Source: Halogeometricum rufum (GTDB taxonomy: Archaea > Halobacteriota > Halobacteria > Halobacteriales > Haloferacaceae). From it: a stretch of 64,000 bases of DNA. The notes below the pieces were generated by a model. The model made no database searches. It was given only the letters and a program-made list of their open reading frames with translations, and had not been told where the DNA came from. The translations under genes were made by a program, and so were the position numbers. Positions 1 to 64,000 of this stretch are shown in pieces. The stretch is taken from NCBI RefSeq assembly GCF_900112175.1, contig NZ_FOYT01000001.1, forward strand, positions 682,001 through 746,000, read 5' to 3'. Position 1 is the first letter of the stretch, and the number at the start of each line of letters is the position of its first letter.

Positions 1-2145
1 TCCATCAACCTTGGGGTCCTGAAACTCGTAGTAATTGCTACTGTGGAAATACTCTGCGAGTCGGTGGATCTGTTCTTCATAGTGGTTATACTCCTCTTCG
101 AGTCCGGGATTCGCTTTGGATACCTTGTCTATCTCTTCTTCTTGCTCACTCGGTAGTAGCGTTCTGAATGACTCAATCCGGTCCGCGTAGAACTCGTCAC
201 GAGTCGGACGAATCCGGTCCCACGGCGGATTACCGATGATCACGTCGAACCAGCCTTCTTGATAGACCTTTGCGAACTCGACCACCCAGTGGAATGGGTT
301 GTAATCATTGACTTCTTCCTGAGTAACCTCCTCAAGCCCAGCCTGCTCAAATTCGTTCTTGACTCGTTCGTTGAGGTCATCACGCGCAGTATTCATCTTA
401 TTTTCAACTTCCTCGCGAAGTTCAACTGCACGCGCCCCTGACGCGGCTTCTTGATCTTCGATGAGGTCTGCGACTTCGTCGATGTAGCTCTCAACGGTAT
501 TTTCCCCGAAGTCATCCAGCGTGGTATTATCGTCGAGAACGCTTTCTTCGTCGGTGATGAACCCAATCAAGGAGTTTCCGTCTCTGATGTTGAAATCGAT
601 ATTCGGTAGTGGTTCTACGCGATCGGGGTCATTCTCAATTTGTGCCACCATCGACAACCACAGTCGGAGTTTACAGATCTGTACAGCTCCGTCGTCGATG
701 TCAACACCATAAAGATTGTTCTGGATAATCAGTCGCTTGGCAGTGAGCTCCTCCTGATCTGGGTCAAGCTGGACTGCAGTTTTGAGCGGTGACTCTTGGT
801 CATATTCGTCGGCCGTGTGAGTCCGCTTGAGCGTCCGAATAGATCGGAGATATAGTTTGAGTAGAACCTCTTCGGCGGCAAGGAGGAAGGCCCCACTTCC
901 CACTGCAGGATCCAGAACCGCGGTCTCGAGAAGGACGTCTTTGTAGAACGTCTCTACGTCCCGATTGAGGGAGAAGACTTGCTCGAGCGAATCGTATTGC
1001 TGTGTAACCGATGAGTGTTCATTGAGTTCGTCAATTAGATATGGCCGAATCGACCGCTGGGCCATATACTCGGTGATTTCTTCGGGGGTGTAGTAGGCTC
1101 CCAGTTCCTTTTGATTGACTGTCTGTTCGAAGATATGCCCCAAGATCTCCGGTGAGAGGTATTTTGGTTCGACAATATCGAGTCGCTCGTCGACGTTCCA
1201 ATTCCACTCGTCGAGGAAACTCAATATCCTGCGGTAATTGTCATTCCGCTCTTCACTTGTCCGACCGAGTCGGATTCGTGGATTCTTGTTTTCGACGGTG
1301 GATTTTGCGAACAACCCGCCGTTCAGGTATGGAAGGTTGTCATCAGAGATGAATGAGGTGTCGATCTCACTATCTCCGTCAGCACCTTGGTCTTCTTCGG
1401 CGAGGACTTTGAAAAAGAGCGGCTCGTAGAATGCTGAGTAAACGTCGTTCTTTTCTTCGGCTGCATCATCGTGCTTCTCAAGGAGATAATCGGAGTTTCC
1501 GTTGAGCAGGCCCTTCTCCTGGATGAAATGGAGGAAGATGAGCCTGTTAAATAGTGTCTGGACATACCGGGCTTTCGCCTGGCCAGGTTTGTCCACATCT
1601 GATGACAGACCGATGACTTCGCCGATTAGCTCCGTTCTGTGAGTCTCGAATTCGTCATAGAATCGCTTGACAACCTCACGTGTGTCGTAGAGATTCTGAA
1701 TAGATGTAACGTCATCTGCTTTTAAATCGTTCAGCTTGTCCAGGACAGTATACTTCCGCCCATCTCCCGTGAACTGCTGCTTTTTGAATGAATATCGCTG
1801 ATAGGTGGTCTCGGTTCGTTCGCCAAACGATGGCTTTCGCGTGACAAACGTATATTGTTCGAAGTCATCAATGACAAAACAGGTCCGTTTGTTGTTGTCC
1901 AGAACACCCCGATAATCCATCGGTGACTTCCCCTCCTCGGCCAGAATGATTAGTATGAATTGACTCTCAGAGAGTTTTAGAACACGAAACGATGCCTCCT
2001 CCAGCGTTTCTTCGTCGCTGGCACTAAGCTGGTTGGAGATATCGACCTCTTCTAGCCCTCGATAACCAAACGTGTCTACAACATCATCCAACGTTTCCCA
2101 CTCCGAGATATCACGTGCAGTGATATTTTGGAAGACCGTATCCAT
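1..2145 (-). CDS. Eco57I/YeeA-type adenine-specific DNA methyltransferase, 3' end cut by window edge
   Basis: Predicted N6-adenine DNA methyltransferase of the large Eco57I/COG1002 class, modifying DNA within a restriction-like system. The frame stays open from an ATG at 2145 to the window edge, giving about 715 residues; the C-terminal target-recognition part lies outside. Visible motifs are SAM-binding DPAVGSGAF near residue 412, YGVDIDDGAV near 477 and catalytic NPPW near 637. It is clearly homologous along its visible length to the methyltransferase at 6125-9682 (shared SFGE, VLDKLN, YDTREVVK, YYTP-EIT blocks), so the two are paralogues. A TATA-like box 24-33 bases upstream fits a leaderless transcript starting at this ATG. 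The 124-base gap to the helicase gene suggests separate transcription. Base composition is more AT-rich than the helicase, consistent with recent acquisition. Family assignment is firm; recognition sequence is unknown. Confidence 0.9.
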   Translation of the reverse strand, partial: MDTVFQNITARDISEWETLDDVVDTFGYRGLEEVDISNQLSASDEETLEEASFRVLKLSESQFILIILAEEGKSPMDYRGVLDNNKRTCFVIDDFEQYTFVTRKPSFGERTETTYQRYSFKKQQFTGDGRKYTVLDKLNDLKADDVTSIQNLYDTREVVKRFYDEFETHRTELIGEVIGLSSDVDKPGQAKARYVQTLFNRLIFLHFIQEKGLLNGNSDYLLEKHDDAAEEKNDVYSAFYEPLFFKVLAEEDQGADGDSEIDTSFISDDNLPYLNGGLFAKSTVENKNPRIRLGRTSEERNDNYRRILSFLDEWNWNVDERLDIVEPKYLSPEILGHIFEQTVNQKELGAYYTPEEITEYMAQRSIRPYLIDELNEHSSVTQQYDSLEQVFSLNRDVETFYKDVLLETAVLDPAVGSGAFLLAAEEVLLKLYLRSIRTLKRTHTADEYDQESPLKTAVQLDPDQEELTAKRLIIQNNLYGVDIDDGAVQICKLRLWLSMVAQIENDPDRVEPLPNIDFNIRDGNSLIGFITDEESVLDDNTTLDDFGENTVESYIDEVADLIEDQEAASGARAVELREEVENKMNTARDDLNERVKNEFEQAGLEEVTQEEVNDYNPFHWVVEFAKVYQEGWFDVIIGNPPWDRIRPTRDEFYADRIESFRTLLPSEQEEEIDKVSKANPGLEEEYNHYEEQIHRLAEYFHSSNYYEFQDPKVDG

Positions 2146-2168
2146 TGGTCACTTCTCGGACACGACCC

Positions 2169-2178
2169 TATATAAAAT
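2169..2178 (-). promoter_or_regulatory. TATA-like box of the left methyltransferase
   Basis: Read on the minus strand the site is ATTTTATATA, centred about 28 bases before the ATG at 2145. This is the spacing of haloarchaeal TATA boxes for leaderless genes. Inferred from sequence and position only. Confidence 0.55.
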
Positions 2179-2269
2179 CATGCCACTAACTCTGTGGCTT
2201 TTCGCAGACGGTTCTATCTCGATAGAGTGACGAACATATCCGAAGCTGGACAGTATCTATGTGTTACAC

Positions 2270-5200
2270 TCACCGTGCCGTCACGATCCCCCAACAGAAA
2301 ATACCTGCTGCAGCTGAGCTCGCACCAGCCAAGGTCGACTGAAAGTCTGGATTCTCCTCAATGAACTCCTCCAGGAAATTGTGCAACTCCGCTAAGAATG
2401 CCTCCGTCTCCCAATCAGTCAGTGCCTTCCCTTCAATCCGGAAGCGCTGACGGAGTTCGTAGTCCTCGTCGGTATTGGCCAACAGGACTCCATTCAGCCG
2501 CTCGTGCAACTGTTCGGCCCACTCGCCGACTTCGGTCGGATCTCCGCCGGGCCCTGTCACTACCTCGGTGTTATTCATCAACCGAAGTTCGAGGTACTGC
2601 AGGAGTTTCTCTTGCTCGACAGAGATTTTGTCCCCTTGTTTGAACGCGCCGCCAACCTGTCCGGCCTGGATTTCTTCCAATCGGCCCTCCAGCTCGTCAT
2701 CGATCCGCTCTTTCAACGACTGGATGTCTCCGGACCCGAGGTCAACTCCCACCGACTGTGTCTCTGGTGCAATCCCTAACCGCCGGACCTTCGCCACTTC
2801 CTCTACATCATCTTGCCCCGTCGCGTGATACAATGCCCGTCGCGTCCGTCCTAACGGCGGCGAACTTCCATCATCGAACCACAGATGTGCTAATCCAAAC
2901 ACACCCGGGTTGACTGTCTCCGGCGAGTTTTGGTACACCGTGTACAGCGGGTCGCGCTCCTGGGGCGGGGTATCGAAGTAATCCACGGCGAAATCGAAGT
3001 CTTCGGGCTCCAGGTCATACGTCTCCACCAGCTGCCGGCGCAGTTCCAATCGCTCCAACGCAGCACGCTCGTCACTGCCGGCATTCCGAAGCAGCGGGTT
3101 CGTACTTACGTCGTCGAGTTCATTGTAGTCCTCGACGGACCGCGTCCGCTCAAGCGACTCGCCGATCTCTTCGACTTCGATTTCCCCGATCGTTTTCTCA
3201 GTTTCAATCCCGGCTTTCTCTAGGGCAGCGTTCTCGTTGGGGTCGAGGATGTTGTTCTCTTTTCCGACGATGAGTGCGATGTCGCTGATCTTGGCCTGCA
3301 ACCGTTCCAGCAGTTTGATCGCCGCCTCGATATCTCCGTCCGGGAAGAAGTTGTGGACGAACTTGTCGTCGGTATTCCCAATGCGGTCAATCCGACCAAC
3401 GCGCTGGACGATCCGCATGGGATTCCACGGCAGGTCGTAGTTCACCACGACTTGGACGTCTTGGAGATTCACACCCTCACTCAGCGTGTCCGTAGCGACT
3501 ACGTACTGGAGCTCGGATTCACCAGACTCGGCCAGCGTTCGCTGGTAACCCGACGCCTCCGGTGCGAATCGCTTGATGACCTCCTGTTTGTTGTCGTCGC
3601 CACCTTTCACCACAGCGCTGTTGGCGTCGGTGACGCGGCTGCTCTTGCGCCGGAGTGACTCATAGACGTAATCGGCGGTCGCCCGGTACTGCGTGAAGAT
3701 GAGGATCTTCTTGTCGTGCTTTTCGATGACCTCGCACAGTTCGTCGATCTTTGGGTCGCGGAAACGCTGGAGGCGGAAAACTTCCTCGTAGAACTCCTTC
3801 GTCTCCTTGATGACGCCCTCCGGATCGCGGGCGGGGTAGATACGCGGATTGATTTCATCTTCGGGCACATCGGGGATCCCCGCCAAGCCGTTTTGTCCGA
3901 GCCACTGGTTGACCCCAACGGAGAGGTCGCTCAATCGGCCAGGCTCCTCGCTGATTTGACTTATGAAAATAGCGAGGAAATACGCCAACAGCGTGATGTC
4001 TTCACGGACATACCGCACCACGTCACCGATCGTCGCATCCTCGAGCTCGTCACTCGATCCATCCGAACGGATCGCGCCGGTGTCAAACCCGAATTCCTCG
4101 AGCGTCTCTTCGATTTGGTTCGCTTCCCGTTCGCTCCCGACGAACTCGGCTAGCGTTACAGGTGCCTCCTCGTCGCTATCTAAGCCCACCTGCAGGGCCC
4201 GTAAGCGCTCGATGTGTTCGTCAGAGGGCAACTCCTCCAATGCACGCAGCAACGCCGTCTCACTGTCGTACAGCGTCTTGATCGACTGGACGAACGCGTA
4301 CGTCGATGACTCAAGCCGCTTGAGGAGATTTAGCTTGAACAGCGCTTTCAGCGTCCCACCGGACTGGGGATTGCGCACCGTAATATGGGGGAGGTGCAGC
4401 GCGTCGATCACTTCCGGGAGATTATCGTAGACCGGCCGATAGGCCCCCGGGAGTTGGTACTCCTCGCGGGTCACCTTCGGCGGCTTGAAACTCATATCGA
4501 TGTCGTCACTCTCGATGATGCTGTCTTTCACGTGCTTGCGCGACCGCAGCACCATGATTTCGTTGAGGATCTTCGAGATCTCCTCGGAACGATCTTGCAG
4601 CTGGTCGTTGATCTTTGCGAGGCGCTCATCGGAGGCCTCTTGCTTTCCGGAGACGATCTCCTTGCGATCTTCGGACTGCTGGACATACTCATCAAAGGCG
4701 TTGAAATCGAGATTCGCCTTGTTCCGGAGTTCGTTCTCGTCGGTGAACAGGCTGATGAGGTTTTGGAGGTCCCGGGCGGAGTTGTTGATCGGCGTCGCGG
4801 TCAGCATAATCATCGTCTTCCCGCGCAACTCGCGGATGTTGGCGTGGCGTCGTGTCCCTTTGTAGTCGTCCTCGTCGTCGGGGCTGGGAGCCCACTTGCC
4901 GTGGTTGCGGAAGCGGTGTGCCTCGTCGATAAGCACCACATCCCACTGCTGCTTGAATTCCTGCAGCGTCTCGTAGGTGAGGTTCTGGAACTTGCTGATG
5001 CTCATGATGTCGAGGTGGGTCCCGTCAACGTCGAGATTGAAGAACGGGTTCCCATCCTCGTCAGTGGCGTCCTGCAACAGGTCTGACCACTGGTCGGTCA
5101 GGTTCGCGGGGACGATCAATAGACACCGCTCGTTGTTCAGCCGATAGTCTCGGAGCAGTTCACCCCCTATGAACGACTTCCCCAGTCCAACTGAGTCGGA

Positions 5201-6049
5201 GACGATACAGCCATTGTAGTTCCCGAGCTTCTCGCGAGCACTTTCGTAGCCTACCGCTTGGAAGTGGTATAGGGGGCTGTCGAGGCGTTCGTCGATATTC
5301 CCCCCGAGGGCGTCGTAGGCGACCAGCTTGTACAGCTCGAACGGCTCGATCTCCGTGCCGAACGTCTCCGATTCGCCACCGTTAGATGCTTTCCAATCCT
5401 GGTAGTTGTCGTTCTGCTGGATGACGTCGATAATATCGAGACTGAACTCCTCGGAGTTGGCCCACTGACTATCGTACCACTCGTCGAACGCCGCGACGTC
5501 GTCTGACTCTTCGGTGGTGAGGTTCAGTTCGATGTTACGTGTGTGACCCGAATGCGTGAAGTTCGATGACCCGACGACGGCAGCGGGCTCGTCGGTCGCG
5601 GGATAGCCGTCTTCGGTTCGAGCGGCGGTGTGGAAGCTCGCGCCCTTCGCATGGAAATAGCCGTCATCGGTGAGGCGAACGCGAACGTCGACGACGCCTT
5701 GTTCGATATACTCGCGGAGTTGATCGACCTGTTCCAGTTGCGCGCTGTTGAGCACAGAAATATCCTCATCTAAGCGCTTTCGGAACGTCTCCCGGAGGGT
5801 CATCCCCTCATCAATCTCATCGGCGGTACGTCGGTCCGTTTCATTCCCCATGAGGATCCTGAGAGGTGCTTGTTCGTCCTCGTTGGTTCCGTGGAGGTGG
5901 TTAAGTGACTCGTCGACGAGGTCGAATCCAGAGAGATAGAAATAGCCGGTGGCGATGCGGATCTCCTGACTTTCAGGGACGAGCGAGTCGAACGTGTCTG
6001 CGAGCGTCTGGCCGCGATTATCGATTAAGCGTTCGAGGTCACCGGGCAT
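2270..6049 (-). CDS. PLD-nuclease/SNF2-family helicase fusion protein
   Basis: A 1259-residue protein joining an N-terminal phospholipase-D/HKD nuclease-like domain (about 1-210) to a SNF2-type superfamily 2 ATPase. The PLD part shows FHAKGASF near residue 133 and the GSSNFTHSG block. Helicase motifs are GLGKS (Walker A, near 288), DEAH near 373, LTATPINNS, and the C-lobe block QRVGRIDRIGN near 888. This architecture is known for HKD-Snf2 helicases found beside restriction-type methyltransferases. The protein probably translocates on DNA and may cut it; only one clear HKD motif is visible, so nuclease activity is inferred. The long C-terminal region (about 900-1259) has no domain I recognise. 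It lies between two paralogous methyltransferases in the same orientation, 75 bases downstream of one and 124 bases upstream of the other. It resembles DISARM DrmD in being a SNF2 helicase beside a methylase, but no drmA, drmB or drmC is visible. Confidence 0.9.
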   Translation of the reverse strand: MPGDLERLIDNRGQTLADTFDSLVPESQEIRIATGYFYLSGFDLVDESLNHLHGTNEDEQAPLRILMGNETDRRTADEIDEGMTLRETFRKRLDEDISVLNSAQLEQVDQLREYIEQGVVDVRVRLTDDGYFHAKGASFHTAARTEDGYPATDEPAAVVGSSNFTHSGHTRNIELNLTTEESDDVAAFDEWYDSQWANSEEFSLDIIDVIQQNDNYQDWKASNGGESETFGTEIEPFELYKLVAYDALGGNIDERLDSPLYHFQAVGYESAREKLGNYNGCIVSDSVGLGKSFIGGELLRDYRLNNERCLLIVPANLTDQWSDLLQDATDEDGNPFFNLDVDGTHLDIMSISKFQNLTYETLQEFKQQWDVVLIDEAHRFRNHGKWAPSPDDEDDYKGTRRHANIRELRGKTMIMLTATPINNSARDLQNLISLFTDENELRNKANLDFNAFDEYVQQSEDRKEIVSGKQEASDERLAKINDQLQDRSEEISKILNEIMVLRSRKHVKDSIIESDDIDMSFKPPKVTREEYQLPGAYRPVYDNLPEVIDALHLPHITVRNPQSGGTLKALFKLNLLKRLESSTYAFVQSIKTLYDSETALLRALEELPSDEHIERLRALQVGLDSDEEAPVTLAEFVGSEREANQIEETLEEFGFDTGAIRSDGSSDELEDATIGDVVRYVREDITLLAYFLAIFISQISEEPGRLSDLSVGVNQWLGQNGLAGIPDVPEDEINPRIYPARDPEGVIKETKEFYEEVFRLQRFRDPKIDELCEVIEKHDKKILIFTQYRATADYVYESLRRKSSRVTDANSAVVKGGDDNKQEVIKRFAPEASGYQRTLAESGESELQYVVATDTLSEGVNLQDVQVVVNYDLPWNPMRIVQRVGRIDRIGNTDDKFVHNFFPDGDIEAAIKLLERLQAKISDIALIVGKENNILDPNENAALEKAGIETEKTIGEIEVEEIGESLERTRSVEDYNELDDVSTNPLLRNAGSDERAALERLELRRQLVETYDLEPEDFDFAVDYFDTPPQERDPLYTVYQNSPETVNPGVFGLAHLWFDDGSSPPLGRTRRALYHATGQDDVEEVAKVRRLGIAPETQSVGVDLGSGDIQSLKERIDDELEGRLEEIQAGQVGGAFKQGDKISVEQEKLLQYLELRLMNNTEVVTGPGGDPTEVGEWAEQLHERLNGVLLANTDEDYELRQRFRIEGKALTDWETEAFLAELHNFLEEFIEENPDFQSTLAGASSAAAGIFCWGIVTAR

Positions 6050-6124
6050 TGGTCTTCTCTGTTACTACCATCCCCTAAGTATGTATGCAGTCGGCCGTCG
6101 GAGGGGATGTCTGGACAGGCCAAG

Positions 6125-9100
6125 TTACGCAAGTTCGTGATACTGCTCGCTGACCATCTCGAGATACTCGTGATCCATCAGCCGTGGGCCGTCGACGAGA
6201 TGGAAGTCGTCGAGGACGAACTGCATCTCCTCGGGGGCCAGTCCGTAGGCGTGGAACGCGGCGGCGTCGATCTCGGCCCGGAGTTGCCGGCGCTCGTCCT
6301 CGTTGGTCACCGGGTCGACGCCGCCCAGTCGCTCGCGCATCTCCTCGAAGGCGTCGCCGTAGCAGTTGAGCTGTGCAGCGCGCGTCCAGATGAACTCGAA
6401 CCACTCATCTCCATGGGTGATCCTAGGCATCTGGGATTCCACGAGCTTGTACATCACAATATGCGAATCAACTTTTGTTCGCATCATAAAATCGAATGGA
6501 ATGCTGTTCAGTAACCCCAATACCGCGAAGAGTTCCTCGTCAGAGAATACACGCTCGTAGACGTTGTGAATAGGATTCTGTGATAGGTCTTTATCGCTTG
6601 GTGAGATATCGAGTGGACGGATTGTATGGAGAGTATGAACGCACATTGTGTCTCGTGGAACGACACTTGCAATAACTGTCCGTTCATCAGTAGCTCTGGC
6701 AACCTCACGCATCACGATCCGGTATTCCGAACTGTCGGGAACGACGTCTTCAGCAGAGAGTCCTTCGCCTCGCTGATCTTCAAGTAGGTCATTGACAAAC
6801 TTCTTCTGCGATTTACTGGTTTTTTCACCTTCAAGTTCATAGTAGAGGGCTCGTTTCAGGTTCCGCAGATCCTTCGATTTGACTCTGGCTCTTGCACCAA
6901 TGGATTCATCGTCAGAATTGAGCCCCCACAAAGACACATCATCGAGGTTGGAGAATTCGTTATTATAGGCGAACTGCCAGACGTTCTTTCCTTCTATGAT
7001 TGGATAATCTCCCTTCTTGGCATCTTCGACGAACAGATCAGAATCCTTCGATCGGTGAAGCTCTGAATATGGTTCTATTTTCCATACCCCGTCGATTTCC
7101 TCGCTGACGGACGGAAAGTCCAGGATACTACTAAGCGTGTCAACTTCGGCTTGGCTACGGATATACGGGAAGATAGCCGCTTCAGAAGAAAATCTTCTAA
7201 GCACGTGTCGCGGAATGTCCGCTGCAGCCTCAGGCATTGTTTCAAGTACGCCTACGTCCGTCTGGTAGAATATCCCCTTGACGCTCTCTGTTTCTCCCGA
7301 GTTCTTGTAGGTTATTATCGAGAATTTGTATCGGCTATCAACATCTGAGAATATTCCCTTATTTTCGAATCCAATGATCGAGTCAACAGATGTCTCCTCA
7401 AGGAGGTGTACTCGCAGGTCCTTTTGAGTTGCTCCATTTGTGATCGCTCCCGGAAGGATCTGTGAAACGTAGCCGTGGTTGGGGGCTAGACTAAAGACGC
7501 GCTCAAGAAATAATGCCGAAAGATCATTTTGGTTGTTCCCGACAGTCTTCCCTCCAATTTTGGGCCGCTGGAGTTGATAATCTGTACTTGCATTGAATAT
7601 ATCCGCCCGCAAGTGCATCCGGTCTCTGAACTGTTCCCAGGCTTGGGAGATTTCAGACTCTTCCAAGAGTTCTTCCTGTTTTTCGTCTTTCTCATTTGGT
7701 GGACGAGTTCTAAAGACCTCATCATATTTTGAGAAGAAGTCGTCTCTGTCAGGACTGAGAACATCCCACGGGGGGTTTCCGATAATAACATCAAATCCGT
7801 TATCAGCCATCGCTTCTGGGAATTCGACTACCCAGTGGAAACAATCGAATTCTTGTAACATCTCAGCTGTAACTTCCTTTACTCCTGCACCTCGGAGGCG
7901 TTTTGCCAGGTCTTCATCTAGTTCGCTTCTGTACCGAGTCATTCGCTGCTCAGCAATACGCCGCCAATTGGCAGCGTCCGAACTGGTGGTAGCGGACCGG
8001 TGATTATTGACTGCCTCAATTATTTCGTCGAATTTTTGTAGTACAGTGTAATCTCCGAGTGTCGTCTCTCCGTCTGAAGATGCTGGTAATTCGTCTGTGA
8101 ACCCCAACAAAGAGTTCCCCTGCCGAATGTTGAAATCGATATTTGGCAGCGGCTCTACTTCATCGGGATCGTTCTCGATATCGGCAACCATCGACAACCA
8201 TAGTCGAAGCTTACAGATCTCAACAGCACCGTCGTCGATATCCACCCCGTACAGATTGTTCAGAACGATCTCCCGCTTGGCGTACAGCGTCTTGCTCCCA
8301 GAGTCTTCCACCTCCTCTAGCGCCTCCTCGATAGCAGGCGTGCGCTCGAACGCCGGCAGCGCCTCGAAGTACTCTAAACAGCTCAGATAGATATCTAAGA
8401 GTACGTCCTGGGCCGCAAGGAGAAAGGCCCCACTCCCGACCGCAGGGTCGATGACACGCCCTTCCTGGAGATGCTCGAAATACAGCGTCTCGATGTGCTC
8501 ACGCTGAATCGAATCTATCGCCCCGATTTGTGCGACGGCGCCCCCATCAGCGATCGCCACATCTGTCCCTCCATCACTTTCGCTGCCCAGCCCGAACAGC
8601 TCGTCAATAGACTCGTAGGACGATCCAACGTCCTCGTTCAATTGGTCAAGGAGATATGGATGAATCGTCTCCCGTGCCATGTAGTCGGTGATCTCAGCGG
8701 GCGTGTAGTACGCCCCCATCTCCTTTTGATTGACAGTCTGCTCGAAGATGTGGCCGAGGATCTCCGGCGAGAGGTTCTTCGGCTCGACGATGTCGAGGCG
8801 CTCGTCGACGTGCCAGTTCCATCCGTCGAGGAACTCTAGAATCCCACCGAATAGTTCGTTTGTCTCTTCTGTGGTCTCGCCAAGTGTCACTTCCGGGAAC
8901 TCCTCCTCGATAGGAGTCGTTGAGAACAGCCCGCCATTGAGGTACGGCACCGTGCCGAAGCCTTCGGCCTGCTTGTTGTCCGCCAGCACCTCGAAGAAGA
9001 GCGGGTTGAAAAACTCCTCGTACACGTCCTCCCCCTCGTCGACGTACTCGGTGTGCTTCTCAAGGAGGTAGTCCGTGTTGAAGTTGAGGAGGTTCTTCTT

Positions 9101-9682
9101 CTGAATGAAATACAAGAAGATGAGACGGTCCATCAGCACTTGCACGTAGCGCTGTTTCGCGTCACCACGGTCGTCAGGAATCCCCGCAACTTCCGTCACC
9201 AGGTCCGTCTGCAGCGACTCGAACTCGGTGTAGAACTCTTTGACGACTTCTCGGGTGTCGTACAACGCTTGGACTGACTGTCCGTCGCCGTACTCGATCT
9301 CGTTGAGTTTGTCCAGCACCGAGAAGCGACTCCCACCGTCTTCAAAGGCACTCCGGTCGAATGAGAACTGTTGGTAGGTGATCCGGCCGGCTTCCCCGAA
9401 TGAACGTCGCCGCGAAATGAAGGTGAATTCCTCGAACTCGTTGGTCGAAACGAGGTTCGTATGCCGACGGTAAGTCATTCGGTTCGTGAACGACTTTGCT
9501 TCCTGCGTCGGTCCGGCTTCGATGATGGAGACGAACTGATCGTCGTCTAGTTCCATCACCAACTCGTCGTCCTCGCCGAGATCCTCACGAGGGACGAGAC
9601 CCCGCTTCTGGAGAGACGTAGAGATATCCTCAAGCGAGGTCCAGCCTGCAACATCGGCCGCAGTAATCTGCTGGGTATCCAT
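6125..9682 (-). CDS. Eco57I/YeeA-type adenine-specific DNA methyltransferase (full length)
   Basis: A 1185-residue predicted N6-adenine methyltransferase. I chose the ATG at 9682 (MDTQQITAADV) because the paralogue begins MDTVFQNITARD; an in-frame ATG at 9700 would add six residues with no counterpart. Motifs: DPAVGSGAFLLAAQ near 410, NLYGVDIDDGAVEICKLRL near 475, and GNPPWD near 634. The region after about residue 640 would hold target recognition, including the PIIEGKNVWQF block. No nuclease motif is evident, so cutting, if any, must come from partners. Composition changes sharply inside the gene: both ends are GC-rich, while about 6420-8090 (residues 530-1087) is AT-rich like the left paralogue, suggesting the specificity part was exchanged. 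The helicase gene follows 75 bases downstream in the same direction. Confidence 0.92.
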   Translation of the reverse strand: MDTQQITAADVAGWTSLEDISTSLQKRGLVPREDLGEDDELVMELDDDQFVSIIEAGPTQEAKSFTNRMTYRRHTNLVSTNEFEEFTFISRRRSFGEAGRITYQQFSFDRSAFEDGGSRFSVLDKLNEIEYGDGQSVQALYDTREVVKEFYTEFESLQTDLVTEVAGIPDDRGDAKQRYVQVLMDRLIFLYFIQKKNLLNFNTDYLLEKHTEYVDEGEDVYEEFFNPLFFEVLADNKQAEGFGTVPYLNGGLFSTTPIEEEFPEVTLGETTEETNELFGGILEFLDGWNWHVDERLDIVEPKNLSPEILGHIFEQTVNQKEMGAYYTPAEITDYMARETIHPYLLDQLNEDVGSSYESIDELFGLGSESDGGTDVAIADGGAVAQIGAIDSIQREHIETLYFEHLQEGRVIDPAVGSGAFLLAAQDVLLDIYLSCLEYFEALPAFERTPAIEEALEEVEDSGSKTLYAKREIVLNNLYGVDIDDGAVEICKLRLWLSMVADIENDPDEVEPLPNIDFNIRQGNSLLGFTDELPASSDGETTLGDYTVLQKFDEIIEAVNNHRSATTSSDAANWRRIAEQRMTRYRSELDEDLAKRLRGAGVKEVTAEMLQEFDCFHWVVEFPEAMADNGFDVIIGNPPWDVLSPDRDDFFSKYDEVFRTRPPNEKDEKQEELLEESEISQAWEQFRDRMHLRADIFNASTDYQLQRPKIGGKTVGNNQNDLSALFLERVFSLAPNHGYVSQILPGAITNGATQKDLRVHLLEETSVDSIIGFENKGIFSDVDSRYKFSIITYKNSGETESVKGIFYQTDVGVLETMPEAAADIPRHVLRRFSSEAAIFPYIRSQAEVDTLSSILDFPSVSEEIDGVWKIEPYSELHRSKDSDLFVEDAKKGDYPIIEGKNVWQFAYNNEFSNLDDVSLWGLNSDDESIGARARVKSKDLRNLKRALYYELEGEKTSKSQKKFVNDLLEDQRGEGLSAEDVVPDSSEYRIVMREVARATDERTVIASVVPRDTMCVHTLHTIRPLDISPSDKDLSQNPIHNVYERVFSDEELFAVLGLLNSIPFDFMMRTKVDSHIVMYKLVESQMPRITHGDEWFEFIWTRAAQLNCYGDAFEEMRERLGGVDPVTNEDERRQLRAEIDAAAFHAYGLAPEEMQFVLDDFHLVDGPRLMDHEYLEMVSEQYHELA

Positions 9683-9703
9683 ACCCGAGCATCCGGCCAC
9701 CCC

Positions 9704-9895
9704 TTATTGAATGTGTATGTAGGAGGCGACGAGATCGCCTTTGAGCTCCCAGAGGTGTTGGAGCTCTTGGAGAGCGGTTCAGGCTTCTTCATCGCAGTCC
9801 CAAGCGCCAAGATCGTCGACGCACTCGTCGAGATAGTACCTCGAGAAGAGGTCGGAACTGCGGTAGGGCGTGGCTCCGATCGTGACCTGGCTCAT
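9704..9895 (-). pseudogene. Decayed N-terminal fragment of an Eco57I-type restriction/methylase gene
   Basis: From an ATG at 9895 the frame reads MSQVTIGATPYRSSD, then LFSRYYLDE and AWDCDEEA, meets a TGA at 9779-9781, and continues in the same frame as LQELQHLWELKGDLVASY to a TAA at 9704. The pattern (LF..YYL......W..D..A...L..LWE..K.LV) is what I expect at the start of another class of Eco57I restriction-modification proteins. No continuation exists, because the next gene downstream is the intact methyltransferase. I read it as a truncated, stop-containing remnant. The family link is from memory of such N termini. Confidence 0.45.
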
Positions 9896-10059
9896 GCAAT
9901 ACCCCTAGCCGTTACTGAATCGTCAAGAAGGCAGGGGGGTCTTGGGCTTGGACTATCGGGGATGTCCGATTAATTCTGGTTCGACAAACTCCAAGCATAC
10001 TTGTCAGGTATCCTGCTTAGCTGGCCTGCCCGTATGAATCTATTTGTATTTCATCAACT

Positions 10060-11400
10060 ATGTCCAGCCAAGAGATGACTGGAATCGTAATCCTCCCCGC
10101 TGGCCGCGATGACGCGTTCGAGGACTACAGACAATTCATCCGAAGCGGACACCCGATTGACGACATCGAGTACTACCTCGATAAAGACGACATCGAACTA
10201 TTTCGGACGACCTCAGACGACGATCTCGTCCACGTCTGGGGGACCTCAGTAGACAGGACGTGGCAAAACGTCGAGCGCAACGACATCGCACTCGTCTACC
10301 ACGATGGCGGGTTCGTTGCCAGGGGACAAGTCCTCCAACTGCGACATGACCCCGACCTCGCGGAGTACCTCTGGAAGGAGAGCGTCGACCACGGCCGGTG
10401 GGATGACCAGAGTCCTTGGGAATACATGACCTTCCTCACCGATATTGAGGAGGTCGACGTCGACATCGAGGAGTTCAACGAGCTCGTCGGCTACGACGAG
10501 ACCTACCGCCCCCAGGGGTTCACCCGCGTCGCCGACAAACGTCTCGACCAACTTACCGAGGAGGAGTCAGTCGAGACTGCCATTGCCGACCTGACTGATG
10601 CCGGCGAGCGTGTCCACCCTGTCGACGACGAGGACGATGAACCAACTCCTGCCCTCACCGACCAACTCCAGGCGGCCAGCACGAATGGTGACGCCCACGA
10701 GGAGTTCGAGAAGCTCGTTGCAAAGGCCTTCTCCCGGCTGGGGTGTACCGCCGACTGGATCGAGGGCGGCGGTGACACCGACGTGGAGATCCGCTCTCCG
10801 AAACACGTCGTTGTCGAAGTGAAGGCCCGGAGCAACGGGCGAGTCAATTCTCTCGAGGTCACCAACGTAGACAAGCACCGACGACAGCGTGGGGCCGACC
10901 ACGCCATCGTGGTCGCCCCGGGATTTGCTCCGAAAGTCATTGATAACGCCGAGACAACGGACCTGACCACCATCGCCGTCGACGATCTCGTCGAACTCCT
11001 TGACCGTCGAGACCAATATGCTGTCCCACCCGAAGAGACCATAGCCCTCCTGACACGCGCTGGAGCCTTCCAGGATGACAGGCTTGACCTCCTCGATGAG
11101 TCCATACAGGACCGCATCGACGCCGGGGAGACTCTCCTCTCGATCATCCGAGCCCTTGAACGGGCTGACGGACCCGTGAAAACGGCCGAGGATGTCCGGT
11201 GGATCGTCGTCGGAATGGAAGACTCAGACGACATCCCAGCCACGGGGGAGATCCGGTCTGCCCTCCAACTCCTGACCCACTCTAGCGTGGGAGTCGTTGA
11301 ACAGGACGAGAAAGGGTATCGGGTCACCACCGACTACGAGAACGGGGTACAGCTGATACGATCCCTCGGGAACATCGTACAACCATCAAGAGACGAATAA
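10060..11400 (+). CDS. EVE/PUA-like domain fused to Mrr-type restriction endonuclease
   Basis: A 446-residue protein. Residues 1-140 look like an EVE/PUA-fold domain (VHVWGTSVDRTWQNVERNDI, then ALVYHDGGFVARGQVL), a fold used to bind modified bases. Residues 212-290 form an Mrr-like PD-(D/E)xK nuclease: EEFEKLVAKAF, then GDTDVEI near 237 and VEVKAR near 252-256, which supply the D...ExK catalytic residues. The C-terminal 80 residues look like a winged helix. The simplest reading is a type IV-like enzyme that recognises modified DNA through the EVE-like domain and cleaves it. The gene diverges from the methyltransferase/helicase block and may be an independent defence gene or its nuclease arm. 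Start is the first ATG (10060); an ATG at 10075 is also possible. Nuclease call is firm; the N-terminal domain call is moderately sure. Confidence 0.82.
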   Translation: MSSQEMTGIVILPAGRDDAFEDYRQFIRSGHPIDDIEYYLDKDDIELFRTTSDDDLVHVWGTSVDRTWQNVERNDIALVYHDGGFVARGQVLQLRHDPDLAEYLWKESVDHGRWDDQSPWEYMTFLTDIEEVDVDIEEFNELVGYDETYRPQGFTRVADKRLDQLTEEESVETAIADLTDAGERVHPVDDEDDEPTPALTDQLQAASTNGDAHEEFEKLVAKAFSRLGCTADWIEGGGDTDVEIRSPKHVVVEVKARSNGRVNSLEVTNVDKHRRQRGADHAIVVAPGFAPKVIDNAETTDLTTIAVDDLVELLDRRDQYAVPPEETIALLTRAGAFQDDRLDLLDESIQDRIDAGETLLSIIRALERADGPVKTAEDVRWIVVGMEDSDDIPATGEIRSALQLLTHSSVGVVEQDEKGYRVTTDYENGVQLIRSLGNIVQPSRDE

Positions 11401-11468
11401 TTGGTCGGGCTTTCCGGTTGTTCTAGGTGTACTGATCCTTGTTACGTCGGAATCTCGACGGGAACCGA

Positions 11469-11674
11469 CTACTGACGACCTCCTTCCAATTCACCGAATA
11501 ACTTGTCCAACGCGGAACGTGGGAGTAACCTCACAACTCGACAGGAAGATACTCACGGCAGAACTCGTGGAATGCGAGCTCTCCGAGGTTACCGATGCGC
11601 TTTCCGTCTAAATCGTCAGCTGCTTGATGGTGGGCCCGTTCACGATCGATCTCACTAGGAGTGAATCGATACAT
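11469..11674 (-). pseudogene. Truncated nuclease-like gene remnant
   Basis: The segment begins MYRFTPSEIDRERAHHQAA at 11674, continues through GNLGELAFHEFCREYLPVEL, and stops at 11531. Immediately afterwards, in another frame, VRLLPRSALDKLFGELEGG reads to a stop at 11469 and looks like the C terminus of a haloarchaeal protein. I infer that an internal deletion with frame change joined the two ends of one gene. The GNLGELAF..F pattern resembles the start of restriction-like fold proteins, but the family is not established. It lies between the Mrr-like gene and the recombinase module. Confidence 0.4.
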
Positions 11675-12052
11675 TAGCCGTATATCAGATACTCTGAGTA
11701 TGAACTTTTTGCACTCCCTAGTAACAGACTGTAACGTACGTTCTTGCCACCAACAAGGGTGGTTCAGCAAGCCTTGAAGAGAAAATATTCAAATCGCGCT
11801 GTAACACCGCGTTACACCCACCGGACAGCCTCGAACGTTATTCAACTTATCCTTATCAAATACCGGCGAGGTAGTATACTTCCGTCTTCGATGCTGATCT
11901 CCCTTCCTTCCGGTCTCGATGTCGATCAGATGGTTGGGTACACAGACCTCGTCACCAGAGATGTTGCTGGTGAGTTCACACATGGCTGACAATAATTAGA
12001 CAGACTGCCATCTCCTCTCTTAAATACCCCTAAGGGACGGAGCATCCACCTC

Positions 12053-12202
12053 ATGGTTCATCTGAGGAATTTTACTGCTTCAGCCCAATTGATTGGCCCT
12101 ATTGCGCATCTACGCCATTTCGGATATGATCTCGCGCCCAATTCCCGTTCACACATCGCATTAACGATTGAACACTCCGAAACCGTCAAGATCGAAACCT
12201 GA
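12053..12202 (+). CDS. Possible 49-residue small ORF, function unknown
   Basis: The frame runs from ATG 12053 to TGA 12202. Its only support is a TTAAATA box (12020-12026) about 30 bases upstream, the spacing of a leaderless haloarchaeal promoter. The translation (starting MVHLRNFTASAQLIGPIAH) has no motif I recognise, and its composition is not the strongly acidic haloarchaeal type. The 11401-12412 stretch otherwise holds only the truncated gene at 11469-11674 and the control region of the next operon. Confidence 0.2.
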   Translation: MVHLRNFTASAQLIGPIAHLRHFGYDLAPNSRSHIALTIEHSETVKIET

Positions 12203-12337
12203 ATTGGTGCCGGGTGCTCGAATCGGTACCTGTGATTGGTGTCGGCAGTCCCAAGTTTGCTCGGCTGTCGGGTAGTAGTGTAGATCCTGCTACCGTAGTT
12301 ACAGCGAGAACCGAATTACTATCTTCCCTGTGACATG

Positions 12338-12363
12338 AATTGGTGATTCCCAATTCACCAATT
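12338..12363. promoter_or_regulatory. Inverted-repeat operator upstream of the RHH/recombinase operon
   Basis: AATTGGTGA at 12338-12346 and TCACCAATT at 12355-12363 are perfect inverted repeats separated by 8 bases, and a further CCAATT follows at 12365. The site ends 18 bases before the TATA-like box of the ribbon-helix-helix gene. Such short iterated sites are typical RHH operators, so autoregulation is the likely function (inference). Confidence 0.6.
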
Positions 12364-12380
12364 ACCAATTCTAATGGTCC

Positions 12381-12389
12381 GTATATGTA
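12381..12389 (+). promoter_or_regulatory. TATA-like box of the RHH/recombinase operon
   Basis: GTATATGTA is centred about 28 bases upstream of the ATG at 12413. The geometry supports a leaderless transcript starting at that codon and is the main reason for choosing this start over the upstream ATG at 12374. Confidence 0.5.
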
Positions 12390-12412
12390 CTCGATCTCGC
12401 ATCCTCGAGAGT

Positions 12413-12619
12413 ATGACGTCAAGAACGTCAGAGGCGTTCGCTGGTCGGCTCCCCGCCGACGAAGCAGCCCTCCTGGAAGCAGCAATCGAAGAATCGAGCG
12501 AAACAGAATCCGAGATCGTACGGCGCGCTCTGCGGCTCTACGTTCGGCAAAACCCGGATGACTTCGAGGTCCTCCAATCTCCAGACCCGTTCGAGGCATT
12601 CGTGGAGGAGCTGTTCTGA
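12413..12619 (+). CDS. Ribbon-helix-helix (CopG-like) DNA-binding protein
   Basis: A 68-residue protein starting MTSRTSEAFAGRLP. It has the short RHH layout: a basic strand segment, then helices ADEAALLEAAIEES and ETESEIVRRALRLYV. It lacks any effector domain. Its TGA overlaps the ATG of the recombinase (TGATG), so the two are translationally coupled. An inverted repeat just upstream of its promoter is a probable binding site. The likely role is repressing the recombinase operon, or acting as an antitoxin-like or excision-control factor for the element. An in-frame ATG at 12374 would add 13 residues, but the promoter geometry favours 12413. Confidence 0.75.
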   Translation: MTSRTSEAFAGRLPADEAALLEAAIEESSETESEIVRRALRLYVRQNPDDFEVLQSPDPFEAFVEELF

Positions 12620-13512
12620 TGAGCACTGCTGACGAGTCCTCACCGGTGGAGGGCTCAAACTCGATCGACGAGTGCGAACTCATAACGCGACTCGATGAGT
12701 TCTCCAGCTACCTCCGAGTCCGTCAATCACTCTCGAAGAAAACCGTCGACCAACACCGGTGCATGGTTCGGGCCTTCCTGACGGAAGTCGAGTTGCTCGA
12801 GCCGGAGCCCTCTGACGCGTGGGCACACAAAGAGCGGATGATGGACCAGGGCTACTCGAACAGCCACATCAATAACACGATGAAAGCGGTCGAGTACTAC
12901 TTCGACTACCTGGGGCGAGGCGACGAACTCGCCACGTCCGAACGCCGTAATCTCCCCCGCAAGCGAACGGAACCGAATCCGCTGACCGCAGACGAGGTAC
13001 GCGAAATTCTCGGCACCGCGAAGACGTACCGGGATACGGCTATCTTCCGCGTGTTGGTCTCGTCTGGAATCCGGAAGTCGGAACTCGCGAACCTCGACAT
13101 CGAAGACGTGAATCTCGAACGGCGACGGCTGACGATTCACGAGGGCAAGGGGAACAAAGACCGGACGGCGGTCATCTCCTCAGAGTGCGCCGACGCGATC
13201 AGCGCGTATCTCCTCCGCCGCGAAGACGCCGAGACCGACGCTCTGTTCCTGTCGCGCTACGGGAACCGATTGACGCCGAACGGCGTGTATCAACTGGTCA
13301 AACGGACGGTCGCCAGAACCGATATCGAACGGAACGTGAAGGTGCACACTTTCCGCGCGACGTTCGCTCAGCGTCTCAAGGAGAACGGAGCGGACATCTA
13401 CCGAATCAAGGAACTCCTCGGCCACGATGACATCCGCTCGACGATGGTCTACCTGCGAATGGAGCCCGACGAGCTGGGACGCGAGCACGACAAGTACTAC
13501 GTTGATTACTGA
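12619..13512 (+). CDS. Tyrosine recombinase (XerC/D-like integrase)
   Basis: A 297-residue site-specific recombinase. Residues 25-110 form a SAM-like core-binding domain (FSSYLRVRQSLSKKTVDQHR). The catalytic domain has every expected residue: Arg in SSGIRKSEL (about 151), Lys in GKGNKDR (about 180), HTFR (about 241-244), His in LLGHDD (about 268) and the nucleophile Tyr in TMVYLRM (about 277). It is therefore likely active, breaking and rejoining DNA at an attachment site. It overlaps the preceding RHH gene by the shared A of TGATG. The only tRNA-derived attachment-like site in the window is at 21250-21291, about 7.7 kb away, so this enzyme is a candidate integrase for the island; it could also belong to a smaller nested element. 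Confidence 0.92.
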   Translation: MSTADESSPVEGSNSIDECELITRLDEFSSYLRVRQSLSKKTVDQHRCMVRAFLTEVELLEPEPSDAWAHKERMMDQGYSNSHINNTMKAVEYYFDYLGRGDELATSERRNLPRKRTEPNPLTADEVREILGTAKTYRDTAIFRVLVSSGIRKSELANLDIEDVNLERRRLTIHEGKGNKDRTAVISSECADAISAYLLRREDAETDALFLSRYGNRLTPNGVYQLVKRTVARTDIERNVKVHTFRATFAQRLKENGADIYRIKELLGHDDIRSTMVYLRMEPDELGREHDKYYVDY

Positions 13513-13920
13513 CCTAGATCGTCGTCGGACCACTGTTCCGCTATTCGCTGTTCGATAGCGGCCAGGACCGACGATACGACGTCAATCGGATGATACGATT
13601 CTAGCGCGAGATCCTCGACCTCTTCGCCGGCCGGTGGTCGATGAAAGTGTACTCGTGCGTTGTGAGGATTCGGGTGGCGGTCCCATCGACACTCCCAGCG
13701 TTCACCGCCGTTCGCCGTCTCGACGTAGTGGAGAGAAATCACCCGTCGAAAACCAGCGGAGGTCCAACCGTGCGCTTTCAATTGCGGGCGGGTACTGATC
13801 GAGGTCGAACCGAACTCGAAGCAGTCGCGGTTCGTAACTGTCCGGGTCGTACACCGTCGTGGCCACGAGAGGGTCGTCGGACAGAATCCGTTCGAGAATT
13901 CGGTCCCTGAGGACATCGAC
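13506..13920 (-). pseudogene. TumE-like (DUF6516) gene, frameshifted
   Basis: Two frames together make one recognisable protein. Residues such as LRDRILERILSDDPLVATTV and RLLRVRFDLDQYPPAIESAR, ending LRWFSTGDFS, are read down to about 13737. LHYVETANGGERW and CRWDRHPNPHNARVHFHRPP then continue in another frame to the stop at 13506. The break lies at 13731-13738. The DRHPNPHN..HFH signature matches haloarchaeal TumE-family toxin-like proteins (DUF6516). There is no good start codon for the first frame and no partner antitoxin in the same orientation. The 3' end overlaps the recombinase stop by 7 bases on the opposite strand. I regard the gene as inactivated; a sequencing error at the break would be the alternative. 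Confidence 0.55.
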
Positions 13921-13986
13921 TCTGGAGCGCCCGCGACCAATGATGGAACCGGGACATGTGACGCAAACTCATCGCTCCCGCCAGAG

Positions 13987-14271
13987 ATGGTAGAGCGAAT
14001 CCTCGATATCGTCGCTGTCCAACCGACCAGTAATTCCGAACTAAGCGATCGATGGGGGATGTCTTATGGGAAAGAAGTTCATCGATATCTCACCTCAAAC
14101 CTCGAGGAGTACTACTATCGCGGCCCTGATGTGAAAATCCGCGCAACTGAAGCCGCCGAAAAAATTCGTAGAGAGTGGGACGTAGTTCGAAGTTCCCATA
14201 TTGAATTTCTCACGTGTCTCCGGGGCAACCGAGCTCGTACTGGTTCGTCCGGGCTTCAGCGGGTAAATTGA
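13987..14271 (+). pseudogene. 5' fragment of a DUF5797-like winged-helix gene
   Basis: The first 60 or so residues (VERILDIVAVQPTSNSELSD, WGMSYGKEVHRYL, EEYYYRGPDVKIRATEAAE) match the start of haloarchaeal DUF5797 helix-turn-helix proteins as I know them. After about 14180 the reading frame runs into the 3' end of the lipoprotein gene on the other strand and loses similarity. Family members are longer, so I read this as a truncated gene whose 3' part was lost at a recombination joint between about 14165 and 14210. The frame is open to 14271 and could still produce a short protein. Confidence 0.5.
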
Positions 14272-14971
14272 TCGAAACGGGCTCGCCGTAGTCATTGTAC
14301 GTGGTAGTCATGCTTGCTGTCGCTGTATTTTCTCCTTTCGACACTGTAAATCGGAGTTCTGTTCTGAGGAGCCGCCCGGTCTCCGCATTAATCCAAGCAC
14401 GAAGTTCGGCATTGTCGATTCTCGGACCCCCGATCAACGGTTGCGACTGTGTATCCTGATACTCCGTGAGCGCGTTGACGGTCGGTTCGCCAGTAATGAT
14501 CATTATCTGCTCGCCGTCGACGGTCTCGGTACCGTTCCAGTAGAGCGATCCTGACCCCAAGAGCGATAACTGTCGGGTAGCTGGAGTCTGATCTACCCAC
14601 CTGGTGTCGTCGTCGAGTTCTTCGACTGCCCAGCCGTCCCAGGGGTATGCACACTCTCGATAGAGAGTCCCATTCAACACGAGAATCCGTCTCGACTCGT
14701 CGTCAGTGGTGGCGGTCGCGCGCATCTCTCGGGTTGTAGCGTCAACGACGCCGCTCAGGTCGACATCAACTCGTTCGGTGCGACTATCGGTGGTGGCCGT
14801 GATGATCATGTTCGATTCGAAGCGGTACGTCTCAGTCGTCGCTAGGGTGTCCCTCGCGTTGTCGAGAGCCTCTACGGCACGCTCTTCACGCACGTGGTTG
14901 GGACCAAGTTGTAAACATCCTGCAGTCAGGAGGGAGACGGCCAGCAGGATGTGGAGGGCAAGGCGGGCCAT
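14210..14971 (-). CDS. DUF7537-like haloarchaeal lipoprotein
   Basis: A 253-residue exported lipoprotein. The start MARLALHILLAVSLLTAGC gives a short signal peptide with a lipobox (LTAGC), so the mature protein would be lipid-anchored at the Cys outside the membrane. The body (LYRECAYPWDGWAVEE, QLSLLGSGSLYWNGTETVDG) matches a widespread haloarchaeal lipoprotein family with a LolA-like appearance and no known function. The frame stays open far upstream, but the ATG at 14971 is chosen because of the signal peptide and a TATA-like box about 27 bases upstream. It is divergent from the winged-helix regulator at 15107, which may control it. It ends against the truncated DUF5797-like fragment. Confidence 0.75.
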   Translation of the reverse strand: MARLALHILLAVSLLTAGCLQLGPNHVREERAVEALDNARDTLATTETYRFESNMIITATTDSRTERVDVDLSGVVDATTREMRATATTDDESRRILVLNGTLYRECAYPWDGWAVEELDDDTRWVDQTPATRQLSLLGSGSLYWNGTETVDGEQIMIITGEPTVNALTEYQDTQSQPLIGGPRIDNAELRAWINAETGRLLRTELRFTVSKGENTATASMTTTYNDYGEPVSINLPAEARTNQYELGCPGDT

Positions 14972-14994
14972 GAGCGATGCGATACGTATCTGGC

Positions 14995-15002
14995 ATAAAA
15001 AA
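14995..15002 (-). promoter_or_regulatory. TATA-like box of the lipoprotein gene
   Basis: Read on the minus strand this is TTTTTTAT, centred about 27 bases before the ATG at 14971, consistent with leaderless transcription. Confidence 0.45.
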
Positions 15003-15106
15003 TGTTGCCCGGTCAATAAACGAGATTGACACGAAGGCAGAACACGTATTCGAGAACCTTCGGCTTGAGTAACTCTAAGAGTCTCTCGCTCATACCGTCG
15101 CGTAAA

Positions 15107-15520
15107 ATGGCGACGAACGATACTCGGAGGGCCAGCGGTAGCATCCCGGAAGACCCGGAGGATCTGCTGCCAGAGGAGAGCGTTCTCAGCCTTGACGAGT
15201 ACCTCGCGATGCACGCTGCCGTAGGACACCGGACGAGATACGAGATCCTGTACCGACTCGTCCACAGCGGAGATATGAGCCCCAAAGAACTGGAAGAGGC
15301 GATGGAGGTCGACGACAGCACCCTGCATTACCACCTCAACAAGCTCGTCGACGTCGGCCTCGTCGAGAAGCGCCAGCGGACCGATCGAGGGCAAGACGGA
15401 CTGTACACGTACTACCGGGCGACGGTCTTCGGAGAGGTGACGCTCACCGAGGGCGTCGACGAGTTGATCCGCGGTGAACAGGAGTTCGAAGCGATGTACG
15501 ACAGTTCCGATGAAGAGTAG
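15107..15520 (+). CDS. Winged helix-turn-helix transcriptional regulator (ArsR-like)
   Basis: A 137-residue regulator starting MATNDTRRASGS. The central part is an ArsR-type winged helix: AAVGHRTRYEILYRLVHSGD, then SPKELEEAMEVDDSTLHYHL, the LHYHLNKL recognition helix, and a wing (DRGQDGLYTYYRAT). No metal-binding Cys cluster is present, so metal sensing is unlikely. The start at 15107 is preferred over the frame beginning at 15026 because the extra 27 residues are basic and low-quality. It is divergent from the lipoprotein gene, with 135 bases between starts. The 238 bases after it contain no gene. Confidence 0.8.
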   Translation: MATNDTRRASGSIPEDPEDLLPEESVLSLDEYLAMHAAVGHRTRYEILYRLVHSGDMSPKELEEAMEVDDSTLHYHLNKLVDVGLVEKRQRTDRGQDGLYTYYRATVFGEVTLTEGVDELIRGEQEFEAMYDSSDEE

Positions 15521-15758
15521 CCTCCGAGTTTTTCTGAGACGGTTCTGTTGAAACCCATTGCAACTGACGGTTTTCGAGGCCATGCTGAGTACACAGTGCG
15601 AGTCTGGCACGCGACTTTCATAACTGTATTAGAAAACACCAAGAAATTGTTCAGTTGATTATTCTGAAATAAATAGAAAGTTGTAGTTTCGTCCTTTGAG
15701 GTGACTGAATACAGGTCTTTCCAAAGTCGCGCCTACGTTTGAACGGCTCGATCTCAGC

Positions 15759-16226
15759 CTAATCAGACGAGAACTGAGGCAGTCGAGTCATCTGCGTTTC
15801 AGCCGATTCAGGGAAGTACTCCCGAAGCGTCGCGTCCATTTCCGGATCGGGATAATAGAACGAAACAGGCGGAACGAACTCCTTGAACAGGTCGGTCGGC
15901 GTGATTGGCTCTTGGAGGCGGTAAACAGTATCGATTTTGATGGCGTACCCGGTCTTGACACCTTCATAGTAATCCATGAACTGCTCTCGTTCCTCGATAC
16001 CGGACTGATCACCGAATAGCCCCCACATCTCCTCTGGCGACGCTTCGATAATACGCTGGTAGGTGAAGCCTCCAATTATTTTCATCACAGGCGAGGATGC
16101 GTAAAGGTAGACGAAGTCGATAGAGTCTGCGTCGCTGAAGATGGTGCGACGGAACTCGTATTGTTTCTCGCCAGCCAGAATCTTCTCCCCGAACTCTGGC
16201 TTAATAGAGAGCAAAGCGTTCATCAA
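15759..16226 (-). CDS. ASCH-domain (PUA-superfamily) protein
   Basis: A 155-residue protein that opens with the ASCH signature NALLSIKPEFGEKILAGEKQ followed by YEFRR. The pattern VYLYASSPVMKIIGGF completes the PUA-like barrel seen in COG4933 proteins. ASCH domains are thought to bind RNA or modified nucleic acid bases. The start codon lies inside the 3' end of the PIN-GNAT-PUA gene (26-base overlap, 16201-16226), so both are very probably made from one transcript and act together. Start could be 16226 or the next codon, 16223. The rest (residues 100-155) has no known domain. Confidence 0.82.
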   Translation of the reverse strand: MMNALLSIKPEFGEKILAGEKQYEFRRTIFSDADSIDFVYLYASSPVMKIIGGFTYQRIIEASPEEMWGLFGDQSGIEEREQFMDYYEGVKTGYAIKIDTVYRLQEPITPTDLFKEFVPPVSFYYPDPEMDATLREYFPESAETQMTRLPQFSSD

Positions 16227-17697
16227 TGCCTCCTTCTGTCTTTATATACTTATACTCTTCTTCACCGATTGAGTGGATTGCTTGTGGGGCCCACGATAGT
16301 ACGTCATCATCTATTAAAGTCTCAAGCGAGAGGGGATTCTCTAAGTCGAAGTGCCACGAGAATCGAATCACGGTTGTCGGCTTCTCTGCCATCTCCTCGA
16401 TCTCCTGCTCAGAGAACACAGACCGTTTGCCGACAAACTTCTGAATTTTGTCCGAATCGGTAGTACGGGAAAGAACTTCCTCACAGACGCCCAACGACGT
16501 AATCTCCTTGTGATCCTTCGAGCGGTAGAACAGTAGGATATCACCTGAAGACAATTTTGTAATGCGCGAATGGGAGAGATACGCCTTATGGATAGCATTC
16601 CCCTCAGAGTTGAATTCCCCCATGAACTCGCCGAGTCCCGGCTGTCGCTTTGAGTAGCCAGTGAAGAGCTTGTTATGGTACCGAGGCTGAATCGGAATGA
16701 GGAACTTCTCAACCTCCTCACCATCATAGAACGACGGGTAGTAACGCCGAGCAATCTCTGATGGGTCGATGGTCGTGTCTGGTGGAGGCGTAAGCCGCTT
16801 GAGAAAGATTTCTTCTCCGTCATCTCGATTCGATTCATGCTCAAACCCATATCTCTCGATGAGTCTCACCAAGTAGTCTTCCTCGTGGTCGACGTAGTGC
16901 GTGAGATAGACCTGATCGATTTCATACCCGATCGCTTCCCGGATGGCGATGGAGATGAGAAGCTCGCCAAGTTTCGAGCCCCACTGCACCTCTCCGACTT
17001 TGAGAGTGGAGATCTTCAGCCGTTTCTCACGCCCAAGCGGTGGATCTACGCCGATCTCCTCAATCTCCTTCGGCTTAAGGATAAGGACTGCACCAAGCTG
17101 TCCTCCATCGGTATAGTTGACCCAAGCTGGGCGGTCCGACTTTGAATTCGCCCACTTAACGAACTCGTCGTACTCTTTCTTGAGCGAGTCGAAGATGGGA
17201 TCCGAAAGGTCCAATTCTCCGAAAGTAGTCCGCTGGATTGCTGCAGGCCCGCGAATTGGTGGCCGCTCAGATTGGAAGTGATCACGTCCTTCTGCAATGG
17301 TGAAAACCCGGTCTTCGATACCGAGATCCATCGCCTTCTTATGGATGCCTCGATCCTCGGTGATCAGGAACTCTACAGCGTCAGCGAAAACTGCGTAGAG
17401 TAGCATGTTGTCCACTCTGTCGTTGCCCGTCGCCTTTTTAACACGCTGTCTGAATTCGGAGTCGTTACCGCTGGGCGTAGGTGGGTAGGAAAGCTCAAGA
17501 TACGTCTCGATTCGGGATTCGTTTCGTTTCCGCCGTTCCTCGTTGCTGTCTTTCCTGAGTTCGTCGGCCGAGAAAGGGTGTATCAAAATGGTGTGTCCCT
17601 TCTTTTTCAACGACTGTTCCAGTTCGCGGAGGGGTTCTGGAACGATGTCGTCATCCTCTCGGTGAATGAAGATGTTTGTGTCAATGAGAATTTTCAT
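16201..17697 (-). CDS. PIN nuclease-GNAT acetyltransferase-PUA-like fusion
   Basis: A 498-residue three-part protein. Residues 1-130 are a PIN ribonuclease domain with acidic positions D6 (LIDTN), E46 (SADEL), D96 (RVDNMLL) and D115 (TEDRG). Residues about 150-310 look like a GNAT acetyltransferase, with GSKLGELLISIAIREA as the probable acetyl-CoA loop and helix. Residues about 330-480 look like an EVE/PUA-like domain (LSSGDILLFYRSKDHKEITS, GVCEEVL, FVGKRSVFS). A PIN RNase tied to an acetyltransferase and a base-reading domain suggests a toxin or defence effector acting on tRNA or other RNA, with the overlapping ASCH protein as partner. That is inference; the domain order is what the sequence shows. 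No partner antitoxin of a classic type is visible. Confidence 0.8.
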   Translation of the reverse strand: MKILIDTNIFIHREDDDIVPEPLRELEQSLKKKGHTILIHPFSADELRKDSNEERRKRNESRIETYLELSYPPTPSGNDSEFRQRVKKATGNDRVDNMLLYAVFADAVEFLITEDRGIHKKAMDLGIEDRVFTIAEGRDHFQSERPPIRGPAAIQRTTFGELDLSDPIFDSLKKEYDEFVKWANSKSDRPAWVNYTDGGQLGAVLILKPKEIEEIGVDPPLGREKRLKISTLKVGEVQWGSKLGELLISIAIREAIGYEIDQVYLTHYVDHEEDYLVRLIERYGFEHESNRDDGEEIFLKRLTPPPDTTIDPSEIARRYYPSFYDGEEVEKFLIPIQPRYHNKLFTGYSKRQPGLGEFMGEFNSEGNAIHKAYLSHSRITKLSSGDILLFYRSKDHKEITSLGVCEEVLSRTTDSDKIQKFVGKRSVFSEQEIEEMAEKPTTVIRFSWHFDLENPLSLETLIDDDVLSWAPQAIHSIGEEEYKYIKTEGGIDERFALY

Positions 17698-17756
17698 ATT
17701 TAGCGGCGTATTCGACTATTACAACTCCTTCTCTTAGCATCACTTAGTGTTTGACA

Positions 17757-17951
17757 TTACGCAGTATGCCATTCAGCCGAACTCCGAATTGTAATCAACT
17801 GAGACCGTTTCAATATCTCAGGGCAGAGGTCGATATCTGCTTCGATCAGTCTGCCAACTAAATCGGTCAGCTGTAGGCTACGGCAATCGACAACGTCTCT
17901 GGAGAAGTATCGGGGAGGGTGGACCCAACTACTTATTAGAAATCCCGAAAT
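17757..17951 (-). other. Start-less open frame, possible gene remnant
   Basis: Between the PIN gene and the GmrSD gene the minus strand is open for 65 codons and reads VHPPRYFSRDVVDCRSLQLT, then DLVGRLIEADIDLCPEILKR to a TAA at 17757. It looks coding in composition but has no ATG or GTG start and no family I recognise. Confidence 0.2.
17931..17937 (+). promoter_or_regulatory. TATA-like box of the GmrSD-type gene
   Basis: ACTTATT is centred about 29 bases upstream of the GTG at 17964. The only nearby ATG (17954) runs into a stop after five codons, so this box supports the GTG start. Confidence 0.4.
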
Positions 17952-17963
17952 TCATGTACCATC

Positions 17964-19832
17964 GTGGCTAGCGCTCCCAGCCCAGAATCAAACACTGTCG
18001 CTCAGGTACTCCCCCGACTGAATGATTCCCTATTCATCCCCTGCCTCCAGCGCGATTACTGTTGGAGTCAAAGGCAGGTTGAGATGCTTTGGGACTCGTT
18101 ACTTCGCGGTCTCCCGCTTGGATCACTTCTCATATGGGACAGCACAGTCGAAACCCGACAGGACCCGGCATACAAATTCATCAGGCATTACGTCGATGAG
18201 CGAGGCTACTCGCATGAGGAGGAGGTCCACCGTTACAGTGAGCGCCTCCCTGACTTTCCGGAATCATACTCGCTCATTCTTGATGGCCAACAACGACTGA
18301 CTTCGTTCTACATTGGCCTCCACGGGAGCTATACAACACGGGTGCATGGGGCATGGAAGAAGAACGCGAGTTCGTACAACCGGCGTCATCTGTATCTCAA
18401 CCTCCTCTCTGGAGAGAAGAACGATGACCACGACCGTGGTCTCGTGTACGAATTCGACTTCAGAAAGAGCGGCGGGCTGAACACTGCAGGCGACAAGTAC
18501 TGGCTCTCCGTGAGTGACCTCTTAGACGCGGAGGATGAGCTCACTCAGAGGGCATTCCTCAGTAAGGACAAGTTCGTGGAGAGTGTACGTTCCGAGCTAC
18601 CGCCAACCATCAGCAAGGCAGATGCATTGGATACTGTAGAGGACCTCTGGCGTGGTGTAAACGAGCGAGAGGCCGTCCTCTACGAAACAACAGTGACCAA
18701 AGACAAAACGGCACGAGAGCTATTCATTCGTCGCAACAAAGGTGGAATAGAGCTTTCAGGCGTCGATATTTTGCTTGCATTGCTTACTGGCTATTGGGAT
18801 ACGGTTAGTGACGAAGGTGGGCCGAAGGATGCGAAGAACGAGATAGAGCAGTTTACTGAGCGACTCTCTGGTCACGATCGTCTCTCTGACGAAGGATTCT
18901 CATTTGGCAAGCGGTTCACCCTCAGGACTCTGCTGTTACTAGCTGACGAGACGCCCTCATTCAGGAGAGATGGCCGTTACGACGGAGAGTTGTTGAAGAA
19001 TTCTGAGGAGATCTTCCGTGACGATGAGTTCGAACAAGCAGTCGAGGATGCGTTTGAGGTCGCTGCTGACCTCGGGTTCCACAACGCCGCCCTCTCCAGC
19101 AAGAACGTCGTTGCACCAGTGGTCCAATTCCTCTACGAGAACGACTACGACACGTCTGAGGGAAACGAAAACATCCACTACTGGTTGGCCACAGCAGTCC
19201 TGAACAGCATCTACGGCGATATTGGGTCGCAACGAGTGCTGGAGACGGCTCGGGAACATGTACGAGAGTCGGATGGGAAAGAATTCCCCGCGGCAGAGAT
19301 TCTGGAGGACCTGAGTGGCCGAGGAACGACGACACACCTTGACAAAGATGTCCTTGATGGGCTGCTCGAAGAGGTAGACTACCAATCCGGCTCGCGGCTG
19401 AACGTGCTACTGACACACCTCTACCGAGGCGACCGACGAGCAGGTTACGCAGGATATGAGGTCGATCATATATTCCCCCGAAGAAAGCTTGCCAAGGCCG
19501 AGTACCTCCAAGACCGAGGCGTCTCCCCGGAGCTCGTTGAATGGTACAAGGACAACCGCGACCATATCGGCAACCTCCAGCTTCTCACTGGACCGGAGAA
19601 TAAGTCAAAAAGCGACCGTGACTTTACCGACTGGATAGCCCGGATTGAGAATGGAAAGGTCGAAGGTGTCCAAGATATTGATAATTACTTCAGTACACAT
19701 CAAGTTTCGCCTGACAGGGACCTGCACAAGTATCCGCAGTTCAAGCAGTTTGTGATGGGTGAAGGAAATCGGCGACAAAGGATAACCGAGCGGCTACGGG
19801 AGACTCTTCCCCTGAGGCAGCTACCAGAGTAG
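17964..19832 (+). CDS. GmrSD-type (DUF262-DUF1524) modification-dependent endonuclease
   Basis: A 622-residue single-chain GmrS-GmrD-like protein. The N-terminal DUF262 part has LQRDYCWSQRQVEMLWDSLL near residue 28, LPLGSLLIWD, and the DGQQR nucleotide-handling motif near 107. The C-terminal DUF1524 part has an HNH-type nuclease: YEVDHIFPRRKL near 498, then DNRDHIGNLQLL near 530 and ENKSKSD near 545. Known relatives are type IV enzymes that cut phage DNA with glucosylated or otherwise modified cytosines, using a nucleotide for activity. All nuclease residues appear intact. It starts with GTG (17964), supported by a TATA-like box 29 bases upstream. It stands alone, facing away from the PIN-GNAT operon. 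Confidence 0.9.
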   Translation: MASAPSPESNTVAQVLPRLNDSLFIPCLQRDYCWSQRQVEMLWDSLLRGLPLGSLLIWDSTVETRQDPAYKFIRHYVDERGYSHEEEVHRYSERLPDFPESYSLILDGQQRLTSFYIGLHGSYTTRVHGAWKKNASSYNRRHLYLNLLSGEKNDDHDRGLVYEFDFRKSGGLNTAGDKYWLSVSDLLDAEDELTQRAFLSKDKFVESVRSELPPTISKADALDTVEDLWRGVNEREAVLYETTVTKDKTARELFIRRNKGGIELSGVDILLALLTGYWDTVSDEGGPKDAKNEIEQFTERLSGHDRLSDEGFSFGKRFTLRTLLLLADETPSFRRDGRYDGELLKNSEEIFRDDEFEQAVEDAFEVAADLGFHNAALSSKNVVAPVVQFLYENDYDTSEGNENIHYWLATAVLNSIYGDIGSQRVLETAREHVRESDGKEFPAAEILEDLSGRGTTTHLDKDVLDGLLEEVDYQSGSRLNVLLTHLYRGDRRAGYAGYEVDHIFPRRKLAKAEYLQDRGVSPELVEWYKDNRDHIGNLQLLTGPENKSKSDRDFTDWIARIENGKVEGVQDIDNYFSTHQVSPDRDLHKYPQFKQFVMGEGNRRQRITERLRETLPLRQLPE

Positions 19833-19843
19833 AGGCTTCACGG

Positions 19844-19993
19844 CTACTGCTCAGGCTCATGGTCCACTATCTTGTCGGCGTTGGGGCCGTCGATTATCAA
19901 GAGTTGGGTGACAAGCGCATACAGTAGCGACTTCAGGTAGAGTGTTATGTCCTTATTGAAACCCTCTGCCAGTGATATATTTTGGAACCGGCA
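19844..19993 (-). other. Start-less open frame, probable C-terminal gene remnant
   Basis: The minus strand reads FNKDITLYLKSLLYALVTQL, then LIIDGPNADKIVDHEPEQ to a TAG at 19844. It looks like the natural C terminus of a protein, but the frame is closed at 19994-19996 and has no start codon. I read it as debris of a lost gene; family unknown. Confidence 0.3.
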
Positions 19994-20061
19994 CTAAATA
20001 CAGAGCGCATATTTTATATCATATTCTTCGTCAATGCGGGGAACTAGTCACTTCTCGCCGA

Positions 20062-20072
20062 AATATTATATA
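20062..20072 (+). promoter_or_regulatory. TATA-like box of the EVE-like gene
   Basis: AATATTATATA lies 17 to 27 bases before the GTG at 20089 and 41 to 51 bases before the in-frame ATG at 20113. It marks a probable promoter but does not settle which start is used. Confidence 0.4.
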
Positions 20073-20088
20073 GGGAACTCAGTTTGAT

Positions 20089-20586
20089 GTGACCTCACCG
20101 GCTAATAAGATCATGAGTGGAGACCTATTTCGAATCACCGTTGACGAAACGAACTACAGTCGTGTACTCGGAACTTCTCCGGATGAATCGCTGCTGACAG
20201 ACGCTCACCTTCAGGAGCTTCGAGGGTCCCGACTGTGGGCTCAAAAAAACACCGAGAAAGGCCAAGAAGTCTATGATGCGATGGAACCCGGAGACGGTCT
20301 TCTCTTCTACAAAGTCAAACGTGGGATTGCCCCCGACGAAGGCATGTATGTTGGAACTGGCAGAGTCGGTGAGAAAGTTCGGTTAGACGAGGAGCAGGCG
20401 AGGATACTTTTTAGAACAACAGTAGCAACGCTCGCATACACTGTGACTGAGTTCAATCAAATCAGAAAATCAATTGAAGAAGTAGAATCCGCGCTTGGTT
20501 ATGTGTCTTACCCACAAAGTAGCCATCGAGTCACCAACAATCGATACACCACCGTCGACAGAGCACTAAAAATGCTATCCCATTGA
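20089..20586 (+). CDS. Stand-alone EVE/PUA-like domain protein
   Basis: A protein of 165 residues (GTG start) or 157 residues (ATG at 20113, MSGDLFRITVDETNYSR). The layout is EVE-like: a first strand LFRITVD, then RGSRLWAQKNTEKGQEVYDA, then MEPGDGLLFYKVKRGI and YVGTGRVGEKV, where a channel is typically opened to let the fold bind a nucleobase. EVE and related PUA domains read modified bases in DNA or RNA. It is monocistronic, downstream of the GmrSD-type gene by 256 bases. It has no nuclease part of its own, so it may be an accessory sensor for one of the neighbouring systems. Confidence 0.65.
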   Translation: MTSPANKIMSGDLFRITVDETNYSRVLGTSPDESLLTDAHLQELRGSRLWAQKNTEKGQEVYDAMEPGDGLLFYKVKRGIAPDEGMYVGTGRVGEKVRLDEEQARILFRTTVATLAYTVTEFNQIRKSIEEVESALGYVSYPQSSHRVTNNRYTTVDRALKMLSH

Positions 20587-21249
20587 GATACGTCCACAAG
20601 CAATACAGAGTGTCTATTAGTTGATGGCGATGTGGAGGGAGAATTCTTTGACCACTCTGCACGCCTACCTACGTCTGTTTCATCGCTTTTGTAACGAAGC
20701 GATAGACAACCGTCTGCTGCATACAGTCTCTGTATTCAGCACGCGATTCCTGTCACGGCTTGAGGAGTTCAACCGAGTCACTTGAGACCGGATGATACAG
20801 ATGTCGGCTTATTCCACTATTCTGACTGAGAGAATCTGATCTCCGGACAGAATTGAGTTATCAGTGAATCGTAGGATTCGGAACCGGCAATACCATTGAT
20901 TTCCCCCTATTGTTCCAGAAACCGAGGACCACTCGGCAAATCTGATATATATCTGTTCTGTGACCAGAGGTAAGCCTCAGACCCAGGTTTATATATACTC
21001 CGTGCTCGGCGATTGCTTTGTTCTTGTAATACCATCTGAAACTAACTTGCGTATAAAAACAAAAACACAGGATGGAGCCGTTCTATCCGTCCGTCGACGT
21101 TCGCCGAGTAGTCGTGAAAATCCGCCTTGAGCGTGACAAGGCACCGTGCTTTGTTCTCCGATTGATATAAAGCACTCCCACGAGAGAGTCGTCGTAGGCG
21201 GCCGTGAGCACCGGAAGGATGTCGCCGAACGTCTGCGTCGGGGACTGGC
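20587..21249. other. Non-coding junction region of the island
   Basis: No gene is supported here. The stretch holds a 22-base hairpin (20682-20703), motifs such as CTGTATTCAGCACGCGAT that recur in part near 15590 and 19990, and two TATA-like sequences (near 20951 and 20986). Between about 21060 and 21248 lies a high-GC piece whose minus strand reads SPTQTFGDILPVLTAAYDDS, then LVGVLYINRR before losing frame. That piece is probably debris of a core gene displaced at integration. The region ends at the tRNA half. Confidence 0.5.
20682..20703. repeat. Inverted repeat (hairpin)
   Basis: ATCGCTT (20682-20688) and AAGCGAT (20697-20703) are perfect inverted repeats around an 8-base loop. It lies about 100 bases after the EVE-like gene and could be a recombination-related or transcript-end structure; function not shown. 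Confidence 0.4.
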
Positions 21250-21291
21250 CTCATAACCGAGTGGTCGATGGTTCGAATCCGTCAGGGCCCA
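21250..21291 (+). other. 3' half of a CAT-anticodon tRNA, probable island attachment site
   Basis: The segment gives an anticodon loop CTCATAA (anticodon CAT, 21252-21254) and the 3' anticodon strand CCGAG. It also gives a T-arm in which GATGG pairs with CCGTC around TTCGAAT, and a 3' acceptor strand AGGGCCC with discriminator A; CCA is not encoded. The matching 5' acceptor strand and D-arm are absent upstream, so this is only the tRNA 3' half. Tyrosine recombinases commonly integrate into tRNA 3' halves and leave such a copy at the far end. Composition changes from mixed to high-GC here. The intact tRNA should lie to the left of the window. Confidence 0.72.
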
Positions 21292-21292
21292 T

Positions 21293-21298
21293 AAAAAA
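21293..21298 (-). terminator. Oligo-T transcription end of the oxidase/halocyanin operon
   Basis: A run of six T on the minus strand, about 63 bases after the halocyanin stop and following a GC-rich stretch. Short oligo-T tracts are the normal archaeal termination signal. Confidence 0.35.
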
Positions 21299-21360
21299 CC
21301 CGCGAGCGACGGCGACCGGCGCTTCGACGCTATTCTGACGACTCGAGTCGCGCCGCCTCG

Positions 21361-22362
21361 CTAGGACTCCTCGTCGGGGTCGTACTGGGACGCCGTGCGC
21401 AGGTGTAGCCCGACGCCGAGGGCGGCACCGACGGTGGCCAGTCCGACGGTGCCCGCGGCGACGCCGACGCCCATCGGCGTCAACTCGTCCACCGGCCCGT
21501 CGCCGACGAGGACGACGCCGCGCATCCCTCGGTCGCGGTACGTCGTACACTCGTACGTCGAGAGGCCGTCGCCGTCGAAGGCGAGGGCGAACTCGTGGCC
21601 GGTGCCGCGCACTCGTTCGCTGGCGTACCCCACGCCTTCGTCCACGACGTCGTAGGCGCCCGCCGTGCCGACCCACTCCCACCGGACGACCGTCCCCGGG
21701 TCGACGTGGACCGCCGCGGGTTCGAACGCGAACGCGCCGCCGTTCCCCGTCGCGCCGACTTCGACGGTCACCTCGGACTCGTCGCGCCGGTCGGCGACGC
21801 CGTCGTAGTTGTCCGTACCGGCCAGCCAGCCGTCGAAACTCGGCTTCGGGGCGTCGTCGCCACCGTCGGATTCGCTCGCACTCGCGTCGTCGGCCGCCGC
21901 GCCGCCCGGGAGCGTCACCGCGACGTCGCCGACGACGAGGGCGCCCCGCATCCCCATCGGACTGTGGGGCGCGCAGGCGTAGGGAATCACGCCCGGCGAC
22001 GACGGCGAGTGGGAGAACGTCGCGCCCGCGTCGGTTGCGAACGCCGACTCGAACGAACCGTCATCGGCGACCACGTTGTGACTGCCCCCCTCGCCGGTCC
22101 ACGTCCACGTCACCGTCGCGCCCGGGGAGACCCGGACGACGGCCGGCGAGAAGGCGAACGCGCCGCCGTTGCCGGCCGTCCCGACTTCGACGGCCACGTC
22201 GTCGCGGCCGGTGGCGTCGACGACGGCGTCCGCGCCGTCGGTGTTCGCCAACCACTCGGTCAGGTCCGCCGCCTCCGCCGCGCGGGCGGGTCGGGCGAGG
22301 AGCGCAGAACCCATCAGGGCGCCCGTGCCGGCCAGCATCTGCCGCCGCGTGTAGCCCGGCAT
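21361..22362 (-). CDS. Twin-domain halocyanin-like blue copper protein
   Basis: A 333-residue exported cupredoxin with a Tat-type start (YTRRQMLAGTGALMGSALLA), two halocyanin repeats and a C-terminal membrane helix (VGVAAGTVGLATVGAALGVG). Repeat 1 has all type-1 copper ligands: His in GSHNVV, then Cys, His and Met in YACAPHSPMGM. Repeat 2 keeps the fold and the Cys and Met (YECTTYRDRGM), but both His positions are replaced (GAYDVV and the Tyr after CTT), so it probably does not hold a blue copper site. The gene starts one base after the stop of the multicopper oxidase, so the two are co-translated. The likely role is electron transfer outside the membrane, perhaps to or from that oxidase. Confidence 0.85.
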   Translation of the reverse strand: MPGYTRRQMLAGTGALMGSALLARPARAAEAADLTEWLANTDGADAVVDATGRDDVAVEVGTAGNGGAFAFSPAVVRVSPGATVTWTWTGEGGSHNVVADDGSFESAFATDAGATFSHSPSSPGVIPYACAPHSPMGMRGALVVGDVAVTLPGGAAADDASASESDGGDDAPKPSFDGWLAGTDNYDGVADRRDESEVTVEVGATGNGGAFAFEPAAVHVDPGTVVRWEWVGTAGAYDVVDEGVGYASERVRGTGHEFALAFDGDGLSTYECTTYRDRGMRGVVLVGDGPVDELTPMGVGVAAGTVGLATVGAALGVGLHLRTASQYDPDEES

Positions 22363-22363
22363 C

Positions 22364-23509
22364 TCACACCTCGTAGCCCGCGTAGGCCATCACCTGCTCG
22401 AACAACTCGGTGTCCATCGCGGGCGTGTAGACGACGGCCGACAGCATCCCGCCGGGATACGACGACCCGTTCCGGACGTGGTCGACCTTGTGGCAGTGGA
22501 TGAGGTAGATGCCGGGGTCGGCGTCCGCCTCGAACTCGACGGTGTAGCGTTCGGCGGGCGCGACGTTCACCACGTCCTGCATCAGTTGCATCGCCTCGGG
22601 AATCGGCGACCCGTCCTTCTCGACGACCTTGAAGCGGTGGTTGTGCAGGTGCATCGGGTGCGCCTGGAAGCCCGCGTTCACCCAGTGGATGCGGACCGTG
22701 TCGCCGGGGTCGACGACGAGCGGCGACCCCGTCTCGGGGTGGAACGTCGCGGGCGCGGACTTGCCGTTGATGGTGAACGTGTCCATCTGCCGGTTCGTGA
22801 TGTCGTACGTCGCGCCCTCGCCGCCGTACTGCCGCGAGAGGCGGGTGTCCCACTCCTTGACGGTCATGTAGTACTCCTTGTCGGCCCGTTCGTACCCCTC
22901 GGGTTCGACGCGGAGGACGCCGTACATCCCCATGTCCATGTGTCGCGGCGTCTGGTAGTGGCAGTGGTAGAGGTGCGTGCCGGCCACGTTGGCGGTGAAC
23001 TCGTACGTGTGCGTCTCGCCGGGTTCGACGGTGACGCCCGTCGTCGTCGGCACGCCGTCGTTCTCCCACGTCTTCCGCAGGCCGTGGACGTGGAACGTGT
23101 GCGGCATGTCCATCTCCGTGTTGTCGAGGGTGACCGAGAACGTCTCTCCCTCGGCGATGCGGAGAATCGGGCCGGGGACGGAGGGCGTTCCGTCGTCGGC
23201 CTGCCACGCCCACACGACGGGGAGCGTGATGGGGCCGTTCATCGTCTCGCCGGGGTGGACGTGGTGGACCGCGCTCACGGACTTCAGCGTCACGTGGTTG
23301 TCTCGGTCGCCGAGTTCGACCACCTCGGGCCGGCCGGTCGTCGGGAGGTCGCCGGCGACCGACTGCGCGGCCGACGCGTCGACCCGCGTCACAGTCGGCG
23401 TCGAACTCGTCAGGCAACCGGCGGAGGCGAACAGGCCCGTCGACCCCGTCGCCGCGAGGAACTGTCGTCGGGAGATTCCGTCACCGGGGGCACCAATCTC
23501 GTTCGTCAT
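22364..23509 (-). CDS. Tat-exported multicopper oxidase
   Basis: A 381-residue multicopper oxidase. The N terminus carries SRRQFLAATGSTGLFASAGC, a twin-arginine signal with a lipobox Cys, so the enzyme should be exported folded and possibly lipid-anchored. Copper-binding blocks are HTFHVHG, HLYHCHYQTPRH followed by MDMGM, HPMHLHNH, and IYLIHCHKVDH. These cover the type 1 and trinuclear sites. The length fits a two-domain laccase or nitrite-reductase-like enzyme; the presence of HCH-type trinuclear ligands favours oxidase activity over nitrite reduction. It leads a two-gene operon with the halocyanin-like gene, a single base apart. Confidence 0.88.
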   Translation of the reverse strand: MTNEIGAPGDGISRRQFLAATGSTGLFASAGCLTSSTPTVTRVDASAAQSVAGDLPTTGRPEVVELGDRDNHVTLKSVSAVHHVHPGETMNGPITLPVVWAWQADDGTPSVPGPILRIAEGETFSVTLDNTEMDMPHTFHVHGLRKTWENDGVPTTTGVTVEPGETHTYEFTANVAGTHLYHCHYQTPRHMDMGMYGVLRVEPEGYERADKEYYMTVKEWDTRLSRQYGGEGATYDITNRQMDTFTINGKSAPATFHPETGSPLVVDPGDTVRIHWVNAGFQAHPMHLHNHRFKVVEKDGSPIPEAMQLMQDVVNVAPAERYTVEFEADADPGIYLIHCHKVDHVRNGSSYPGGMLSAVVYTPAMDTELFEQVMAYAGYEV

Positions 23510-23702
23510 AGCTCGTAGTTATCCGTAGGGGTACATATTCACTGAAGCAAACTCTCACCCACCGAGAAACAGAGCGTTTAATTGGCTGTAGACCCGTTCT
23601 CACGGCCTGATAGTTCACGAACGAACGTGACTGCCCGGAGAGTGATAATGATACGATATGAGACAACTAGCGGGGCTGAGTCACCTCGTGGGCCGTCTCC
23701 CG

Positions 23703-25397
23703 TCAGGCGTCGGCCGTCGTCTCGTCGTCGTCGTTCGACGCATCGGAGTCGTCGGCGTCGGCGTCGTCTTCTTCTTCGCTCGTGTCGGTCTGGGAGTCGT
23801 CGGCGTCGGCGTTCTCGGAGCCGCCATCGTCTGCGGCGGCTTCGTCCGCCCGTTCGTCTCTGTTCGCCTGCGTTTCCGACGCCGCCGCGTCGTTCTCCGC
23901 TGCCGACTCGGAGTCACTCGTCTCCGCCGTCTGCGTGGCGTCCGTCGTCTCGGTGGTCTCGGAATCCGCCGACGCCGTCTCGGTGGTCTCCGAATCGTCG
24001 TCCTCGCCGCTCACCGTCTCGGTCAGTATCTCGGTCACCGTCTCGGTCAGTGACTCGGTCGGCGAATCCGTCGACTGGGCCGTCTCGGGTTCGGCGTCCG
24101 TCGGTTCGACGGTGGCAGTCTGCGTTTCAGTTTGCGTCTCGGTCGTTGTGGCCGTCTGTGTGTCGGTCCGCGTTTCCGTTTCCGTGTCGGCCGTCTCGGT
24201 CTGCGTCTCCGTCGACCCCGACTGCGTGCCCGTCGTCGTCGTCTCGGCCGGTTCGGCTTCGCTCTCGGCGTCGTCGCCCTCGCCGTCGTCCTCAGCGTCG
24301 TCGCTCTCGTCGGATTCCGTCGGTTCCTCGGTCGCCAGCGGGTTCGGCTCGAAGAACTGCCAGAGGCCGGTGTAGCCGTGCTGGGCGTTCGTCGCTAGCT
24401 CCTCGTAGCGCGCCCGCTTGGAGAACGAGTGGTCGGACACCTGCGCGTGGCCCTGTTGGACCAACTGCTCGTTCAGCGTGTCGCCGCCGGCGTCGAGGTA
24501 GACGAGGAGCCGACCCTGCGAGTCGCGGCGGTCGGCCGCGGAGTCGACGCGAATCGTCACGCGTTCGCCCGCCACTCGCTCGCGCGTGAAGTCGGTCGCC
24601 TCACTGACCCACTCGTCGAGCCACTCCTCGCCGCCGTCGTCTGTGGGCATCCCCTCGAAGTCGTCGTCCTCGTACTGCCCGTCCGGCGCTTCGACGCCGA
24701 CGAGTCTGACCTCGTCGACGCTCCCGTCGGGGAACTCGACTCGCAGCGTGTCCGCCTCCACCACTTCGACCACCGTCACGGTCCACTCGGTCCGGTTCGC
24801 GTCGTCCGGGGACGAATCGGACGTGGACGTCGCGCCGGGCGTCGCGGTCGTGGTCGCGTTGGACGTCGAGGTCATCGTCCCGTTGTCGGCGCTGTCGTTC
24901 GTGCTCTCCGGTGCGGCGTTCGACTGCGCGCCGGTGTCCGTGTCCGCCGACGAATCGTCGTCGTCGGAGGCGTCGTCGTTAGAGTCGTTAGAGTCGTTAG
25001 AGTCGTCGTCGCTCGAGTTGTTAGAATCGTCGTTAGAGCCGCTAGAGCCGTTAGAGTCGTTAGAGTCGTCGTCGGAGGCGTCGTCGTCTGAGTTATCGTT
25101 AGCGTCGTCACCGGAGTCCGCAGACGCGTCTGTCGGTGAACTCGTCCCCGCGTCCGCTTCGTCGCTCGCACCACCGCCCTCCTCGCTCGCTTGCGCGGTC
25201 TCACCCTCGGCGGCCGCCTGCTGCGCGTCGGTGGCGACGTCCGTCGTCGAAGCCGTTCCCGAGTCGGTCGCCGTCTGTGCGTTCGCCGTGGAGACTTGCG
25301 TCTTGACGTCGCTGTCGTTGGAGGATTGCGGTCCCGCAGACGTGCACCCCGCCGTGATGAGCAGGAGAGCGACTGCGAGCGCTGCTAGCCGGGACAT
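23703..25397 (-). CDS. Thermonuclease-domain lipoprotein with long acidic repeats
   Basis: A 564-residue secreted lipoprotein: signal MSRLAALAVALLLITAGC with lipobox, then about 180 residues rich in Ser, Asp and Asn including SND tandem repeats, then a staphylococcal-nuclease-like domain at about 205-340. The nuclease core shows VEADTLRVEFPDG, VRLVGVEAPD and GRLLVYLDAG, retaining the Asp, Arg and acidic positions of SNase, with EA replacing the usual DT. Beyond it lies a second low-complexity region rich in Thr, Glu and Ser. The protein probably degrades extracellular DNA at the cell surface, the flanks serving as a hydrated, possibly glycosylated stalk in high salt. Both neighbours are more than 190 bases away, so it is likely monocistronic. 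Shadow frames on the other strand are products of the repeats. Confidence 0.85.
   Translation of the reverse strand: MSRLAALAVALLLITAGCTSAGPQSSNDSDVKTQVSTANAQTATDSGTASTTDVATDAQQAAAEGETAQASEEGGGASDEADAGTSSPTDASADSGDDANDNSDDDASDDDSNDSNGSSGSNDDSNNSSDDDSNDSNDSNDDASDDDDSSADTDTGAQSNAAPESTNDSADNGTMTSTSNATTTATPGATSTSDSSPDDANRTEWTVTVVEVVEADTLRVEFPDGSVDEVRLVGVEAPDGQYEDDDFEGMPTDDGGEEWLDEWVSEATDFTRERVAGERVTIRVDSAADRRDSQGRLLVYLDAGGDTLNEQLVQQGHAQVSDHSFSKRARYEELATNAQHGYTGLWQFFEPNPLATEEPTESDESDDAEDDGEGDDAESEAEPAETTTTGTQSGSTETQTETADTETETRTDTQTATTTETQTETQTATVEPTDAEPETAQSTDSPTESLTETVTEILTETVSGEDDDSETTETASADSETTETTDATQTAETSDSESAAENDAAASETQANRDERADEAAADDGGSENADADDSQTDTSEEEDDADADDSDASNDDDETTADA
24978..25068. repeat. 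Short tandem repeats coding for Ser-Asn-Asp runs
   Basis: Units of the form GTTAGAGTC (and variants with GCTAGAGCC) recur in near-perfect tandem. On the minus strand they encode DSNDSN-type runs in the lipoprotein linker. Such arrays can change length by slippage. Confidence 0.65.
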
Positions 25398-25650
25398 GCT
25401 GTACCCGACCGACTCCCCCGCGGACCATATAATTCAGCATAATCTCTGGTGATATAATGTCTCGTTATACACACAGTCAATTTTTACAGTATAAATTATC
25501 GTCGCGGGCGGCTGTTCCCGTTTCAAGAGTGTGGATTAACGAACAGTTTTCGGCGGTCCCTCGACGGTACTCGCTCCGCCCGCCGACAGACCGCCGTCCG
25601 GGCCGTCGTTCGGCGCGGACTCGATGCGGGGCCCGTCCCACCCGCGCCGA

Positions 25651-26703
25651 CTACGCCAGCGTCACCGTCGGCATGTCGAGGAACGCCGTCTCGTACCCCT
25701 CGTGGCGGGCGACCTGTGGCGGCGTCTCGACGCGCAGTTCCGCCGTCTCGCCGTCCGCAAGTCCGGGCGCCGGCGCCCCGTAGTGGAACCCGAGCTCGGG
25801 GTCCAGTCCGGCGCCCAACGGGCCGTCGAACGACGCCCCGCCGTCGATACTCGCCTCCAGCGCCATGCCGGGGAGGACCAGTCCGTTGTGCGGCGTCCGC
25901 GGGGAGACGACGACGTACGGGTCGTCGCCGAACCGGTCGGCGGAGACGACGCTTCCGAGGAACGCCGCGTCGCCGCTGGTACCGCGTCCCAGCGACGCGC
26001 CGGGGAGGGTTTCGGGGGCCCGTCCGACCGGAATCGTCGCCATCTCCATCGGTCTGACCGCGCCGCGTTCGCCCTGCCTGTCCGCCAGCGACTCCGACGT
26101 GATGTCGTTCAGCGTCCGCGTGGCGAACTCCAAGGCGACGGTTCCGGTCGCCGGGTCCGCGAACCGCCCCGCGAACGACCCGAAGCGGTTCGCGTCGAGG
26201 CCGCCGACGCTGACTTCTACCTCGTACGTCCCGTCGCCGTCGAGCGGAAAGTTCGCGCCGTAGTGGACGCCCATCCGCTGGGAGAGCATCGGGTAGACGA
26301 CTTCTTGACTCACGAGTTCGCCCTCGCGACGAATGGCGACCGACAGTCCGGTGTTCGGGACGACCAGTCCCGTCTCGGGTTCCCACACCGACACCATCAG
26401 GTGGACGCTGTCCTCTGCCGTCGCCGCGACGCGCTTCGTGACGAACGCGCCGTCGTCTCGCTCGACGACCCAGAACCGGTGCGGATAGGAGTACGTCACC
26501 GCGGCCCGCAGGTCGCCGACGGCCGTCGTTCCCGCCATCTCCATCGAATCCACGTGCGTCGGGACGTAGACGGCCGCCGGCCGGTCGGCGACGACGGGCG
26601 GTTCCCTGCTCCGCCGTTCCAGCAGGTCGGGAACGCCGATGCACCCGGCGAGACTCCCGACTCCGGCCGCTCCCGCGGCGGAGAGAAATCGTCGTCGGTC
26701 CAT
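25651..26703 (-). CDS. DUF7350-like Tat lipoprotein
   Basis: A 350-residue exported protein. The start at 26703 gives MDRRRFLSAAGAAGVGSLAG followed by Cys, a Tat signal with lipobox; the longer frame from 26769 adds residues before the signal and is rejected. The body (VTYSYPHRFWVVERDDG, VHLMVSVWEPETGLVVPNTG, YPMLSQRMGVHYGANFPLDG) matches the haloarchaeal DUF7350 family, which resembles the P19/Tp34 iron-transport-associated fold. Met and His residues in MLSQRMGVHYG could bind metal, as in that fold. A role in metal uptake at the cell surface is possible but not shown. It is divergent from the small membrane gene at 26798. Confidence 0.72.
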   Translation of the reverse strand: MDRRRFLSAAGAAGVGSLAGCIGVPDLLERRSREPPVVADRPAAVYVPTHVDSMEMAGTTAVGDLRAAVTYSYPHRFWVVERDDGAFVTKRVAATAEDSVHLMVSVWEPETGLVVPNTGLSVAIRREGELVSQEVVYPMLSQRMGVHYGANFPLDGDGTYEVEVSVGGLDANRFGSFAGRFADPATGTVALEFATRTLNDITSESLADRQGERGAVRPMEMATIPVGRAPETLPGASLGRGTSGDAAFLGSVVSADRFGDDPYVVVSPRTPHNGLVLPGMALEASIDGGASFDGPLGAGLDPELGFHYGAPAPGLADGETAELRVETPPQVARHEGYETAFLDMPTVTLA

Positions 26704-26797
26704 GCAGGTTCGCAGACGGTTGCGCGATATACCCCTTCTGGTGTACGTGGCGAACCGCGGTGGACACACTCTTGACCACCGGCCTCGGAGCCTCCGT

Positions 26798-26998
26798 ATG
26801 GACGCAGAGAGTCGGTCGCCCCTCGACTGGAAGTTCGCGGCGGCGGGGTTCGCGCTGCTCGTCGTCGGGGTGGGCGTGGTGACCGAACGCCCCCTGCTGT
26901 CGCTCGGAGCGGCGTCCCTCCTCCTCCTCGCACTCTCGTTGGTCTACCCGTTCGCCCGGTTCGCGGGCGAGACGAACCCACGAGAGGGTCGGCGGTAA
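26798..26998 (+). CDS. Small two-helix membrane protein
   Basis: A 66-residue protein starting MDAESRSPLDWKF. Two hydrophobic segments, AAAGFALLVVGVGVV and LSLGAASLLLLALSLVYPFA, should span the membrane with a short turn. I do not recognise a family beyond the general look of small haloarchaeal membrane proteins. The frame is open upstream to 26639, but that part overlaps the DUF7350 gene and is basic, so the ATG at 26798 is preferred. Confidence 0.55.
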   Translation: MDAESRSPLDWKFAAAGFALLVVGVGVVTERPLLSLGAASLLLLALSLVYPFARFAGETNPREGRR

Positions 26999-27117
26999 CC
27001 GCCGCCCTCGGGCGGTCCGACTCGCCCGGCGAACGCGACCGAATCGCTCGCGAACGTCCGTCTCGCCGACGCTCGCCGGCCCCCAAGAGTTATCCTGACC
27101 GAACGTTCAGTTGAAGC

Positions 27118-27525
27118 ATGGAGCGGAACTCACGGAAACGGCCGTGGCTCGCTGCCGCCCTCGGGACGCTCGCGACGGGGGCCGGCCACGTCTACCTCCG
27201 CCGGTGGAAGCGGGCGTTCGGGTGGTTGGCAGTCGCCGTCGCCGCCGCCGTGTTGCTCGTTCAACCGGCGGAGATGCAGGCGTTCGTCGACGGGACCGGC
27301 CCAGTCGAACCGCTGTACCCCGTTCTCTCCATCGTTCTCGCGAGCGCGTTCGACGCGTATCTGGTCGCTCGCGCCCAGAACGAGGCCGCTCGCCGCGCCG
27401 TCGAACCCGACGGAACCATCACGCACTGTCCGCAGTGCGGGAAGGAACTCGACGGCGACATCGACTTCTGTCCGTGGTGTACCGCCGAACTCGACGAGTT
27501 CCGCGTCGCCGACGCTCCGGAGTGA
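27118..27525 (+). CDS. Membrane protein with C-terminal zinc ribbon
   Basis: A 135-residue protein. The N-terminal half has a Gly/Ala-rich segment (LAAALGTLATGAGHVYLRRW), then membrane segments WLAVAVAAAVLLV and LYPVLSIVLASAFDAYLVA. The C-terminal part carries CPQCGKELDGDIDFCPWC, a four-cysteine zinc ribbon facing the cytoplasm. The GAGHVYLRRWKRAF element resembles TM2-like membrane modules that occur with zinc ribbons. Function unknown. It is a single gene, convergent with the HxlR-receiver gene. Confidence 0.75.
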   Translation: MERNSRKRPWLAAALGTLATGAGHVYLRRWKRAFGWLAVAVAAAVLLVQPAEMQAFVDGTGPVEPLYPVLSIVLASAFDAYLVARAQNEAARRAVEPDGTITHCPQCGKELDGDIDFCPWCTAELDEFRVADAPE

Positions 27526-27544
27526 ACTGAGAGCGACCGCCGAC

Positions 27545-28375
27545 TCACTCCTCTGGGAGGAGACCCGCCCCGGCGGCGATTCGCTCCGGGTCGTCCAGGT
27601 CCCGTGCCAGTCGCTCGCGCCGCGCTTCCAGTTCTCGGTAGGCCTCCGTCCCGGTGTCGCCCCGGAACGCGGTCATCTTCGCGACGACGGAGAGATATCG
27701 ACGGGCCTGCTCCGACCGCGGCGTCAACAGGTCTTCGACCGCTTCGGCCAACTCCGTCGCCGTCACCGGCTTTCTGACGTACCGGTCGAACGGCACCGAC
27801 AGCGCCGCCTCGTCGAGGCGGGCGGACGCGAGGAGCGCGACCCGTATCTCCGGATACTGGTCTGCGATGCGTTCCGCGACGTGTTCGCCCGAGACGTCCG
27901 GCATCTTCCGGTCGAGGAGGACCACGTCCACGTCCTCGCCCACCGCCGCCAGTCCCTCGGTGCCGTCGTTGGCCGCCCTGACCTCGAACCCCGACAGCAT
28001 CGACGCGTACATCTCCGTCAGGCGCGGGTCGTCGTCCACGACGAGGACGACGGGCGACCCGTCGCCACGGTGCCGGTCCGCCCACCGGCCGAGGTCCGAG
28101 AGCACGGCCGCGAGTTCGCGCCCCGCCGCCGTCGGCGTGTACTCGACGCGGAGGGGACTCGTCTGCAGTTCGTGCCGTTCGACCAGTCCGTCGTCGACGA
28201 GGTCCGCCAGCGCGTCGTTGAGCACCTTCGCGGACACGTCGAGTCGCCGTTCGAGGTCGGAGAAGCCCGCCGGACCGTCGGTGACGAGCGAGTAGACGAC
28301 GGCCGGGTGCCACTTCTTGCCGACGACTGCCGCCCCCTCGAGGACGGCGCGGAGCGACGGGTCCCGGTCGGTCAT
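27545..28375 (-). CDS. HxlR winged helix-receiver-HalX fusion regulator
   Basis: A 276-residue protein with an unusual order. Residues 5-100 are an HxlR-type winged helix (GKKWHPAVVYSLVTDGPAGF, VLNDALADLVDDGLVERH). Residues about 108-220 are a response-regulator receiver (VVLVVDDDPRLTEMYASML, phosphoacceptor Asp in VVLLDRKMPDVSG, Lys in RYVRKPV). The last 55 residues resemble HalX (ARRYLSVVAKMTAFRGDTGT). It would let a phosphorelay or receiver state steer DNA binding directly. The start at 28375 (MTDRDPSLRAVLEG) begins at the HxlR domain; the upstream extension is non-conserved-looking. A receiver-histidine kinase gene lies just upstream on the same strand and could be the partner. Confidence 0.82.
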   Translation of the reverse strand: MTDRDPSLRAVLEGAAVVGKKWHPAVVYSLVTDGPAGFSDLERRLDVSAKVLNDALADLVDDGLVERHELQTSPLRVEYTPTAAGRELAAVLSDLGRWADRHRGDGSPVVLVVDDDPRLTEMYASMLSGFEVRAANDGTEGLAAVGEDVDVVLLDRKMPDVSGEHVAERIADQYPEIRVALLASARLDEAALSVPFDRYVRKPVTATELAEAVEDLLTPRSEQARRYLSVVAKMTAFRGDTGTEAYRELEARRERLARDLDDPERIAAGAGLLPEE

Positions 28376-28612
28376 TCGTCCGTCTATCAGTATCTCTCCT
28401 GATAACGATTTCTCTCGGTGGGCTGCGTCGAAAGAAATGTGACGCGCGACGGAACCGGGACGGAAGGGGATGGATGGGGGGTGGGTCGATGAGGTCGCGT
28501 GACTCCGTCGCGCCGAAGCCTCCACCGTGCCCGACGACGTGGTGACGCTTCGCAGTGTGGTCGAGTCCCACAGGACCGGCGTCGTCGGCATCTCGACGTT
28601 CTCGGTATCTAT

Positions 28613-28618
28613 AAAAAA
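28613..28618 (-). terminator. Oligo-T transcription end of the receiver-kinase gene
   Basis: Six consecutive T on the minus strand, 42 bases after the stop of the kinase gene, fits an archaeal termination signal. Confidence 0.35.
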
Positions 28619-28659
28619 CTCTTGGCTAACCCCGAAGTGCGTGGGTACTTACTTGGAGG

Positions 28660-29757
28660 TTAGTCGGTCGCGCGGAGTTCGACGACCACCGTCGCGTCGG
28701 CGTCTTCGACCCGGACGTCGCCGCCGTAGGCGTCGACGAGCGTCTTCACGAGAAACAGACTGATTCCCGTGGCGGGACTGTCCAGTTCGCTCTCCCCGAG
28801 TGCGCGTCGCCGTCGGCCGTCGGGGTCCGTCGCCCCGCCCTCGATGCGGACCCGAACGATGTCGCCGTCGCGTTCGCCGGCGACGCGAACCGCCGGGTCC
28901 GTCCCGGCGTGGTTCGCCACGGCGTCGTTCAGGAGGTTGCGGAACACCGACTCGAGCAGCGAGTTCGCGGCGACGCGGCACGTCGGCACCTCGTCGAGTT
29001 CGACGACCGCGTCGCCGAACGTCTCGCGTCGGGTCTGGACCGTCCTGCGGAGGACGGGTTCGAGGCGGGTCGGCTCTACCTCCTCCGTCCCGTCGCCGAC
29101 GATTATCTCCACCGCGTCGCGGGCCACGTCGGTCAACTCCAGCGTCTGCCGGCCGTTGTCGAGGATGCGGTCGAGGACCTCCTCGTCGTCCTCGTCGACG
29201 GCGTCGCGCAGGACGTCCGCCCACCCGACGACCACCGACAGGTCGTTGCGGATGTCGTGCGTGAGGACGCGCGTGAGCGTCTCCAACTGCGCCGCCGTCG
29301 ACCCGCCCGTTCGGGCACGCTCGCCGGTTCGGTCGGCGCCGTCCGCGTTCGCGGCCGCGACGACTCGCCGTTCGAGCGTCGCCGCCTCGTCGGATGCCGT
29401 CCGCGTCGTCTCCTCGGTTCCCGCTTCCTCCCCTGTCGCGTCCCCGACCACGTAGTCCGACGCGCCGGCGCGGAGGGCGTCGCGCGCCACCGCCTCGTCG
29501 CCGACGGCCGTGTAGACGACCACCGGTAGCGACGGGTGGGCGTCACGCAGTTTCGAGACCACACCGACGCCGTCGCCGTCGGCCAACGCGTAGTTGCAGA
29601 CCACGCAGTCGTACGTCGCCGGGTCGAGGTCCGACGCCGCCGGAGAGGCGACGCCGTCGACTTCCACTCCCCGCGCCCCCGACTCGAGGCGGTGCGGCGA
29701 CACCGCCGTCGGGTCTTCGTCCCCCTCCACGAACAGCACTCGCACCCGTCTGTCCAT
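28660..29757 (-). CDS. Receiver-histidine kinase hybrid
   Basis: A 365-residue cytoplasmic sensor kinase starting MDRRVRVLFVEGDEDPTAV. The N-terminal receiver is degenerate-looking but keeps the central Asp region (ATYDCVVCNYALADGDGVGV). An acidic linker follows (about 120-165). The kinase core has H-box LTHDIRNDLSVVVGWADVL and N-box NLLNDAVANH. The expected G1 glycine motif is replaced by GGATDPDGRRRR, though a later GISLFLVKTLVDAYGG block is normal. ATP binding may be altered. It lies upstream of the HxlR-receiver-HalX gene on the same strand, 284 bases apart, and may feed it phosphate. Confidence 0.82.
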   Translation of the reverse strand: MDRRVRVLFVEGDEDPTAVSPHRLESGARGVEVDGVASPAASDLDPATYDCVVCNYALADGDGVGVVSKLRDAHPSLPVVVYTAVGDEAVARDALRAGASDYVVGDATGEEAGTEETTRTASDEAATLERRVVAAANADGADRTGERARTGGSTAAQLETLTRVLTHDIRNDLSVVVGWADVLRDAVDEDDEEVLDRILDNGRQTLELTDVARDAVEIIVGDGTEEVEPTRLEPVLRRTVQTRRETFGDAVVELDEVPTCRVAANSLLESVFRNLLNDAVANHAGTDPAVRVAGERDGDIVRVRIEGGATDPDGRRRRALGESELDSPATGISLFLVKTLVDAYGGDVRVEDADATVVVELRATD

Positions 29758-29851
29758 GTCTGGTAGAGTTCGATGGGATACAAAAGTCCTCACGACCCGC
29801 GAGTGACACGTCGCGCCCGCGCCGAACCGACTCGGCGGCGACGCGCCGGCC

Positions 29852-30280
29852 TCAGTCGTGCGTGGCGAACGCCGTGAAGTCGTCCACCGGCATCACCGAG
29901 TAGTCCACGCTGAGGGTGTCCTTCGTCGCGCGAATCTTCCCGACGAACGTGGAGATGTCCTCCAGTTGACCCTCGAGGACGAACAGTTCCATGCAGTAGT
30001 GCTCGCCGACGTGACTGTGGAAGTTGGAGGCGACGAACCCCTCGTACTCGTGTCGGAGTTTCATCATCCGTTCCTCGACGCTCGTCGTCTCGTAGTCGAA
30101 GATGACGGTGACGACGGCCATCAGTCGGCGGTCTTCGAGGCGCCTGTCCTCGAACTCCCCGAGGAGGTTCCGTGCCGCCTCGCGGACGACTTCGCTCCGC
30201 CCGGTGTAGCCGTGTTCGTCGGCGAACGTGTCGATTCGCTCCAACAGTTCCTCCGGCATGGAGACGCTGACGACTGTCAT
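29852..30280 (-). CDS. nikR: NikR-family nickel-responsive repressor
   Basis: A 142-residue regulator. Residues 1-45 are a ribbon-helix-helix domain ([32 protein letters not shown]). The rest is the ACT-like metal-binding domain, with the conserved nickel ligands visible in [19 protein letters not shown] (His, His and Cys) and an upstream His in LRHEYEG. NikR represses nickel transporter genes when nickel is bound. No nickel transporter is adjacent, so its targets lie elsewhere. A TATA-like box lies 19-28 bases upstream of the ATG. Confidence 0.9.
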
Positions 30281-30298
30281 GTATTAAAACAACGCCGC

Positions 30299-30308
30299 AA
30301 ATATATTA
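30299..30308 (-). promoter_or_regulatory. TATA-like box of nikR
   Basis: On the minus strand the site reads TAATATATTT, about 19-28 bases before the ATG at 30280, suiting a leaderless transcript. No clear NikR-type dyad was noticed nearby. Confidence 0.4.
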
Positions 30309-30524
30309 AGGATTGTTACGCGAGCGCTCCCGACGATGCGAGAGTCTCGTACGCCGTCGATTCGGTCCGAACGCTCTCGGGGACGCTCCACTCGAACTGA
30401 CGTGAACGATTCTGAACTTTTCTCCGGCAGATGGTTTTGTTCGTGACTGCTTCAGTTCCTTTCTTCTCGCTACCACAGAATATAAATCAGGACTAAGGGT
30501 CAGGAGTCCGAACCCTCGGACGAG

Positions 30525-31505
30525 ATGCCACACCAAGTCGTCGCCAGCGACTACCACATGGTCCGGCCGGAGATACTCCGACGGACGCTCGACGGGACCG
30601 CGGCGGTCACTCTGGCCGACCTCGGTTCGACGGACCGTCTCGTGGACGCCTGCGAACGGGTGGACGCCGACGCCCTCATCACCGACATCGCGACGCCCGT
30701 CACCGAGGAGGCACTCGCGCGTCTGGACCTGTCCGTGGTCGCCCGCGCCGCCGTCGGGTTCGAGAACATCGACGTCGCCGCCGCGGAGGAACACGGCGTC
30801 GTCGTCACGAACGTCCCCGGCTACTGCACAGACGAGGTGGCGACGCACAGCGTCGCCCTCCTCCTGTCGGCCGTCCGGGCCATCCCGGAGGTCGATAGCC
30901 GCATCGGCGCCGGCGAGTGGCCGGAGGCCGACTCCACCGCCAACGAGATACACCGCCTCCGCGGTCGGACGCTCGGGTTCGTCTCCTTCGGTGCAATCGC
31001 CCGCCGCGCCGCCGAGATGGTCGGCGGGTTCGGCCTCGACCTCGTCGCGTTCGACCCCTACCTCGACGACGGCGCTCTCGACGACCTGTCGGTCGACGTC
31101 GAACTCGTGGACTTCGAGACGCTGCTGGACCGGTCGCACTACGTCTCGGTGAACGCGCCCGCGACGCCGGAGACGCGGGGGATGTTCGACGCCGAGGCGT
31201 TCGCCCGGATGCGCGACGACGCCGTACTGGTCAACACCGGCCGAGGGGCCGTCGTCGACGAGGACGCCCTCCTGACGGCGCTCGACGCCGGCGAACTCGA
31301 CTGCGCCGCCCTCGACGTGTTCGAGTCCGAACCGCTCCCCGCCGACTCGCCGCTTCGCGACCGAGCGGACGTCGTCGTGACCTCCCACACGGGGTGGCAC
31401 TCCGTGGAGGCCAGCGCCGAGGTGAACGAGACGGCCGCCGCCGACGTGCGCCGGGTGTTGCGGGGCGAGACCCCCGAGAACCGCGTGGACCCCGACTGGG
31501 TCTGA
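30525..31505 (+). CDS. CtBP-like D-2-hydroxyacid dehydrogenase
   Basis: A 326-residue NAD-dependent dehydrogenase of the D-isomer 2-hydroxyacid family, closest in pattern to C-terminal-binding-protein-like members. It has the substrate-domain element AAVGFENIDVAAAEEHGVVV with NVPGY, and a nucleotide-binding block LGFVSFGAIARRAAE. The catalytic triad is present: Arg in VNTGRGAVVDE, Glu in LDVFESEPLP and His in TSHTGWHS. It reduces or oxidises 2-keto/2-hydroxy acids; the exact substrate cannot be read from sequence. It stands alone, convergent with the DUF6663 gene. Confidence 0.88.
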   Translation: MPHQVVASDYHMVRPEILRRTLDGTAAVTLADLGSTDRLVDACERVDADALITDIATPVTEEALARLDLSVVARAAVGFENIDVAAAEEHGVVVTNVPGYCTDEVATHSVALLLSAVRAIPEVDSRIGAGEWPEADSTANEIHRLRGRTLGFVSFGAIARRAAEMVGGFGLDLVAFDPYLDDGALDDLSVDVELVDFETLLDRSHYVSVNAPATPETRGMFDAEAFARMRDDAVLVNTGRGAVVDEDALLTALDAGELDCAALDVFESEPLPADSPLRDRADVVVTSHTGWHSVEASAEVNETAAADVRRVLRGETPENRVDPDWV

Positions 31506-31538
31506 GGCGGCGTCTCGGAGCCGGAAACGGGCGGTTCT

Positions 31539-32198
31539 TCAGTCCCGTACGTACGTGTCACGCACCGTCTGCGCCAGCACGCTCTCGCGGTCGAAGACGA
31601 TGTAGACGGCGAGGAACGGTTCGTCCGCCGGTCGCAACACGAACACCGCGCGGGGTTGCTCCGCCTCCGACGGCAGTTCGACGCGGTCGCTCTCGCCAGT
31701 CTCGACGCGGCTGACGAGGGGGTCGAGGGGGCGCACGCCGTCGCGGAACTCCGCGAACAGGTCGCGCGCGCCGGATTGCTTGGCGAAGACGTACAGCGCC
31801 CCGTTCGGGTCGCCGTCGGTGCCGCGCGTGACGCGGGCGTTCATCGCCTCGTTCTCCGCCTCGGCGACCATCCACGCGCTCTTGGCCGCCTCGAACATGC
31901 CGGTGACGCCGTCGGCGAAGGCGAACGTCGTCTCGGCGACGACGGCGAGGCGGTCGAACCGCGGGTCGCCGTCGTGCCACGTCAGGTCGGCGTCGACGAC
32001 GTTGCCCGCGGCGACCGACTCGACCGTCTCCGCGAGTTCGCCCTCGTAGCCCGTCGCGTCCACGTACGTCGGCGCGAACGCCTCCTCGGGGTCCGCGTCC
32101 CCGTCGTCGCCCGCCGCCGGGAGTTCGACGAGGAGGAGTTCGTCGGGCTCCCGGGGCCGTCCGAGGACGCGGTATCGCCCCTCCGTGGTCAGGTCCAT
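31539..32198 (-). CDS. DUF6663-family haloarchaeal protein
   Basis: A 219-residue soluble acidic protein starting MDLTTEGRYRVLGRPREPDE. Blocks such as DATGYEGELAETVESVAAGN, MNARVTRGTDGDPNGALYVF and ARDLFAEFRDGVRPLDPLVS fit the conserved haloarchaeal family DUF6663 as I remember it. No catalytic motif is apparent and the function is unknown. The start at 32198 is chosen because upstream residues are low-quality. It is divergent from the PsiE gene. Confidence 0.7.
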   Translation of the reverse strand: MDLTTEGRYRVLGRPREPDELLLVELPAAGDDGDADPEEAFAPTYVDATGYEGELAETVESVAAGNVVDADLTWHDGDPRFDRLAVVAETTFAFADGVTGMFEAAKSAWMVAEAENEAMNARVTRGTDGDPNGALYVFAKQSGARDLFAEFRDGVRPLDPLVSRVETGESDRVELPSEAEQPRAVFVLRPADEPFLAVYIVFDRESVLAQTVRDTYVRD

Positions 32199-32293
32199 GG
32201 GCGACGTTGCGACCGAGGTGAAATAAGGTGGCTGGTTCGACGGGCGCGGCGTTGGGTACGTCGCTTTTGTTCTCACGACGCTAACACGTCTGT

Positions 32294-32755
32294 GTGAGTC
32301 TGGAAGCGTACGCCGAACGTTCGGAGTCCGTGATGCAGTGGCTCGAACTCGCCGCCGCGTACTTCCTCGTCGTCCTGTTCGCCATCGGCGTCTTCGACCT
32401 CGCGCTGTCGCTGTACGAACTGGTCGCTTCGGGGGACTTCACCGATCCGAACGCGGTCATCGACCTCATCGACACGGTCCTGGTCCTCCTCATCATCGTC
32501 GAGGTGTATCAGACCGTCGTCGCCTCCAGCCGGAACGAACCCGTCGTGCGTATCGTCATCAACGCCGCGCTCATCGCTATCGCGCGGAAAGTCATCAGTT
32601 TCCGTCCGGGAGAGTACGAGAGCGTGGAGGCGGCGTTCGTGGCTGCCGGGTCGTTCGCGCTCCTCCTCGCGGTACTCGTCCTCGCGTTCTTCGTGCTCCG
32701 GCGGGTGGACCTCGGCCCGATGGTCCCCGGTTCGACCTCGTCGCGCGACGAGTAG
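32294..32755 (+). CDS. PsiE-family membrane protein
   Basis: A 153-residue protein with four predicted membrane helices (LAAAYFLVVLFAIGVFDLAL; IDLIDTVLVLLIIVEVYQTV; VRIVINAALIAIARKVI; SFALLLAVLVLAFFVL). The order and the RIVINAALIAIARKV element match the phosphate-starvation-inducible PsiE family, whose function is not established. The start is GTG at 32294. A hydrophilic tail ends the protein. No phosphate-related gene adjoins it. Confidence 0.78.
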   Translation: MSLEAYAERSESVMQWLELAAAYFLVVLFAIGVFDLALSLYELVASGDFTDPNAVIDLIDTVLVLLIIVEVYQTVVASSRNEPVVRIVINAALIAIARKVISFRPGEYESVEAAFVAAGSFALLLAVLVLAFFVLRRVDLGPMVPGSTSSRDE

Positions 32756-32795
32756 CCGCGCTCGCGCCCGGCCGTCCGGCCACGGGGGTCGGTCC

Positions 32796-34274
32796 TCAGT
32801 CGTCGGCCAGCGACTCGACGGCGCCCTTGATACCGACCGTCGTGTCCTCGGACTGCTTCGTGACGCGCCACCCGGTGTAGCCCATGACGATGAGGATGGC
32901 CGGCGAAAGGAAGCCGAGGAAGTAGTACGGCGCGTACTCCAGCGTCGGCACGCCCAGCACCGTCGCCATGTAGACGCCCCCCGCGTTCCACGGCACGAGC
33001 GCGCTGGTCGTCGTCCCGGACGCCTCGACGGCGCGCGAGAGGTTCCTGCTGTCCAAATCGAAGTCGTCGTAGAGGCCGCGGAGGCTCATCCCGGGGACGA
33101 CGATGCTCATGTACTGCTCGGCGGCGAGGACGTTCATGCCGAACGCCGACAGCGCCGTCCCGGCGGTGAGGCTCCCGACGCTGTGGAGCGACTGGCCGAT
33201 GTGGTAGGCGACGACGGCCAGCACGCCCGTCCGTTCGAGGATGCCCCCCAGCGCGAGGGCGGCCACGACGACGGTGATGGTCCACGACGACCCGACGAGG
33301 CCGCCCGACGACAGCAGTCCGTCGACGAGTTCCAGCCCCGTCTCGGCCGTCGTCCCCGACTGAGCCACCTCCATCGCGGCGACGACGCCCTCAACGGAGC
33401 GCGGCCCCTGCACGAGAATCTGCGTCGCCACGCCCGCGAACACGCCGGACGTGATGGCCGGCAGGGCGGGGTAGCCGTACAGCGCGAGTCCGAACGTCAG
33501 GACGAGGGGGGCGAACGTCAGCAGCGAGACGGTGTAGGCGCCGGTGATGGCCGACTGAATCTCCGCGACGCGCCCCGGGGGAATCGCCCCCGTCGCGGTG
33601 AGGCCGAGGTAGGTGTACAGCCCCAGCGAAATCAGCATCGCGATGCCCGTGCCGACGCGCATCGTCCGGACGTGAGTCATCAGGTCGGTGTTCGTCACGG
33701 CCGCCGCGAGGTTCGTCGTGTCCGACAGCGGCGACACCTTGTCGCCGGTGTACGCCCCCGTCAGCACCGCGCCCGCCGTCATCGGTTCGGGGATGCCGAG
33801 CCCCGCGCCGATGCCGATGAACGCGACGCCGAGCGTCCCCGCCGTCGTCCACGACGACCCGATGGAGAAGGCGACGACGGCCGCCAGCACCGTCGCCACC
33901 GGGAGGAATATCGCCGGCGACAGCAGCTCCAGCCCGTAGTAGATGAGCGAGGGAATCGTCCCCGCGCCCGTCCACGTCGAGATGAGCATGTAGATGACGA
34001 AGATGATGAGTATCGCCTGCATGCCCATCCGAAGGCCGTCCACGATGCCCTCGTACATCGTCGCCCACGACGTGCCGTACCAGTACCGCCCGACGAGGCC
34101 GGTGAACGCGATGCCGACCAACAGCGGTAGCTGAGGGTCCAGGTCCAGTGCGATGGCGCCGACGCTGAGGAACAGCAGCATCCCGAACACGGGGACGAGC
34201 GCGGCCAACAGCGAGGGTCGCTCGTCCTCCGGGATGTCCTCGTACGTCAACGGGTCGAACGAGAGTGTCGCCAT
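32796..34274 (-). CDS. nhaC: NhaC-family Na+/H+ antiporter
   Basis: A 492-residue polytopic antiporter starting MATLSFDPLTYEDIPEDE, with around a dozen hydrophobic segments. Diagnostic blocks include STWTGAGTIPSLIYYGLELL, FSIGSSWTTAGTLGVAFIGI, TGAYTGDKVSPLSDTTNLAA, and the ASGTTTSALVPWNAGGVYMA repeat partner. The GDKVSPLSDTTN and SALVPWN motifs are characteristic of NhaC/arginine-ornithine-antiporter-like proteins. The most likely role is sodium extrusion in exchange for protons, which suits a halophile. It is monocistronic; the upstream ATG at 34301 gives a less likely start. Confidence 0.9.
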   Translation of the reverse strand: MATLSFDPLTYEDIPEDERPSLLAALVPVFGMLLFLSVGAIALDLDPQLPLLVGIAFTGLVGRYWYGTSWATMYEGIVDGLRMGMQAILIIFVIYMLISTWTGAGTIPSLIYYGLELLSPAIFLPVATVLAAVVAFSIGSSWTTAGTLGVAFIGIGAGLGIPEPMTAGAVLTGAYTGDKVSPLSDTTNLAAAVTNTDLMTHVRTMRVGTGIAMLISLGLYTYLGLTATGAIPPGRVAEIQSAITGAYTVSLLTFAPLVLTFGLALYGYPALPAITSGVFAGVATQILVQGPRSVEGVVAAMEVAQSGTTAETGLELVDGLLSSGGLVGSSWTITVVVAALALGGILERTGVLAVVAYHIGQSLHSVGSLTAGTALSAFGMNVLAAEQYMSIVVPGMSLRGLYDDFDLDSRNLSRAVEASGTTTSALVPWNAGGVYMATVLGVPTLEYAPYYFLGFLSPAILIVMGYTGWRVTKQSEDTTVGIKGAVESLADD

Positions 34275-34391
34275 TACGCGCCGAGTATGCAACTGGCGCA
34301 TTTGTATTCGTCGCCTTGATGCGTCATAGGCATTCGGTACCGTGGGGAGGGCTCACAGCGGACGCCGGCGGAGACGAAAGTATCATGAATA

Positions 34392-35600
34392 ATGACGTTC
34401 CACAACGCGTATCAGATGACGTCTCTCCGCCGATGGCTCAGCGACGGTCGATGGCTCTGGGCCCTCGGCGGCGGCTCGCTTCTCTGGCACGCCTCTCACT
34501 CCGTCGACCACGCCACGATGTACGACAGTCTCCCCACGGCCCTGTTCAGCGTCCTCGGGCCGAGTGCGGCGTCGCTGTTCGTCCTCGGTCTCGGCGTCGC
34601 CGTGGGCCGTCGTTGGGGCCCCGAATCGCTCCGCGGCGTCGGCCGGTGGGCCCTCGTCGGCGCCGCCGGCCTGACGCTGGTCGGCCTCCTGACCGTCGCG
34701 TACTTCCGCACGAACGGCGTCGCGCTTCCGGAGTGGGTCCACTTCGTGCTGAACGCGACCACCGGCGGCGCCGCGGGCGGCGCACTCGTCGGCGTCTACG
34801 ACGAACGCGCGTCGCGCATCGCCGCCACCCTGCGACGGGAGCGACAGCGCGTCGGACTGCTGAACCAGCGACTCCGCGTTCTGAACCGGGTGTTGCGGCA
34901 CGACCTCAGAAACGACATGAACGTTATCCAGGGCTACGCCTCGCTCCTCGAAGCCGACGACGACCCCGAGGTGGCCGGGCGCGCCGAGACGATTCGCCGG
35001 ACCGCCGAGGAACTCACCTCGCTGGGCGAACGCGCGCGCCACCTCGAACGCCTCCTCGACGACGAGGCGGCCGAGACGCGGACGGACCTCGCGGCCGTCG
35101 TCGAACGCCGACTCGACGCGTTCGAGCGAGAGTACCCCCACGCGCAGGTCCGGGTGGACGTCCCCGACCGGGCACCGGTCGGTCCGGTCCCCCTCGTGGG
35201 CGTCGTCGTCGACTTGCTGGTCGAGAACGCCGTCGTCCACAACGACCGGGAGGAACCGATGGTGTCGGTCGGCGTCCGGACCGCCGAGGACCACGTCGTC
35301 CTCCGCGTCGCCGACGACGGCCCCGGCATCCCCGAGTCCGAACGCGCCGTCTTCGAGTCGGGGACGGAGACGCCGCTTCGCCACTCGGAGGGCCTCGGTC
35401 TCTGGGTGGTCGAGTGGGCCGTCACCGAGGCGGGCGGGCGACTCGACCTGCGCGACCGAGCGGTCGGCACCGTCGTCTCCGTCGCCCTCCCGCGCGTGGA
35501 ACCGTCGCCGGCGGCGGCGACCGACGCGGCCCGCGACGCCGCCCCCGTCGCCGACCGCTGGGGCCCCTCACTCCAGTCGCTCCGCGGCGGCCCGGAGTAG
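34392..35600 (+). CDS. Membrane sensor histidine kinase
   Basis: A 402-residue kinase. The first 140 residues contain about four membrane segments (WLWALGGGSLLWHASHSVDH, LFSVLGPSAASLFVLGLGVA, WALVGAAGLTLVGLLTVAYF, FVLNATTGGAAGGALVGVY). A coiled linker follows, then H-box VLNRVLRHDLRNDMNVIQGY, N-box LLVENAVVHND, and G-box VADDGPGIPESE with SEGLGLWVVEW. All kinase motifs look intact. No response regulator is next to it; it probably signals to a regulator elsewhere. Its 3' end overlaps the convergent oxidoreductase gene by 33 bases. An internal ATG at 34416 is an alternative start. Confidence 0.85.
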   Translation: MTFHNAYQMTSLRRWLSDGRWLWALGGGSLLWHASHSVDHATMYDSLPTALFSVLGPSAASLFVLGLGVAVGRRWGPESLRGVGRWALVGAAGLTLVGLLTVAYFRTNGVALPEWVHFVLNATTGGAAGGALVGVYDERASRIAATLRRERQRVGLLNQRLRVLNRVLRHDLRNDMNVIQGYASLLEADDDPEVAGRAETIRRTAEELTSLGERARHLERLLDDEAAETRTDLAAVVERRLDAFEREYPHAQVRVDVPDRAPVGPVPLVGVVVDLLVENAVVHNDREEPMVSVGVRTAEDHVVLRVADDGPGIPESERAVFESGTETPLRHSEGLGLWVVEWAVTEAGGRLDLRDRAVGTVVSVALPRVEPSPAAATDAARDAAPVADRWGPSLQSLRGGPE

Positions 35601-36971
35601 TCCGTCGAGAATCTCCGGCGTGGTGGGGTGGTACGCGCGGTCCGGTATCGCTCGCACGTCCATCTCCTCCTCGACGACCACCTGCATCGTCTTGGCCATC
35701 ACGTCCGCGTGGTAGTGCAGGCCCTGGTAGCCGAGGACGGTGCCGTCCGTCGCGACGACGAGCGAGGCCCGCCCTCTGGGCGTGAGCTTCGTCTTGAACA
35801 CGCCATCGCTGGACGCCTCGCGGTGGACGACGTGGGAGTCCAGACCCGCCTCCTCGGCGGACGCCTCCGAGTGTCCGACGCGCGCGTACGGGTAGACGCT
35901 CGCCCCCGAGAAGACGACGTGGTGGTGGACGTTGTCGTACTCGCGGAGCGAATCGCCCCGCACGTCCGCGAGGACGTTCTCGGCGGCGACCGCACCCTGC
36001 TCTTTGGCGACGTGCAGGATTGGCTCTCGCCCGTTCGCGTCGCCGACGACGTACACCCGGTCGTCGTCGCGCGCCTGCATCGTGTCGCGGACCCAGCCGT
36101 CCGACTCGGGGTCGACGCCCGTCTCCGCGAGGCCGAGGCCGTCTACCGCGGGCCGCCGTCCGGTGAACAGGAACAGTCGCTCGGCGTCGATTTCGTCCGC
36201 ACCGTCCGGTCCCTCGACGTGCATCCGCACGCCGTCGTCGGTGGACTCGACCCGTCGCTCCCAAGTCTCGGTCCGTATCTCGACGCCGAACTCCTCGCGG
36301 TACAGCGACAGAATCTCCTCGCCGTACGCCGGGTCGGCTTGGTCGAGGGGACGTTCGTCGTGTTCGACGACGGTGAGGTCCACGCCCGCCTCCGCGAGGT
36401 AGGGGACGAGTTCGAGGCCGACGTAGCCGAACCCCATCACGACGCCCGAGTCCGGGAGGGCCGTCGCGTCCAACACGTCCGCGCTGGTCAGGTAGTCGAC
36501 CCCGTCGATGCCGTCCACGTCGGGCACGTTCACCGACGACCCGGTGGCGACGACGACGTAGTCGGCGTCGACCCGTTCGTCGCCGATTCGGAGCGTTCCG
36601 TCGTCGACGAACCGCGCCCGTTCGTGGCGGAACTCGACGCCTCCGCGGCCGTCCATCCGGTGGACCGCCGCGCGTCGGTGCGAGGCGAAGTTCGACGTGT
36701 GTTCGTCCTTCGTCGCCACGACGGCGTCGAGGTCCATCTCCGGCGGGTCGCCGTCGAGACGGTGGTCGTGACGGGTCTGGTACCGGTGCGCGGCGGCCGA
36801 CAGCACCTCCTTCGAGGGCATGCACCCGCGGAGGATGCAGAGGCCGCCGCCGGGCGTCCCGTCGTCGACGAGCGTGAGGCGGTCTATCTCGTCGCCGACG
36901 TGTTCGACGAGTCGTTCCGCGGCGGCGACGCCGGCGCTTCCGTAGGCGCCGACGATGACGACGTGTGTCAT
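35568..36971 (-). CDS. Pyridine nucleotide-disulfide oxidoreductase (lipoamide dehydrogenase-like)
   Basis: A 467-residue flavoprotein starting MTHVVIVGAYGSAGVAAAER. The redox-active CX4C is present in GGGLCILRGCMPSKEV. FAD- and NAD-binding glycine motifs are seen in VIVGAYGSAG and GVVMGFGYVGLELVPYL, and VYVVGDANG is the second FAD motif. The C-terminal interface carries DRAYHPTTPEIL, supplying the catalytic His-Glu pair. It belongs with dihydrolipoamide dehydrogenase and mercuric reductase relatives; the first glycine motif (GAYGSAG) departs from GxGxxG. With no dehydrogenase-complex genes beside it, the substrate is uncertain. Read in the same direction as the KDG kinase, 84 bases downstream of it. 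Confidence 0.85.
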   Translation of the reverse strand: MTHVVIVGAYGSAGVAAAERLVEHVGDEIDRLTLVDDGTPGGGLCILRGCMPSKEVLSAAAHRYQTRHDHRLDGDPPEMDLDAVVATKDEHTSNFASHRRAAVHRMDGRGGVEFRHERARFVDDGTLRIGDERVDADYVVVATGSSVNVPDVDGIDGVDYLTSADVLDATALPDSGVVMGFGYVGLELVPYLAEAGVDLTVVEHDERPLDQADPAYGEEILSLYREEFGVEIRTETWERRVESTDDGVRMHVEGPDGADEIDAERLFLFTGRRPAVDGLGLAETGVDPESDGWVRDTMQARDDDRVYVVGDANGREPILHVAKEQGAVAAENVLADVRGDSLREYDNVHHHVVFSGASVYPYARVGHSEASAEEAGLDSHVVHREASSDGVFKTKLTPRGRASLVVATDGTVLGYQGLHYHADVMAKTMQVVVEEEMDVRAIPDRAYHPTTPEILDGLLRAAAERLE

Positions 36972-37055
36972 ACTACCGTAGCGTACGGCGAGAAGAATAG
37001 GCGTTCGGGCGTCCACGTCCGACGCGGGCGTTCGAGCGACGGTCCGCGGGCGAGA

Positions 37056-38015
37056 CTACCGCGAGATGGCGTCGGCGTCCTCTTCGACGACGGCGGCGAC
37101 TTCCTCGGGCGTGACGACGGCCAGGTCGCCGTCGATGGTCCGCTTCAGCGACGCCGTCGCGGCGCCGTAGGCCAGCGACGAGGGCACGTCGCCGCCGTCG
37201 AGGCGGTTCGCGAGGAAACCGCCGACGAACGCGTCGCCCGTCCCGATGGCGTCGAACGTCTCGGCGGCGTAGACGCCCTGTTCGTACACCTCGCCGTCGT
37301 GGACCGCCACCGACCCCTCGTCGCTCAGCGTGACGATGGCCGTCTCGAAGTCGTACTCGTCGGCGAGTTCCCGCGCCACGTCCGCCGGGTCACCGCTCCG
37401 TCCGAGACAGGCCTCGATGTCGCGTTCGGCCCCGACGAGGACGTCGACGTGGGAGAACAGCGACTCGTACTTCTCGCCGGCTTCCTCGGGCGTCCACAGT
37501 TTCGACCGGTAGTTCAGGTCGAACGCGGTGGTCGTGTCGGCGTCCTGCGCCGTCTCCAGGAGCGACGCCGTCGTCTCCGCCAGCGTCGAAGAGAGCGCGG
37601 GGGTGATACCGCTGGTGTAGAACACCTCGGCGTTCCGAACCGCGCCGCGCGGCAGTTCGTCCGGTTTCGCCGTCGTGACGGCGGCGCCCGACCGGTCGTA
37701 GATGACGTTCGTTCCGCGCGGGTCGCCGCCGTGTTCGAGGTAGTACGTCCCCATCCGCGTCTCCCCGGAGTCGTCCCACGCGATGCCCGTCCGGACGCCG
37801 TGGCTCCGCAGTTCCGAGACGACGCGCCGACCGAGCGGCGAGTCCGGCAGTTTCGACAGCCAGACGGCGTCGCACCCCAGTCGCGCGGCGGCGACGGCGA
37901 CGTTGCTCTCCGCGCCGCCCGCCTGCACGTCGAGTTCGCCGGTGCGTTCCAGTCGGTCGCCGCGCGGCGGCGAGAGGCGCAGCATCGTCTCCCCGAAGGT
38001 CACGATGTCGGTCAT
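37056..38015 (-). CDS. kdgK: PfkB-family sugar kinase, probably 2-keto-3-deoxygluconate kinase
   Basis: A 319-residue kinase starting [20 protein letters not shown]. It has the PfkB signature [20 protein letters not shown] and the catalytic region [19 protein letters not shown], where the Asp of GTGDAF is the base. The block [15 protein letters not shown] is typical of KDG kinases. In haloarchaea this enzyme phosphorylates 2-keto-3-deoxygluconate in the semi-phosphorylated Entner-Doudoroff pathway. Other PfkB substrates are possible. It sits between mutL (87 bases upstream) and the disulfide oxidoreductase on the same strand. Confidence 0.8.
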
Positions 38016-38102
38016 GGCTGCCCGTTCTTCGAGGCGGCATATAAGTCCGGCCGGTCCGCCATCGCCGCCGCTCACACCGGCGGCGGGCCGTCGTCACCCC
38101 GA

Positions 38103-40439
38103 CTACTCCGACCGCCGGCCGCCGTGGCCGGGGTAGTCCCGTTCGAACCGGTCCGCTATCTCGTCGCGGTCGAACTCGACGACGACCGGTCGGCCGTGCG
38201 GGCAGGCGTACGGGTTCTCGCAGTCGTCGAGCGCCGACAGGAGGTCCACGACCGACCCCTCGGTCAGCGAGGTGTTGCCCGTCACCGACGGGTAACACGC
38301 GAGGTCCGCGAGGAGTTCGTCGGCGACGGCGTCCACCGTCTCGTGGCCGCCGTCCTCGCCCTCGGAGACGAACGCGGCGAGTACGTCCCGCAGGAGTTCG
38401 GGTCGGAGCGCTTCGGCGAACACGGCCGGGACGCTCCGCACCTCGACGGTCCGTTCGTCGGTCCGTCCCGCGTGAAAGCCCGTCTGCGCGAGAGCGTCGC
38501 GGTACTCCTCGAACAGGGCCGCCTCGCGCGCGGTGAGTTCCACCTCGACGGGGTCGGCCAGCGCCTGCGTCGTCACGTCGCCGGCTAACTCCGCCTGCAG
38601 ACGCTCGTAGTTCACCCGTTCGTCGGCCGCGTGCTGGTCGACCAGCACCATCCCCTCGGCCGTCTCCGCGACGATGTACGTGTCCTGCAGTTGCCCGAGG
38701 ACGCGCATCGACGGCAGCGTGTCGAACGCCGGCGAGAGCGTCGCCTCGTCGCCGCCGAGGTCGCGCTGAACCGTCGGCGCGCCGAGGCGTCGAGTCCCCT
38801 CGACCCGCGGCGCTCCGTCCGACGCCGACTCCGCCGACCCGTCGGTCACGTCGCCCAGCGACGACTGGGTTCGGTCGGCCGCCGCCGTCCCCGCGTCCCG
38901 CGCCGGTTCCGCACCCCGCGCGGTTCCCGCGTCCCCGGCCGTCCCCGAGTCACGGGTCGCGGACGGCCCCGGCGCGTCCGTCGTCGCTCGGTCCGCGTCG
39001 CCGTCGGCGGGGCCGCCGTCGTCGGCCGACTCCGCCTTCCCGCTCGGCGTCTCCGGTGCGCGCGAGGGGCGCGAACGCGTCCGGCCCGCCGAGACGGACC
39101 ACGCCTCGTCGCTGGTCACGTCGCCCGAGGCGTCGTCCGCCGGACGGTCCGCCGCCGCGTCGTCGCCGTCTCCGGTCGTCTCCGTCGCCTCTCTCCTCTC
39201 TGCCGGCGACGCCCCCGTTCCTTCCGTCGCCTCCGTCGGCGACGACGACTCGGACGACGTTCGGCCCGTGGTCTCCGGTCCGCCGTCGTCTCCGCCGGCC
39301 GACCGGGACGGTTGCGGGCTGTGTCCCTTCCCGCCGCGGGCCTCCGTCGTCGGCGACTCGGGCGCGGGGTCCACCTCGTCGGGCGCGGAGCGACCGCGCG
39401 GGGCCGACGAGCGAATCAGCCCCTCGTCGAGGAGGGCCGACTCGACGGCGGACTCGACGGCGCGTTTCACGCCGCTCTCGTCGTCGAAGCGGACCTCCAT
39501 CTTTCTGGGGTGGACGTTCACGTCGACGGCGTCCGGCGGCACCGCCACGAACAGGACGGCGAACGGGTAGCGGTCCGCGGCGAGTTGGCCGCCGTAGGCG
39601 TCGAGGACCGCCTCGCGGAGGACGCGCGCGGTCACGTAGCGGTCGTTGACGAACGTCGAGAGGTAGTCCCGCGCGCTCCGGGTCGTCTCGGGGTGGCTGA
39701 CGAGGCCGGTGACCGACGCGACGGCCCCGGCGTCGGGTTCGTGGTCGACGCGGGTCATCGACTCCGCGACTTCCCGGCCGTACACCGAGAGCACCGTCGC
39801 TTCGAGACTGCCGCGGCCCTCGGTGGCGAACACCTCCCGGTCGTCGTGTTCTAAGGAGATTGCCACGTCGGGGTTGGCGAGGGCGTACTGCGTGACGACG
39901 GTGTTCACGTGGTCGAACTCCGTCGCCGTCGTCTTCAGGAACTTCCGGCGCGCCGGCGTGTTGAAGAACAGGTCGTCGACTTCGACGACGGTGCCCTCGG
40001 GACACCCCGCGGGGCGCACGTCGGTCACCTCGCCGCCCTCGACGCGGAGTTCCGTCCCCGCCTCGTCGCCGCCCCGCGGTTTCGACCGGACGGTGAGGCG
40101 CGAGACGGCCCCGATGGTGTGGAGCGCTTCGCCCCTGAACCCGAGGGTGCCGACGCCGGCCTCTAAGTCCTCGATGTCGGAAATCTTGCTCGTCGTGTGC
40201 TCGTCGACGGCCATCCGGACGGCGTCGCGGTCCATGCCGACGCCGTCGTCGCGGACGCGGACGCCCTCCGTGCCGCCGGCGTCGACGGCGACGGAGACGC
40301 GGTTCGCGTCGGCGTCGAGGCTGTTCTCCACGAGTTCCTTGACGACGGAGGCGGGTCGTTCGACCACCTCGCCCGCGGCTATCTGGCGTATCGTCCGGTC
40401 GTCGAGGGCGCGGATCGTCGGCCGGTCGCCGCCGCTCAC
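38103..40439 (-). CDS. mutL: DNA mismatch repair protein MutL
   Basis: A 778-residue MutL. The start is a GTG at 40439 (reading SGGDRPTIRALDDRTIRQIA), which overlaps the stop of the NUDIX gene as GTGA; longer frames extend through the NUDIX gene and are rejected. N-terminal GHKL ATPase motifs are AAGEVVERPASVVKELVENS, DDGVGMDRDAV and TLGFRGEALHTIG. A long Ser/Thr/Pro/acidic linker (about 330-560) follows. The C-terminal domain has DQHAADERVNYE near 600, the DQHA(X)2E(X)4E metal-binding motif of endonuclease-type MutL, and CPHGRPVVVEF near 745. It should therefore nick DNA during mismatch repair. MutS is encoded about 3.5 kb away. Confidence 0.93.
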   Translation of the reverse strand: MSGGDRPTIRALDDRTIRQIAAGEVVERPASVVKELVENSLDADANRVSVAVDAGGTEGVRVRDDGVGMDRDAVRMAVDEHTTSKISDIEDLEAGVGTLGFRGEALHTIGAVSRLTVRSKPRGGDEAGTELRVEGGEVTDVRPAGCPEGTVVEVDDLFFNTPARRKFLKTTATEFDHVNTVVTQYALANPDVAISLEHDDREVFATEGRGSLEATVLSVYGREVAESMTRVDHEPDAGAVASVTGLVSHPETTRSARDYLSTFVNDRYVTARVLREAVLDAYGGQLAADRYPFAVLFVAVPPDAVDVNVHPRKMEVRFDDESGVKRAVESAVESALLDEGLIRSSAPRGRSAPDEVDPAPESPTTEARGGKGHSPQPSRSAGGDDGGPETTGRTSSESSSPTEATEGTGASPAERREATETTGDGDDAAADRPADDASGDVTSDEAWSVSAGRTRSRPSRAPETPSGKAESADDGGPADGDADRATTDAPGPSATRDSGTAGDAGTARGAEPARDAGTAAADRTQSSLGDVTDGSAESASDGAPRVEGTRRLGAPTVQRDLGGDEATLSPAFDTLPSMRVLGQLQDTYIVAETAEGMVLVDQHAADERVNYERLQAELAGDVTTQALADPVEVELTAREAALFEEYRDALAQTGFHAGRTDERTVEVRSVPAVFAEALRPELLRDVLAAFVSEGEDGGHETVDAVADELLADLACYPSVTGNTSLTEGSVVDLLSALDDCENPYACPHGRPVVVEFDRDEIADRFERDYPGHGGRRSE

Positions 40440-40840
40440 TCCTCGTGCACCTCCCGCGCGTTGTTCACCGCCCTCCCCTGCGGGCCGCTCAGCCGTTGCT
40501 CGGCCCGCCCCGGCGGGAGCCACTCGTACTCGACGTGTTCGTGGCTCAGCGACACCGCCCGCTCGGTCACCCGCCCGTAGTAGTAGACGCCGAACCGCCC
40601 GTTGTCGTCGTCGTTCCGCCACGCGGTGGCGTGGATCGGGTGGCCGAGGTCGACCGCCAGTCCCGTCTCCTCGACTATCTCGCGCTGGACGCCCTCGGTG
40701 GCGTCCTCTTCGGCCCCGAGTCGGCCGCCGGGGAGTTCCCACCCTTCGTCCGTCGTCCGCTGTACGACGAGTACGTCACCGCTCGGCGCGAACAGCACGC
40801 CGCGGAGACTCACCGTCGCCCGGAGTGGTTTCTCAGTCAT
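40436..40840 (-). CDS. NUDIX hydrolase
   Basis: A 134-residue NUDIX protein starting MTEKPLRATVSLRGVLFAPS. The NUDIX box is intact: GGRLGAEEDATEGVQREIVE then ETGLAV, giving the GX5EX7REUXEEXGU pattern. It hydrolyses a nucleoside diphosphate linked to some other group. The stop overlaps the GTG start of mutL (GTGA), so the two are translated together; this hints at a role in cleaning the nucleotide pool, but the substrate cannot be told from sequence. Confidence 0.87.
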   Translation of the reverse strand: MTEKPLRATVSLRGVLFAPSGDVLVVQRTTDEGWELPGGRLGAEEDATEGVQREIVEETGLAVDLGHPIHATAWRNDDDNGRFGVYYYGRVTERAVSLSHEHVEYEWLPPGRAEQRLSGPQGRAVNNAREVHEE

Positions 40841-41007
40841 TGTCCAACAGTTGGCGTTGCGGCTCTTGTACCTTCGCCATGTTCCCGGCCCGACGCAGCC
40901 ACGACGCGCGAACTGCGACCCCTCACTCCGAGACGCCACCGGAGCGTTTCACCCCGATATCGCCCGCAGTCATCGGATACTTGAACGCGTGTCCGATAGG
41001 GTGTGTA

Positions 41008-42966
41008 ATGGCAGACGACCACGGTGGCCTCGAACACGTCCGCGACAACGTCGACGGCCATCCGATGGTGAGCCTCCTCTCGTACGCCCGAACGTACTGG
41101 GTCCGGCTGACGCTCGGCGTGGCCGCCGCCTTCCTCACCCGATTCGCCCGGCTCGTCCCGCCGGTCGTCGTCGCCGCCGCCATCGACCGGGCCATCCGGC
41201 AGTCGGGAGAGACGGGTCTGTTGACGGACGTGGGACTGCTCCCGGCCGAACGGGTGGCGGGACAGGCGGCGCGGCTCGCGCTCCTCGAACAACTCGTCCT
41301 CATCGCCGTCCTCGCGTACCTCCTCCGGTCGGCCGCCCGCTTCGTCTCGCGCTACCTCCTACAGGCGACCGCACAGAAGGTTCAGCGCGACCTCAGGGAC
41401 GACACGTACGACCACCTGCAACGCCTCTCGATGTCCTTCTTCGCCGACCACCAGACGGGCGGGCTGATGTCCATCCTCAACAGCGACATCAACCGGCTGG
41501 AGCAGTTCCTCAACACCGAGTTCCGCCAGTTCATCCGCGTCGTCGCCACCGTCGGCGGCATCGGCGTCATCCTGTGGACGTACTCGCCGAAACTCGCCCT
41601 CGTCGCGCTGGCTCCGGTGCCGATAATCGGGCTGGCCAGCGGGCAGTTCCTCACGTGGATCGAACCGCGGTACAAGTCCATCCGCGAGACGGTCGCACGA
41701 CTGAACACCCGACTCGAGAACAACCTCGGGGGCGCGGCCGTCATCAAGTCGTTCGACCGCTACGGCTTTGAGCGCGACCGGGTCGCCGAACAGAGCGAGG
41801 CGTACCACGACGAGAAAGTGGCCGCGCTCCGCATCCGCCGGGGGTTCTTCGCGGCGCTCAGGATGCTCACCGGCGTCGTCTTCGTCGCCGTGCTGTACGT
41901 CGGCGGCACCGACATCATCGCCGGCACCCCCGGCGAGAACGGCGCGCTGACGCTGGGCGGGTTCACACTCTTCTTCCTCCTGCTCCGCCGGCTCTACTCG
42001 CCGATGCGCCGCGTCGGCAAGTCCGCGAACAAGTACCAGCTTGCGATGTCCAGCGCCGAACGCGTGTTCGGGCTCCTCGGCCGCGACCCGGAGATAACCA
42101 GCCCGACGCCGGCACACCGGCCCGAGACGGTCGACGGCGACGTGTGCTTCGACGACGTGACGTTCTCCTACGGCGACCGCGAACCGGTCGTCCGGAACGT
42201 CTCGCTGGACGTGCCCGCGGGGTCGACCGTCGGACTCGCCGGGGCGACCGGCGCGGGGAAGTCGACGCTTCTGAAACTGGTCGCCCGGTTCCACGACGTA
42301 GACGACGGAGCCGTCCGCGTCGACGGCGTCGACGTGCGCGACTACGACCTACAGGCGCTTCGCGACGAGGTTGCCATCGTCGAGCAGAGCCCGTACCTGT
42401 TCTCGGGGACGGTCGCCGAGAACATCGCCTACGGCGACCGCGAGGCGCTCGAAGCCGAGTGGTACGACGACGAGGGCACCGGCGACGGGCGCGCCGACGA
42501 CGCGAGCGGTGACGGGCACGACGGTCGGACCGCCCGCGAGCGCGTGGTCGAAGTCGCGAAAGCCGCCGAGGCCGACGAGTTCGTCCGCGAACTCCCCGAC
42601 GGCTACGACACCCGGGTCGGCGAGCGGGGCGTGAAGCTCTCGGGCGGTCAGCGCCAGCGCATCGCCATCGCCCGCGCCCTGCTGAACGACCCCGCGGTCA
42701 TCATCTTCGACGAGGCAACCTCCGACGTGGACACGGAGACGGAGGAACTCATCCAGCAGAGCCTCGACAGGCTGGTCGAGGAGCGCACCGCGTTCGTCAT
42801 CGCGCACCGCCTGTCGACCATCCGCGACGCCGACGAAGTGGTCGTCATGGACGAGGGCCGCATCGCGGAGCGCGGTTCGCACGACGAACTCGTCGCCGCC
42901 GGCGGGTCGTACGCCGACCTCTGGCACGGACAGGCCGACGAAGAGGCCCCGCCAGCCGACGACTGA
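41008..42966 (+). CDS. ABC exporter, fused membrane and ATPase domains
   Basis: A 652-residue half-transporter starting MADDHGGLEHVRDNVDGHPM. Residues 30-350 hold the six-helix exporter domain (type I fold; FSRYL-like coupling region FADHQTGGLMSILNSDINRL). The ATPase has Walker A GATGAGKSTLLKL, Q-loop VEQSPYLFSGTVAENIAYGD, signature LSGGQRQRIAIARALL, Walker B VIIFDEATSDVDTETE and H-loop IAHRLSTIRD. An acidic, Gly-rich insert of about 30 residues sits between the Q-loop and the signature (YDDEGTGDGRADDASGDGHD). It works as a dimer exporting lipids, drugs or peptides; the cargo is unknown. Confidence 0.92.
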   Translation: MADDHGGLEHVRDNVDGHPMVSLLSYARTYWVRLTLGVAAAFLTRFARLVPPVVVAAAIDRAIRQSGETGLLTDVGLLPAERVAGQAARLALLEQLVLIAVLAYLLRSAARFVSRYLLQATAQKVQRDLRDDTYDHLQRLSMSFFADHQTGGLMSILNSDINRLEQFLNTEFRQFIRVVATVGGIGVILWTYSPKLALVALAPVPIIGLASGQFLTWIEPRYKSIRETVARLNTRLENNLGGAAVIKSFDRYGFERDRVAEQSEAYHDEKVAALRIRRGFFAALRMLTGVVFVAVLYVGGTDIIAGTPGENGALTLGGFTLFFLLLRRLYSPMRRVGKSANKYQLAMSSAERVFGLLGRDPEITSPTPAHRPETVDGDVCFDDVTFSYGDREPVVRNVSLDVPAGSTVGLAGATGAGKSTLLKLVARFHDVDDGAVRVDGVDVRDYDLQALRDEVAIVEQSPYLFSGTVAENIAYGDREALEAEWYDDEGTGDGRADDASGDGHDGRTARERVVEVAKAAEADEFVRELPDGYDTRVGERGVKLSGGQRQRIAIARALLNDPAVIIFDEATSDVDTETEELIQQSLDRLVEERTAFVIAHRLSTIRDADEVVVMDEGRIAERGSHDELVAAGGSYADLWHGQADEEAPPADD

Positions 42967-43028
42967 CGCGCCGCCGGTCACTCGCCGCCGGGCATCGCTT
43001 TGATTGCCGTCACTCCGCAACGACGAGT

Positions 43029-43967
43029 ATGACCGTCGACATCGGCGTCATCGGCGCGGGCGGGATGGCGGAGCGACACACGGACAACTTCGACGCGGTC
43101 GGCGCCCGACTCGCGGGCGTCTGCTCGCGGTCCGAGGAGAGTGCCCGGGAACTGGCCGAGGCGCACGGCGCGACGGCGTACCCCGACGCGGAGACGCTGT
43201 TCGACGCGGCGGACCTCGACGCCGTCCTCGTCACGGTCCCGCCGTTCGCGCACGACGACTACGAACTGCGGGCCGCCGAACGCGGCGTCGACTTCTTCGT
43301 CGAGAAACCGCTCGGTCTCTCCCGCGAGGCCGCCCGAGAGCGACGCGACGCCGTCGCGGCGAACGACCTCGTCACGCAGGTCGGCCACCAGTTCCGGTAC
43401 GCCGACGTCGTCGAACGGGCGCACGAACTGCTCGCCGACCGCACCCTCGCGCAGGTCGAAGGGCGGTGGGTCGACGCCGTCTCGCCGCTCCCGTGGTGGA
43501 GCCGGGAGGCCGAGTCCGGCGGCCAACTGGTCGAACAGTCGGCGCACGTGTTCGACCTCGTGCGCGACTTCGCGGGGGAAGCGGCCGACGTCGCCGCCGT
43601 CGGCGGGCATCGCGTCGTCGACGACGTGGACTTCGCCGACTCCTCGGTGGTGGCGATGCGGCACGACTCCGGCGTCGTCAGCCACGTCACGTCGACGTCC
43701 GCCTCGCCCGAGAAGGACGTGAGCCTCGAACTCGTCGCCGAGGACTGTCGGCTCGAACTCGACCTCGTCTCGCACACGCTCGACGGAACGGTCGACGGCG
43801 AGTCGGTCCACGTCGAGGGCGACGACCGCCCCTACGAGAAGGAACTGGACGCGTTCGTGACGGCCGTCGAGACGGACGACCCCTCCCTCCCCCGGTCGCC
43901 GTACGCAGACGCGCTCCGAACGTTCGAACTCACGCTGGACGCCACCGACGGCCTCGCCGTCGCCTGA
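43029..43967 (+). CDS. Gfo/Idh/MocA-family NAD(P)-dependent oxidoreductase
   Basis: A 312-residue dehydrogenase. The N-terminal Rossmann fold has VDIGVIGAGGMAERHTDNF, and the family signature is in VDFFVEKPLGLSREAA (Glu-Lys-Pro). The second half includes PLPWWSREAESGGQLVEQSA followed by HVFDLVRDFAG, where the Gly-Gly and His-Asp positions of the family's active site are visible. Such enzymes act on sugars or cyclitols. It begins 62 bases after the ABC exporter on the same strand and is convergent with mutS, with only six bases between stops. Confidence 0.9.
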   Translation: MTVDIGVIGAGGMAERHTDNFDAVGARLAGVCSRSEESARELAEAHGATAYPDAETLFDAADLDAVLVTVPPFAHDDYELRAAERGVDFFVEKPLGLSREAARERRDAVAANDLVTQVGHQFRYADVVERAHELLADRTLAQVEGRWVDAVSPLPWWSREAESGGQLVEQSAHVFDLVRDFAGEAADVAAVGGHRVVDDVDFADSSVVAMRHDSGVVSHVTSTSASPEKDVSLELVAEDCRLELDLVSHTLDGTVDGESVHVEGDDRPYEKELDAFVTAVETDDPSLPRSPYADALRTFELTLDATDGLAVA

Positions 43968-43973
43968 GGCGCG

Positions 43974-46718
43974 CTACTCGTCTTCAGCGAGGCGCTCCTG
44001 CCACTCCTGCACCCGTTGCACGACGTCCAGCGGCGACTGCGAGTTCACGTCCGTCTCGCGGAGTTCGTCGGCGACGGCCGCCAGTTCGGGGTCTATCGCC
44101 GTCTCGTCGTCGCCGGCGTCGCCGGAGTCGGCACCCCCGACGGCCTCGGTTCCGCCGTTCGCCGCCCGGCGCGTCTGCTGGACGGCGGCGGTGCCGTTCT
44201 CGCGCCGGTCGTCGGCCGCCGTCCCGGCCGCGCCGTCGTCCGTCGCGCCGGAACTGAACTGCCCGGACGACAGGTCGAACACGGCCTGCACGGGGCCGTC
44301 GCTGCCGCCGCCTCTCGCCTCGATGGCTTTCTCCGCGCGCAGTCTCTCCAGTACGTCGCCGGCGCGGGAGACGACCGGTTCCGGCACGCCCGCCAGGTCG
44401 GCGACGTGGATGCCGTAGGACCGGTCGGTCGGACCGTCCTGGACGGTTCGGAGGAACGTCACGTCGCCGTCGCGTTCCTCCGCCGCGACGTGGACGTTCG
44501 CCACCCGGTCGAGGTGGTCCGCCAGCGAGGTGAGTTCGTGGTAGTGCGTCGCGAAGAGCGTCTTCGCGCGAATCTCGTTGTGCAGGTACTCCGTCGCCGC
44601 CCACGCGATGGAGATGCCGTCGTAGGTGGCCGTCCCGCGGCCCACCTCGTCGAGGACGACCAGCGAGTCCTCGGTGGCCGAGTGGAGGATGTTCGAAAGC
44701 TCCTGCATCTCCACCATGAACGTCGACCGGCCCTGCGCGAGTTCGTCCAGCGCGCCGACGCGGGTGTAGATGCCGTCGACGACGCCGATTTCGGCCGCGC
44801 GAGCGGGGACGAAGCTCCCCACCTGCGCGAGGAGGACGATGAGCGCGGCCTGTCGCATGTACGTGGACTTCCCGCTCATGTTCGGCCCGGTGACGATGAG
44901 AAAGCCCCGCTCGCGGTCCATGAACAGGTCGTTCGGGACGAACTCGGTCGTTCGCTCCACCACCGGGTGCCGGCCCGCCTCGATGCGGACGGGACCGGGT
45001 TCGGCCAGCGTCGGGCGCGTCCAGTCGTTGCCGGCGGCGTGCGCGGCGAGGGAGGCCAGCACGTCCACCTCGGCGAGGGCGCGCCCGACGTCCTGCAGGA
45101 GTTCGGCGCGTTCGGCGACGCGTTCGCGGAGTTCGCAGAACAGGTCGTACTCCAGTTCGCCGCGGGCCTCCTCCAGCCGGAGAATCTCGCGCTCCCGTTC
45201 CTCTAACTCCTCGGTGACGAACCGCTTCGAGTTCTTCAGCGTCTTTATCTCGCGGTAGTGTTCGGGCACCTGGTCGGCGACGGACTTGCCCACCTGGATG
45301 TAGTGGCCGTCCGTCTTGTTCCGGTCCACCGTGACGTGCGAGAGCCCGTACTGGCGCTTCTCGCGCTCCGCGAGCGTGTCTATCCACTCCTCGGCCGCCT
45401 CGTGGCGGTCGACGAGTTCGTCGAGTTCGTCGTCGTAGCCCTTCCGAAACAGCCCGCCCTGCCGCACCGTCTTCGGCGGGTCGTCGGCGAGTGCGTCGGC
45501 CAACTCGTCGCGGAGGGCCGCGGCCGCCTCGCGGTCCGGTCCGGCCACCACGTCCGCCACCGGCGAGTCCGCCAGCGGACTCTCCTCGACGGCCTCCGCG
45601 ACGGCCGGGAGGACCGAGAGCGTGTCGCGCACCGACAGCAGGTCCGAGGCGCCGGCGCTCCCGGAGGCGGCGCGGGCGGCGAGGCGTTCGAGGTCGTACA
45701 CGTCGTCGAGCGCGTCGCGCACTCGCTCGCGCGAGAGCGCCTCCCGGGCCAACGCGTCGACGGCGTCGAGGCGGCGTTCGAGTTCCTCGCGGTCACGGCG
45801 AGGGCGCGTCATCCACTCCCGAAGGAGTCGGCCGCCCGGACTCGTCACGGTGTGGTCGACGGCGTCGACCAGCGTTCCCTCCGTCTCGCCGTGCATCGTC
45901 TCCGTCAGTTCGAGGTTCCGCTGGGTCGTCGCGTCGAGTTCGAGGTGGTCGTTCGTCTCGTACGTCTGCAGGCGCGTCAGCGACTGGAGGACGCCCGCCC
46001 CCGTCTCCTCGACGTACCGGAGGACCGCGCCCGCCGCGCGAATCGCCAGGTCCGAATCCAGCCCGACGCTCTCCATCGTCTCGCGCCCGAACTGCTCGCG
46101 GACGACGTGTTTCGACCGGCCGGGCGCGAACGCCTCGGCCTCGAACAGCGACAGCGACGCGTCCGTCTCCTGCCGCAGGCGCGAGAGGAAGTCGTCGTCG
46201 CTGCGGACCGCCGGCCCGGGGAGTATCTCGACGGGTGCGAAACGGTACAGCTCCGAGTGGGCGGCGTCGACGTCGGCCGTCTCGGTGACGAAGAACTGAC
46301 CGGTCGTCACGTCGGCGAACGCCAGTCCGACCCCCGCGGCGTCCTCGGGCGCAACGACGGCGGCGATGTAGCGGGCGTCGGCGTCCGTCGTCTCCAGGAG
46401 GGTGCCGGGCGTGGCGACGCGCGTAATCTCCCGGTAGTGGCCGTCGTCGCCCTCGAACTGGTCGGCGACGGCGACGCGGTAGCCGCGTTCGACGAGGGTC
46501 TTCAGGTACGGCGTGAGGTCGTCCACCGGGACGCCGGCCATCGGATACGACGACCCGTGCGAGGACTTCTGCGACACCTTCAGGTCGAGTTCGTCGGCGA
46601 CGAACTCCGCGTCGTCTCCGAAGAACTCGTAGAAGTCGCCGCACTGCATCGTCAGCACGTCCGCGTCCGTCTCGGACTTCAAAGAGAGAAATTCCCCGAC
46701 GATTCCCTGCGAGGTCAT
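43974..46718 (-). CDS. mutS: DNA mismatch repair protein MutS
   Basis: A 914-residue MutS1-type protein. I start it at ATG 46718 (MTSQGIVGEFLSLKSETDAD); the open frame further upstream is not MutS-like. The mismatch-binding element GDFYEFFGDDAEF has the diagnostic Phe and Glu. The ATPase has Walker A GPNMSGKSTYMRQ near 610, LVVLDEVGRGTATYDGISIA and the ATHYHELTSLADHL switch. The linker before the C-terminal helix bundle (SSGQFSSGATDDGAAG and onward) is long and low complexity. It recognises mispairs and recruits MutL, whose gene is about 3.5 kb away on the same strand. Confidence 0.94.
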   Translation of the reverse strand: MTSQGIVGEFLSLKSETDADVLTMQCGDFYEFFGDDAEFVADELDLKVSQKSSHGSSYPMAGVPVDDLTPYLKTLVERGYRVAVADQFEGDDGHYREITRVATPGTLLETTDADARYIAAVVAPEDAAGVGLAFADVTTGQFFVTETADVDAAHSELYRFAPVEILPGPAVRSDDDFLSRLRQETDASLSLFEAEAFAPGRSKHVVREQFGRETMESVGLDSDLAIRAAGAVLRYVEETGAGVLQSLTRLQTYETNDHLELDATTQRNLELTETMHGETEGTLVDAVDHTVTSPGGRLLREWMTRPRRDREELERRLDAVDALAREALSRERVRDALDDVYDLERLAARAASGSAGASDLLSVRDTLSVLPAVAEAVEESPLADSPVADVVAGPDREAAAALRDELADALADDPPKTVRQGGLFRKGYDDELDELVDRHEAAEEWIDTLAEREKRQYGLSHVTVDRNKTDGHYIQVGKSVADQVPEHYREIKTLKNSKRFVTEELEEREREILRLEEARGELEYDLFCELRERVAERAELLQDVGRALAEVDVLASLAAHAAGNDWTRPTLAEPGPVRIEAGRHPVVERTTEFVPNDLFMDRERGFLIVTGPNMSGKSTYMRQAALIVLLAQVGSFVPARAAEIGVVDGIYTRVGALDELAQGRSTFMVEMQELSNILHSATEDSLVVLDEVGRGTATYDGISIAWAATEYLHNEIRAKTLFATHYHELTSLADHLDRVANVHVAAEERDGDVTFLRTVQDGPTDRSYGIHVADLAGVPEPVVSRAGDVLERLRAEKAIEARGGGSDGPVQAVFDLSSGQFSSGATDDGAAGTAADDRRENGTAAVQQTRRAANGGTEAVGGADSGDAGDDETAIDPELAAVADELRETDVNSQSPLDVVQRVQEWQERLAEDE

Positions 46719-46955
46719 ACTCCTACCTCGGCCGTCCGGCCGATAAAACGCTGTGGTCTCCCCGGTCGGGCTTCTCGGGGCCCTCCGTCGTCGGCACCGG
46801 ACGGCCGAACGTTCAAGTGGGAAGTGGCGGCCAGACTCGCCGTGACCTGACCGACGCCGCGGGCGACCACGCGGAGTGCGGCACCCCCGTCCGCGGAGAC
46901 GCGCATCGTCGACTCGACTCCGGTGCCGCCGGTTCGCCATCCGCCGAGCGACGCG

Positions 46956-47270
46956 TCAGACCGTGTCGTCGGGGTCGTGTCGCTCTCGCATCCGTTCGGC
47001 TTCCGTGCGGTAGCGTTCGACCGTCTCGGGGTCATCGACCGTCGACAACCGCGCCGTCGCCACGTCCCGGGCGGCGGTGACGGTCGGTCCGGGACTGCTG
47101 CCGTAGCGGTTGAACGCCCACTCCTTCTGGAGGTACCGCGCGCCGTCCAGCGTCGCGTAGACGACGACGAGGATGTTCGGCGAGTCCGCCGAGTACGTCC
47201 GCTCGACCATCCACACCTGCGTCTCCTCGGCGTCGTCCACCCCCGCCGTCGATGTCGTGTCTAGCTCCAT
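46956..47270 (-). CDS. Conserved haloarchaeal small protein, function unknown
   Basis: A 104-residue soluble acidic protein starting MELDTTSTAGVDDAEETQVW. A central block (VWMVERTYSADSPNILVVVY, then ATLDGARYLQKEWAFNRYG) looks conserved-protein-like, and the C terminus is a charged helix (ETVERYRTEAERMRERH). I know no family for it. The upstream part of the open frame (to 47357) is Arg-rich and rejected. It lies between mutS and the orphan nuoCD gene. Confidence 0.6.
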   Translation of the reverse strand: MELDTTSTAGVDDAEETQVWMVERTYSADSPNILVVVYATLDGARYLQKEWAFNRYGSSPGPTVTAARDVATARLSTVDDPETVERYRTEAERMRERHDPDDTV

Positions 47271-47388
47271 GTGTGAGACGACGCGTCCCGCGGAGAAAAC
47301 GGCCGTAACCGGTTCTCGCCGTCCGAGAATCGGCGACGGTCGCCGCGCGCACCGCACCCCCGTTCGGGTGCGTCGACTCGGAGACCGT

Positions 47389-49041
47389 TCAGCGGTCCAC
47401 CTCGCCCATGATGGTGTCGAGACTCCCGAGCGTGGCTATCAGGTCCGGTACGTACTCGCCGCGCGCCATCTCGGGGAGCGCCTGCAGGTGCGAGAACGAC
47501 GGCCCGCGAATCTTGAACCGCGCGGGCGTCTCGGTGCCGTCCGAGCGGACGTAGATGCCGAGTTCGCCCTTCGCGGCTTCGACCGCTCGGAACACCTCGG
47601 TGTCGTCCTCGGGACGTATCGTCCGGGGCACGTTCGACTGGATGGTCCGCTCGTCCTCGGGCCAGTCTTCGAGCAGGTCGGCGCACTGTTCGACGATGCG
47701 CGCGGACTCCTCTATCTCGCGGAGGCGGACGAGCAGACGGCTGAAGTTGTCACAGCCGTCCTCGGTGACGACGTTCCAGTCGAGTTCGTCGTAGTAGCCG
47801 TACGGGTCGTCCCGCCGCAGGTCGTAGTCGACGCCCGACCCGCGCGCCACGGGACCCGTACAGCCGTAGGCCTTCGCCACGTCCGGGGGCAGGTGGCCGG
47901 TGTCGACGGTCCGGACCTGAAATATCTCGTTGGCCGTCAACAGGTCGTGGTACTCCTCTAACTTCGCCGGCAGGCCGTCGACGAAGGCGTGCACCTTCTC
48001 GAAGAACTCCTCGCGCGGTTCGGGCAGGTCCCAGACGACGCCGCCGAGGCGGAAGTAGTTGAACATCAGTCGCTGGCCGGTCACGTCCTCCAGGATGTCC
48101 TGTAACTTCTCTCTGTCTCGAATCGCGTACATGAACGTCGCGGTGAACTCGCCGCTGACGTCCAGGGCGTACGCGCCGACGGCGAGAAAGTGCGCGAGCA
48201 TCCGCGACAGTTCGGCTACCATCGTCCGGACGACCTGTGCGTACTCGGGAACGTCGACGTCGGCGAGCGTTTCGGCGACCCGGGCGTACGCCCACTCGTT
48301 CAACAGGCCCGCGCCGCTCCAGTCCCAGCGGTCGGGGTACGGCATTATCTGGTGGCGGTACGTCTTCGACTGGCACATCTGCTCCTCACAGCGGTGGATG
48401 TACCCGAGGTCCGGTTCCACGTCGACGACTTGCTCGCCGTCCAGCGTCACCTCCAGGTGGAGGACGCCGTGGGTCGCGGGGTGATGCGGCCCGACGTTGA
48501 GAAACAGCGTGTCGCCCTCCCGACCGTCGTCCTCGACCGGATTCGCGTGTTCGCTGAACGAGACGACCTGCGGGCGGTCTCGGTCGTACCCGCGCGAGAG
48601 CGGGTGACCCTGCCACGTCTCGGGGAGGAGGATGCGGCGGAGGTCCGGGTGGTCCTCGTACCGGACGCCGACGAGGTCGTACGCCTCGCGTTCGTGCCAT
48701 CCCGCCGTCGGGAAGACGGGAGCGGCGGACTCGCTCACGGGGGCGTCAGCGGGCAGGGGGACGACGACGCTCACCTCTCGGGTCGGGTCGTCGTACGACT
48801 TCAGGTGATACACCGTCTCGTATCTGTCCGCGTACTCCTGCGCCGTGACGCACGACAGGTGGTCGAAGCCCGCGTCGTCGCGAAGTCGCGTCAGCGTCGC
48901 CTGCACGTCGTCCGGGCGGACGACGAACCCGGGGGCGTTGACGTGGTCGTCCCGGCGGTACGCCAGGTCCGAGAGAAGCGCGTGAACTCCGCCCGCCGCC
49001 TCGACTTCGGCGCGGTCGGCGGACCGCGTGTCAAGACTCAT
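47389..49041 (-). CDS. nuoCD: NADH-quinone oxidoreductase-like subunit CD (NuoC-NuoD fusion)
   Basis: A 550-residue fusion. Residues 1-160 resemble NuoC (WHEREAYDLVGVRYEDHPDL, RRILLPETWQGHPLSRGYD). Residues 175-550 resemble NuoD, with VGPHHPATHGVLHLEVTLDG, the GYIHRCEEQM helix, RLGGVVWDLPEPREEFFEK and a terminal LGSLDTIMGEVDR. In complex I this subunit forms the quinone chamber beside NuoB. Here no other nuo gene adjoins it, unlike the usual haloarchaeal nuo operon, so it may be a second copy or an accessory module. The start at 49041 gives the fusion's natural N terminus; longer frames upstream are artefacts. Confidence 0.88.
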   Translation of the reverse strand: MSLDTRSADRAEVEAAGGVHALLSDLAYRRDDHVNAPGFVVRPDDVQATLTRLRDDAGFDHLSCVTAQEYADRYETVYHLKSYDDPTREVSVVVPLPADAPVSESAAPVFPTAGWHEREAYDLVGVRYEDHPDLRRILLPETWQGHPLSRGYDRDRPQVVSFSEHANPVEDDGREGDTLFLNVGPHHPATHGVLHLEVTLDGEQVVDVEPDLGYIHRCEEQMCQSKTYRHQIMPYPDRWDWSGAGLLNEWAYARVAETLADVDVPEYAQVVRTMVAELSRMLAHFLAVGAYALDVSGEFTATFMYAIRDREKLQDILEDVTGQRLMFNYFRLGGVVWDLPEPREEFFEKVHAFVDGLPAKLEEYHDLLTANEIFQVRTVDTGHLPPDVAKAYGCTGPVARGSGVDYDLRRDDPYGYYDELDWNVVTEDGCDNFSRLLVRLREIEESARIVEQCADLLEDWPEDERTIQSNVPRTIRPEDDTEVFRAVEAAKGELGIYVRSDGTETPARFKIRGPSFSHLQALPEMARGEYVPDLIATLGSLDTIMGEVDR

Positions 49042-49125
49042 ATCTCGACATCGGCGCGACACCGCCTCGCCCTTCTGCCGCAATCGTGAGGTCCCTTTTT
49101 GTGCGCCGGTTCCGGAGTCACCGTC

Positions 49126-49803
49126 GTGAAGTCGCTCCGCATTCGCCTCGGTCTCCCCGACCGGTTCGTCCATCCGATGCACGCGTTCGTGGCCGAGACG
49201 CCCGGCTTCAGACGGACGAGTCTGCTCCACTGGAATCCGGCCGTCGGCGAGCGAAACACCGTCCTCTTCCACGTCGACGGCGACGACCCCCGGCGCTACA
49301 CGGCGGCGCTCGACGCCTCGGCGTCGATTCTGGACTACGAAGTCGCCGACGCCGAGGACCGTCCCGGGTTCTACCTCGCGGTACAGGAAGAGCAACGGAA
49401 CGCCGACGCCACCCTCGTCGCGCCTTTCCTCGACACCGGCGTCGTCGTCGTCCCGCCGGTCGTCTACCGCGGAGACCGGCGCGTCGACATCTCCGTCGTC
49501 GGCGCGACGGGAGCCCTCGACGACGCCCTCGACGGTCTGCCGTCGGGCGTCGAGATGGACATCGTCAGGATTCGCGACTACACCGGCCGCGTCGCCGAAC
49601 CCGCGGCGGAACTCTCCGCACGACAGCGAGACGCACTCGCGGCGGCGGTCGAACTCGGCTACTACGGCGACCCGCGCGGCGCGTCCGTCGCCGACGTCGC
49701 CGAGCGACTCGACTGTTCGACCGGAACGGCGGCCGAGCACCTCCGAAAGGCCGAAGCGGCGGTGCTGGGCCGCGTCGTGGACGACGACCCGGTGCGGTGG
49801 TGA
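49126..49803 (+). CDS. HTH_10 (bacterio-opsin activator-like) transcription regulator
   Basis: A 225-residue regulator starting with GTG at 49126 ([20 protein letters not shown]). The C-terminal 55 residues are the HTH_10 domain: [49 protein letters not shown]. The N-terminal 150 residues form the family's sensor-like region of unknown ligand. Such Bat-type regulators control many haloarchaeal operons. It is divergent from nuoCD, 84 bases between starts, and so may regulate it. Confidence 0.88.
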
Positions 49804-49906
49804 CTGGGCCCTCGAGGCGGTGACGGTACCCGTTTGCTGCCTTCTGAGTATCAGTTCTGAAAATCGCCGCGGTACAGTTATCTATCATGTTGCGAAAAGG
49901 GGGACG

Positions 49907-51580
49907 ATGCTCAGTTCGTTGCTCACCCGATTCGTGAATGCGCTTCCGGTGGGCGGCGACCGCCCACGGACCGACGGGGGTCTCGCGGCCGGAGACCACC
50001 AGACGGTATCCGGCGTCGCGCGCTCGCTCGACAGCACACAGCTTCTGGAGAGCGTCGGCGCCCCCACGTTCGTCCTCGACGCTCAGGGCGTCGTCGTCGC
50101 GTGGAACCGCCAGCTAGAGAACCTCACCGCGGTCCCCGCGTCCGAGGCGCTCGGCTCCGAGCACGCCAGCGAGGCGTTCTATCCCGACGGCCGTCGGGCG
50201 AAGACGCTCGCCGACAAGGTGCTCGAAGCGCCTCGGAACGCCGAGACGGAGTTCGGCGTCGCCGCGACGGGCGACGGCGGGTTCGAGGACAGCAGCACGA
50301 TGGTGACCGGCGACGGCGTCGAACGGCACATCCGCTTCGTCGCCCAACCGGTGTTCGAGGACGGTGACCTCGTCGCCGTCGTCGAGACCATCTACGACCG
50401 CACGGACGTGGTCACGCGCCAGCGAGCCTCGACTCGACTCGTCGACGAACTGCTCGCGACCGTCAGCGCACTCGCCGACGGCGACCTGTCCGCACGCATC
50501 GACTTCGAAGACGACACCGACCACCTGGACGAGCGGACGCTGTCCGTCGTCCCCGAGTTCAACGCGATGGCCGAGCGCTTCGAGCGACTCGCCGAGGAGG
50601 TCGACGAGAAGGCGGTCCACCTGGGCGAGGCCATCGAACGCGCCGCCGACGCCGCGACGCGCATCGAGTCGCAGGTGACCGAACAGAGCGAACTGCTCGA
50701 CGAGGGCGCAGACGAGATGCAGGACCTCTCGGCGAGCATGGAGGAGATAGCCGCCACCTCCGACGACGTCGCGAGCTCCGCGGCGCAAGCGCAGACGGCG
50801 GCCGAGAGCGCACGGGGGGCGGGCGAGTCCGTCCGGTCGGCGACCGACAACGTCATCGACATCTCCGACGACCTGCTCGCCACCGTCACCGAACTCCAAG
50901 AGCGAATGGGCGCTATCGAGGAAGTCGTCGAGGTCATCGCAGAGGTCGCAGACCGGACGAACCTGCTGGCGCTGAACGCCAACATCGAAGCCGCGCGCGC
51001 CGGCGAGGCGGGCGAGGGGTTCTCCGTCGTCGCCGACGAGGTGAAACAACTCGCCAACCAGACGCACGAGCACACGGAGGAGATCGCACAGAGCATCGAA
51101 CAGATTCAGGAACAGGCCGACGAGACGGTGACGGCCTCCGAGGAGTCCCACGAGCAGATTCAGGTCGCCTCCGGCGAGATAGAAGACGTCCTCGAGTCGC
51201 TCGAGGAGATCGCTCAGGCGACGGACGCCGCCGCGGACGGTATCGGCGAAGTCGCGCGGGCGACCGACAGTCAGGCGAAGAACATCGAGGAGGTCACCAC
51301 GACCATCCAGACCGCGCAGACGCACGCGTTCGACGCGCGCGACGCCTCCACCGAGATAACCGACGCGACGGCCGACCAGACGATGGCGCTGGACGAACTC
51401 ACCGACCGCGTCGCGCGTCTCTGCGGCGGCGACGTCTCGGCGACGTTCGAGGCCAGCGAGTTCGACGTGGTCGCCTCGGACTTCGACGAGGGCGAGATGG
51501 ACGACGACGCGTCGCCACCGACCGACGCCGAACCCGCGGAGGCCGCGCCGACCGACGGCGGGACCGACGCGGGTCGGTGA
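49907..51580 (+). CDS. Soluble PAS-HAMP methyl-accepting signal transducer
   Basis: A 557-residue transducer starting [20 protein letters not shown]. It has no membrane segment. A PAS-like sensor ([31 protein letters not shown]) lies at about 45-165. A HAMP-like linker follows ([20 protein letters not shown]). The rest is the long coiled-coil signalling domain with the tip hairpin [20 protein letters not shown] followed by [18 protein letters not shown], which contacts CheA and CheW. It is thus a cytoplasmic sensor for taxis or related behaviour; the ligand or cofactor is unknown. A TATA-like TTATCTATC about 27 bases upstream supports the start. Confidence 0.9.
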
Positions 51581-51656
51581 GGCGTCGCGACGAGACCCCC
51601 CCGCCGTCCGGCCCCGTTCGTTCCCGACTGTTCTCTTCGCCGTCCGCCGCCCCGAC

Positions 51657-52466
51657 TCACTCCGACGATACCGCGCAGACGTCGGTGTACTCCACCTCCG
51701 CGACGGAGTCGATGGGGTCGTCGCCGCAGACGGGGCAGTCGGGGTTCTGCTGGTACGGCACCGTCTCGAACGTCATGTCCATCGCGTCGTAGAACAGGAG
51801 GCGACCGACGAGAGGGTCGCCGGCCTCCAGCACGAGTTTCACGGCCTCCGTCGCCTGGATACAGCCGACGGTCCCCGGGAGGACGCCGAGGACGCCCGTC
51901 GTCGCGCAGTCGGGAACCGTCCCGGGTTCGGGTGCCTCCGGGAACAGACAGCGGTAACACGGCCCGTCCGGCGCCAGCGTCGTCACCTGCCCCTCGAACT
52001 TGTATATCGCGCCGTGCGCCACCGGGATGTCGTGGAGTCGGCAGAAGTCGTTGACGAGGTAGCGCGTCGGGAAGTTGTCCGAGGCGTCCACCACCACGTC
52101 GTAGTCGGCGAGGAGTTCGACGTTCGCCTTCTCCAGTCGTGTCTCGTACGTCTCGACGGTCACGTCGGGGTTGAGGCCGCGGACGAACGCGGCCGCGCTC
52201 TCGGCCTTCGGCGTCCCCACGTCGTCGTCGCGGTGGACGACCTGTCGCTGGAGGTTGCTCCGTTCGACCACGTCGTCGTCGACGACGCCGAGGCGGCCGA
52301 CGCCCGCGGCGGCGAGGTACTGAATCACCGGCGACCCCAGACCGCCCGCGCCGACGACCAGCACGGACGCGTCGAGGAGCCGTTTCTGCCCCTGCGGTCC
52401 CACCTCGTCCATGATGATGTGTCTGGAGTAGCGGTCGAGTTGCGTCGCGTCGAGTGAGAGAGACAT
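51657..52466 (-). CDS. ubaA: E1-like SAMP-activating enzyme (UbaA/MoeB/ThiF family)
   Basis: A 269-residue adenylating enzyme starting MSLSLDATQLDRYSRHIIMD. The nucleotide-binding VLVVGAGGLGSPVIQYLAAA and RSNLQRQVVH blocks are intact. Zinc-binding pairs CYRC and CPVC and the catalytic Cys region (PDCATTGVLG) are present. In haloarchaea this single E1 activates the ubiquitin-like SAMP proteins for protein conjugation, and for sulfur transfer in tRNA thiolation and molybdopterin synthesis. It is divergent from a rhodanese gene, which fits the sulfur role. Confidence 0.88.
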   Translation of the reverse strand: MSLSLDATQLDRYSRHIIMDEVGPQGQKRLLDASVLVVGAGGLGSPVIQYLAAAGVGRLGVVDDDVVERSNLQRQVVHRDDDVGTPKAESAAAFVRGLNPDVTVETYETRLEKANVELLADYDVVVDASDNFPTRYLVNDFCRLHDIPVAHGAIYKFEGQVTTLAPDGPCYRCLFPEAPEPGTVPDCATTGVLGVLPGTVGCIQATEAVKLVLEAGDPLVGRLLFYDAMDMTFETVPYQQNPDCPVCGDDPIDSVAEVEYTDVCAVSSE

Positions 52467-52631
52467 ACCCGACGTTGGTCGGTGAGCCGAATAAATCCGC
52501 GCCCGGCGGCGGCGAGGGTCGCCGTTCGCCGACCGACGACGCAAGCGCCCGCGCCCCCGTCTGTCACGACGAATCGTGAGAGAGCCTCCCGAATCGAAGA
52601 CGGTTTGAGACGCCGTCCGTCAGCCACGGGT

Positions 52632-52952
52632 ATGGTCACGGAGACGAACCCGGAGACGCTGGTGGCGAAACTGGAAGACGACGACACCGAGACGACGGTC
52701 GTGGACATCCGCGACCCGTCCTCGTACGCCGCCGGCCACATCGAGGGCGCGGTGAACCTCCCCGCGTCGCGTCTCTCGCTCGCGACGGTCGACTCCGACT
52801 GGAGCGACGACGTGGTCGTCGCCTGCTACGTCGGCCAGAGTTCCCGCCGCGTCGCCTCGTTGCTCGACTCGCACCTCGACGCCTCCGTCTCCAGTCTCCG
52901 CGGCGGGTTCGACGCGTGGGACGGCCCCACGGACTCCGGCCACGACGCCTGA
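52632..52952 (+). CDS. Single-domain rhodanese sulfurtransferase
   Basis: A 106-residue rhodanese starting MVTETNPETLVAKLEDDDTE. The fold is recognisable from VVDIRDPSSYAAGHIEGAVN and the active-site loop VACYVGQSSRRVASLL, with Cys as the sulfur-carrying residue. It would pass persulfide sulfur to an acceptor. It is divergent from ubaA with 165 bases between starts, suggesting it may supply sulfur to the SAMP pathway; in some organisms this domain is fused to the E1 enzyme itself. Confidence 0.85.
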   Translation: MVTETNPETLVAKLEDDDTETTVVDIRDPSSYAAGHIEGAVNLPASRLSLATVDSDWSDDVVVACYVGQSSRRVASLLDSHLDASVSSLRGGFDAWDGPTDSGHDA

Positions 52953-53021
52953 CCGCCCCGCTCCCGTCGCCCCCGGCGTCGAACGCCGGGCTTATTTCTG
53001 TGCCGTGTGACCACGGGACAG

Positions 53022-53834
53022 ATGGCGGGGACTCACGCACTCGGCCGCGAGCCGAACGCTCGACGCCGGTACGGCCGCCGCGTCGGTGCGCTCTTCGCGC
53101 TCGGACTCCTCGGTATCGCGTCCCTCGGCGCGACGCTCGCCGCCACCGGGTTGCTCCCGTCGCCCCCGGGGAGTTCACCGCTCGTCGTCCTCGCCCTCTC
53201 GCTTCTCACCCCGACGGCGTTGCTCGTCGTCGCCGTCCTCGTCGGGACGTTCGCCACCGCGCGCGTCGGCCTGCGCTCACTCGTCGCCGAACGCGCGGAC
53301 GGCGGCGACCCCGTCCTCCCGCAACTGCGCCGAACCGGTCCGCGAGCGCTCCTCGCCGGTATCGTCGTCGGCTTCCTGCTGGCGGCGCTCGACGTGACGT
53401 TCTCTCCGCTCGGGGCCGTCCCGGCGTCGGCGACGGCGACGCCGACGCTCGTCCACATCGTCGCCTCCGCGCCCGTCAGGTTCCTCTACGGCGGACTGAC
53501 CGAGGAACTCCTGCTGCGCTGGGGCCTGATGTCGGCGCTCGCGTGGGTCGGCTGGCGCGCCGCGGGCGGGGTCAGTCGCCCCGGACCCGACGTGATGTGG
53601 CCGGCCATCGTCCTCACCGCACTCGTCTTCGGCATCGGACACCTCCCCGCGCTCGCGGGACTCGGACCGCTCACGTTCCCGACGGTGATTCGGACCGTCC
53701 TCCTGAACGCCATCGGCGGCGTCGTCTACGGCTGGTTCTTCTGGCGGTGGCACCTCGAAGCCGCGATGCTCGCGCACGCGGGGACGCACGTGGCGTTCAT
53801 CGGTCTCTCGGTCCTCGGATTCGCGTTGACGTGA
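53022..53834 (+). CDS. CPBP-family (CAAX/Abi-like) intramembrane protease
   Basis: A 270-residue membrane protein with about seven hydrophobic segments. Catalytic motifs of the CPBP glutamic-type intramembrane proteases are present: EELLLRWG (EExxxR), FGIGHLPAL (His), and LAHAGTHVAF (His). The ATG at 53022 is favoured because a CTTATTT box is centred about 27 bases upstream; a GTG at 53007 is an alternative. Substrate unknown. The family often protects against or processes peptides. Confidence 0.85.
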   Translation: MAGTHALGREPNARRRYGRRVGALFALGLLGIASLGATLAATGLLPSPPGSSPLVVLALSLLTPTALLVVAVLVGTFATARVGLRSLVAERADGGDPVLPQLRRTGPRALLAGIVVGFLLAALDVTFSPLGAVPASATATPTLVHIVASAPVRFLYGGLTEELLLRWGLMSALAWVGWRAAGGVSRPGPDVMWPAIVLTALVFGIGHLPALAGLGPLTFPTVIRTVLLNAIGGVVYGWFFWRWHLEAAMLAHAGTHVAFIGLSVLGFALT

Positions 53835-53919
53835 GTCGGGTGTCGTCGCGACACCTCGCGCGCGTCGGCGTCGTCACTCGCCGGGCGGCGTCGAAAGAAA
53901 GTCGGAGTCGAGCGTCGGA

Positions 53920-54510
53920 TTACTTGCCGCGGCGGCGACCGCTTCGGATGCTCGGGCGGGTGTGTTCCGCGCCCTTGCCGCGGTTGTTCAGACCGCGGTT
54001 CGAGGACCCGGCGTTCGTCAGGCCGCGGAACGTGCGGCCCTTGTGGTCGTCGCTGCAGATCCAGTTGAGGTCGTCGTCGCTCTGGATGGCCGGGTGCTCG
54101 GGGTCGACCATGATGATCTCGTGCCACTTCTGGGAGCCGTCTTCGCCGACCCAGTAGGAGTTGAGCACGCGCAGGTTCGGGTACTTGCGCGCGGCGCGTT
54201 CCTCCGCGATGCGCTGGATGCTCTTGCGGCGACCGATGCGGTTGACGCCCTGCCGCTTCGTCCGACGGCCGGCCTTGAACCGTTGCTTGCGCGCCCCGCC
54301 CTTGCGGACGGAGACGCGGGCCACGACGATGCCCTGTTTGGCCTTGTAGCCGAGTTCGCGCGCCTTGTCGAGGCGCGTCGGTCGGTCGACGCGGACGATG
54401 GCGCCCTGGTCGCGCCACTCCTGCTTTCGCTGCCACTGCAGTTCGCCGAGTTTCCCGTCGCCGGGGTTCTTCCACGCGTCTTTGATGTGGGAGTAGAAGC
54501 TTCGTGCCAT
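53920..54510 (-). CDS. rpl15e: Large-subunit ribosomal protein L15e
   Basis: A 196-residue protein of the expected length, starting MARSFYSHIKDAWKNPGDGK. Conserved blocks include KQGIVVARVSVRKGGARKQR, GVNRIGRRKSIQRIAEERAA, LNSYWVGEDGSQKWHEIIMV and a basic, Arg-rich C terminus (SIRSGRRRGK). It binds 23S rRNA in the large ribosomal subunit. It is transcribed alone, toward the CPBP gene. Confidence 0.97.
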   Translation of the reverse strand: MARSFYSHIKDAWKNPGDGKLGELQWQRKQEWRDQGAIVRVDRPTRLDKARELGYKAKQGIVVARVSVRKGGARKQRFKAGRRTKRQGVNRIGRRKSIQRIAEERAARKYPNLRVLNSYWVGEDGSQKWHEIIMVDPEHPAIQSDDDLNWICSDDHKGRTFRGLTNAGSSNRGLNNRGKGAEHTRPSIRSGRRRGK

Positions 54511-54692
54511 AGTTTCACCACGGGCGCTTGCGATTCGGAGGACCTTCGAGGTCCGTCCACATTTCGTCCCGAGTCCTCGGGTGCCCGCTGGCGTCCCGTT
54601 CGGCCAGCGAGTTACAGGGTCTACCCCGGAGACGCCTTTAACGACTTCGAATCCGACGGGCCGTGCCCCCGCGTCTCAGGGCCGGGGGCGCT

Positions 54693-55256
54693 TCAGGTGT
54701 CGGTGTCGGTGTCTGTGTGGGTGCCAGCGTCGCTATCGGTGTCAGCGTCGGTGTCGAACGGGGACGGCCCCAGCATCTCCACGTCGGCGTCGGCCAGAAA
54801 CGAGTCGAGACGGGCCAACTCGGCGTCGTCCGGGCCGTCGGTGGGAACCGTCGCCTCCTCGACGGGCGTCCCCACCTCGGAGAACAGCGTCTCCACGCCC
54901 GGCGAGACGAACAGCAGGCATCTGGTACCGTCGGCGGCGATTCGGAACGCGTGCGGGACGTTCCGCGGGGCGAAGGCGGTGTCGCCCGGCCCCGCGGACC
55001 GGACCCGGCCGTCCACGAACAGTCGTATCTCGCCGTCGAGGACGTACCAGAGTTCGTCGGCCGACCGGTGGACGTGCAACGGCGTCACGACGCTGTCCTC
55101 GTCGCCCCGCCGTTCGACGAGGCTGAACGCGCCGTCCGTCTCCTCGCTCGTCGCTTTCAGTAACGCCAACGCCCCCAGCGCGTGGTACGCCTCGCCCTCG
55201 TCGACCGTCTTCACGAAGGCTTCGGCCGTCTCCGTCTCTTCGCTCACCTGTCTCAC
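54693..55256 (-). CDS. Cupin-domain protein with Asp-Thr repeat tail
   Basis: A 187-residue protein. A single cupin barrel has metal-binding residues in LHVHRSADELWYVLDGEIRL (His, His, Glu) and PHAFRI (His). The last 25 residues are a DTDTD-type low-complexity tail encoded by GTGTCG-like repeats. The translation start is a GTG at 55256. Cupins serve many roles, including sugar isomerases and dioxygenases; the lack of further motifs leaves it open. It lies downstream of the ABC permease genes on the same strand, 132 bases away, and might be co-transcribed. Confidence 0.75.
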   Translation of the reverse strand: MRQVSEETETAEAFVKTVDEGEAYHALGALALLKATSEETDGAFSLVERRGDEDSVVTPLHVHRSADELWYVLDGEIRLFVDGRVRSAGPGDTAFAPRNVPHAFRIAADGTRCLLFVSPGVETLFSEVGTPVEEATVPTDGPDDAELARLDSFLADADVEMLGPSPFDTDADTDSDAGTHTDTDTDT

Positions 55257-55339
55257 CTCGTTCGTTACGGGGTCGGCAGAGGGGGGAGTATCTATCGGTC
55301 GCGACTGTGGTGCTGACGCACGCGCGTGCGCGAAGTAGA

Positions 55340-55381
55340 AGAATACCGCGTCGAAGAAGGAGAATGTCGCGTCGAAGAAGG
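55340..55381. repeat. Two tandem 21-base repeats
   Basis: AGAATACCGCGTCGAAGAAG and AGAATGTCGCGTCGAAGAAG (each followed by one more G) stand head to tail, differing at two positions, just downstream of the MalG-like stop codon and before the cupin gene. Purpose unknown. Confidence 0.6.
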
Positions 55382-55388
55382 GGGCCCG

Positions 55389-56471
55389 TCAGCCCTCCAT
55401 CCCGCTGAACGACAGGCCGCCCTCGATGTACCGTTGGGCGAAGAAGTACACCAGCATGAGCGGTGAGGCGAACACGAGCGCGAACGCCGAGAACCGCGCC
55501 CACGGGATGGAGTACTCGTCGACCAGCGAGTAGAGGCCGACCGGGAGCGTGTAGTTCTCCGTGCCGAGCAGCGTCTGGGCGACGACGAACTCCGTCCACC
55601 CCGTGAGGAAGGTGAAGATGAACACCGTCGCCAGCCCGGCGGCCGACAGGGGGAGGATGACCTCCGTGACGACGCGCCACGGGGGCGCGCCGTCCACGAC
55701 GGCGGCCTCCTCGTACGACGTGGGGATGCCGTCCATGTACGTCTTCAAGAGCCACGTGTTGAACGGCACCGCCGTCGCCGCGTAGTAGACGGCCAGCGCC
55801 AGTTTGCTGTCGTTCAGCCCCACCTGCACGTACACCGTGTAGAGGCCGATGAGCAGGGCGATGCCGAGGCCGCCGCCCACCTGCGTCAGGAGGACGTAGA
55901 CGAACAGAATCTTCCGGCGGAAGATGAACTCCCGGCGCGAGAGCGCGTACGACGCCGGGACGATGAGACACATCGCGATGATGACCGTCGGAATCGACAC
56001 CGTGAGGCTGTTCCAGAAGAACCCCTTGAAGTTCGAGGGGTTCTCGACGCCGTAGGCGGACGCGTCGAGGAACACCAGTTCGGGCGTGTCGAGGACCACC
56101 GCGAGGTCCGTGAACGGGAGGTTCAGGCTGATGGCGTACGACGGGACGATGAGGTCGCCGACGACCCAGAGGAACGGCTTCAGCGAGGGGTCCTGCGGGA
56201 GCAGGGACAGCCCGTTCGTCGTGTAGATGGAACCCCCGGACCCCGACAGCGCGGACATGAGTATCCAGTAGACGGGGAACAGGAGTAGTCCGACGACGAC
56301 TGTGGCCCCGAGCGTCGCGCCGAGCGTCTTCAGCGGGCCGGCCGGCGAAATCTCGCCGCGAGCGACTCCGCGGGCGGTGTACGCCGCGTCGCGCCCGACT
56401 TCCACCGGCGTGTACGCGGCCGCCTTCACGTCGTCGGCGATGCTGTCGACGACGCCGCCGAGGAGGCTCAC
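55389..56471 (-). CDS. Sugar ABC transporter permease (MalG-like)
   Basis: A 360-residue inner permease. I start it at GTG 56471 (SLLGGVVDSIADDVKAAAYT), whose codon overlaps the MalF-like stop as GTGA; longer frames are artefacts. It has about six membrane helices and the EAA loop that docks to the ATPase (YEEAAVVDGAPPWRVVTEVI). The large extracytoplasmic segment after the first helix (SGSGGSIYTTNGLSLLPQDP) resembles maltose-type MalG. Together with the neighbouring MalF-like, binding-protein and ATPase genes it forms a carbohydrate importer, most likely for maltodextrins given the flanking amylase genes. Confidence 0.9.
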   Translation of the reverse strand: MSLLGGVVDSIADDVKAAAYTPVEVGRDAAYTARGVARGEISPAGPLKTLGATLGATVVVGLLLFPVYWILMSALSGSGGSIYTTNGLSLLPQDPSLKPFLWVVGDLIVPSYAISLNLPFTDLAVVLDTPELVFLDASAYGVENPSNFKGFFWNSLTVSIPTVIIAMCLIVPASYALSRREFIFRRKILFVYVLLTQVGGGLGIALLIGLYTVYVQVGLNDSKLALAVYYAATAVPFNTWLLKTYMDGIPTSYEEAAVVDGAPPWRVVTEVILPLSAAGLATVFIFTFLTGWTEFVVAQTLLGTENYTLPVGLYSLVDEYSIPWARFSAFALVFASPLMLVYFFAQRYIEGGLSFSGMEG

Positions 56472-57433
56472 GCGTCCCCCACCCCGTCGGCGAGTCGCCC
56501 TTTCTTCACGTTCAGCCACATGAACGCGCCGATGAACGCGACGGCGAGCAGGCTGATGGCTGCGCCCTCGCCGTACTGTGAGAACGTGAACGCCTCGCGG
56601 TAGCCGTAGACGACGATGAGTTCGTTCGCTCGCGCCGGGCCGCCCTGATTGAACACGTACGGGATGAGGAACGCCTGGAACGACGCCGCGGCGGTCAGGA
56701 TGGACGCGAACATCACCGGCCGCTTGATGGAGGGCAGGGTGACGTGCAGGAAGCGCGAGACGTAGCCCGCGCCGTCCACCATCGCCGCCTCGTGGAGTTC
56801 CTCGGGAACGTCCTGCAGTGCGCTCACGGTGATGAGTACCATGAACGGGTAGGCCAGCCACACCTCGGTGACGTTGTAGGCGAGAAAGGCCGTCCACCGC
56901 TGTGAGAGCCACGCGACGGACTCGAAGCCCACCGACTTGAGGAGCTGATTCGCCAGTCCGAACTCGGCCGTACTGAAGATGCCCCGCCAGACGGTGACGA
57001 CGAAGATGGCCGGCAGGCCCATCGGGATGATGATGAGAGAGCGCATGAACCGCTTGCCGCGGACGCGGTCACCCGTCACCACGAGGGCGATGCCGACGCT
57101 GAACGCTATCTTCGCGGTGACGCTCGTCGCGACGAACAGCCACGTCACGCCGAACGAGTTCCAAAAGGCCGGGTCGGTCAGCGCCGAGACGTAGTTCTGG
57201 AGGCCGACGAACTCGGCCTGTCCGAACGTCAGGACGTCCAGCGCCGTCTCGCCGGCGAACAGGTTCGCCGGCCGCGCGTTCGTGAAGGAGATGCCGACGA
57301 GGTACAGCACCGGAAACAGCATGAACGCGGAGAAGACGAACAGCCCCGGCAGGACGAGGAGGAGCGAGGTGTCCTCTCTGTCGAGGAACGGGACGTCCGC
57401 GACTCGGGTGGCGACGCGGGAGGCGGTGCTCAT
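56468..57433 (-). CDS. Sugar ABC transporter permease (MalF-like)
   Basis: A 321-residue permease with six membrane segments starting VLPGLFVFSAFMLFPVLYLV. The EAA loop is visible as LHEAAMVDGAGYVSRFLHVT. It pairs with the MalG-like permease encoded next, overlapping it by the GTGA junction. It follows the binding-protein gene by only seven bases, so all three are one operon. Confidence 0.9.
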   Translation of the reverse strand: MSTASRVATRVADVPFLDREDTSLLLVLPGLFVFSAFMLFPVLYLVGISFTNARPANLFAGETALDVLTFGQAEFVGLQNYVSALTDPAFWNSFGVTWLFVATSVTAKIAFSVGIALVVTGDRVRGKRFMRSLIIIPMGLPAIFVVTVWRGIFSTAEFGLANQLLKSVGFESVAWLSQRWTAFLAYNVTEVWLAYPFMVLITVSALQDVPEELHEAAMVDGAGYVSRFLHVTLPSIKRPVMFASILTAAASFQAFLIPYVFNQGGPARANELIVVYGYREAFTFSQYGEGAAISLLAVAFIGAFMWLNVKKGRLADGVGDA

Positions 57434-57440
57434 GGCGCGG

Positions 57441-58736
57441 TCACTCCCAGTTGCTACGGACCGTCTTCGCCGCCTCGTCCATCGCGGCGCCGACGTCGGC
57501 GTCGCCGTTGAACGCCTTCGTCAGCGCGTCCTTGACGGGCGTCCAGACGGCGTTCATCTTCGGGTGCGTCGGCATCGGGACGCCCTGTCTCACGGCCTTC
57601 GAGAAGCCCTGCACCGCCGCGGGCAGTTCGTCGCTCGTGGCGATGCTCTCCAAGACGGGAATCGAGCCCTGCTCTTTCGCGTTGCGCAGGAGGACGTCCT
57701 CGTTCGTCGTGTACCACTCGACGAAGTCGAGGGCGGCCTGCGTCGTGGCGTCGTCGCCCTCCATCCCCTTCGAGAAGTACCACATCGTGATGCCCGTGTA
57801 GGGACTCGGCTCGCCGCCCTCGGGCGCGGGGAGTTCGGCGACGCCGTAGTCGATGCCCTTCTCGTTCAGCGTGCTGAGGTACCACGGGCCGTTGATGGCG
57901 AACGGCGCGTTGCCCTCGGCGAACGCCGCGGCCTGCGGCCCGTACGTCGGGTCGTTCGGCATGTACGGCACGAGTTCGTCGACGGCGAACTGGAACCCCT
58001 TCACCGTCGCGTCGGCGTTGATGCCGAGTTGCGGGTCCGCCTCGGAGTCGAAGTAGTAGCCGCCGAACGCCTGCCCCCACGCGCTGACGAAGTAGGGGTC
58101 GAACGGGTAGCCGAGACCGTACGTCCCGTTCTCGGGGTCGTGGTACTCCTCCATCACGGACTGCATCTCCGCCACCGTCGAGGGCGCGGAGTCGACCATC
58201 TCCTCGTTGTAGACCAGCGCAACCGTCTCCGCCGCGTGCGGGAGGCCGACCGTCGCGCCGTCGAACTGGACGGCGCCCGCGGCCGCGTCGGTGAACTCGT
58301 CGAGACTGACCGAGAGCGCGTCGCTCTTGTCGACGACGAACCCGCGCTGGTGGTAGTCGCCGACCCAGTCGTGCGCCCACTCGAACGTCGCCGGGCCCTG
58401 GTTGGCCGGGACGGCGGAGGTGGTCTTCTTCCGCAGGTCGGAGATGTCCGCTCCCTCGACGGTGTGCTTCGTCGCGTCGTTGTACGACTGGATGGCCTCC
58501 TTGCGGGCCGGCACCTCCGTATCGGCGAGTTGGTACCACGCCTTCGCCGTCCCCGCCGGGCCGGACTCCGTCGCCGTCGCGTCGCCGCCGGAGTCGGTGG
58601 CGTCGGAGCCGGATTCGCCGCCGGACTCGGCCGCCGTCTGCTCGCTCTGGTTCTGTACGCCGACACAGCCGGCGAGGGCGCCGACGACGCCCGCGCCTCC
58701 GAGGTGCTTCAGCACCGTTCTGCGGTCCATTGTCAT
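57441..58736 (-). CDS. Sugar-binding lipoprotein of ABC importer (MalE-like)
   Basis: A 431-residue solute-binding protein. The signal (MDRRTVLKHLGGAGVVGALA then GC) is a Tat-type leader with lipobox, so it is exported folded and lipid-anchored. A Ser/Gly/Asp-rich linker leads to the family-1 binding fold: AKAWYQLADTEVPARKEAIQ, FAEGNAPFAINGPWYLSTLN, YTGITMWYFSKGMEGDDATT, ALDFVEWYTTNEDVLLRNAK. The pattern ENAPFAINGPW is typical for maltose/maltodextrin binders. ATG at 58736 or 58730 could start it. It is the first gene of the leftward operon, divergent from the ATPase gene. Confidence 0.9.
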   Translation of the reverse strand: MTMDRRTVLKHLGGAGVVGALAGCVGVQNQSEQTAAESGGESGSDATDSGGDATATESGPAGTAKAWYQLADTEVPARKEAIQSYNDATKHTVEGADISDLRKKTTSAVPANQGPATFEWAHDWVGDYHQRGFVVDKSDALSVSLDEFTDAAAGAVQFDGATVGLPHAAETVALVYNEEMVDSAPSTVAEMQSVMEEYHDPENGTYGLGYPFDPYFVSAWGQAFGGYYFDSEADPQLGINADATVKGFQFAVDELVPYMPNDPTYGPQAAAFAEGNAPFAINGPWYLSTLNEKGIDYGVAELPAPEGGEPSPYTGITMWYFSKGMEGDDATTQAALDFVEWYTTNEDVLLRNAKEQGSIPVLESIATSDELPAAVQGFSKAVRQGVPMPTHPKMNAVWTPVKDALTKAFNGDADVGAAMDEAAKTVRSNWE

Positions 58737-58796
58737 GGGTGAATAAGAGTTGAATTATTCGTTCACAACTTAAATCATTCGAACTCAGAAAAAGTA

Positions 58797-58810
58797 GTAC
58801 GAAATCGTAC
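58797..58810. promoter_or_regulatory. Palindrome in the divergent control region of the sugar importer
   Basis: GTACGA and TCGTAC form a perfect dyad around two bases, between the start of the binding-protein operon and the ATPase TATA box. Next to it the minus strand reads TACTTTTTCTGAGTT, which partly resembles the TACT-spacer-GAGTA site described for haloarchaeal TrmB, though the spacing and last base do not match. Likely a binding site for a sugar-responsive regulator (inference). Confidence 0.45.
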
Positions 58811-58837
58811 CTCACAAATTCCACACAGAGGGCAAGA

Positions 58838-58845
58838 ACTATATC
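58838..58845 (+). promoter_or_regulatory. TATA-like box of the ATPase gene
   Basis: ACTATATC is centred 27 bases before the ATG at 58869, ideal for a leaderless haloarchaeal transcript. Confidence 0.55.
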
Positions 58846-58868
58846 TCGTCGTCACAAGCATCGGTCAA

Positions 58869-59990
58869 ATGGCAACTGTAACGCTCGATAATCTACGAAA
58901 GGAGTTCGACAACGGCCGCATCGTCGCGGTGGACGACGTCTCGTTCGAGGTGGCGGACGGCGAGTTCGTCACCGTCGTCGGGCCGTCGGGGTGCGGGAAG
59001 TCGACGACGCTGCGGATGATGGCCGGCCTCGAATCGCCCACGAGCGGGACGATTCGCTTCGACGACGAGGACGTGACGGACGTGCACGCGCGGAAGCGAG
59101 ACGTGGCGATGGTGTTCCAGAACTACGCGCTGTACCCGCACAAGACCGTCCGCCAGAACATGGCGTTCGGCCTGCGGATGAGTACGGACCTCTCGAAGGA
59201 CGAACGCCACGCGCGCGTCGCGGAGACGGCGGAGATGATGGGCATCGAGGACCTCTTGGACGACAAGCCGAGCGAACTCTCCGGCGGGCAGAAACAGCGC
59301 GTCGCCCTCGGGCGCGCCATCGTGCGCGAACCCGACGTGTTCCTGTTCGACGAACCGCTGTCGAACCTCGACGCCAAACTCCGGACGACGATGCGGACGG
59401 AGATTCAGCGCCTCCAGAACGAACTCGGAATCACGTCCATCTACGTGACGCACGACCAGGAGGAGGCGATGACGATGGGCGACAGACTCGCCATCCTCAA
59501 AGACGGCGTCCTCCAGCAGGTGGGCGAACCGAAGGACGTCTACGAGAACCCGACGAACGAGTTCGTCGGCGGGTTCGTCGGGTCGCCGTCGATGAACTTC
59601 GTCGACGTGGAGGCGACGGGCGACGGCGGGTCGGTGACGCTGTCGAACGACGACGGGTTCAGTTACGCGCTCACCGGCGACGTCGCCCGCCGCGTCTCGG
59701 CCGTCGACGCGCGGGCGCTCCGACTCGGCATCCGCCCCGAGGACGTCCGCGTCGCCGACGCGGGCGAGGGCATCGAGGCGACGGTGGACGTGGTCGAACC
59801 CGTCGGCTCCGACAACTACCTCCACCTCGACGTGGCCGCCGACTTCATCGCCCGCGTCGACTCGGACGTGGAACCGACCGTCGGCGACACCGTCGAGGTG
59901 ACGTTCGACCAGTCGGTCGTCCACCTGTTCGACGCCACCGACGGCGACGCGTTGCTGTCGGACGCGACGAAGCGAGAAGTCCCGGCGTAG
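58869..59990 (+). CDS. Sugar ABC transporter ATP-binding protein (MalK/UgpC-like)
   Basis: A 373-residue ATPase. Walker A GPSGCGKSTTLRMMAG, Q-loop VFQNYALYPHKTV, signature LSGGQKQRVALGRAIV, Walker B DVFLFDEPLSNLDAKLR and H-loop YVTHDQEEAMTMGD are all intact. The C-terminal 130 residues form the OB-type regulatory domain of MalK-like proteins (LRLGIRPEDVRVADAGEGIE). It powers import through the divergent MalF/MalG-like pair. Being transcribed away from them, its level could be set independently. Confidence 0.93.
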   Translation: MATVTLDNLRKEFDNGRIVAVDDVSFEVADGEFVTVVGPSGCGKSTTLRMMAGLESPTSGTIRFDDEDVTDVHARKRDVAMVFQNYALYPHKTVRQNMAFGLRMSTDLSKDERHARVAETAEMMGIEDLLDDKPSELSGGQKQRVALGRAIVREPDVFLFDEPLSNLDAKLRTTMRTEIQRLQNELGITSIYVTHDQEEAMTMGDRLAILKDGVLQQVGEPKDVYENPTNEFVGGFVGSPSMNFVDVEATGDGGSVTLSNDDGFSYALTGDVARRVSAVDARALRLGIRPEDVRVADAGEGIEATVDVVEPVGSDNYLHLDVAADFIARVDSDVEPTVGDTVEVTFDQSVVHLFDATDGDALLSDATKREVPA

Positions 59991-60016
59991 CCCGGTTCGC
60001 GGAGCGACCCGTCGCC

Positions 60017-62041
60017 TCAGTCGTCGGCGACGACCGAGCGTTCTTCGAGCAGTCCGTACTCGTCCATCAGGGCCACCGTCGCCAGTCTGAGCGCGTGCGG
60101 CCACCCCAGCGGCGTCGCGCTGTCGGGCGTGCCGTCGTCGAACACCTGTTCGGGCAGGTAGCCGGCGTCGGTGGTGAGCGGTCCGTCCGGGAGGACGAGC
60201 GACAGCAGGTCCCGCGCCGTCTCGCCGACCGATTCGCTCCGTGCGTCGCCGCTGTCGGCCAAGAGGGCGCTCAGACTCGCGGCGGCGTGCGCGCCCCACG
60301 CCGTCGAGACGGTCCATATCTTCTCGTCGTCCTGTTCGCGCGTCCGCCAGTCGTCGCCCTCGTACCGAATCAGCCCGCTGACCGGGCCGGCCGGGTCGCG
60401 GGACAGTTCCGCCACCACGCGCTCGACGTGCGAGACGAGTCTGTCAACGCGTTCGTCGTCCACCGCGCCGACCCGCGCGTACGTCCGGTGGGCGTCGACC
60501 AACGCCAGCGTCGCGGAGTCGCACCGGTCGTCCAGCCCCGTCTCCTCGTGGTCGTCCGGGTACTCCCGGAGCGCGTAGATGCCGCGGGAGGGAACCCACA
60601 GGTCGTCGACGGCCTCGTACACCTCGTCGGCGCGGGCCTTCGCCGCCGCGGCGAGTTCGGTGTCGGTGGCCGCGAGTCGCGCGTACGCCTCGAGGAACGT
60701 CGCCGTCGTGTGGGCGAACCGGCCGGACGTGTCCTCCCACGCGTTCTGGCAGGCGACGGGGCGGCCGTCGTCGGCGAGCGTCTCGTTCAGGCCGGCGAGG
60801 GCGCGTTCCAGCGTCTCGGTGACGCCCTCGTCGTCGGCCTCCTCGAGGTACGCAGCGAGGTAGGCGACGACGCTCCCCGTCTGGTCGGCCTGATACTCCA
60901 CGTCCGACCCGGCTTCGAGGCGGCCGTTCGCCCACCCCGGCGCGAGTTCGCCGCTGAACGGCCAGACGCGGTGCGGCCACGACCCGTCGTCCAGTTGCGT
61001 CTGCCGGTACGCCCGCGCGCTCCGGTCGTGCCACGCCGACAGCGACAGGTCGAGGTGGTCGTCGCTCTCTAAGAGGAAGCGCGAAATCTCCGCGTCGTCG
61101 CGGAACCAGGTGTAGCCGTACCCGCCGGAGTGGGCGTAGTAGGGGTCGAAGTCCGGCCCGGCGACCCGGAGGCCGCGGCGGCCGGACAGGAGCGAGAGGA
61201 CGTGCAGGTCGGTGGCGACAGCCTCGCCGTGCGGCACGTCGGCGACGCCGTCGTCGGCCGCGGCCGCGGCCAGTTCGTCGGCGTCGTAGTCGGCGGCGGC
61301 GGTCCGAACCGCGTCGAGTGCCGACTCGCGGGTGTGGTCCGAACGGGAGGTGAGAAGCGTGGCGAGGGTGGCCGTGCCGTCGTCCGCCGTGGGGACGACG
61401 CCGACGACGTCGCCGCTGAGGTGGCCCTCCTCGTACCGGTCCTCCGCGACCGGTCGCGGGTACGTCGCCGGGTCGTCGTCGAGGAACGACTCGAACGTGC
61501 CGAACGCCTCGCCGCGGAGTTCGTCGAACCCGGTCGCACTCGCCACGTAGTCCGTCTCCTCGGCGTGGTACACCTCGACGGCGTCGCCGTGGCGGAGTTG
61601 GGCGATGCGGGTGTCCCGGCCGTCGGGCGCGAACCCGACGCAGGCGACCACGTCCACCTCGTCGGCGGCCGACGCGTCGAACCGCGTGACGTGCGTCTCG
61701 CCGACCGTCAGGTCGTACTGCGTGACGGGGCCGTGGGGCGTCTCGTGGTCGGTGACGACGAGCGTCGTCCCCGCCTCGAATCGCTGGCTGGCTGACCCCG
61801 ACTCGAACCACGTCGTCACCCCGTCGTCGCCGGCCGGTCGGACCCCGAACCGGGACCGGACGATGCCCGTCAACCCGGTGAGTGGGTAGCTGAAGTCGCG
61901 TATCTGCCCGCTCTCGCCCACGTGGACGAGTCGGCCGCTCCGACCGGAGAACCGCCCGGACGTGGTCCGACACTCGCCCGGGAACCGCGTCCGGTGGTCC
62001 CGGTTTCGCTTGTAGTCCTTCAACGCGTCGCGCAGTTGCAT
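60017..62041 (-). CDS. GH15-family glucoamylase-like enzyme
   Basis: A 674-residue protein with no signal peptide, so cytoplasmic. Residues 1-260 form the N-terminal super-sandwich (TGLTGIVRSRFGVRPAGDDG). The catalytic (alpha/alpha)6 barrel follows, with GGYGYTWFRDDAEISRFLLE, WPHRVWPFSGELAPGWANGR, and the two acidic regions NAWEDTSGRFAHTTATFLEA and YLPEQVFDDGTPDSATPLGW, where the catalytic Glu residues should lie. It should release glucose from the ends of alpha-glucans. It is convergent with the ATPase gene and divergent from the GH13 gene, inside the maltodextrin locus, so imported oligosaccharides are the likely substrate. Confidence 0.9.
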   Translation of the reverse strand: MQLRDALKDYKRNRDHRTRFPGECRTTSGRFSGRSGRLVHVGESGQIRDFSYPLTGLTGIVRSRFGVRPAGDDGVTTWFESGSASQRFEAGTTLVVTDHETPHGPVTQYDLTVGETHVTRFDASAADEVDVVACVGFAPDGRDTRIAQLRHGDAVEVYHAEETDYVASATGFDELRGEAFGTFESFLDDDPATYPRPVAEDRYEEGHLSGDVVGVVPTADDGTATLATLLTSRSDHTRESALDAVRTAAADYDADELAAAAADDGVADVPHGEAVATDLHVLSLLSGRRGLRVAGPDFDPYYAHSGGYGYTWFRDDAEISRFLLESDDHLDLSLSAWHDRSARAYRQTQLDDGSWPHRVWPFSGELAPGWANGRLEAGSDVEYQADQTGSVVAYLAAYLEEADDEGVTETLERALAGLNETLADDGRPVACQNAWEDTSGRFAHTTATFLEAYARLAATDTELAAAAKARADEVYEAVDDLWVPSRGIYALREYPDDHEETGLDDRCDSATLALVDAHRTYARVGAVDDERVDRLVSHVERVVAELSRDPAGPVSGLIRYEGDDWRTREQDDEKIWTVSTAWGAHAAASLSALLADSGDARSESVGETARDLLSLVLPDGPLTTDAGYLPEQVFDDGTPDSATPLGWPHALRLATVALMDEYGLLEERSVVADD

Positions 62042-62145
62042 TGTCCGCCACTCGACGGTCGGGGGTAATAACTTTTGGTGTAATTGTCGTTCACAGATTT
62101 CTGCTTCTCCGAAACAGTCAAACGACTGGCCCCGTCTCTGGGCGT

Positions 62146-64000
62146 ATGCACCATCCCGGACCGCCCCGGTTCACGCACGTGGGCGACGCCGTCGAACTCG
62201 CGCCGCGGGACCCCGACCCGGCCGAGACGTACCGCTGGCGGGTCGTCGAACGCCCCGCCGACAGCGACCTGACCGTCGGCGACGCGCCCGTCGTCCACCT
62301 CGCGCCGGACGTGCCCGGCGTCTACCGCCTCGAACTCGACGCCCCAGACGGGACCCACCGGCAGACCGTCCGCGCGTTCCCCGACCCCCGGCGTCCGGTG
62401 CAGTTTCGGGTGGACGCGGCGGCCGTCGACGCGGCCCCCGACGCCGTCGAACGCGTCTCCGTCATCGGCCCGTTCAACGACTTCGAGATGGGGCTGACGC
62501 GGGCGACGTTCGACGGCGACGCCTGGACCGCGGCGGCGAGACTCCCGCCGGGCACGCACGAGGCCATCTTCGCGTTCGACGACGCCTTCGACCCGTACGC
62601 CCGCACCGAGGTGACCGTCGAGGGACCGGGCCGCCCCCGCGTCCGACTCGACGCCGACCGGCGGGGCGACGAGGTGGTCGTCACGGCGGACGCCCGCCCC
62701 GCACCCGACGGGGCCGACCCGTCGGTCGAGTTCTACCTCGACGGCCGCGACGAACTCACCGACGACGACGTGACCGTCTCGGGCGACGAACTCCGCCTCC
62801 CCGCCGACGCCGTCGCCGGTCGGACGCGCGTCCACGCCGTCCCCGTCGCCGACCGCCACGGCCTCTCGGACACGGTCGAACTCGGACGCGAGGGCGGAGA
62901 CGTGGCCGTCTCCCGCCCTGCCGACGCGCCCGCGTGGGTCGAGGACGCCACCATCTACCAGATATTCGTCCGCGAGTTCGCGGGCGAGACGGTGGACGCC
63001 ACGTTCGCGGAACTCGAACGCCGCGTCCCCTACCTCGAACACCTCGGCGTCGACACCATCTGGCTCACCCCCGTCTGCGAGAGTCCGACGCGCCACGGCT
63101 ACCACATCACCGACCTGTTCGACACGGCCGACGACCTCGGCACGAGAGCCGAGTTCGAGTCGCTGGTCGACCGACTCCACGAGGCGGGCGTCCGCGTCGT
63201 CTTCGACCTCGTGATAAATCACACCTCGCGCGACCACCCCGCGTACCAACTCCACGAGGCGGGCGTCCCGGAGTACGAGGACCTGTACGAGCGGATTCCG
63301 GCCGAACGGGACACCTCGGACGTGGACTGGTCGGCCGACGGCGCGCCCGGCGTCCTGTTCAACTGGTGGTCGATTCCGAACCTGAACTACGACTCCCTGC
63401 GCGTCCGCGAGTGGATGCTCGACGTGGTCGACGAGTGGGCGCCCGTCGTCGACGGCTTCCGGTGCGACGTCGCGTGGGGCGTCCCGCACGGTTTCTGGAA
63501 GGAGGTCCGAGACCGACTCAAGCGCGAGCAGGCCGACTTCCTCCTGTTGGACGAGACGGTCCCCCGTCGCCCCGCGTTCGCGGAGAACGAGTTCGACCTG
63601 CACTACGACACCGACCTCTACTACGCGCTCAGAGACGTGGGGACCGGCGAGGCGCCCGCGGAGGCCGTCTTCGACGCGCTCGCGGCGTCCGCTCACCGCG
63701 GCTACCCCGACGACGCGGTCCACATGCGGTACGTCGAGAACCACGACGAGGACCGCTACCTCGCCGAGTGCGGTCCCGACGCCCTCCGCGCGGCCGTCGC
63801 GGTGACGTTCACGTTCCCGGGCGTCCCTCTCGTATACTACGGGCAGGAACGCGGCGTCACCGAGCAACGCGGGCGGATGAAGTGGCACGACGGCGACGCC
63901 GACCTGACCGACTTCCACCGCCGCCTCGTCTCCCTCCGCGCCGCGGAACCCGCCCTGCGCGCCGGGTCGGTCGACCCCCTCTCTCCGACCGTCTCGGGTA
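62146..64000 (+). CDS. GH13 alpha-amylase-family enzyme (cyclomaltodextrinase/neopullulanase type), 3' end cut by window
   Basis: The frame is open for 618 codons from ATG 62146 to the window edge. Residues about 90-165 look like a CBM48-like starch-binding domain (VSVIGPFNDFEMGLTRATFD). The catalytic barrel begins near 275 with VEDATIYQIFVREFAG. GH13 regions are DLVINHTS (I), GFRCDVAWG with the nucleophile Asp (II), LLLDETV with the acid Glu (III) and VENHDEDR (IV). The lack of a signal peptide indicates a cytoplasmic enzyme acting on imported maltodextrins or cyclodextrins. The start lies 105 bases from the divergent GH15 start. Confidence 0.92.
   Translation, partial: MHHPGPPRFTHVGDAVELAPRDPDPAETYRWRVVERPADSDLTVGDAPVVHLAPDVPGVYRLELDAPDGTHRQTVRAFPDPRRPVQFRVDAAAVDAAPDAVERVSVIGPFNDFEMGLTRATFDGDAWTAAARLPPGTHEAIFAFDDAFDPYARTEVTVEGPGRPRVRLDADRRGDEVVVTADARPAPDGADPSVEFYLDGRDELTDDDVTVSGDELRLPADAVAGRTRVHAVPVADRHGLSDTVELGREGGDVAVSRPADAPAWVEDATIYQIFVREFAGETVDATFAELERRVPYLEHLGVDTIWLTPVCESPTRHGYHITDLFDTADDLGTRAEFESLVDRLHEAGVRVVFDLVINHTSRDHPAYQLHEAGVPEYEDLYERIPAERDTSDVDWSADGAPGVLFNWWSIPNLNYDSLRVREWMLDVVDEWAPVVDGFRCDVAWGVPHGFWKEVRDRLKREQADFLLLDETVPRRPAFAENEFDLHYDTDLYYALRDVGTGEAPAEAVFDALAASAHRGYPDDAVHMRYVENHDEDRYLAECGPDALRAAVAVTFTFPGVPLVYYGQERGVTEQRGRMKWHDGDADLTDFHRRLVSLRAAEPALRAGSVDPLSPTVSG

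Follow-up and report, generated by a model that had tools for sequence, protein, structure and literature searches.

A PIN-GNAT-EVE protein and its overlapping ASCH partner as a putative toxin-antitoxin type defence module on a mobile island of Halogeometricum rufum

In the 64,000-nucleotide stretch of the Halogeometricum rufum genome analyzed here (the window), a gene for a fused PIN-GNAT-EVE protein (gene A) overlaps a gene for an ASCH protein (gene B). On balance, we favor reading A and B as a defence module of the toxin-antitoxin type that belongs to the (PIN)-GNAT-EVE/ASCH family and resides on a mobile defence island. We propose A as the effector and B as its antitoxin because of their fixed overlap, the persistence of B where A has been lost, a HigA-like helix-turn-helix (HTH) on one ASCH partner, the GevT/GevA annotation of a phage homologue, and the location of such pairs in defence islands and restriction operons. 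Toxin-antitoxin logic for the pair appears likely, RNA or translation as the target of A is put forward tentatively, and a trigger linked to restriction systems seems doubtful. If the toxin-antitoxin reading is true, a single toxin chain of the PIN-bearing forms would carry two candidate catalytic domains of different kinds.

Domain architecture of the gene pair

The coordinates of the two genes, their domains and the surrounding element are shown in Table 1. PADLOC matched both proteins over their full length, A as PDC-M11A and B as PDC-M11B, which are both candidate defence families. A few full-length homologues of A and B with 54-66% identity were found in other haloarchaea, and thus the two genes are not chance open reading frames. 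Gene A is present as a single copy in the H. rufum genome. As in PDC-M11, PIN, GNAT and EVE domains lie in one chain of A, and the ASCH gene B is adjacent.

Of 16 members of the family, 9 gave a match to Pfam PIN_3 (best 1.7e-6), with H. rufum A by itself below the Pfam cut-off. The metal site (D6, E/D46, D96 and D115), which corresponds to the four acidic residues of PIN-domain RNases, was kept in all 46 PIN-bearing homologues, both archaeal and bacterial. A profile search with the PIN region returned no convincing solved structure, and no separate PIN fold match was obtained for A, whose fold lists were occupied by GNAT rows; the PIN assignment therefore rests on Pfam and the conserved residues. 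When A was modelled with AlphaFold from 27 sequences (mean pLDDT 84, pTM 0.66), the middle segment matched solved GNAT structures, including TacT3, and K228, G240, G244 and E245 of this domain were invariant in the alignment of homologues.

A sequence-only reading of this DNA had proposed that a PIN RNase, an acetyltransferase and a PUA-like reader are fused in one 498-residue chain, and that this chain is paired with an ASCH gene, giving two reader-type domains. The architecture was borne out as PIN-GNAT-EVE by PIN_3 and the fold matches, the pairing by the PADLOC assignment, the ASCH fold of B and the homologous pairs, and the two readers correspond to the EVE-like barrel in A and the ASCH domain in B. 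The same reading would have been abandoned had the middle segment lacked a GNAT fold or had homologues regularly lacked the PIN acidic residues; residues 148-305 do match solved GNATs, and the acidic residues are kept in all 46 PIN-bearing homologues, although many phage-borne homologues have no PIN domain at all.

Table 1. Features of the A/B pair and of the element that carries it
Feature	Position (window unless stated)	Strand	Evidence or remark
Gene A, PIN-GNAT-EVE protein, 498 aa (PDC-M11A)	16201..17697	-	ORF; PADLOC 2.9e-166; homologues
PIN domain, residues 1-145; acidic residues D6, E46, D96, D115	17263..17697	-	PIN_3 in 9/16 members; acidic residues 46/46
GNAT acetyltransferase domain, residues 148-305; loop G240-x-K-x-G244-E	16783..17256	-	VIA-align Z ~15 to solved GNATs (AlphaFold model)
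EVE/ASCH-like beta-barrel, residues 326-493	16219..16722	-	Z ~14.6 to ZmASCH; weak Pfam EVE match
Gene B, ASCH protein, 154 aa from ATG 16223 (PDC-M11B), proposed antitoxin	15759..16223	-	PADLOC 4.4e-43; model and fold match to ZmASCH
A/B overlap, 23 bases, B in +1 frame	16201..16223	-	exactly 23 bases in 35/39 branch clusters
SD-like GGAGG for B, within A	16229..16233	-	sequence; SD-like matches more frequent ahead of B starts than of other ATGs
tRNA-Met-integrated element	1-21293, left end in L180; G000:C1:675596-703293		44-base direct repeat
PLD-SNF2 helicase	2273-6049		within element
Type IIG-like enzyme	6128-9700		within element
Mrr-type endonuclease	10060-11400		Pfam: Mrr_cat only
Second integrase	12619-13512		within element
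Divergent GmrSD/HEC-05 gene	17964-19832		within element
Small EVE-like protein, downstream of GmrSD gene	20089-20586		Pfam EVE E 0.00094, below curated cut-off

A fixed overlap between A and B

The two genes overlap by 23 bases. The 26 bases given by the sequence-only reading included an upstream TTG, and homologues place the start of B at the ATG listed in Table 1. When homologues of A were clustered at 70% identity, exactly 23 bases of overlap were observed in 35 of 48 clusters, 25 with PIN and 10 labelled as lacking it (three of the latter, L158, L160 and L170, are broken archaeal copies and not true PIN-less forms). These 35 clusters include archaeal and phage members with protein identity down to 23%, and they make up all but four of the 39 clusters in the branch with this junction. 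The exceptions are one overlap of 29 bases, in which the stop codon of A lies two codons further, one of 26 bases with a TTG start, and relocations of B at L012/L141 and at L137. Different junctions are found in proteobacterial and actinobacterial copies. In the branch with the 23-base junction, the pair is inherited as an overlapping unit, as expected of type II toxin-antitoxin genes. In addition, a Shine-Dalgarno-like match of at least 5 bases precedes 17 of 36 B starts, compared with ~2% of other ATGs in A.

In a tree of the GNAT-EVE region, the 23-base junction was present on either side of the midpoint root, and the phage branch had two PIN-bearing archaeal rows at its base. Therefore, PIN and the overlap are probably ancestral, with PIN lost in the phage forms, a polarity that depends on the midpoint root. 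Judging from the junction shared by archaea and bacterial phages, the module looks old.

B lies in the +1 frame, and a programmed frameshift fusing A and B was considered, yet no convincing slippery site could be seen on inspection by eye. A natural uncoupling of the overlap was observed in the L137 viral contig, where B (2357-2734) is on the opposite strand upstream of A (4001-5059).

Distribution and one-way loss of gene A

Of the 393 euryarchaeal genomes sampled, 42 gave a strong match to A. Homologues also occurred in the archaeal virus psiM100, on bacterial plasmids and in many prophages, the bacterial sampling of the pair consisting of plasmids, phages and viral contigs. In Escherichia coli, A and B sequences were each found in 274 of 5426 genomes, as near-identical copies.

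All of the ~31 intact A genes in the euryarchaeal set belonged to genomes that also have B, and no intact A without B was found among the 393 genomes. Conversely, A was lost or broken and B intact in nine of them (G163, G179 (C46), G249, G283, G344, G167, G331, G337 and G422) and in two further haloarchaea (G019 and G013), giving 11 genomes and no reverse case, although some of the broken or frameshifted A genes may be assembly errors. One case, that of G337, is a clean deletion, in which ~1.6 kb holding A is gone and the retained B is 92% identical to that of the syntenic G319. Since A is 3.2 times longer than B, we corrected for length; the probability of observing no reverse loss was then ~0.05 for the 11 cases (0.04 had been obtained with 12, before G176 was dropped because its B also looks damaged). 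After this correction, the one-way loss is no more than suggestive of B being the antitoxin. On a Halalkaliarchaeum plasmid (L010:8001-9944), an internal stop or frameshift disrupts A but B is intact; a type I-B CRISPR-Cas locus lies nearby.

Gene B and its ASCH relatives

The model of B (pLDDT 88.6) has an ASCH fold, and its closest match is ZmASCH of Zymomonas mobilis (Foldseek 2e-12; HMM 4e-20). The crystallized ZmASCH (5GUQ) comes from a protein whose name describes it as HTH-containing; cleavage of single-stranded RNA has been reported for ZmASCH, involving Tyr47, Lys53 and Ser128 (PMC5615036). Apart from fold and family, the two proteins share Tyr47 and Ser128, which correspond to Y41 and S121 of B in the HMM alignment, whereas B has M47 at the position of Lys53 and ZmASCH derives from an HTH-containing protein. 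The reported nuclease activity speaks against a plain antitoxin role, as B could itself be an enzyme. With the solved ZmASCH structure now linked to B, mutants can be chosen.

An HTH-ASCH gene lies upstream of the A homologue in Rhizobium etli. In this rhizobial partner, the ASCH half matched ZmASCH, and the HTH half matched structures of the antitoxins HigA3 and HigA2.

The fold matches of B also included YqfB, an ASCH protein acting on N4-acetylcytidine (ac4C), which raised the possibility of a writer-eraser pair in which the GNAT domain acetylates cytosine and the ASCH protein strips the acetyl group. The GxKxxxxR motif is indeed kept in B (K20 and R25, equivalent to K21 and R26 of YqfB). 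However, the position of the YqfB nucleophile Thr24 is occupied by Glu (E23) in all 22 aligned B proteins, the YqfB T24A mutant is inactive, and B is much closer to ZmASCH. Because the catalytic Thr is replaced, B is unlikely to act as a deacetylase; we rejected B as a YqfB-type ac4C amidohydrolase for want of the Lys-Thr-Glu triad and regard the writer-eraser scheme as very improbable.

Relationship to known systems and proposed mode of action

The sequence-only reading stated that the combination had no assigned function, which does not hold. Bell, Wolf and Koonin (2020; PMC7641849) described (PIN)-GNAT-EVE and ASCH operons as putative toxin-antitoxins, with a citation of Iyer et al. (2013), and already noted their restriction association and ASCH-HsdS fusions. 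PADLOC lists the combination as PDC-M11A/B, and a PIN-less homologue from Escherichia phage PhiR47_2 is annotated as GevT toxin and GevA antitoxin (GenBank PV340567.1). The H. rufum pair shares domain order, ASCH partner and restriction association with the Bell 2020 family and PDC-M11, and nothing sets it apart from them except that it is a haloarchaeal member. GevT/GevA resembles A/B in its GNAT-EVE core, its ASCH partner and an identical 23-base overlap, but GevT lacks PIN and shows ~28% identity, and its name comes from the record annotation. GNAT toxins such as TacT likewise combine a GNAT effector with a small partner; however, the GNAT domain of A is fused to PIN and EVE, and B is an ASCH barrel, whereas the TacT-type partner is a ribbon-helix-helix protein. 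In the literature searched, we found no paper on GevT/GevA or PDC-M11 and no experiment on a PIN-bearing member, the family having been predicted in 2013-2020. Thus, the combination is already catalogued, and the comparative evidence (overlap, one-way loss and HTH-ASCH partner) is new. The overlap fixed across archaea and phages, the one-way loss of A and the antitoxin-type HTH of the rhizobial partner are testable facts.

We propose that A acts as the effector, with its GNAT domain, common to the PIN-less phage versions, as the core activity, most likely acetylating a nucleic-acid or translation substrate. The EVE-like barrel would place A on a base, possibly a modified one, and PIN would add a second effector of the RNase type that was probably present in the ancestor and disappeared from the phage branch. 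B would restrain A by direct binding, and its synthesis may be tied to that of A through the fixed overlap and an internal ribosome site; toxicity, neutralization, substrate and trigger are what we infer here. The 'effector pair' of the sequence-only reading is accordingly kept for A and given up for B, which the evidence points to as the antitoxin of A. The RNA target and the modified-base trigger that this reading suggested would be candidates at this stage.

The mobile island and restriction neighborhoods

The A/B pair lies within an element of 27.65 kb that has a 44-base direct repeat of tRNA-Met at either end. The intact tRNA-Met, which is abutted by an integrase of the element, ends near G000:C1:675639, and the repeat copy is at window 21250-21293. 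GC content is 0.47-0.59 within the element and mostly 0.65-0.73 outside. As for other PDC-M11 loci, restriction and defence genes are found nearby, namely the Mrr-type, GmrSD/HEC-05, type IIG-like and PLD-SNF2 genes. By eye, the N-terminal 110 residues of the Mrr-type endonuclease resemble EVE/PUA.

In methanogens, the pair was located inside type I restriction operons, and the neighbor tally agreed with this. The gene order at L153 is hsdR, A, B fused to HsdS, and hsdM, and at L171 both genes lie between hsdR and hsdS. Large type IIG/DrmMI-like enzymes adjoin the pair at the haloarchaeal loci L002 and L140, and at L138 the pair is next to a protein of that size. Such neighborhoods, together with the island shared with Mrr, GmrSD and type IIG-like genes in H. 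rufum, are the basis of a restriction-guard explanation, for which PrrC beside EcoprrI offers an analogy: B would dock on, or be part of, a restriction complex and hold A inactive, and phage inhibition of restriction would free A to attack translation. Considering that the pair is also present in prophages where no restriction genes occur and that the H. rufum copy is outside any hsd operon, we find this explanation, drawn from gene neighborhood, unlikely. Less likely still is its extension to a restriction-guarding toxin-antitoxin conserved from archaea to phages, in which the ASCH antitoxin, as the physical link to the restriction complex, would explain its HsdS fusion, and disabled restriction would release a dual nuclease-acetyltransferase and shut down the cell.

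The same fusion would also fit a specificity role for B, as argued by Bell 2020 (PMC7641849), and EVE and ASCH are both reader-type folds. A and B might be a modification-dependent defence without toxin-antitoxin logic, jointly recognizing through EVE and ASCH a modified invader nucleic acid that A then cuts or acetylates, with B as a co-factor or second reader. An antitoxin accounts better than a co-factor for the persistence of B where A has been lost and for the HigA-like HTH of its rhizobial counterpart, and we give this alternative a low probability, retaining the toxin-antitoxin module as the preferred reading.

Rfam gave no match at gathering score around the pair. Nearby tRNA genes were also considered as a clue to the target and set aside, being seen at only one of 39 loci scanned; this is the Lactobacillus prophage Lj965 (L049:4328-4904), in which four tRNA genes lie just upstream of a GNAT-EVE/ASCH pair. 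Additional GNAT proteins adjoin some pairs. At L156:6667-8361, a B homologue is fused to a GNAT and a C-terminal ASCH/EVE-like domain (565 aa) next to a full PIN-GNAT-EVE gene, and in two methanogens the gene directly downstream of the pair (L141:9853-11115 and L142:10627-11895) encodes a second GNAT protein, 421-423 aa long and ASCH/EVE-like at its C-terminus.
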